From a virus: a stretch of 23,756 nucleotides of DNA. The position numbers and the translations under genes are program-made. Below the pieces are notes generated by a model. That model saw only the letters and a list, made by a program, of their open reading frames with translations. It was not told the DNA's origin and made no database searches. Every line of letters begins with the position of its first letter. Position 1 is the stretch's first letter. The stretch is taken from positions 1 to 23,756 of IMG/VR virus record IMGVR_UViG_3300032299_000466, one strand, 5' to 3'. Below, piece by piece: positions 1 through 23,756 of the stretch.

Positions 1-376
1 GACGCTCAATCTCGGCCTTGCTGGTGACTTCATTGCCGAGGCGGTCCACGACCGTAGGCTGCGTGCCTGCGTTGCGTGCGGACAGGTAGAACTTGCCCTC
101 GAAGCCCGCATATGGCTGGCGTGTCTTCTTGTTGCGGTATTCGGCCTCAACGTAGCAGACCTTCTTGTCGTCGGTCAGGGCGTTGATAACCTCTTGCGCC
201 TCGTCCTTCCACTTTTCCTTGGCCGCATCCAAGATGGCTTCCTTGATCTGCTTCACGTGCTCACCCTTGGGGTCGACGATCAGCTTGGCTCCGTAGGCTG
301 GCTCACCTTCGCCGAAGGATTGCGGCGCACCCAGAGCTGGGAAGGCGATACGGATATTTTTAAGCATTACTTGCAT
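1..376 (-). CDS. Enc34-type single-stranded DNA-binding protein (DUF2815), 3' end cut by window edge
   Basis: An open frame runs from ATG at 376 off the left edge and covers about 125 residues, beginning MQVMLKNIRIAFPALGAPQS. This start, followed by a GAKLIVDP strand and a central KKTRQPYAGFEGKFYLSARN stretch, is what I recognise from the Enc34 ssDNA-binding family (formerly DUF2815), an OB-fold protein that coats single-stranded DNA in phage replication. It starts 11 bases after the stop of the Cas4-like nuclease gene, so the two are probably co-transcribed and work together on DNA ends. A second in-frame ATG lies three codons downstream. The C-terminus is outside the window. Family assignment rests on my reading of the sequence only. 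Confidence 0.8.
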   Translation of the reverse strand, partial: MQVMLKNIRIAFPALGAPQSFGEGEPAYGAKLIVDPKGEHVKQIKEAILDAAKEKWKDEAQEVINALTDDKKVCYVEAEYRNKKTRQPYAGFEGKFYLSARNAGTQPTVVDRLGNEVTSKAEIER

Positions 377-387
377 TTTTCAAGTCC

Positions 388-1575
388 TCAGTTTGCAGTT
401 AAGCCTTGGAAATCGTCCAAGACTGGTTTGATGTCCATTGCTGGACGCTTATCGGTGGCGGGTGCCACTGATGGCTTGCCCTCGCTGCGGGTGATCTGCT
501 CTTGCAGGTTCGCCCAACGCTTGGGGTTCTCTTTGAACACCTTCTCGGCCTTCGTGGGACTGATCAGCTTAAAGTCATACACTTGGTCGTCACGCATGCG
601 GAAGGTCTTCTTCATCATCTCCTCGACGGCCTTGGCGTCCCTCCAGTCGCGGTTGCCAGCGCGACCTGCGACCAGCTTGTATCCGGTGACAGGCTGACCC
701 GCAAGCAGGCGACGTTCGGTCTCGGCACGGACAGCCTTACACCACTGCTCGATCAGTTCAACCTTCGACATGGCCACCGGCAGGTAATTATCGCTGGTCT
801 CGGATGACACCACATTCGGTATCATGTCGGCGAAGTCGCTGATGTCCGCCGCGCCGCTGACCACTTCGGCCATCTCCGCACGCAGGGCTGGGCATGTCGC
901 CTTTGCCTTACAGAAGCGGCACTGCTTCTCTCCCGGCACAAGGACTGGGTCTTCCCAGCGCACCTTGTCGGCCGCGCTGACAACGTCATCGGCAAAGGTA
1001 AGTAATTCACTCACCGGTATGCTGTATTCGCTGACGTGGTTCAGGCGCGGCTGGTGGATCACCATCGTGACGGTGTCGAAGTCGCCGAGGACTTCATACT
1101 CATACAGCGCGCCGAGGGCATACAACATGAGTTGCGGGTTTTCGTTCGCGTCGACCCTGACGCCCATGCCATACTTCAGGTCGATGATGATGATCTCGCG
1201 GCCCTTGATGATGATTGCGTCGGACGTGCCGCCCGCGCCTTCCTCGCCGGTCAGGTGGCCTATGCGCACGCGCTTCTCAACCAGAAGTTCACCGCCCTCG
1301 GCATACTCGCGGACGAGCTTCATGTAGTCCTTGACGTGGTCGGCCATCGTCTGGTCGACGGTGAAGTCGAAGCCGTCAATGTTGAACTTCTGGCCAATCA
1401 GCGCCGAAGGCTCAACGCCGCTCTCCAAACACTTTGCCGCCACTTCATGCGCCAACGTCCCCTCGGCAGCAAACTCGCTGCTGCTGTCGGGGAACGGTGC
1501 CTCAAGCGCCACACTGCCGTGGCAGACCATCCAGCGGTGCGCGCCGGACGGGCTTAGTTTCGCGTGGCCGCTCAT
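388..1575 (-). CDS. Cas4/RecB-like PD-(D/E)XK nuclease with Fe-S cysteines (DUF2800)
   Basis: The product is 395 residues. I start it at ATG 1575, whose ATGA overlaps the stop of the upstream gene, rather than at 1596. The N-terminus (KLSPSGAHRWMVCHGS) and core fit the DUF2800 family found in phage replication operons. Visible nuclease elements are His43, Asp119 (GTSDAI), Asp132-x-Lys134 (IIDLKYG) and Gln148-xxx-Tyr152. Cys18 together with Cys219, Cys222 and Cys228 matches the split arrangement of the 4Fe-4S cluster in Cas4 and AddB. A DNA end-processing or 5'-3' exonuclease role in recombination or replication is therefore likely, with the adjacent ssDNA-binding protein covering the product. 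It is not evidence of a CRISPR system: no array or other cas gene is present. The exact substrate is unknown. Confidence 0.82.
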   Translation of the reverse strand: MSGHAKLSPSGAHRWMVCHGSVALEAPFPDSSSEFAAEGTLAHEVAAKCLESGVEPSALIGQKFNIDGFDFTVDQTMADHVKDYMKLVREYAEGGELLVEKRVRIGHLTGEEGAGGTSDAIIIKGREIIIIDLKYGMGVRVDANENPQLMLYALGALYEYEVLGDFDTVTMVIHQPRLNHVSEYSIPVSELLTFADDVVSAADKVRWEDPVLVPGEKQCRFCKAKATCPALRAEMAEVVSGAADISDFADMIPNVVSSETSDNYLPVAMSKVELIEQWCKAVRAETERRLLAGQPVTGYKLVAGRAGNRDWRDAKAVEEMMKKTFRMRDDQVYDFKLISPTKAEKVFKENPKRWANLQEQITRSEGKPSVAPATDKRPAMDIKPVLDDFQGLTAN

Positions 1576-1991
1576 TTGCTCAATGCCTCGTTGCACAGTG
1601 CTACCAGTTCAGGCAGCAGGGCTGGCTCGATCAGGGACGCCTTAGCCACGCCGAAGCGGGACAGCATTTCCTCCATGACCGGCTTGCCGCGCACCTCAAC
1701 GACCTTCAGGACCAGCGGGCGCACAACGGTCTCAAAGTCGAGCGTGGCGATTGGCAGGTCAACGACCTCAAGCTCTTCGTCCTCAGAGACCGATGCCGCA
1801 GGGGCAGGGGTAGGGTCCACGGGTGCGGCTTTAGCTACCTCCGCCAATTCAACCTTAGTAAAACGCGCTTCTGCGTACGCTCCCTTAGCGCGGATGCGCT
1901 GGTGGTCGGAGGCGAGCAAGCTGCTGCCGATTGCGAGTAGCTTATCGGCCACTTCGCCAAGACTGTTTCCTGTTACTTCGATCTTAATCAT
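1572..1991 (-). CDS. hypothetical replication-operon protein, 139 aa
   Basis: The start is MIKIEVTGNSLGEVADKLLA, followed by an Ala/Pro/acidic linker (about residues 55-75, APVDPTPAPAAS and EDEELEVVD) and a helical C-terminal domain (about 85-139). I recall similar two-part proteins directly upstream of DUF2800 genes in other phages. The C-terminal half has the look of small ssDNA-binding or recombination accessory proteins, but I cannot name a function. It overlaps the upstream coiled-coil gene by 8 bases and the nuclease gene by the ATGA junction, so the three are translationally coupled and probably belong to one process. Confidence 0.75.
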   Translation of the reverse strand: MIKIEVTGNSLGEVADKLLAIGSSLLASDHQRIRAKGAYAEARFTKVELAEVAKAAPVDPTPAPAASVSEDEELEVVDLPIATLDFETVVRPLVLKVVEVRGKPVMEEMLSRFGVAKASLIEPALLPELVALCNEALSK

Positions 1992-2283
1992 TATTCTGCT
2001 CCTTTAGATATGCGATTTCTGCCGCCATGCGGGTGATGGTGTCTTCGTTACGGGCGATCTCGGCCTGCAACAGGTAGACCTTGTCGTCGAGCCGATTGGC
2101 GTCGCGTTCAAAGTCGGCGGCGCGCTCTTTTGCGGCCTCAAGTTCTTCGTCGAAGTCGATGTACACCTCTTCCAGACGCTCGGCCAGCACGATGGCCAGC
2201 TCTGCGTTGGGGTTGTACTTTGCCTCTTCAAGAAGTTTGGTGTCGTCGCACATGCGATAGCGGCTGCGGTCTAAAAATTCCAT
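1984..2283 (-). CDS. small coiled-coil protein, 99 aa
   Basis: This acidic, strongly helical protein starts MEFLDRSRYRMCDD. Residues of about 20-95 are rich in Glu, Ala, Leu and Lys in heptad-like order, which predicts a long coiled coil. The ATG at 2283 is preceded by GGGAG at suitable spacing, which supports it over the internal Met at 2253. It overlaps the preceding gene by 13 bases and the following one by 8. No family is recognised; a structural or adaptor role in the replication operon is only a guess. Confidence 0.7.
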   Translation of the reverse strand: MEFLDRSRYRMCDDTKLLEEAKYNPNAELAIVLAERLEEVYIDFDEELEAAKERAADFERDANRLDDKVYLLQAEIARNEDTITRMAAEIAYLKEQNND

Positions 2284-2453
2284 GGTTCTGCTCCCTGTTG
2301 CTTTGCCAGTTGACGCGCCTCGCGCTTGCCTGACACGGTGAATGCGGCCACGTTGGAACGGCGTCCGTCCGTGATCCGGTTGATGTAGAGGGTCGGCGGG
2401 TAGCGCTTGCTACCCACCGTGTACTCTGCGGCCAAGATGCTGTCGGCCATCAT
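2271..2453 (-). CDS. small hypothetical protein, 60 aa
   Basis: The protein starts MMADSILAAEYTVGSKRYPP. A beta-type half carrying YTVGSKRYPPTLYINR and VAAFTVSG is followed by a basic helix (KREARQLAKQQG). The start overlaps the stop of the upstream gene as ATGA, and the end overlaps the next gene by 13 bases, so it is embedded in the replication operon. A second ATG lies one codon in. I do not recognise a family. Confidence 0.65.
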   Translation of the reverse strand: MMADSILAAEYTVGSKRYPPTLYINRITDGRRSNVAAFTVSGKREARQLAKQQGAEPWNF

Positions 2454-2764
2454 GCCTTCCTCGCCACGACTTTGACTACGGTGTAGCCCTTGGTGACCTT
2501 CTGGTTCTTGCTGAACCAGCGGCCGTCAACGCCCAGCTCGCGGAGCTTGGCTTCGGCCGCCTTGGCGTCGAGCGACGAGCGCTCGGCGACCGAGGAGACG
2601 GTGGCGCGGAAAGTGTCGCCGTCCACTGCACCCTCGCCGCCATTGACGAGAATGCCGATGAGGTTGGCCTCGACTGCCTTCAATTCGGCAATCTGGGCCT
2701 TGATGTCGCCCAGACGGTCGACGACCGAACCGGCGAGATCGATGGTATTAAACTTGGTAGCCAT
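2450..2764 (-). CDS. conserved phage hypothetical protein, 104 aa, first gene of replication operon
   Basis: The layout is an N-terminal helical pair with the phrase DRLGDIKAQIAELKAVEANL (residues 17-36), a DTFRATVSSVAERSSLD segment, an alanine-rich helix, and a C-terminal basic strand (GYTVVKVVARKA). I recall proteins of this layout next to phage replication genes, without known function. The ATG is preceded by GAAGGGAA inside the repeated leader ACCAACAACACGAAGGG, and promoter P1 lies directly upstream. It therefore opens the operon that runs left through the nuclease and ssDNA-binding genes. Confidence 0.72.
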   Translation of the reverse strand: MATKFNTIDLAGSVVDRLGDIKAQIAELKAVEANLIGILVNGGEGAVDGDTFRATVSSVAERSSLDAKAAEAKLRELGVDGRWFSKNQKVTKGYTVVKVVARKA

Positions 2765-2797
2765 TTTGTAATTCCCTTCGTGTTGTTGGTGACACGG

Positions 2798-2826
2798 TCT
2801 CTAAACTGCTTAGTTGCAGCCGTCAA
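2798..2826 (-). promoter_or_regulatory. sigma70-like promoter P1 for the replication operon
   Basis: On the minus strand TTGACG (2826-2821) and TAGAGA (2803-2798) are separated by exactly 17 bases. The site shares CTGCAAC and GTTTAG with P2 near 6.2 kb, and the same leader follows. The -10 is a poor match to TATAAT, so an activator, or a phage or host variant preference, may be involved. It sits in the 67-base gap between primase-helicase and the 104-residue gene. Confidence 0.6.
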
Positions 2827-2831
2827 CCCCC

Positions 2832-4889
2832 CTAAGTGTAAAAAATTACAATACCGTTCTTTATTTCTATCGGCGGGTCTTTGCGCTTGACCAGCGACTG
2901 GATCGCACGGTCCAGATCGCGGCGGCGCAGGTCACGTTTCGGTGGCTCTGGCTTGGTCATGGCGGCAAAGCACTTCTCGAACAATTCAGCAAATGGCGCA
3001 CGCTCAACGCCCGCATACTGGTCCTCGATGATCTCAAGCACGTGGCGCTCGTGCGGACCGAAGCGCTGGGCCTTGGGGCCAGTCTCCTGCACCACTGGCA
3101 CAGGCACGTCAGCCTCAACGGCAACGCAGCTCGTGATCGGGTCGCCATCGGCGTCCACACCGACGGTGACAAGCTCCAAGCGGAAGCCCCACTTCAGCCC
3201 GTCGTCGCCGTCCTTCATCTTGGTGGTGTGCAGCTCGCGTGTGCCGTTCTCATGCTTCACGACCTCAAGCACGGCGTCCGCCGCCGCAAACATGCCAGAC
3301 CACCCACGGATACCCTTGGACACATCTTTGCCGCTGTGGGCCACCGCCATGATTGTCGCGCCTGTGGCCATCTCCAGTGCGCGTGCGTTGCTTAGTGCCA
3401 GCCCAACGTCCTCGGAGCTGTTCTCGTTCGCGCCCGGCGTAACCTGCGCAAAGGTGTCGACGACGATAACGTCCGCGCCGCCAGATGCAGCGACAGCCGC
3501 AGCCAGCTCGGTCACGTCCTCGGATAGCAGGAAGTTCGGCGGCACGACCAGCAGGCCAATGTCAACGTCAGCCGGATCAATCTTGTGGTGCTTCAGATAC
3601 GCCTTCAGGCGCTTGCTCATGCCCTTGCCACCCTCGGCGGCGATGATCAGCACGCGGCCCTTCTTGGTGCGGTTGCCGCGCCACGACACACCCATCGCGA
3701 TTGCGTAGGCCAAGTCAATGGCGACGAACGTCTTGCCTGAGCCTGACGCGCCGTACAACACAATCAGACCGGCGTCAGGCAGCACGTTCTTGATCAGCCA
3801 GCCGCCCGGCTCCATCATGATGCTGGCGGCCAGTGACGTGATCGGGAAGCGGCCAGTGTACTCTTCGGGCGTGAACATGCCCAGTGCAGGCGTGGCGGCA
3901 ACCGCGCTCATTGCTGTGCGCAAGTCGTCAACGGTTGCCGCCAAGGTGGGGCGCGGGGTGGATGGTGCGCCTGCCTCCTTTGCCATCTTCATTACGGATG
4001 CCATGGTCACCTGACGGTGGCCTGAACCCTTACGGCGTTCGAAGCTGTCCCACTGCTTCCGCAGCGCCTCCTCGCTGGGGTATTTCTCGCCGTGCTCCGA
4101 CCAGTCGTCCCATAGATAGAAGCCGCTGTCGTCGCCGTCGCACTCGTGGTGCAGGGCCATGCCGACCCTGACCCAGTCCTCGCGGGGCATGTCGGCGTCA
4201 AGCACGGAGAGCAGCTCCTCCATCTGGGAGACGGACAGGCCAATCTTCGGCTCGCGGCCGACCATGAAGTCGTCGGGGTCAGACACCCTCGCCGTGGAGC
4301 TGCCGAAGCGGCGCTCACAGATTTCGGTGATCGCGGGGCTGACCTTGCCCACGGTGTCCTCAAGGCCGAGGATGTCGATGTGGTCTAGGGCGTTGCCGGT
4401 CAGCGTGCAGAAGCCAGTCGTCGAGAACACCTCGAAGCCGTAGTCGGTGTCTGTAGTCGGTGCCTTGTGGTTGCCGATGTTGCCGCGCATGATGGCGCGG
4501 ATGCCGCGACCGCTGGGCGAGTACTCGGCGTAGGTTGAGCCCACGGCGTGCAGGATCTCGCTCGGCAGCTTGCCGTCGGTGACGCAGTTGTCCACGTCGA
4601 TGGCGACGAGGTCGTAACCCTCAAGCAGGGCGATGCCGATGCCAGTCATGCCACGCTTGGCGGCCTGATCCCGCGCGAGGGCGAAGGTCGTGAGCTGCGA
4701 CCGATCCTCTGGAGCGCCTTGGCGTCCGACGCGCTTGTTGCCGAGCGGGTAGTACGGCACCTTCAGCGGCTTCGGGTCGCCCTCATAGCGTGGCTCAAGC
4801 CGCCAGCACAGGAACAGCGGCAGGTCGCGCAGAGGCGCGGGGACGTGGATGTCACGGACTTCTGGTGTGATGCGTTGCACGTTGTCCAC
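2832..4889 (-). CDS. primase-helicase: AEP-like N-terminus, PriCT-2 domain, RepA/AAA_25 helicase
   Basis: This 685-residue protein would unwind DNA and prime it at the phage replication fork. Residues about 20-170 resemble the archaeo-eukaryotic primase/NrS-1-type fold, with AIDVDN (Asp98, Asp100), SPSGRGIRAI (124-133) and TTGFCTLTGN (157-166). Residues about 215-305 look like a PriCT-2 linker (EDWVRVGMALHHEC). Residues about 360-560 form a RecA-like hexameric helicase with Walker A GASGSGKT (380-387), Walker B VIVVD (474-478) and a sensor-like AHSGK (517-521). The C-terminal 80 residues look winged-helix-like. The usual primase-site His appears as Arg131, so priming activity is less certain than helicase activity. 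The start is GTG, five bases after the repressor stop and without a clear Shine-Dalgarno, so translation is probably coupled to that gene. Confidence 0.85.
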   Translation of the reverse strand: MDNVQRITPEVRDIHVPAPLRDLPLFLCWRLEPRYEGDPKPLKVPYYPLGNKRVGRQGAPEDRSQLTTFALARDQAAKRGMTGIGIALLEGYDLVAIDVDNCVTDGKLPSEILHAVGSTYAEYSPSGRGIRAIMRGNIGNHKAPTTDTDYGFEVFSTTGFCTLTGNALDHIDILGLEDTVGKVSPAITEICERRFGSSTARVSDPDDFMVGREPKIGLSVSQMEELLSVLDADMPREDWVRVGMALHHECDGDDSGFYLWDDWSEHGEKYPSEEALRKQWDSFERRKGSGHRQVTMASVMKMAKEAGAPSTPRPTLAATVDDLRTAMSAVAATPALGMFTPEEYTGRFPITSLAASIMMEPGGWLIKNVLPDAGLIVLYGASGSGKTFVAIDLAYAIAMGVSWRGNRTKKGRVLIIAAEGGKGMSKRLKAYLKHHKIDPADVDIGLLVVPPNFLLSEDVTELAAAVAASGGADVIVVDTFAQVTPGANENSSEDVGLALSNARALEMATGATIMAVAHSGKDVSKGIRGWSGMFAAADAVLEVVKHENGTRELHTTKMKDGDDGLKWGFRLELVTVGVDADGDPITSCVAVEADVPVPVVQETGPKAQRFGPHERHVLEIIEDQYAGVERAPFAELFEKCFAAMTKPEPPKRDLRRRDLDRAIQSLVKRKDPPIEIKNGIVIFYT

Positions 4890-4894
4890 GGCGT

Positions 4895-5101
4895 TCAGTT
4901 GGACGTGAACAGAGCGGCAAGCTCTGGCTTGAACAGATCGACCCGTGGGATGTCGAGCAGCTTCTCAATCTCCAGCGCGCGCTGAGACGGAACCCAGCCC
5001 TTGCGCAGCCAGACGTATATCGCTTGGTGTGACACGCCGAGCTTGGCGGCGAGCGCGTTTGCGCCGCCAGCTAGTTCAACGGCTCTCTTGATGCCTGTCA
5101 T
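4895..5101 (-). CDS. YdaS/Cro-like helix-turn-helix repressor, 68 aa
   Basis: I start it at ATG 5101 (MTGIKRAVELAGGANALAAK), which has GAAGGAC upstream, rather than at the longer frame from 5158, which would read through the promoter. Residues about 14-34 (ALAAKLGVSHQAIYVWLRKG) form the helix-turn-helix, and VPSQRALEIE followed by a leucine-rich tail fits the YdaS/Cro-like family of phage repressors. Its own promoter P4 carries a 9-base-arm palindrome across the core elements, which suggests negative autoregulation. It sits directly before the primase-helicase, so it may set the timing of replication gene expression. No partner YdaT-like gene is seen. Confidence 0.82.
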   Translation of the reverse strand: MTGIKRAVELAGGANALAAKLGVSHQAIYVWLRKGWVPSQRALEIEKLLDIPRVDLFKPELAALFTSN

Positions 5102-5124
5102 TTTAGTGTCCTTCGTTGTTGGGG

Positions 5125-5154
5125 TGCCGTCCGTATCGCATAGATCGGACGGCA
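5125..5154. promoter_or_regulatory. palindromic operator candidate over P4
   Basis: TGCCGTCCG (5125-5133) and CGGACGGCA (5146-5154) are perfect 9-base inverted arms around a 12-base centre. The left arm covers part of the -10 and the right arm touches the -35 of the repressor promoter. No T-run follows in either direction, so an operator is more likely than a terminator. Confidence 0.65.
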
Positions 5155-5158
5155 TCAA
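5130..5158 (-). promoter_or_regulatory. sigma70-like promoter P4 for the repressor gene
   Basis: On the minus strand TTGATG (5158-5153) and TACGGA (5135-5130) are spaced by 17 bases. The -10 has the TAnrGA form seen at P1, P2 and P3. A leader containing CCCCAACAACGAAGGAC runs on to the ATG at 5101. Confidence 0.58.
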
Positions 5159-5164
5159 GTAGTA

Positions 5165-5371
5165 TCACGCGGCCAGCTTCTTGCCGATGCGCGCCTCGAC
5201 GGCTTGCCGCAGCATGAGCGGTGACGTGATCCAGACCTTGGCCTCGACGCGGTAGCGTTGGGTGAGCTGGCTCAGTTCCAGATCGGCCTGCCGCAGTTGC
5301 CCGGCCAGACGGTCGCGCTTGACGAGAGCCTTGTGGGCGTCGGTGAGGATGTTGTTGACTGCGTCGGTCAT
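5165..5371 (-). CDS. small helical hypothetical protein, 68 aa
   Basis: The protein starts MTDAVNNILTDAHKALVKRD. Residues about 12-42 are predicted helical with coiled-coil character (LAGQLRQADLELSQLTQRYR), and the C-terminus is basic (RIGKKLAA). The ATG follows the leader ATCAACGAAAGGAAACT, which contains AAAGGA. No family is recognised. It is the last gene before the repressor promoter P4. Confidence 0.65.
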   Translation of the reverse strand: MTDAVNNILTDAHKALVKRDRLAGQLRQADLELSQLTQRYRVEAKVWITSPLMLRQAVEARIGKKLAA

Positions 5372-5395
5372 ATTAGTTTCCTTTCGTTGATCGCC

Positions 5396-5623
5396 TCACG
5401 GCAGTATGATTGATGACTTCGGTGGGAGGGTCGCTACGCGATGCAGATCGCCCTCGATACTCTCGATGATGCCAGCCACAAAGCCGCTGGCGAAGCGCAA
5501 GGTCTCGCTGTCTGCAACGACGGCACCGCGCAGGGCGATGTCTATGCTGGACTGCATGCCTGTCAGCATGCCGATGATGGCGGCCTTCTCGGCCTCAACT
5601 GCCTCTGTTATCTTATTGCTCAT
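5396..5623 (-). CDS. small hypothetical protein, 75 aa
   Basis: The protein starts MSNKITEAVEAEKAAIIGML. It is mostly helical, with alternating hydrophobic stretches (IIGMLTGMQSSIDIALRG, FASGFVAGIIESIEG) that look amphipathic rather than membrane-spanning. Its ATGA start overlaps the upstream gene's stop (5620-5623). No family is recognised. Confidence 0.62.
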   Translation of the reverse strand: MSNKITEAVEAEKAAIIGMLTGMQSSIDIALRGAVVADSETLRFASGFVAGIIESIEGDLHRVATLPPKSSIILP

Positions 5624-5937
5624 TTCGATAGGTTCCGATCTGTTAGGCCCAACACGCGCGGGGGTTTGTTCGGCACGCGCTGGACAAAGGTGTCGATGAT
5701 CTTGACGCTGTGCGCGTACTCAATGGCGGCGACCTGCTGCGCAGGCGTCATCGGCCCGTGCGTCCTGCCGGTGGCCAAGATCGCGGCGCACAGGTTCTTC
5801 GAGCCGAAGAAGGCGTCCTCTACGATTTGGCGCATCTTCGGCTCGATGCCGATGGGTGACGTGTCTGGTGCCTTGGTCGGCGTCTTGGCCTTCTTGAGAC
5901 TGCGTGGGGCGCGCCGCTTGGCGGGCACGCCGCTCAC
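5620..5937 (-). CDS. small basic hypothetical protein, 105 aa, GTG start
   Basis: I place the start at GTG 5937, which overlaps the preceding stop as GTGA. The longer frame from 5988 lies wholly inside the upstream gene. The N-terminus is very basic (SGVPAKRRAPRSLKKAKTPTK), then the chain becomes helical (MRQIVEDAFFGSKNLCAAIL), with KIIDTFVQRVPNKPP near the end. The basic tail suggests nucleic-acid contact, but no family is recognised. Confidence 0.65.
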   Translation of the reverse strand: MSGVPAKRRAPRSLKKAKTPTKAPDTSPIGIEPKMRQIVEDAFFGSKNLCAAILATGRTHGPMTPAQQVAAIEYAHSVKIIDTFVQRVPNKPPRVLGLTDRNLSK

Positions 5938-6167
5938 GCGCCGATCTCGGCGTGGAAGGCTTCCTCGACCGTCGGCTGGTTGTGCCACTCTTCAAAGGCG
6001 TCGGTGTCCTCGCCGCGATAGTCGTTCCACAGGTCGTCGAGATACTCGTCGCGGATCAGCTCCAGCTTGGCCTCGTGCTCAAGCGAGAACTCGTCCGTTG
6101 CGTTGGCGTGCTCTACGGCCTGTGCCAGCAGTGCAACGGCGCGCTCGTCTTTGGTCCAGTTAGTCAT
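5934..6167 (-). CDS. small acidic hypothetical protein, 77 aa
   Basis: The protein starts MTNWTKDERAVALLAQAVEH. It is acidic, helical and rich in Trp and aromatic residues in its second half (YLDDLWNDYRGEDTDAFEEW). The ATG follows the leader ACCAACAACGAAAGGACTAC, and promoter P2 lies about 30 bases upstream, so it opens the next leftward transcript. Small acidic early proteins of phages sometimes bind or mimic DNA-binding partners, but nothing here proves that. Confidence 0.7.
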   Translation of the reverse strand: MTNWTKDERAVALLAQAVEHANATDEFSLEHEAKLELIRDEYLDDLWNDYRGEDTDAFEEWHNQPTVEEAFHAEIGA

Positions 6168-6197
6168 GTTGTAGTCCTTTCGTTGTTGGTGAGACTG

Positions 6198-6226
6198 TCC
6201 CTAAACCAGTTCGTTGCAGGGGTCAA
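6198..6226 (-). promoter_or_regulatory. sigma70-like promoter P2
   Basis: On the minus strand TTGACC (6226-6221) and TAGGGA (6203-6198) are spaced by 17 bases. The spacer shares CTGCAAC and GTTTAG with P1. It lies in the gap before the 77-residue gene at 6167, which has a strong Shine-Dalgarno. Confidence 0.6.
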
Positions 6227-6246
6227 CAGGTTTATTTATGGCGTGG

Positions 6247-6315
6247 CTAATGGTCACAGTCCCTTTGGTTCTTGGCCAACCCGGCTATGATCCAGTCGAT
6301 GAGGCGGCGGATCAT
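6247..6315 (-). CDS. possible 22-residue peptide gene
   Basis: An ATG overlaps the stop of the upstream gene as ATGA and opens a frame of 22 codons reading MIRRLIDWIIAGLAKNQRDC then Asp-His. The predicted short amphipathic helix and the coupling to the preceding gene are in keeping with the style of this arm. Its small size makes chance a real alternative. Confidence 0.3.
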   Translation of the reverse strand: MIRRLIDWIIAGLAKNQRDCDH

Positions 6316-6500
6316 TCGCTTGCCTCCGTTGCTTTGCGCTCTGCCAAGATTTGCTCGGCTACATGTTTTGTTATTCCGCCCCAGTTGCCTGTGGCCAGAA
6401 GCTCAAGATCGTGGTCCGTAGTGCCTACGAGATTACCCCGTATGTTCTTTATCGCCTCCGCGTGAATTGCTTCGAGGCGTTCAGTTAATGTTTTCGTCAT
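6312..6500 (-). CDS. small hypothetical protein, 62 aa
   Basis: The protein starts MTKTLTERLEAIHAEAIKNI. A helical N-terminus precedes TGNWGGITKHVAEQILAERK. The ATG has AAGGAGC at good spacing. It lies just downstream of the 25-codon gene at 6513-6590, with no terminator between them. No family is recognised. Confidence 0.62.
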   Translation of the reverse strand: MTKTLTERLEAIHAEAIKNIRGNLVGTTDHDLELLATGNWGGITKHVAEQILAERKATEASE

Positions 6501-6512
6501 CTTTCTTGCTCC

Positions 6513-6590
6513 TTAAAATCTAATCTCATCGTCGGCCCAGTCGTAAATATCCCAGCCGAAATTATCCTGCAGGAATTGGCGCAGGGTCAT
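6513..6590 (-). CDS. 25-residue MTLR-type peptide gene
   Basis: The frame reads MTLRQFLQDNFGWDIYDWAD then Asp-Glu-Ile-Arg-Phe and stops with TAA. The start lies 10 bases after the stop of the membrane-protein gene, with AAGGTGAG upstream as ribosome binding site. The opening MTLRQFL resembles the MTLRDYFAGQ motif of the 64-residue gene at 10018-10212. The peptide is acidic and aromatic. It is short, so certainty is limited, but it fills an otherwise empty 100-base gap. Confidence 0.5.
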   Translation of the reverse strand: MTLRQFLQDNFGWDIYDWADDEIRF

Positions 6591-6600
6591 GTTAGGAAAC

Positions 6601-6804
6601 TCACCTTTTATTAATATTATTAATAAACCGAACACTAACAAATACTGCCATTATCCAGATAACCATACTTCGGCCTTCTGGTTTCCATTCCCAAATCCAA
6701 GACCACTCCCAAGAAACGAAAGCAGAAATCCCGTGACATAAAGCTATCACTGCAAGGCAAAAAGTAACGTATGTAGCAATCTGTTTAGTTTGTTCCTCAG
6801 TCAT
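6601..6804 (-). CDS. small two-helix membrane protein with Trp-rich loop, 67 aa
   Basis: The start is MTEEQTKQIATYVTFCLAVI. One membrane segment spans about residues 10-32 and a second about 46-62 (SMVIWIMAVFVSVRFI). Between them is an aromatic loop reading WEWSWIWEW. It is coded in locally AT-richer DNA with TAA/TTA-rich ends, unlike the GC-rich late genes. The ATGA start overlaps the gene upstream. Holin, superinfection exclusion and other envelope roles are all possible. The early-arm position argues mildly against a holin. Confidence 0.68.
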   Translation of the reverse strand: MTEEQTKQIATYVTFCLAVIALCHGISAFVSWEWSWIWEWKPEGRSMVIWIMAVFVSVRFINNINKR

Positions 6805-7178
6805 TGCCCCTTCTCCCTTATCTCCAGCCCACGGGCTTCCAGTAAGGTGCGGATGCGGTCTGCAAGCCCTTGCAGGGTGGTGCCACCGTCCGTTGCTTTG
6901 TCCAATATCTCCACCAGCGGGTCAGGCTTGGGTTTGGGGATGATGAAGCGGCCTAAAGTGTCGTTAAATTTACCTAAGTAGTCTGGTTGCTGAAAATACG
7001 CTTCCACCGCATCGCTCACCTTTTGCTTATAGGCTTCGTGCTGTTCGATGGCGCGGTATAGTGCTTCGTCTTCAATGTTGGTTTCACGGTAAATCATCAT
7101 CCGTGACACACCGCCCCTCTCTTTTCGCACCTCATTCAATAGGGCTAGGGCTTTTTGTTTAATGTTATCGTCTGTCAT
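6801..7178 (-). CDS. hypothetical protein, 125 aa, paralogue of the 7716-8084 gene
   Basis: The protein starts MTDDNIKQKALALLNEVRKE. A central block (YRETNIEDEALYRAIEQHEA, then YKQKVSDAVEAY) and a C-terminal block (RFIIPKPKPDPLVEILDKA, ending ARGLEIREK) are closely matched by the neighbour two genes upstream. The N-terminus differs completely. Its start uses the repeated junction sequence TTAAGGAAACAACATGACA. No family is recognised. The paralogy is direct sequence evidence of duplication or recombination. Confidence 0.7.
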   Translation of the reverse strand: MTDDNIKQKALALLNEVRKERGGVSRMMIYRETNIEDEALYRAIEQHEAYKQKVSDAVEAYFQQPDYLGKFNDTLGRFIIPKPKPDPLVEILDKATDGGTTLQGLADRIRTLLEARGLEIREKGQ

Positions 7179-7187
7179 GTTGTTTCC

Positions 7188-7382
7188 TTAAAATGGTAAA
7201 TCAATAATCTCACGCGTTGTCTTGCAATCATCTTTAACTGTCCGCCACCGTTTGGGGTTTAGGTTTGTGATTTGCCGCTCTGCGTCGCGCAAGCATGTTG
7301 CATTAACCGTAACAATACCTTCGGACACTACGACCCGCGTTCGGGTGACATTAACTTCGTATGTGTGATTATCACTTGTCAT
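7188..7382 (-). CDS. small beta-type hypothetical protein, 64 aa
   Basis: The protein starts MTSDNHTYEVNVTRTRVVVS. Alternating hydrophobic strands (YEVNVTRTRVVV, GIVTVNAT) are followed by LRDAERQITNL, a layout typical of small phage proteins with a strand-strand-helix fold. The start is in the repeated junction TAAAGGAAACAACATGACA and overlaps the upstream stop as ATGA. I know of no function. Confidence 0.62.
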   Translation of the reverse strand: MTSDNHTYEVNVTRTRVVVSEGIVTVNATCLRDAERQITNLNPKRWRTVKDDCKTTREIIDLPF

Positions 7383-7723
7383 GTTGTTTCCTTTAGTGCT
7401 TCCAGTGCCTTATCACAAATGTCGGCTGCTATTTTGGGCATACCACATCCGGCAAGGGTGTTTCGCGCTTTGGTCAAAGCCTCCCGCGCTATCTTGAGCG
7501 CATCGGTCTGGGGTTGGTGGAGGGCTGCGATAATGCTGGGAAGCATATTCACTAATTCCGCAATGTAAGTGCCATCGTAGCGGTCTGGTTCATTAAAACC
7601 GTCTTCCACATCAATATCCACGTTCCTCTGGCAATGGCGGACGGCGGTATACATCCAAGAGGGGCATATCGGTAGGTTGAAGCCCGCCTCCAACTCCTCC
7701 AGCTTTTTGATTAGGTCATCCAT
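7379..7723 (-). CDS. hypothetical protein, 114 aa, ending in KETT
   Basis: I start it at ATG 7723 (MDDLIKKLEELEAGFNLPIC), which has GGAGC upstream, not at 7780. The C-terminal half carries QPQTDALKIAREALTKARNT, a phrase also found in the 8081-8464 product as RQPQTDAVEIE. The protein ends ALEALKETT, the common tail of four genes in this block. No family is recognised. Confidence 0.63.
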   Translation of the reverse strand: MDDLIKKLEELEAGFNLPICPSWMYTAVRHCQRNVDIDVEDGFNEPDRYDGTYIAELVNMLPSIIAALHQPQTDALKIAREALTKARNTLAGCGMPKIAADICDKALEALKETT

Positions 7724-8084
7724 CGTTCTTGCTCCGTATCTCCAGCCCACGGGCGTCCAGTCCGGCGCGGATTGCATCAACGTATTCCTGCGTACTGGCC
7801 ACTTTTGGGTCTACGCGCGCCATATCCAGTATCTTCACCAGCGGGTCAGGCTTGGGCTTGGGGATGATGAGGCGGCAAAAGTAATCAGACGCACTTTGCT
7901 TCCAAATGTAGGGCTGGTCTGCTTTATATTCCTCCACCGCATCGCTCACCTTTTGCTTAAAGGCTTCGTGCTGTTTAATGGCGCGGCATAGTGCTTCGTC
8001 TTGAACGATGGTTTCACGATAACTCTTCCTCCGTGGCAACCAAGCGCCCATGACGGGGCAATAGTATTTGTTATTCTCTGTCAT
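7716..8084 (-). CDS. hypothetical protein, 122 aa, paralogue of the 6801-7178 gene
   Basis: The protein starts MTENNKYYCPVMGAWLPRRK. From about residue 20 it follows its paralogue: SYRETIVQDEALCRAIKQHE then AFKQKVSDAVEEY, RLIIPKPKPDPLVKILDMA, and an ARGLEIRSK end. The start lies in the repeated junction TAAAGGAAACAACATGACA. The N-terminal 19 residues are unrelated between the two copies, as if a module had been exchanged. Confidence 0.68.
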   Translation of the reverse strand: MTENNKYYCPVMGAWLPRRKSYRETIVQDEALCRAIKQHEAFKQKVSDAVEEYKADQPYIWKQSASDYFCRLIIPKPKPDPLVKILDMARVDPKVASTQEYVDAIRAGLDARGLEIRSKNDG

Positions 8085-8464
8085 GTTGTTTCCTTTAGTG
8101 CTGCGAACCTTGATGGTCGTATAACGGCGGGTGAATTATCCCCCTTAAACTCGACCTCTAACCAGCCTTCAATATGCGCCGTTACGCGACAGGCTAGCAC
8201 AAAGCCTTCATGAATATATTTTCCCTTTGTGCCGACAGGTGCAAGCGCATCGGTCTGCACAATCGGGTGTGTGCAGCCATCGTAATAGCCACGGTCGTAC
8301 TGCGCCTCTGCTTCGATCCGCAGCCGTTCAATCTCCACCGCATCGGTCTGGGGTTGGCGGGTGTTATTGAGAAAAGCGCGCACAATCGGGTCACAGACAA
8401 AGCAACCTAAGCACCATGGATTGCGTGGGCAGCAAGGCTGCTCGTCGTCTTTATCACTTGTCAT
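8081..8464 (-). CDS. hypothetical protein with N-terminal cysteine cluster, 127 aa
   Basis: Cys11, Cys12, Cys18, Cys21 and Cys24 lie within PCCPRNPWCLGCFVCDP, which could bind zinc. QPQTDA and IVQTDA occur further on (about residues 37-42 and 68-73), then a beta-rich part (YIHEGFVLACRVTAHIEGWL) and the common tail FAALKETT. The ATGA start sits in the repeated junction. It may be a mosaic protein assembled from short modules. No family is recognised. Confidence 0.63.
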   Translation of the reverse strand: MTSDKDDEQPCCPRNPWCLGCFVCDPIVRAFLNNTRQPQTDAVEIERLRIEAEAQYDRGYYDGCTHPIVQTDALAPVGTKGKYIHEGFVLACRVTAHIEGWLEVEFKGDNSPAVIRPSRFAALKETT

Positions 8465-8679
8465 GTTGTTTCCTTTAATGCTGCGTGGGCTGCGAGGAAC
8501 AGGCGCGCTTCACGTCGATACTGGTGCCACGCTGGGCCAAAGCACCCGACAGCGTATCCGTTCCACTCGCTCCGCTGCTCTGCGAAATCGTTGGGGCCGC
8601 CTGATGCGCGGGCTTCGGGGTCAACTCCGTCAGCCTCGCACATGGCCCGCGCCAGCTTCTCGATTTCTTCGTCTGTCAT
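8461..8679 (-). CDS. small hypothetical protein, 72 aa
   Basis: The protein starts MTDEEIEKLARAMCEADGVD and ends LFLAAHAALKETT. The opening helix plus a WHQYRREARLFLAAH ending is a pattern I recall from small uncharacterised proteins in alphaproteobacterial phages. It overlaps both neighbours by ATGA and uses the repeated junction for its start. Confidence 0.65.
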   Translation of the reverse strand: MTDEEIEKLARAMCEADGVDPEARASGGPNDFAEQRSEWNGYAVGCFGPAWHQYRREARLFLAAHAALKETT

Positions 8680-8930
8680 GTTGTTTCCTTTATGTGGTCG
8701 CCGCGCAAGACGTTATCAGCCAACTGGCGTTGGTTATGTTTCAAATACCAATCTGCCAGTGCGGCGCGTTCAATTACCATACCGAGCCGGATGCCTTGTT
8801 CAGCAAGCCGCATCCAGATTGTGTGATCCCAGCCGCCGGACAGATATAGCTGCCCGTCGCTGTTGTCTTGATTGTCACATTGATCGGCGCAGATTTGCCG
8901 GGCTGCGTGTGTTATTTCTTTGTCAGTCAT
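8676..8930 (-). CDS. small hypothetical protein, 84 aa
   Basis: The protein starts MTDKEITHAARQICADQCDN. The middle holds DGQLYLSGGWDHTIWMRLAE, then a helical region, and the gene ends DHIKETT. Its start is in a second junction type, TAAGCAAATGACTGACAA, which recurs at the start of the neighbouring gene at 9295. No family is recognised. Confidence 0.62.
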   Translation of the reverse strand: MTDKEITHAARQICADQCDNQDNSDGQLYLSGGWDHTIWMRLAEQGIRLGMVIERAALADWYLKHNQRQLADNVLRGDHIKETT

Positions 8931-9295
8931 TTGCTTAGTTCCCGTTCTTGGTTGAAAAGATAGTCATTTACGTTTCGGCTATTTATTCCAATTGGGCCGA
9001 AAATGTAGTCGTATACACTCTGGTTATCCATCCCAAACACGTTGCGGCAGTAGTCCTGCCACCCGTCTATGCCACGACCATGTGTGCAATTGTGAGGCCC
9101 GCAGTCATAACAGCCATGCTCTGTGCAAAAACTGATTTTAGCGTCCTTATAGAGGCCGCGATTATAGTCCTGCATGTTGAAACGCCTGTAGGGTAACGGT
9201 AGCTCCCCTGCCTTATATGCGTCCAACAGAAACCGCGTGTGCTCCACCAGCATGTTTAGGTTGCGCTGGTGCGTCTCCTGCTTGTTGTCAGTCAT
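8927..9295 (-). CDS. hypothetical protein with Cys/His cluster, 122 aa
   Basis: The start is MTDNKQETHQRNLNMLVEHT. A cluster of Cys57, His60, Cys62, Cys65, His68, Cys70 and His72 (FCTEHGCYDCGPHNCTHG) could coordinate zinc. A Tyr/Asn-rich C-terminal region follows (YDYIFGPIGINSRNVNDYLF). It starts 5 bases after the TAA of the upstream gene. No family is recognised. The local codon use is AT-richer than in the late genes. Confidence 0.65.
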   Translation of the reverse strand: MTDNKQETHQRNLNMLVEHTRFLLDAYKAGELPLPYRRFNMQDYNRGLYKDAKISFCTEHGCYDCGPHNCTHGRGIDGWQDYCRNVFGMDNQSVYDYIFGPIGINSRNVNDYLFNQERELSK

Positions 9296-9299
9296 TTGC

Positions 9300-9485
9300 T
9301 TATCCTAATCTAGTGATGAAAGTTACACCTTCGATGGTGAGGCACTTGAACGCCTTACCGTTGCGGATGCCGTATTGTGACACGTTCTTAGACGTGCGCC
9401 GAGGCGCGCCCTTCTTGTCGGCTGGCATGGTGGCCACCTCGCCGATCTCCAGCGTCCCCATTGGGTAGATCATTGGTCGGGCCAC
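9300..9485 (-). CDS. small basic hypothetical protein, 61 aa
   Basis: The frame starts with GTG at 9485, overlapping the upstream TAG by one base. An ATG at 9473 is an alternative. The sequence has PADKKGAPRRTSKNVSQYGI followed by strand-rich KAFKCLTIEGVTFITRLG. The basic middle suggests nucleic-acid binding, but there is no recognised domain. Confidence 0.6.
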   Translation of the reverse strand: MARPMIYPMGTLEIGEVATMPADKKGAPRRTSKNVSQYGIRNGKAFKCLTIEGVTFITRLG

Positions 9486-10018
9486 TATTCGCAGCCCCAG
9501 ACTTGTGTCGCTGTCAGGATGTCGCTGGGCCAGCCTGTGTCGGTGGTGAAGCTGCGCTCCTCGAAGAGCAGCATGTTCGTCGGCCGGATGAGCAGCCTGT
9601 CGCCCTCCGTCCGCATGAACATGAACTCCTTACTCTGCTCTGGCGCGGCACTGAAGCCGTCACCATATGGGCAGGCGGTGAACAGGCAGGTCGCTCGGTC
9701 GTCGGTGCCGTCGTAACGCGCCGTCAGGTCCGCCAGATAGTCGTAGCGTATGACGTCGAACTCGGTGCCGTAGCAGTCCCATACTTGCGCCTCTTGCAGT
9801 GTCCACCACGGCGCAGGGCAGGCGCTGAAGGCTATCGCGTGTGGTGGCACGTTGCGGTAGACCGCGCCGCACTCAAGCATGACGTGGCAGCCCCACGCGC
9901 GGCTCGGCTCGGATCGCAGGGCGAACCAGACGGCAGGCTCGAAGCCAACGTCGTCCTTGCGGATGAACGCACGGTCGACGTAGACGTACAGGTGGTGTGG
10001 CAGGTTGCGGCTGGCCAT
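9485..10018 (-). CDS. conserved phage-type hypothetical protein, 177 aa
   Basis: The protein starts MASRNLPHHLYVYVDRAFIR and is rich in aromatic residues, Cys and Gly. It carries phrases such as GFEPAVWFALRSEPSRAWGC, WDCYGTEFDVIRYDYL and APEQSKEFMFMRTEGDRLLI. It gives the impression of a folded beta-rich enzyme-like or binding domain. I cannot assign a family or catalytic residues. It starts at TAATG, overlapping the upstream stop. It is the largest unknown of the early arm outside the replication genes. Confidence 0.7.
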   Translation of the reverse strand: MASRNLPHHLYVYVDRAFIRKDDVGFEPAVWFALRSEPSRAWGCHVMLECGAVYRNVPPHAIAFSACPAPWWTLQEAQVWDCYGTEFDVIRYDYLADLTARYDGTDDRATCLFTACPYGDGFSAAPEQSKEFMFMRTEGDRLLIRPTNMLLFEERSFTTDTGWPSDILTATQVWGCE

Positions 10019-10212
10019 TACTCGTCCCTCACTTCGATCATGGCGTCTGCGTATATGTATGCTCGCTCGGCGAGGGCGTCTATCGAGCCTCCTGCATTGT
10101 TGCCAGCGAACAGGCCATTTAGCACTTGCCCTGCGAAGTAGTCGCGCAGGGTCATGCCCGGCTTATCTATTATGGTGTCCATTGTTTGGGGGAATGCTGG
10201 TACGTCGTTCAT
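10018..10212 (-). CDS. MTLRDYFAGQ-type small phage protein, 64 aa
   Basis: The protein starts MNDVPAFPQTMDTIIDKPGM, with GMTLRDYFAGQVLNGLFAG in the middle and a YADAMIEVR end. Proteins with a proline-rich start and the MTLRDYFAGQ phrase are common in alphaproteobacterial and other phages, with no known function. A strong AAAGGAG ribosome site overlaps the end of the upstream gene. Confidence 0.78.
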   Translation of the reverse strand: MNDVPAFPQTMDTIIDKPGMTLRDYFAGQVLNGLFAGNNAGGSIDALAERAYIYADAMIEVRDE

Positions 10213-10214
10213 TG

Positions 10215-10433
10215 TTATTCTCCTTTGTGTGCGCCGCGTTCAATATCGTCGGCGGCTTCCTCATATATGTCGTCGTGGTGGCCGCCCTGCGACCGCAGCC
10301 ACGCCACGATCTCGGCGCGCTCTTGTTCTGCGCCGTCGCGCATCAGTGCGTCGGCTGCCTTCCAAGACCGTTCGTAGGCCTTGACAAGGTCGCCGCAGGT
10401 GGCCAGCCACTCCTCTCGGGTTAGCGCGCTCAT
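10215..10433 (-). CDS. small helical hypothetical protein, 72 aa
   Basis: The protein starts MSALTREEWLATCGDLVKAY and is mostly helical, acidic at the C-terminus (DDIYEEAADDIERGAHKGE), with AEIVAWLRSQ in the middle. An AGGAGAAGGGAG stretch precedes the ATG, which overlaps the upstream stop. The AEIVAWLRSQG and AADDIERGAH phrases are typical of small phage proteins of unknown role. Confidence 0.68.
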   Translation of the reverse strand: MSALTREEWLATCGDLVKAYERSWKAADALMRDGAEQERAEIVAWLRSQGGHHDDIYEEAADDIERGAHKGE

Positions 10434-10690
10434 GCTCCCTTCTCCTGTTGCTGGATGTGTAGTGCCTCGTCGAGCAGCTCCTCACGCAGCGTGTGCAGCG
10501 TGGCCAGTCGGTCGAAGTGGGTGTCGCGGTCGTCAAGGCAGCGGTCGTAATGGCCGGGGTAGTCGCGACTGTTCGGCGTGGTCTTCTTGAGCGCGTCGAT
10601 GGCCTCAAGCAGCAGGTCCATCGCAGTGCGGCGCGGGTCGATCAGGTCGAAGGCGCTGCTGCCGTTGAGGTTAAGTATTGGTCTAATCAT
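10430..10690 (-). CDS. small hypothetical protein, 86 aa
   Basis: I start it at ATG 10690 (MIRPILNLNGSSAFDLIDPR), which has AGAAGGGA upstream. The longer frame to 10864 lies inside the neighbouring gene. The N-terminal phrase NGSSAFDLIDPR and a two-helix remainder (AMDLLLEAIDALKKT, LATLHTLREELLDEALHI) are visible. The opening resembles small phage proteins I have seen, but I cannot assign a function. Confidence 0.68.
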   Translation of the reverse strand: MIRPILNLNGSSAFDLIDPRRTAMDLLLEAIDALKKTTPNSRDYPGHYDRCLDDRDTHFDRLATLHTLREELLDEALHIQQQEKGA

Positions 10691-10905
10691 GTTGGTGTCC
10701 CTTCTGGTTGTGCAATGTGCCCGTTGGTGATGATAGTGCTCGGGTCGCCCTCGGTGTGGAAGCGCTTGTCTAGGACGCGGTAGGTGCCACGGTCCAGCTT
10801 GCTGAAAGCCACGGCAGCCTCGATGGCCATGTGCGCGTAGCGGAAGGTGGCAACCAGCTCCCACGTGTGATTGTCGGCGTTTCTCTGTTGCAGGTCGATA
10901 AGCAT
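10687..10905 (-). CDS. small hypothetical protein, 72 aa
   Basis: I start it at ATG 10905 (MLIDLQQRNADNHTWELVAT), with CTGAAGGGAC upstream, rather than at the frame's first Met at 11001. It reads as a small strand-helix-strand protein (WELVATFRYAHMAIEAAVAF, TYRVLDKR). It is preceded by a UUCG hairpin and the CCAACAAC leader. No family is recognised. Confidence 0.66.
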   Translation of the reverse strand: MLIDLQQRNADNHTWELVATFRYAHMAIEAAVAFSKLDRGTYRVLDKRFHTEGDPSTIITNGHIAQPEGTPT

Positions 10906-10928
10906 GTTGGTAGTCCCTTCAGGTTGTT

Positions 10929-10944
10929 GGGGGCCGAAGCCCCC
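10929..10944 (-). terminator. UUCG-capped hairpin, terminator- or processing-like
   Basis: On the minus strand GGGGGC-TTCG-GCCCCC forms a 6-base perfect stem with a stable tetraloop. It lies between the 69-residue gene and the 72-residue gene. There is no T-run after it, so it may be a weak terminator, attenuator or mRNA-stabilising element. Confidence 0.5.
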
Positions 10945-10951
10945 GTGTTGG

Positions 10952-11161
10952 TTACTTATTCTGGGCGGCGATGATCTCGACGTAGGCGTCGATGCGGTCA
11001 CCCATGCGCTGCGCCTCGTCGTCGGCGGCCCAGCGGCGCTGGTGGATGCTGCCCTCGAAGCAGTACAGCTCGCGGCGGTAGCGGAACTCGATTACCGGCT
11101 GGTAGCCCTTGGCACCCTTGTAACAGGGCACGGGCTGGATGCGGGTGGTGTAGTTGGTCAT
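10952..11161 (-). CDS. small hypothetical protein, 69 aa
   Basis: The protein starts MTNYTTRIQPVPCYKGAKGY. Beta-type residues up to about 40 (QPVIEFRYRRELYCFEGSIH) are followed by a helix (ADDEAQRMGDRIDAYVEIIA). The ATG has AACGAAAGGGACAATAC upstream, the repeated leader of this arm. The UUCG hairpin follows the gene. No family is recognised. Confidence 0.67.
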   Translation of the reverse strand: MTNYTTRIQPVPCYKGAKGYQPVIEFRYRRELYCFEGSIHQRRWAADDEAQRMGDRIDAYVEIIAAQNK

Positions 11162-11181
11162 GGTATTGTCCCTTTCGTTGG

Positions 11182-11361
11182 TTACGCTTCTGGTAGTTCG
11201 CTGTTGTAAAACTCAATGGTCAGACCTTCGTAAGCAGCTACGATATCAGCGTCAGCTACCAACTCGTTCCAGTTGTCGCCAGACACATCCCAGCAACGGC
11301 CGTCGTTGGCGGTGACGATGCCAGTGGTTTTGTCGACCCGGAGAAGTTGTGCGATAATCAT
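11182..11361 (-). CDS. first gene of left arm, 59 aa hypothetical
   Basis: I start it at ATG 11361 (MIIAQLLRVDKTTGIVTAND), preceded by CAGAAAGGGACTAC. The frame to 11397 would run into promoter P3. The product is a small beta-rich acidic protein (WDVSGDNWNELVADADIVAA, YEGLTIEFYNS). As the first gene after the main early promoter it would be expressed earliest. Its role is unknown. Confidence 0.66.
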   Translation of the reverse strand: MIIAQLLRVDKTTGIVTANDGRCWDVSGDNWNELVADADIVAAYEGLTIEFYNSELPEA

Positions 11362-11392
11362 TTTGTAGTCCCTTTCTGTGTTGGTCCGATTA

Positions 11393-11420
11393 TCCATAAA
11401 CAGTTTGAGGGTATATGCAA
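11393..11420 (-). promoter_or_regulatory. leftward early promoter P3
   Basis: On the minus strand TTGCAT (11420-11415) and TATGGA (11398-11393) are spaced by 16 bases, within GTTTATGGA, which aligns with the GTTTAG.GA of P1 and P2. An alternative -10 is GATAAT (11394-11389) with a 20-base spacer. The repeated leader and the first left-arm gene follow. Confidence 0.55.
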
Positions 11421-11439
11421 CAACTAAATTGCATTTAAT

Positions 11440-11454
11440 TGAAAATAATTTTCA
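11440..11454. repeat. AT-rich perfect palindrome
   Basis: TGAAAAT-A-ATTTTCA has 7-base arms about one central base. It sits 20 bases upstream of the -35 of P3, a usual place for an activator or host regulator site. Confidence 0.55.
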
Positions 11455-11522
11455 GGGCCTATGTGTAAAAAATTACAGGTGGTAAATGGGCTGTGCAATC
11501 GTGTGGTTTACACCGTCTCGAT

Positions 11523-11680
11523 ACACCATGCAATCAAAGCGTTTACACCATGTCCCATGACGCACCATGGGACATCATGGGACGTGGTGCATGTACCAAC
11601 CCATGAGAGTATACCCCTTTAGGGGTACTCATGGTGTGGGACACGTGGGTCATGGTGTGGAGCAGAAAAAGTCATGGGTC
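11523..11680. repeat. cluster of CATG-centred iteron-like repeats
   Basis: CATG occurs at 11527, 11549, 11556, 11566, 11576, 11590, 11602, 11630, 11651 and 11673. Most are embedded in two longer words. ACACCATG occurs at 11523 and 11545, with its inverse CATGGTGT at 11630 and 11651. CATGGGAC occurs at 11566 and 11576, with its inverse GTCCCATG at 11552. Several spacings are near 10 or 21 bases, so the sites lie on one face of the helix. Confidence 0.7.
11601..11634. repeat. bulged hairpin with 13 paired bases
   Basis: CCATGAG (11601-11607) pairs with CTCATGG (11628-11634), and TACCCC (11612-11617) pairs with GGGGTA (11622-11627). A TTTA loop closes it, and four unpaired bases lie on the left side. 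It falls in the middle of the CATG cluster. Confidence 0.6.
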
Positions 11681-11695
11681 GGAAATGGTGGACCT

Positions 11696-11740
11696 CGTCC
11701 CGTACCACGCGTCCCGTGACACTCGTGGAGCAGACGGGAC
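11696..11740. repeat. direct and inverted CGTCCCGT repeats
   Basis: CGTCCCGT appears at 11696-11703 and 11710-11717, 14 bases apart. The second copy faces ACGGGAC (11734-11740). They lie between the CATG cluster and the rightward promoter and may be operator sites for it. Confidence 0.5.
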
Positions 11741-11786
11741 AGGTCAACTTGTAATTATTCGCAAGTGACAGTGTCGGGCAGGTAGG

Positions 11787-11815
11787 TTGGCTCTGGGACG
11801 CCCGTCGTACATAAT
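11787..11815 (+). promoter_or_regulatory. rightward sigma70-like promoter for the late arm
   Basis: TTGGCT (11787-11792) and CATAAT (11810-11815) have a 17-base spacer. This is a good match to the general consensus and better at -10 than the left-arm promoters. It lies about 90 bases upstream of the small terminase start. Confidence 0.5.
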
Positions 11816-11906
11816 TGTTGTGTGACCTATTGCACTGCGCATCGGCTGGTGTTATTTGGGCGCTGTAACTGGTAGCACTGTGCACGTGAACGGAGCATGC
11901 AGACAA

Positions 11907-12362
11907 ATGCCTTACCCGGCGAAGAAGAATGATAAGTTGGTGGCGGAGGTGCTTGAGCGCCTGTCGCTCGGCGAGACGATGACGTCGATCAGTCGCGACC
12001 TGAAGTTCAGCACGATGTCGTGGAGCCGGTGGCTCGAAGAAGACGAAGCATTAGCGTCCGCACACGCGCAAGCCAGAGCCGCTGGCGCAGACGCCATCGC
12101 CGACGAAGTCCTCGAGATCGTTGACACGCCGCCTGAGCGCTTCGAGGGCAAGATCGACAACGGTTCGATAAGCTGGGCGCGCAACCGCGCCGAGTACCGC
12201 CTCAAGCTGCTCGGCCACTGGCGGCCTGAGAAGTACGGCACGAAGACCACCACCGAGATCACAGGCAAGGACGGCAAGGGCTTGACCAACGTGCCTGACC
12301 CAGCCGAACTGGCGCTGCGCATCGCCGCCAGCCTGCGAGCCGCGAAGCGCGACGGCGAATGA
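11907..12362 (+). CDS. terS: terminase small subunit, Sf6-type
   Basis: The 151-residue product recognises phage DNA and passes it to the large terminase. I start it at ATG 11907 (MPYPAKKNDKLVAEVLERLS), with GGAG upstream, rather than at the TTG at 11856. An N-terminal helix-turn-helix (ETMTSISRDLKFSTMSWSRW, about residues 23-42) and an oligomerisation helix (AHAQARAAGADAIADEVLEI) are visible. The C-terminal phrase LLGHWRPEKYGTKTT is the usual end of the Sf6-like small terminase core. It overlaps the next gene by ATGA, which leads into the large terminase. It is the first gene of the late arm. Confidence 0.88.
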   Translation: MPYPAKKNDKLVAEVLERLSLGETMTSISRDLKFSTMSWSRWLEEDEALASAHAQARAAGADAIADEVLEIVDTPPERFEGKIDNGSISWARNRAEYRLKLLGHWRPEKYGTKTTTEITGKDGKGLTNVPDPAELALRIAASLRAAKRDGE

Positions 12363-12544
12363 TCCCGCGCCTGTTCACCAATCCGTGGCGGCGCGTCCGC
12401 GAGCTTGAGGCCGCGGCCGAGCACCACGCGACCGAGCAGTACGCCCTGAACCACGCGCTGCATCTGGCGAACGAGCGTTACGACAAGATACGCGCGGCCA
12501 ACGCCGAGCTGCGCGAAACCCTGACGCTGTATCGCAATGCTTGA
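12359..12544 (+). CDS. tiny coiled-coil protein between the terminase genes, 61 aa
   Basis: The protein starts MIPRLFTNPWRRVRELEAAA. From residue 12 it is a continuous predicted helix with Leu/Ala heptads (HHATEQYALNHALHLANERY). It overlaps small terminase by ATGA and large terminase by 8 bases, so its translation is coupled to both. It could be a packaging accessory or only a small structural protein. No signal peptide or membrane helix is seen, which argues against a spanin. Confidence 0.68.
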   Translation: MIPRLFTNPWRRVRELEAAAEHHATEQYALNHALHLANERYDKIRAANAELRETLTLYRNA

Positions 12545-13988
12545 CGCGGCGGCCATCGACGCGACGGTGATGACCGCGCTGCCTGTCGAGTGGCAGATAT
12601 ACGCCGACTGGCAGCAGCGTTGGTCGGACACGGCGCGGCCGAACCAGATACCGCAGGAAGACTTCAGCGAGTACGGCTTCATGGCGGGGCGTGGGTTCGG
12701 TAAGACGCGCATCGGTGCCGAGTGGCTGGGGGCCAAGGCTGCCGAGGTGCCGAACACCTACTGCGCCGTCATCGCGCCAACCTACGCCGACGTCGACAAG
12801 GTCTGCTTTCAGGGTGAGAGCGGCCTGCTCAACGTCATCCCAGAAGCCTTGATCAAGAAATACAACAGCACTGATCTTCTCCTTGAGATGAAGAACGGCA
12901 CAAAGATACGTGGCTTCACGTCCGAGAAGCCAGCCCGACTGCGCGGCCCGCAGCACGAGTTCATATGGTGCGACGAGCTGGCCGCGTGGCAGAACGCCGA
13001 AGAGACTTGGGACATGGCCATGATGGGCCTGCGTCTCGGCAAGGCACCGCAGGTAGTCTGGACAACGACGCCGCGCCCCGTCGAGCTGGTGCGCAAGCTC
13101 ATCGTGCCGAAGGCTGGCCGCGTCGTGATCTCAGGCTCGACGTTCGACAACAAGGACAACCTGCCCGACCGCTTCTTCGAGCAGCTCGAGCAGTACGAGG
13201 GCACGACCATCGGCCGCCAAGAGCTGTACGGCGAGCTGATCGACCCCGAAGAGAGCGGCGTCATCAAGCGGAGCTGGCTCAAGCTGTGGCCAGCCAAGAA
13301 GCCGCTGCCCGCCTTCGACTGGATCATCATGTCGCTCGACACCGCCTTCACCGAGGCCACCCGCGACACGAAGAGCGGCGACGCCGACTACACGGCGTGC
13401 AGCGTCTGGGGCGTCTTCCAGCACGACACCAAGGGCTACGCCCTGCTGCTCGACTGCTGGCAGGAGCAGCTCGGCATGCCCGACCTGATCAAGCGCGTGA
13501 AGAAGGAAATGAACACGGCATACGGCGACGACCAAGACGTCGCGATGATCAAGCCCATGTATGGCAGCACCAAGCCGCTGACATCTGGGCGCAAGCCAGA
13601 CATCCTGTTGATCGAGGACAAGGGGAGCGGCATCAGCTTGAGACAGATGCTTGAGCGCGAGGGTATCATGGCGCACGCCTACAACCCCGGCCGAGCAGAC
13701 AAGCTGGCGCGCCTGCACGTGGTCAGCCCCGTGTTCGCACGGCGCAGGGTGTTCCTGCCAGAGAGCGACAAGTTCCCCGGCAAGGCGCGCGTCTGGGCCG
13801 ACCCGCTGGTGGCGCAGCTATGCAGCTTCACCGGCAAGGGCAGCATCAAGCACGACGACTTCGTGGACAGCTCGACACAAGCCTTACGCTTGATGATGGA
13901 TAAAGGTATGCTTGGTTCCCTTGTCGACAAAAAGCAAGAGTTCGACAAACCACCACCAAAGATGATACAGAACCCGTACGGGCAGTAA
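12537..13988 (+). CDS. terL: terminase large subunit: packaging ATPase and nuclease
   Basis: The 483-residue protein has Walker A GRGFGKT (51-57), Walker B IWCDE (143-147, acidic pair Asp146-Glu147) and the coupling motif TTTPRP (176-181). The C-terminal RNase H-like nuclease has Asp268 (IMSLDTAF), Glu360-Asp361 (LLIEDKGSG) and Asp440, Asp441 and Asp444 (KHDDFVD) as its acidic set. This is the Terminase_6/6C architecture: the motor pumps DNA through the portal and cuts the concatemer. The protein acts docked on the portal encoded next. The ATG overlaps the preceding gene. All key residues appear present. Confidence 0.95.
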   Translation: MLDAAAIDATVMTALPVEWQIYADWQQRWSDTARPNQIPQEDFSEYGFMAGRGFGKTRIGAEWLGAKAAEVPNTYCAVIAPTYADVDKVCFQGESGLLNVIPEALIKKYNSTDLLLEMKNGTKIRGFTSEKPARLRGPQHEFIWCDELAAWQNAEETWDMAMMGLRLGKAPQVVWTTTPRPVELVRKLIVPKAGRVVISGSTFDNKDNLPDRFFEQLEQYEGTTIGRQELYGELIDPEESGVIKRSWLKLWPAKKPLPAFDWIIMSLDTAFTEATRDTKSGDADYTACSVWGVFQHDTKGYALLLDCWQEQLGMPDLIKRVKKEMNTAYGDDQDVAMIKPMYGSTKPLTSGRKPDILLIEDKGSGISLRQMLEREGIMAHAYNPGRADKLARLHVVSPVFARRRVFLPESDKFPGKARVWADPLVAQLCSFTGKGSIKHDDFVDSSTQALRLMMDKGMLGSLVDKKQEFDKPPPKMIQNPYGQ

Positions 13989-13998
13989 GGATTAGGCA

Positions 13999-16560
13999 AT
14001 GATCGAAGACGAAGACATCATCGAGGGCGAGACCGTTGAGTTCGACGGCGAGGACGTGACCGACGTTGAGGACACCGAGGACGGTGGCGCTATCGTCACG
14101 CTCGACGAGAACGGACCGGCCGCAGGCGAGAGCGAGTTCTACGACAACCTTGCCGAAACTATGCCCGAACCGGACCTAAAGTCACTGGCCTCGAAGTTCC
14201 TCGAACTGATCAGCCGCGACAAGGAGGCGCGCAAGAAGCGCGACGAGCAGTACGAGGAGGGCATCCGCCGCACAGGGCTAGGTGACGACGCGCCCGGCGG
14301 CGCGCAGTTCAACGGCGCGTCGAAGGTCGTGCACCCGATGATGACCGAGGCATGCATCGACTTCGCGTCGCGCGCCATCAAGGAGCTTCTGCCACCGCAA
14401 GGTCCAGCCAAGGACTTGATCGAGGGCGAAGTCACGATGAAGAAAATCCAGAAGGCGAAGCGCAAGACGTCGCTCATGAACTGGCAGCTCACCGTGCAGA
14501 GCCAAGACTTCCGCTCCGAGCTGGAGCAGCTACTGACGCAGGTGCCGCTCGGCGGCGCGCAGTACCTCAAGATGTCGTGGGACGAGGCGCGTAACCGCCC
14601 CGGCTTCCTGTTCGTCGCCATCGACGACATGTACCTGCCCTTCGCGGCGACCAACTTCTACACCGCGCAGCGTAAGACGCACGTCCAGTATCTGACGCAG
14701 CTCGACTATGAGATGCGCGTCGAGAGCGGCATGTATCGCGACGTCGACCTGACGCCAGCCGGTCAAGAGCCTGAGCGCTCGGCGGCCGACGTGGCGAACG
14801 ACAAGATTGAGGGACGCAACGACACCAGCTACAACGAAGATGGGCTGCGCACCGTGTTCGAGTGCCACGTCATTGCCGACGTCGAGGGCAACGGCAACGC
14901 GCCGTACATCATCACCATCGACAAGCCGTCGAGCAAGGTGTTGGCGATCTACCGCAACTGGGACGAGGAGGACGACAGCCGCGAGCCGCTCGACTGGTTC
15001 GTCGAGTACCCGTTCATCCCGTGGCGCGGTGCCTATCCGATTGGCCTGCCGCACATGATCGGCGGCCTGTCCGCTGCCGCGACCGGCGCACTGCGCGCCC
15101 TGATGGACAGCGCGCACATCCAGAACGTGCCAACGATGCTCAAGCTGAAGGGCGGCACACGCGGCGGCCAGTCGCTGAACATCCAGCCAACGCAGGTCGA
15201 GGAGATCGAGGGCGGCCTCAACGTGGATGACGTCCGCAAGCTGGCCATGCCGATACCGTTCAACCCGCCGTCGCCGACCCTGTTCCAACTGCTCGGCTTC
15301 GTGGTCGACGCGGGCAAGGGCGTGGTCCGCACGTCTATGGACAACTTGGCCGACCAGAACCCGAACGCGCCAGTCGGCACGACGCTCGCGCTGATCCAAG
15401 AGGGCATGACCGTGTTCTCGTCGATCCACGCCCGCCTGCACAACGCAATGGCCCGCACGCTGCGCATCCTGCACCGCCTGAACGCGATGTATCTGGACGA
15501 CGCGGACGTGAAGCACGAGGTCGGCGAGGTGCTGGCCACCCGCGCAGACTTCGAGGGTCCGATGGACGTCGTGCCTGTGTCCGACCCCGCGATCTTCAGC
15601 GAGAGCCAGCGCTTCGCGCAGGTGCAGGCCGTGTCACAGCGCGCCGCCGCACTGCCGCAACTATACAACTTGCGTAAGGTCGAGGAGCGCCTGCTTGAGA
15701 CGCTGCGCGTACCGAACCCATCCGAGCTGCTCGTCCCGCCGATGGAGCCGAAGCAGCAGAACGCGGTCAACGAGAACGTCGCCGCCACAATGGGCCGACC
15801 GATTGTCGCCTTCCCAGAGCAGGACCACATCGCCCACCTCAAGACGCACTTGGCATACATGACGAACCCCGCGCTCGGCGGCAGCCAGCTCATCGCGCCG
15901 ACCTACCTGCCGGTGATACTGGGCCACATCAAGGAGCACCTTGCGCTGTGGTACGCCTCGACCGTGCTTGAGTTGGCCGAGGACACGTCGGGCATCGACA
16001 TCTCCGAGGACATGAAGAACCTCAAGGACGACGAGGCACGCCGCGCGTTCGACCGCATGCTGGCCGAGGCGTCGCAGTCCGTGGTCACCGACGCGACCGA
16101 GGTGTTCGCAGCACTGCCGCCTGTCATCGCGCAGGCCATACAGACGATGCAGCAACTCGCACCGCAACCGCCGCAAGACCCGCGCACCGCGCTTGAAGGT
16201 CAGAAGCTACAGGCACAGCAGCAGCGCGATCAGGCGCAGATGCAGCTCGACGGTCAGAAGATGCAGATGCAGCAGCAGAAGGACCAGACGGCCATGCAGA
16301 TCGAGGGCCAGAAGATGCAGGCCGAGGCGATGCAGAGCCAAGCCGAGATGCAGCTTCAGGCACAGAAGCTACAGATCGAGCAGCAGCTTGAGCAGATGAA
16401 GCAGGACCGCGAGGACGCCCGCAAGTCGGCAGAGCTGAACGCCCGCATGACCATGAACCAGCAAGACAACCAGACGGCCATGCAGCTTGCGCAGGCCGAG
16501 ATCATGTCTGGCGAACGCATCGCAGTGTCAACCGGCACTGGGATAAATCCACAACCATAA
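13999..16560 (+). CDS. portal protein with long Gln-rich helical tail, 853 aa
   Basis: The product forms the dodecameric ring at one capsid vertex through which DNA enters. An acidic N-terminus (MIEDEDIIEGETVEFDGEDV) is followed by a portal core from about residue 55 to 690. Recognisable phrases are FASRAIKELLPPQGPAKDLI, MYLPFAATNFYTAQRKTH, FVEYPFIPWRGAYPIGLPHM and FQLLGFVVDAGKGVVRTSMD. From about residue 715 to 835 the sequence becomes Gln/Met/Lys-rich, with repeating GQKLQAQQQ and GQKMQMQQQ units, and would form a long helix or barrel. It is longer than the 725 residues of P22 portal. The position after large terminase supports the call. Confidence 0.9.
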   Translation: MIEDEDIIEGETVEFDGEDVTDVEDTEDGGAIVTLDENGPAAGESEFYDNLAETMPEPDLKSLASKFLELISRDKEARKKRDEQYEEGIRRTGLGDDAPGGAQFNGASKVVHPMMTEACIDFASRAIKELLPPQGPAKDLIEGEVTMKKIQKAKRKTSLMNWQLTVQSQDFRSELEQLLTQVPLGGAQYLKMSWDEARNRPGFLFVAIDDMYLPFAATNFYTAQRKTHVQYLTQLDYEMRVESGMYRDVDLTPAGQEPERSAADVANDKIEGRNDTSYNEDGLRTVFECHVIADVEGNGNAPYIITIDKPSSKVLAIYRNWDEEDDSREPLDWFVEYPFIPWRGAYPIGLPHMIGGLSAAATGALRALMDSAHIQNVPTMLKLKGGTRGGQSLNIQPTQVEEIEGGLNVDDVRKLAMPIPFNPPSPTLFQLLGFVVDAGKGVVRTSMDNLADQNPNAPVGTTLALIQEGMTVFSSIHARLHNAMARTLRILHRLNAMYLDDADVKHEVGEVLATRADFEGPMDVVPVSDPAIFSESQRFAQVQAVSQRAAALPQLYNLRKVEERLLETLRVPNPSELLVPPMEPKQQNAVNENVAATMGRPIVAFPEQDHIAHLKTHLAYMTNPALGGSQLIAPTYLPVILGHIKEHLALWYASTVLELAEDTSGIDISEDMKNLKDDEARRAFDRMLAEASQSVVTDATEVFAALPPVIAQAIQTMQQLAPQPPQDPRTALEGQKLQAQQQRDQAQMQLDGQKMQMQQQKDQTAMQIEGQKMQAEAMQSQAEMQLQAQKLQIEQQLEQMKQDREDARKSAELNARMTMNQQDNQTAMQLAQAEIMSGERIAVSTGTGINPQP

Positions 16561-16570
16561 GGAAACACAT

Positions 16571-16705
16571 ATGGCAGAAAACGCAAAGACCGCGACACCC
16601 AAGGGCAGCAGCCCGAAGGCAGGCGACAAATACATGCCGATGCACAAGAAGATGGCAATGGGCATCATGCCAAAAGTAGGCAAAGGCCCGAAGACACCGG
16701 CATGA
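16571..16705 (+). CDS. tiny basic protein, 44 aa
   Basis: An ATG 10 bases after the portal stop, with AAGGAAACAC as ribosome site, opens a frame starting MAENAKTATPKGSSPKAGDK and ending KVGKGPKTPA. It is Lys-, Met- and Pro-rich and seems unstructured. The stop overlaps the next ATG as ATGA. Its place in the late operon and its tight coupling make it a real gene candidate. Its role is unknown, possibly DNA or virion binding. Confidence 0.62.
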   Translation: MAENAKTATPKGSSPKAGDKYMPMHKKMAMGIMPKVGKGPKTPA

Positions 16706-16890
16706 GACTAGAGACCCTCCTCCAGCGCCTTGAGACAGAACAGGCAGCGATGGCTGTTGAGGCGCTGGAGAGGCCGTCCGGCAAGACCGAGTTTGATTAT
16801 GGACGCGCCGTTGGCCTGTACGCTGGGATACAGCGGGCCAAGGAAATCCTGATCAACACGGTGGCGGAGGACGACAAACGTGAATTTTAG
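16702..16890 (+). CDS. small helical hypothetical protein, 62 aa
   Basis: The protein starts MRLETLLQRLETEQAAMAVE. Two predicted helices (residues about 2-22 and 38-55) flank RPSGKTEFDYGRAVGLYAG. I recall similar small proteins with a DYGRAVGxYAG phrase near portal or capsid genes of tailed phages, with no proven function. It is coupled to the preceding tiny gene by ATGA. The co-chaperonin gene follows after 8 bases. Confidence 0.7.
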   Translation: MRLETLLQRLETEQAAMAVEALERPSGKTEFDYGRAVGLYAGIQRAKEILINTVAEDDKREF

Positions 16891-16898
16891 GAGCACAT

Positions 16899-17324
16899 AT
16901 GCAGATAAATGGAAACAGCGTCGAATTTAGTTACGACGGACTTGATGAGGCATTCCCACCCTGTGACGCAGGCGTGAAGCCATTCGGCTCGCGCGTCCTG
17001 TGCCAGATACGGACACCCAAGACAAAGACGAAGGGCGGCATCATCCTGACAGGCGACGTCCGCGAGACGGAGCACTACAACACGCAGGTAGCCAAGGTCA
17101 TCGACATCGGCAGCCTCGCGTTCAAGAACCGCAACACAATGGAACACTGGCCCGAAGGGTCGTGGTGCGAAGTCGGCGACTTCGTGCGCGTGCCCCGCTA
17201 CGGCGGTGACCGTTGGTCGGTAAAGACCGATGATGGGGAAGAGGCCATCGTCGTAATCTTCAACGATCTTGATTTGGTGGGCAAGGTCACCGGTGACCCG
17301 CTTGCCGTCAAGGCATTCCTCTAG
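16899..17324 (+). CDS. GroES-like co-chaperonin, 141 aa
   Basis: Residues 26-52 read VKPFGSRVLCQIRTP, then a short mobile-loop-like stretch ending GGIILTG (46-52), which corresponds to the GGIVLTG GroEL-contact loop of bacterial GroES. QVAKVIDIGS (63-72), WCEVGDFVRVPRYGGD (89-104) and VVIFNDLDLVGKV near the end follow the GroES beta-barrel order. It probably caps a host GroEL to fold the capsid protein, as phage T4 gp31 does. A 25-residue N-terminal extension and an insertion around residues 75-88 make it longer than the 97-residue host protein. It has a strong GGAG site and lies between portal and scaffold. No GroEL is encoded here. Confidence 0.87.
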   Translation: MQINGNSVEFSYDGLDEAFPPCDAGVKPFGSRVLCQIRTPKTKTKGGIILTGDVRETEHYNTQVAKVIDIGSLAFKNRNTMEHWPEGSWCEVGDFVRVPRYGGDRWSVKTDDGEEAIVVIFNDLDLVGKVTGDPLAVKAFL

Positions 17325-17334
17325 GAGCATAGAT

Positions 17335-18270
17335 ATGGCTGACAACCAACTGACAGAAAATGACGGTGAAGACGACATCGTAATTATCGAAGGCGAGGAA
17401 CCCGTACAGGAACCTGTACAGGACGACGCGGACGATAGCGACGATGACGAGGACGACAGTGACGAGCGGCTTGGCGACAGCGAAGACGACAGTGACGAGG
17501 AGATCGTTAACAAGAACCGCATCAAGCGCCAAAAGCGGCGCGAGGTGCGTCAACGCGCCAAGGAACACGCAGACCGCGAGCTTGCCTTGCTGCGTCAGCA
17601 GAACGACACGCTACTGCGTCGCGTCTCTGCCATTGAGGGCAACACGCTTGCCAGCAATGTAAATGCCATCGACCACCGCATCGCGCAGGCTCAGGCCGAC
17701 GTGAAGCAGGCCGAGAGCATCATCGCACGTGCAGTCGAGGCCGGTAACGGTGACGACGTGGCAACGGCGATGCGTCTGCGCGACGAGGCGCAGTACGAGG
17801 CGCAGCAACTGTGGCAGCAGAAGCAGCAGGTGGAGCAAGTCCGCCAGCAGCACGCCAACCCCGGCCCTGACCCGCGCGTGGTTTCCTACGCAAAGGAATG
17901 GATGGACGCGAACCCTTGGTACGACCCCAGCGGCCGTGACGAGGACAGCGCCATCACGAAGGTCATCGACAACCAGCTCGCCGCCGAGGGGTACAACCCC
18001 AAGGACGCCGACTACTGGCACGAACTGACCCGCCGCGTGGCCTCACGCATTGGCGACGACGAGGCGGGGACCCGCCAAAGTCCTAGCAAACGCAAGGCAC
18101 CCCCGACCGGAACGACGCGTGAGCACGCGCCCGTTTCAACAAAACGAGAAATATACGTGACGCCAGAACGAAAACAGGCTATGATAGACGCAGGCATTTG
18201 GGATGACGTTCCACGTCGCAACCAAATGCTCAAGGCTTATCAGGCTTACGATAAAAGTTCGGCTCGCTGA
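17335..18270 (+). CDS. capsid scaffolding-like protein, 311 aa
   Basis: I start it at ATG 17335 (MADNQLTENDGEDDIVIIEG) after TAGGAGC. Residues 1-58 are extremely acidic, with Asp/Ser/Glu runs. Basic residues (RIKRQKRREVRQRAKEHADR, 62-81) lead into a long coiled coil (about 80-175). A helical C-terminal part includes KEWMDANPWYDPSGRDED and then a basic end (SKRKAPPTG). An acidic head, coiled coil and position two genes before the major capsid protein are the usual marks of a scaffold that shapes the procapsid. There is no protease gene nearby. Confidence 0.75.
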   Translation: MADNQLTENDGEDDIVIIEGEEPVQEPVQDDADDSDDDEDDSDERLGDSEDDSDEEIVNKNRIKRQKRREVRQRAKEHADRELALLRQQNDTLLRRVSAIEGNTLASNVNAIDHRIAQAQADVKQAESIIARAVEAGNGDDVATAMRLRDEAQYEAQQLWQQKQQVEQVRQQHANPGPDPRVVSYAKEWMDANPWYDPSGRDEDSAITKVIDNQLAAEGYNPKDADYWHELTRRVASRIGDDEAGTRQSPSKRKAPPTGTTREHAPVSTKREIYVTPERKQAMIDAGIWDDVPRRNQMLKAYQAYDKSSAR

Positions 18271-18289
18271 AACAATGGAGTGAGACAAC

Positions 18290-18829
18290 ATGACAAGTAA
18301 TACTGATGAGCGTTTGAAGAAGGAACTCGGTGTAGGACGGCAGTCACGCGAAATGGAGGACCGACAGGTCACCGAAAATCGCGAAGTGACTGATGACGAC
18401 CGGCTCGAAATGTTCCGCATGCAAATGCATAATGACGCACTTCCTGATCTACCGAACATACCGGGATATCATGTGTGCTGGCTCACGACGACGAACTCCC
18501 GTGACCCTATCCAACGCCGTATGCGGATCGGTTACGAACCGATTAAGGCAGCGGATGTTCCGGGGATGGAGTTCGCCTCAGTCAAGACAGGCGAGTGGTC
18601 TGGCTTGATTGGTGTCAACGAGATGCTCGCGTTTAAGCTGCCCTTGAGCCTCTATCAGAAGTTCATGCAGGAAGCTCACCACGACGCTCCGTTACGTGAG
18701 GAGAGCAAGCTGACTGAGACCGCAGAGATAATGCGGCGACAGGCAGAGGGTTCTGGTAGCACGCTGTTTGAAGGTGATGGTTTGATGGAGATGCGTGACA
18801 ACAACCCGCGTGTTGGTCTCTTTGACTAA
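18290..18829 (+). CDS. hypothetical virion-arm protein before the capsid genes, 179 aa
   Basis: The start is MTSNTDERLKKELGVGRQSR. An Arg/Glu-rich N-terminus is followed by LPDLPNIPGYHVCWLTTTNS and DPIQRRMRIGYEPIKAADVP, phrases I recall in uncharacterised proteins between scaffold and capsid genes of other tailed phages. The C-terminal half is helical and ends with DNNPRVGLFD. A role in head assembly is inferred from position only. Confidence 0.72.
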   Translation: MTSNTDERLKKELGVGRQSREMEDRQVTENREVTDDDRLEMFRMQMHNDALPDLPNIPGYHVCWLTTTNSRDPIQRRMRIGYEPIKAADVPGMEFASVKTGEWSGLIGVNEMLAFKLPLSLYQKFMQEAHHDAPLREESKLTETAEIMRRQAEGSGSTLFEGDGLMEMRDNNPRVGLFD

Positions 18830-18864
18830 TGCCGGGTCCATCTAACTAACAAAGGATTAAGGCT

Positions 18865-19440
18865 ATGTCTTCGGTATCACAACCGTTCGGCTTACGCCCT
18901 GTCTATTCGCCAAGCGGCGTGGTTCGTCCTACCGCCTTCACGATCCAGACAGGCTACGCCGTTAATATTTTACAGAACCAACCTGTCCGCATCGCGCCAG
19001 CAACATCTGGTGGCGAAACGGAAGGTACTATTGTTGCAGCCGCTATCGGTGCACGCTTCATCGGCACCTTCCAAGGCGTTGAGTTCACGGACAGCGACGG
19101 TCGTCGTCGCGTATCCAACAAGTGGACTGCATCGCTCGCAGCGACTGACATCGTTGCCTACGTCACGCTCGACCCGACCATCGTTTACGAAATCCAGAGC
19201 AACGCCGCTCTGAACGTAGCCGACATCGGTAAGCAGTACGACTTCACCACCATCGGTACTGGTTCGACTGTTGTCGGCATCAGTCAGATGATGCTTGACG
19301 TCTCGTCTGCTGCTGCGAACGCGTCGTTCCGCCTCATCGGGATCACTCCCGGTCCCGACAACAACTGGGGTGACACATACGTCATCGCTCAGGTCCAAAT
19401 CAGCGAGCATCAGAACGTCGCTGATGTGGCTGCGTACTAA
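18865..19440 (+). CDS. putative capsid decoration or stabilisation protein, 191 aa
   Basis: The start is MSSVSQPFGLRPVYSPSGVV. It is rich in Ala, Thr, Ser and Val, almost free of charged clusters and beta-predicted throughout (FTIQTGYAVNILQNQPVRIA, DIVAYVTLDPTIVYEIQS). Proteins opening with PFGLRPVYHPSG-like phrases sit directly before major capsid genes in many phages and are thought to be decoration or minor head proteins. The ribosome site is AAAGGATTAAGG. Confidence 0.72.
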   Translation: MSSVSQPFGLRPVYSPSGVVRPTAFTIQTGYAVNILQNQPVRIAPATSGGETEGTIVAAAIGARFIGTFQGVEFTDSDGRRRVSNKWTASLAATDIVAYVTLDPTIVYEIQSNAALNVADIGKQYDFTTIGTGSTVVGISQMMLDVSSAAANASFRLIGITPGPDNNWGDTYVIAQVQISEHQNVADVAAY

Positions 19441-19454
19441 GGAGGGCTTGAACA

Positions 19455-20369
19455 ATGGCTACCCCAATGAGAAGTACAGACTTCCGTTCAATCGTTGAAC
19501 CAATTCTTAACGAAGAGTTCAACGGAATTTACGATCAACGCGCTGATGAGTGGGCGCAGGTCTTCAAAGAGTTTAAGGGCATTCCCCGTAACTACCACGA
19601 AGAGCCTGTCCTGTTCGGCTTTGGTGCCGCGCCAGAATTGCCAGACGGCATGCCTGTCACGTATCAATCCGGCGGCGTGCTGTTCATCCAGCGCTACGTG
19701 TATCGCGTCTACGGCCTCGCTTTTGCATTGACAAAGGTTCTGGTGGAAGATGGCGACCACATCCGTATCGGTCAGACCTATGCTCGTCACCTTGCACAGT
19801 CGCTGATCGAAACCAAGGAAACCCTTGGTGCCAACATCCTGAACCGCGCTTTCAACAGCTCGTATGCAGGCGGCGACGGCGTATCGTTGGTCAACGCGGC
19901 TCACCCAATCGCAACTGGTACGTTCTCGAACCAGCTTACGACGGCAGCCAACTTGTCGCAGACTTCTTTGGAACAAATCCTCATCCAAATCCGCAACGCC
20001 GTAGACAACAACGGCAAGCGCATTCGTTTGACACCAAAGAAGATCGTTTCCGGTCCATCGAACGTGTTCCAAGCTGAAGTATTGTTGAAGTCAGTATTGC
20101 GTGCAGGCACTGCAAATAATGACGTTAACCCTGTGAATTCTTTGGGACTTTTGAGCGACGGACAGGCTAACCTTTCGCGTATCACCTCGACCACTGCATG
20201 GTGGGTACAGACTGACGCGCCAGAGGGTCTCAAGCTCGCGATGCGTCGTGGCCTTGAGAAGAGCATGGAAGGCGACTTCGAAACCGACAGCATGCGCTAC
20301 AAGGCTACCGAGCGTTATGCGTTCGGTTGGACCGATCCACGCGGCGTATACGGTACGGCTGGCATCTAA
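19455..20369 (+). CDS. major capsid protein, HK97-fold, gpT-like
   Basis: The 304-residue protein starts MATPMRSTDFRSIVEPILNE. Typical capsid phrases are RYVYRVYGLAFALTKVLVED, TLGANILNRAFNSSYAGGDG, SLVNAAHPIATGTFSNQLT, LSQTSLEQILIQIRNAVDNN, KKIVSGPSNVFQAEVLLKS and NDVNPVNSLG. They match the Mu gpT-like group of HK97-fold capsid proteins as I know it. There is no long N-terminal delta domain, in keeping with a separate scaffold upstream. A GGAGGG ribosome site, an ATG 14 bases after the decoration gene and a UUCG hairpin after the stop fit a highly expressed gene. Confidence 0.88.
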   Translation: MATPMRSTDFRSIVEPILNEEFNGIYDQRADEWAQVFKEFKGIPRNYHEEPVLFGFGAAPELPDGMPVTYQSGGVLFIQRYVYRVYGLAFALTKVLVEDGDHIRIGQTYARHLAQSLIETKETLGANILNRAFNSSYAGGDGVSLVNAAHPIATGTFSNQLTTAANLSQTSLEQILIQIRNAVDNNGKRIRLTPKKIVSGPSNVFQAEVLLKSVLRAGTANNDVNPVNSLGLLSDGQANLSRITSTTAWWVQTDAPEGLKLAMRRGLEKSMEGDFETDSMRYKATERYAFGWTDPRGVYGTAGI

Positions 20370-20376
20370 TCGGGTT

Positions 20377-20394
20377 GGGGGGCTTCGGCTCCCC
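20377..20394 (+). terminator. UUCG-capped hairpin after the capsid gene
   Basis: GGGGGGC-TTCG-GCTCCCC pairs over 7 positions with one G-U. It starts 7 bases after the capsid stop. Only a weak pyrimidine stretch follows (TCCCTTCTCT), so it may attenuate or stabilise the transcript rather than end it fully. Confidence 0.55.
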
Positions 20395-20418
20395 TCCCTT
20401 CTCTAAAGGAGAAACTAA

Positions 20419-20862
20419 ATGTCACAAACTACTTGGAGCGGACCACTCGCCTCTGGCGACCGCAACGCAGGCGAAAGCGGCGGACCGAACCTCGGCTTCG
20501 TCACTCTTAGCCAAACCGCATTGATCAACTTCGACGCCACACTGGTACAAAACGCGACGTTCAACATCCCTGCGTCTTCGCAGATTGTGGACATCATCGT
20601 TGACGTGCTTACGCAGTACGACAGCGCCACCTCGGCAACGCTGACAGTCGGCACAGCTTCTGCTGGTACGACCTACGCCAGTGGCGTCAACGCCAAGACT
20701 GGCGTGCGCGTTCGGCCTACGTTCACCGCGGCACAGCTTGCTGCGATGGACGATGTTGGCACGAACCGCACGGTTGTCGCAACTATAACCTCTGTCGGTC
20801 AGCCGACTGCGGGTCAAGTTCGCGTCACCATGTTGTACGTACAAACAACGGCTGATGACTAA
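20419..20862 (+). CDS. small beta-rich virion protein, 147 aa
   Basis: The protein starts MSQTTWSGPLASGDRNAGES. Short-chain residues dominate, and strands are predicted throughout (QIVDIIVDVLTQYDSATSAT, RVRPTFTAAQLAAMDDVGTN, GQVRVTMLYVQTTADD). It lies between two UUCG hairpins next to the major capsid gene and has AAAGGAGAAA upstream. A decoration or minor virion role is likely. The precise one is unknown. Confidence 0.72.
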   Translation: MSQTTWSGPLASGDRNAGESGGPNLGFVTLSQTALINFDATLVQNATFNIPASSQIVDIIVDVLTQYDSATSATLTVGTASAGTTYASGVNAKTGVRVRPTFTAAQLAAMDDVGTNRTVVATITSVGQPTAGQVRVTMLYVQTTADD

Positions 20863-20885
20863 GCATTAGTCTTGTGTTATATGAG

Positions 20886-20907
20886 GGGGTCGCCTTCGGG
20901 TGGCCCC
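20886..20907 (+). terminator. second UUCG-capped hairpin
   Basis: GGGGTCGCC-TTCG-GGTGGCCCC gives a 9-base stem with two G-U pairs and a UUCG loop. It lies 23 bases after the stop of the 147-residue gene. No T-run follows. Confidence 0.55.
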
Positions 20908-20928
20908 TGATTATCAAGGAATATTTAG

Positions 20929-21336
20929 ATGGCAGATGCAGTAACAACACAGACCCTGTTCGATGGCGAGCGTATGGCCATCATGAAATTTACGAACATC
21001 TCCGACGGCACCGGCGAGACCAAAGTGACCAAGGTCGATGTATCGACACTCAACTCAAGTTCTTTCAACAAAGCCTGCGACGGCGTGACGATTACGAAAA
21101 TCCACGCCATGACGCACGGCATGGAAGTCGACATGTATTGGGACGCGACAGCCGATGTGCTTATCGCTGTAATTCCACAGAACAATATGTACTCGATGGA
21201 TTTTACGCAGTTCGGCGGTTTGTGGAACAACGCAGGCGCTGGCAAGACCGGCGACATCCAGTTCTCAACTCGCGACACTGGCGCTGGTGATACATACACT
21301 ATCATCCTTGAGATGGTTAAGTCTTACGCGGATTGA
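20929..21336 (+). CDS. virion structural-type protein, 135 aa
   Basis: The protein starts MADAVTTQTLFDGERMAIMK. It is a compact beta-rich protein with the phrases FTNISDGTGETKVTKVDVST, ITKIHAMTHGMEVDMYWDAT and DFTQFGGLWNNAGAGKTGDI. I recall this layout in uncharacterised virion proteins of marine and freshwater phages. It ends with TGATG, so the next gene is translationally coupled. Confidence 0.74.
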   Translation: MADAVTTQTLFDGERMAIMKFTNISDGTGETKVTKVDVSTLNSSSFNKACDGVTITKIHAMTHGMEVDMYWDATADVLIAVIPQNNMYSMDFTQFGGLWNNAGAGKTGDIQFSTRDTGAGDTYTIILEMVKSYAD

Positions 21337-21962
21337 TGGTGGACAACACGTTCGACCTTCGCCTGTTTAAGGCCAAGAACCAGATCGACGACGCGCTGGG
21401 TGTGAACAGGCGCGGGCAGCAGCCTATGCTGCAGCAGCCTATGCAGCAAGGGCAACCGCCCCGCGCCAACGCAAACTTAACGCCGAACGGCATGCAGATC
21501 GGCGCTCAGGTGCCCACGCGCAACGGCCAGTTCGACATTGGCGCTCAGATGCGTGTCAACCCCAAAGGCGTCTCGCTACAGCAGCTTCAGGCGCAGTACA
21601 GCAATCCGAAGTTCTCTGCGGGCGTGGGCTATGACCCACAGCAACGCGGTGTCAACGCCAACCTGCGCGTGCCCTTCAAGAAGGGTGGCCTCGCTATGGC
21701 CGAGGGCGGCGGCGCATGGACCCGCAAGGAGGGCAAGAACCCCGAAGGTGGCCTCAACGCCAAGGGCCGCGCATCGCTGCGCGCTCAGGGCAAGGACATC
21801 AAGCCGCCCGTCAGCGCCAAGCAGGCGAAGAAATCACCCAAAGCGGCTGCACGTCGCAAGAGCTTCTGCGCGCGGTCCGCTGGGCAAGCCAAAATGTTTC
21901 CTGACGCTGCACGCGACCCCGATAGCAGGCTCAATAAAGCGAGGCGCAAATGGGACTGCTAA
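21336..21962 (+). CDS. DUF6321-containing phage protein, 208 aa
   Basis: I start it at ATG 21336 in the TGATG overlap rather than at the in-frame TTG at 21333. An N-terminal Gln/Pro-rich linker (RGQQPMLQQPMQQGQPP) is followed by repeated Gly/Gln/Asn strands (about residues 45-115) and FKKGGLAMAEGGG. The last 80 residues, from AWTRKEGKNPEGGLNAKGRA through RRKSFCARSAGQ to DPDSRLNKARRKWDC, match the DUF6321 family known from aquatic phages. Two conserved Cys are visible (FCAR, WDC). Function is unknown; a virion or DNA-linked role is possible given the many basic residues. Confidence 0.8.
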   Translation: MVDNTFDLRLFKAKNQIDDALGVNRRGQQPMLQQPMQQGQPPRANANLTPNGMQIGAQVPTRNGQFDIGAQMRVNPKGVSLQQLQAQYSNPKFSAGVGYDPQQRGVNANLRVPFKKGGLAMAEGGGAWTRKEGKNPEGGLNAKGRASLRAQGKDIKPPVSAKQAKKSPKAAARRKSFCARSAGQAKMFPDAARDPDSRLNKARRKWDC

Positions 21963-21963
21963 C

Positions 21964-22140
21964 ATGAGCGACTTCGCAGTAAAACCTGTCTGGGACAAGA
22001 AACGCCCGAAAGACCTTGGCAAGCCGAAAGACTTGTCGGTCAAGCGCAAGAAAGCTGCCAAGGCGCGTGCCAAGGCGGCAGGACGACCCTATCCAAATCT
22101 CGTTGATAATATGGCTGCGGCCCGCAAGAAAGGTAAGTGA
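21964..22140 (+). CDS. tiny Lys-rich protein, 58 aa
   Basis: The ATG one base after the preceding TAA opens MSDFAVKPVWDKKRPKDLGK, then a Lys/Ala-rich helix (SVKRKKAAKARAKAAGRPYP) and NLVDNMAAARKKGK. The phrase GRPYPNLVDNMAA is one I recognise from tiny proteins of many tailed phages. The strongly basic character suggests nucleic-acid contact. The next gene starts one base after its stop. Confidence 0.75.
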   Translation: MSDFAVKPVWDKKRPKDLGKPKDLSVKRKKAAKARAKAAGRPYPNLVDNMAAARKKGK

Positions 22141-22141
22141 C

Positions 22142-22471
22142 ATGAAAGGTTTCAAAGACAGCACTCGCATGAAGTACATGGACGAGGGCGTTTCCACTCG
22201 CCCAACAGACAGCTCTGGCCGTCGCATGACGAACGAAGAGCTTGGCATGACACCGGGCGGCGTAGACCCCGCGAAGAAGCCAGTGGTGGTTAAACCAGCG
22301 GCAAAGAAGCCGATGCCTAAAGTCATGAGCGATTTAGAGCGGGCACGGATGATGCCTGCCCGTCCGTTGCCTATGAAAAACGGTGGCGGCGTGCCTGCTC
22401 ACAGCGACCGCCCAATGATCCGCCGCAACAAGGGCGGTCTTGCCGCAATGCCAAACGATAAGAAATGCTAA
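22142..22471 (+). CDS. small basic hypothetical protein, 109 aa
   Basis: The protein starts MKGFKDSTRMKYMDEGVSTR. It is rich in Met, Pro, Lys and Gly, largely unstructured by eye, with KKPVVVKPAAKKPMPKVMSD in the middle. The end, LPMKNGGGVPAHSD to RNKGGLAAMPNDKKC, echoes the FKKGGLAMAEGGG of the DUF6321 protein. A terminal Cys is present. It forms a coupled trio with the two genes before it. Function is unknown. Confidence 0.7.
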   Translation: MKGFKDSTRMKYMDEGVSTRPTDSSGRRMTNEELGMTPGGVDPAKKPVVVKPAAKKPMPKVMSDLERARMMPARPLPMKNGGGVPAHSDRPMIRRNKGGLAAMPNDKKC

Positions 22472-22488
22472 TCTAAAGGACGCACCAA

Positions 22489-22893
22489 ATGGCGAATGCG
22501 CTATACCCGCTGTGGAAGGAGCAGTTGCTTCAGTTTACGGCGAACAACAACCTCTCGGCGGGCACCGTTAAGGTGGCTCTGATCGACACTGGTGTATACA
22601 CGTACAGCGCGGCGCACCAGTTCTACTCGTCGGCGTCTGCGGCCACTGTAAACACGCCGCAGACTATCGGCAGCAAGACCTTCACCAACGGCGTGTTCGA
22701 TGGCGCTGACGTGTCGTTCACTGCCGTCACGGGTAACTCCGTCGAGGCTCTCATCCTCTACATCGACACGGGCACACCGTCTACCTCTCCGCTGGTGGCG
22801 TACATCGACACCTCGGTAACCGGTTTGCCAGTGACACCGAACGGTGGTAATATCGCCATCACGTGGAATGCAAGCGGCATATTCGCGCTATAA
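22489..22893 (+). CDS. conserved virion-type protein, 134 aa
   Basis: The protein starts MANALYPLWKEQLLQFTANN. It is beta-rich with the phrases VKVALIDTGVYTYSAAHQFY, KTFTNGVFDGADVSFTAVTG, EALILYIDTGTPSTSPLVAY and GLPVTPNGGNIAITWNASGI. This is a widespread phage structural protein pattern as I know it. The role in tail or adaptor is not settled. AAAGGACGC precedes the ATG. Confidence 0.8.
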   Translation: MANALYPLWKEQLLQFTANNNLSAGTVKVALIDTGVYTYSAAHQFYSSASAATVNTPQTIGSKTFTNGVFDGADVSFTAVTGNSVEALILYIDTGTPSTSPLVAYIDTSVTGLPVTPNGGNIAITWNASGIFAL

Positions 22894-22941
22894 GGTCGCA
22901 TAGTCGGAATTGAATAAATTATATTTGCATAAGGAAGTATC

Positions 22942-23373
22942 ATGGCAAAATCAATCATCACTTGTAACAATTTACTCAAGCTAATCTTTAACGCTACGGC
23001 TTGGGCAAACATGGCGGACAATGCTGCGTCTTCACCGTATACTAGCTTGTATCTAAGCCTTCACACGGCTGATCCGGGCACTGGCAACAGCCAGCTAACC
23101 AACGAAACCGCATACACCAACTACACCCGCATTGGCGTTCTGCGTACATCGGCTGGCTGGACTGTCTCAACAAACACGGCGGTTAACACTGCGCTGGTTC
23201 AGTTTCCACAGTGCGGCGCTTCTGGTTCTACGCTGACCTATGTTGCGATCGGCACTGCCTTAACGGGCGCTGGTAACGTGCTTTACTCAGGCCCACTCAA
23301 TAGCTCGCTGTCCGTTGCTTCTGGTATTCAGCCACAGTTCAACGCATCAGCCCTCACAGTCACGGAGACTTGA
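22942..23373 (+). CDS. conserved virion-type protein, 143 aa
   Basis: The protein starts MAKSIITCNNLLKLIFNATA. After a helical start it is beta-rich, with LYLSLHTADPGTGNSQLTNE, YTRIGVLRTSAGWTVSTNTA and TALTGAGNVLYSGPLNSSLS. The LHTADPG and WTVS phrases are common in phage virion proteins near tail or fibre genes. It has AAGGAAG upstream and follows a 48-base AT-rich gap. The precise role is unknown. Confidence 0.8.
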   Translation: MAKSIITCNNLLKLIFNATAWANMADNAASSPYTSLYLSLHTADPGTGNSQLTNETAYTNYTRIGVLRTSAGWTVSTNTAVNTALVQFPQCGASGSTLTYVAIGTALTGAGNVLYSGPLNSSLSVASGIQPQFNASALTVTET

Positions 23374-23374
23374 T

Positions 23375-23545
23375 ATGACGCAACCCAACTTAGCCAAAGG
23401 CGATGAGCCACTGTATTTGTGCGCTGAATGCAACGAACCCGTATTCTTGGTTGAAGGCGTTGTTTATAAGCCATGCGCCCACACGGATGCTGCGGTATTT
23501 GCAAACATGGTAGCAATCGTGCGCGGAACATCAGAGGTTAATTAA
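23375..23545 (+). CDS. tiny putative zinc-binding protein, 56 aa
   Basis: I start it at ATG 23375 (MTQPNLAKGDEPLYLCAECN), one base after the preceding stop, with CGGAGA upstream. Cys16, Cys19, Cys34 and His36 (LCAEC, KPCAH) could hold one zinc ion. A short helix follows (AAVFANMVAIVRG). The stop directly abuts the GTG of the next gene. No family is recognised. Confidence 0.68.
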   Translation: MTQPNLAKGDEPLYLCAECNEPVFLVEGVVYKPCAHTDAAVFANMVAIVRGTSEVN

Positions 23546-23756
23546 GTGGCGATCCGCTCTTACAAAGATTTGGTTGATGCTGAAGAAAACGGGCAGACGT
23601 TTTTTGGCAGCTTTCGTAAGAACTTGAACGCCGCAACTGGCACTAACTCTTGGTTTGATGTAACACTTAGCCCCGGCAATCCACTGCCATTTTATTACGC
23701 ATCTACACCCCTTATCGGCGCTCCAATGGGGCAGGCCGCAAACGGGGGAATGCCGC
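23546..23756 (+). CDS. virion structural-type protein, N-terminal part, cut by window edge
   Basis: A GTG immediately after the preceding TAA opens a frame reading MAIRSYKDLVDAEENGQTFF at its start, then GTNSWFDVTLSPGNPLPFYY and STPLIGAPMGQAANGGMP to the edge. The SYKxLVDAEExGQ opening and the SPGNPxPxYY phrase are familiar from virion proteins of other tailed phages. About 70 residues are visible. Confidence 0.75.
   Translation, partial: MAIRSYKDLVDAEENGQTFFGSFRKNLNAATGTNSWFDVTLSPGNPLPFYYASTPLIGAPMGQAANGGMP

Follow-up and report, generated by a model that had tools for sequence, protein, structure and literature searches.

The window, by which we mean the whole 23,756-base stretch of the virus record that was analyzed, is organized around a non-coding junction from which two gene arms diverge. 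Genes to the left of ~11.4 kb read leftward and form the early arm (exonuclease, primase-helicase, repressor and small genes), and those from 11,907 rightward encode the terminase small subunit (TerS), the terminase large subunit (TerL) and the portal. TerS, the first late gene (11907–12362, plus strand), matched Pfam Sf6_terminase with E = 9e-21. The gene for a YdaS/Cro-like repressor (4895–5101, minus strand; Pfam YdaS_toxin 4.6e-13, P22_Cro 2.2e-7; start codon inferred from homologues) lies directly upstream of the primase-helicase gene in the same early operon. The primase-helicase (2832–4889, minus strand), assigned from profile matches and structure prediction, is the proposed user of the junction element described here. 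Elsewhere in the window, 9485–10018 (minus strand) matched a ferredoxin-annotated auxiliary family of PHROGs with E = 1.6e-10.

Two putative promoters read from the sequence flank the junction element and point away from it. The early one (11393–11420, minus strand) consists of TTGCAT at 11420–11415, a ~16-bp spacer and TATGGA at 11398–11393, and its −35/−10 position is common to the aligned relatives (TTTACA or TTGACG, then TAT...). The late one (11830–11858, plus strand; TTGCAC-N17-TATTTG), which would initiate downstream of the element, has equally spaced, similar hexamers in the corresponding position in groups A, B and C of related phages. The element is thus outside both putative main transcripts, and we found no convincing promoter or terminator inside it and, in the window, no convincing gene between it and TerS; the earlier description of the region as a divergent control region matches a real non-coding element where the early and late arms diverge. 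Among close relatives (such as G019, G029, G030, L005 and L177) a small-gene cassette, absent from the window, is exchanged between element and TerS, encoding a KANYWLGWNG-type protein in many relatives and other unrelated ORFs elsewhere. From left to right, the junction contains an A-tract palindrome TGTAAAAAATTACA (11464–11477), conserved in groups A and B and found in reverse-complement form in L177, L178 and L188; two plus-strand copies, 35 bp apart, of TGCAATC(N5)GTTTACACC (11494–11514 and 11529–11549), found in 1–2 copies in A/B relatives and absent from group C; a left hairpin (11546–11589, plus strand) with 22-nt arms that are 82% complementary, CACCATGTCCCATGACG...CATCATGGGACGTGGTG, whose homologues in A/B relatives include imperfect ones; a central bulged hairpin (11596–11639, plus strand); and an inverted repeat ACTTG...CAAGT (11747–11766), similar to AACTTG...CAAGTT repeats in group A relatives and L007.

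The sequence-only reading had singled out ten CATG sites at this junction, and a recount confirmed all of them within 11527–11676, starting at 11527, 11549, 11556, 11566, 11576, 11590, 11602, 11630, 11651 and 11673 (start-to-start spacings of 22, 7, 10, 10, 14, 12, 28, 21 and 22). They occur in two longer words in both orientations over 11523–11676: ACACCATG on the plus strand at 11523 and 11545 with inverted copies at 11630 and 11651, and CATGGGAC at 11566 and 11576 with its inverted form GTCCCATG at 11552. No other 4-mer clusters as strongly in the window, and ten sites exceed anything obtained by dinucleotide shuffling, whether of the whole window (200 shuffles, maximum 7) or of 11500–11700 alone (2000 shuffles, maximum 8). 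The claim that chance predicts fewer than one site holds for the window average (0.76 per 150 bp) but is slightly overstated against the local shuffle mean of 2.9. The proposed arrangement on one face of the helix received partial support, since phasing at 10.5 bp was weak in the window (R = 0.59, p = 0.03) and comparable in L001 and L012, the phages closest to it, but was not seen in the relatives tested outside group A.

At the center of the cluster lies a feature that had not been remarked on earlier, the bulged hairpin CCATGAG-[AGTA]-TACCCC-TTTA-GGGGTA-CTCATGG, composed of an outer 3 bp, a 2×2 internal loop, 7 bp, a 5′-side bulge (AGTA, 11608–11611), 6 bp and a TTTA loop (11618–11621). Because MAFFT misplaced the repeated TA of this hairpin, stem pairs were scored on a structural alignment made by hand. 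Across nine distinct A/B sequences 106 of 109 stem cells were paired, none of them as G-T, and 7 of the 13 stem positions had changed on both sides. None of 2000 shuffles paired as well and 36 of 2000 matched the number of double changes, counts that are not strict probabilities as the sequences are related. More distant versions have no stem sequence in common, as GG[T]CTATATC-TCC-GATATAGCC in G024 illustrates, and still keep a bulge of 1–4 nt on the same (5′) strand in every lineage examined except G030, in which the extra bases are on the other arm. Because G-T pairs amount to only ~3% on either strand across lineages, the structure is better explained as a DNA palindrome than as a transcribed RNA; template switches that correct palindromes could be a partial source of the compensatory changes. 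The element is not exceptional in folding energy (fold z of −3 to −4, not unique within the window), and ranking by hairpin energy alone was dropped, as GC-rich genes fold too. The strongest of 236 windows scanned, each against 20 shuffles, was the plus strand of 2501–2700 (z ~ −7.9), inside the coding sequence 2450–2764 (minus strand). The right end of T7, taken as a comparator, gave no strong hairpin by the same method. As judged from these comparisons, the central bulged hairpin is the conserved feature of the junction.

Relatives were collected by TerL and TerS searches of IMG/VR and by a search with the conserved DNA preceding TerS, which gave ~100 loci, many of them overlapping, from which ~25 related phage records were compared; no TerL relative was found in bacterial genomes. 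Nearly all of these ~25 records carried a strongly folding hairpin element at the early/late junction; L063, with a TerL only 32% identical, also retained a strong hairpin, and where the junction was present a repeat-rich palindromic element almost always lay between the early and late promoters. The check for a repeat cluster at the same place in related genomes therefore succeeded, though the word differs. The commonest word was CATGG/CACCATG in the window, G001 and G014; TGGTGCA in G002, G004, G006 and G012; TGCAGCA in G009, G018, G021, G022, G023 and G027; TGCAAC in G028; TGCACC in G029; CACCATT in G030; and GTGACA in G024. CATG is specific to the window's lineage in this survey, and the cluster, real as it is, reads as one lineage's spelling of a shape-conserved element, in which the shape rather than the word seems to matter. 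Several observations on individual records were made in passing. Group C words are TGCA-cored, and in the group C phage G018 (L083:18911-20000) a C5-cytosine methylase gene adjoins the repressor and primase-helicase genes. In the distant relative G020, the primase-helicase homologue (G020:C1:54094-56071) is split by frameshifts into several matching pieces and contains one in-frame TGA, as would be seen in a broken gene or a poor assembly. Terminal redundancies of G018 and G019 were rejected as physical ends, the former being a strain mixture and the latter a 120-bp overlap.

Two relatives, G029 and G030, constitute a natural replacement of the element. Over aligned blocks their DNA is mostly 88–98% identical, the two longest blocks reaching 95% and 98%. 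Identity is 100% for the repressor, primase-helicase and TerL proteins and 98% for TerS. The early promoter and its TTGCA-N-TGCAA palindrome align at 90% identity over 107 bp, and the stretch comprising the late promoter and the start of TerS at 100% over 105 bp. The DNA between the two promoters, element included, showed no detectable similarity, and both elements fold far better than their shuffles (z = −5.8 each). A third phage, G028, shares the repressor, the primase and TerS (87–98%) with this pair but not the word. The word is thus independent of the repressor, primase and TerS sequences, and recognition of shape versus sequence becomes directly testable in this pair.

An unlikely explanation of the element, although the best of the alternatives, is that the palindrome marks the packaging start site of terminase or the place at which genome ends form. 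It lies immediately upstream of the TerS gene, and the more distant Caulobacter phage KcrB (TerL 60% identical) has a terminal repeat of 2940 bp annotated as ending in the same intergenic region between divergent genes, where a palindrome containing CTAG is ~30 bp away (L114:2800-3260); GB2A carries the same terminal-repeat annotation and RW the same gene layout. The KcrB palindrome has no bulged hairpin, however, which makes its homology uncertain, and we found no account in the literature of how the KcrB ends were determined. Moreover, the metagenomic contigs run through the element, and the 98% identical TerS proteins of G029 and G030 would have to act on unrelated elements; we know of no TerS that recognizes shape alone. 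Origin and packaging sites may also coincide.

Improbable in our judgment is an operator or iteron array, in which one of the two candidate binders named by the sequence-only reading, the YdaS/Cro-like repressor or the primase-helicase, would occupy the repeated words along one face of the helix. The words do repeat in both orientations, 10.5-bp phasing is detectable in the window (p = 0.03), and the repressor recognition helix differs between some word classes: VSHQAVYVW goes with CATGG/TGGTG, HQAVYAW or YSW with TGCAGC, and VQAVQQW with GTGACA. However, phasing is missing outside group A, and the idea that the helix dictates the word breaks down twice, as groups A and B share a recognition helix yet use CATGG and TGGTGCA, respectively, and G028 (TGCAAC) and G029 (TGCACC) differ in word despite an identical recognition helix. 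Iterons or operators would be expected to keep their word together with a cognate binding protein, which was not the case among G028, G029 and G030, and the complete identity of the repressor and primase-helicase in the G029/G030 pair indicates that neither protein fixes the word. It is mainly this swap, which separates the element from repressor, primase and terminase, that led us to reject the array, although some other gene may encode a binder. A more plausible operator is the TTGCA-N-TGCAA palindrome at the early promoter, which is kept in G029/G030, group C and KcrB. A transcribed structured non-coding RNA, acting as an antiterminator, a polymerase-binding RNA or a packaging RNA, is disfavored as marginally the least probable alternative: despite a fold z of −4 as RNA on both strands and covariation of the bulged hairpin, the element had no Rfam match above the gathering score, both recognizable promoters start outside it and read away, no convincing promoter or terminator lies within it, and G-U pairs are almost absent with no strand preference.

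The properties of the early-operon primase-helicase point instead to replication. This 685-residue protein consists of an N-terminal primase domain, PriCT-2, a hexameric helicase and a C-terminal domain. The primase domain is of the archaeo-eukaryotic type, matching the profiles of DNA primase 7ola (E = 3.5e-23) and of 6a9w (E = 7.6e-13), the PDB entry that we take to be the NrS-1 primase-polymerase; sequence profiles were used here as the whole-protein structure model was poor for this domain. The helicase domain is AAA_25 and matched RSF1010 RepA (E = 1.6e-4; fold match to 1g8y with a TM-score of 0.68, normalized by target). The AlphaFold model of the C-terminal domain (pLDDT 84) has the order H-E-H-H-E-E, and its best PDB matches, statistically weak at E = 0.02 or worse, were mostly winged helices. 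A Pfam and PHROGs scan of ten window proteins revealed no HUH or other nicking Rep protein. NrS-1 PrimPol primes at GTG (PMC8718748). In the element, GTG/CAC was above background in 24/24 genomes (z 0.6–6.9, weak in group C), although this enrichment is not unique, TGC and A-tracts being equally high. GTG was commoner to the right of the hairpin and CAC to the left, an orientation that would allow priming of both strands across the hairpin. It is only suggestive, because any inverted repeat produces oriented words automatically.

Our preferred reading, to which we give roughly even odds, is that the element is a structure-recognized stem-loop replication origin working like that of pRN1, with the CATG cluster as the form it takes in one lineage. 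Under negative supercoiling or in single-stranded DNA, the element would form a large imperfect palindrome with the bulged hairpin at its center, and we infer that such a cruciform or single-stranded hairpin arises in vivo and is recognized by the primase-helicase. This protein would assemble at the element, perhaps via its winged helix, and its RepA-like ring would unwind the duplex and so expose the hairpins. The PrimPol domain would then prime at nearby GTG sites, mostly right of the hairpin on the plus strand and left of it on the minus strand, and the phage DNA polymerase A would extend outward in both directions. The origin half of the earlier suggestion of an iteron-type origin or multi-site operator is thereby retained, whereas recognition of CATG, or of any fixed word, is not supported. 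The GC-skew check suggested for an origin was uninformative because genes diverge from the element: the cumulative skew had no clear turning point there, and an AT-skew minimum at the element tracks gene direction. We consider it possible, although rather doubtful, that this is an origin family identified by self-complementarity alone, in which the same primase-helicase would fire from elements with unrelated words, exchanged as cassettes, and in which the 'iterons' arise from homogenization of the palindrome and not from binding specificity. Origins and operators are usually found by their conserved words; here the word appears arbitrary and the fold conserved, so that searches relying on words would overlook or misinterpret such sites.

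Among known systems, the crenarchaeal plasmid pRN1 offers the closest parallels. Its operon, like the one here, encodes a repressor and an archaeo-eukaryotic PrimPol-helicase, and its ~100-nt stem-loop, conserved between relatives in structure but not in sequence, is required intact for replication by experiment, a base change being rescued once the symmetry of the stem was restored (PMC4234260). The same authors noted similar stem-loops in phages with PriCT_2-containing relatives, including a proposed one in Bordetella phage BIP-1 (PMC4234260), and PriCT_2 is present in both the BIP-1 protein and the window primase-helicase. The winged helix that pRN1 has at its C-terminus has a tentatively predicted counterpart here. 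In contrast, the pRN1 helicase is of the SF3 type and that of the window is RepA-like AAA_25, not SF3; the pRN1 stem-loop is directly downstream of the replication gene and the element is 6.6 kb away at the early/late junction; and repeated words surround the bulged hairpin only here. The element should not be filed as a pRN1-type family member, because helicase type and position differ and its function is only predicted. At RSF1010 oriV (ssiA/ssiB hairpins, RepA helicase, RepB' primase), the same kind of hexameric helicase, related to the one here, exposes hairpins recognized by the primase (PMC4234260, PMC4434180), which is thought to prime at GTG (PMC4434180). An AT-rich tract beside repeats and a hairpin is common to both, but in the window primase and helicase are fused, the word is not conserved and no RepC-like iteron protein was identified. 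The NrS-1 phage system has the homologous N-terminal PrimPol and the GTG priming motif that is enriched in the element, and additionally uses a defined 8-nt motif TTTGGTTA (PMC8718748); no stem-loop origin of NrS-1 was found in the literature examined. The nearest isolates by TerL (60%), Caulobacter phages KcrB, RW, RLK and GB2A of the Riverwalk cluster, likewise have a divergent junction rich in palindromes, but their palindrome is of CTAG/GGGCGG make-up, the bulged hairpin is missing, genes intervene between junction and TerS, and a terminal repeat boundary is annotated at the junction; the KcrB early promoter carries CTTGCAAC-N6-GTTGCAAG. If the origin reading is correct, it would link this family of uncultivated phages, apparently from freshwater, to the stem-loop origins of PrimPol replicons, which have been little studied.
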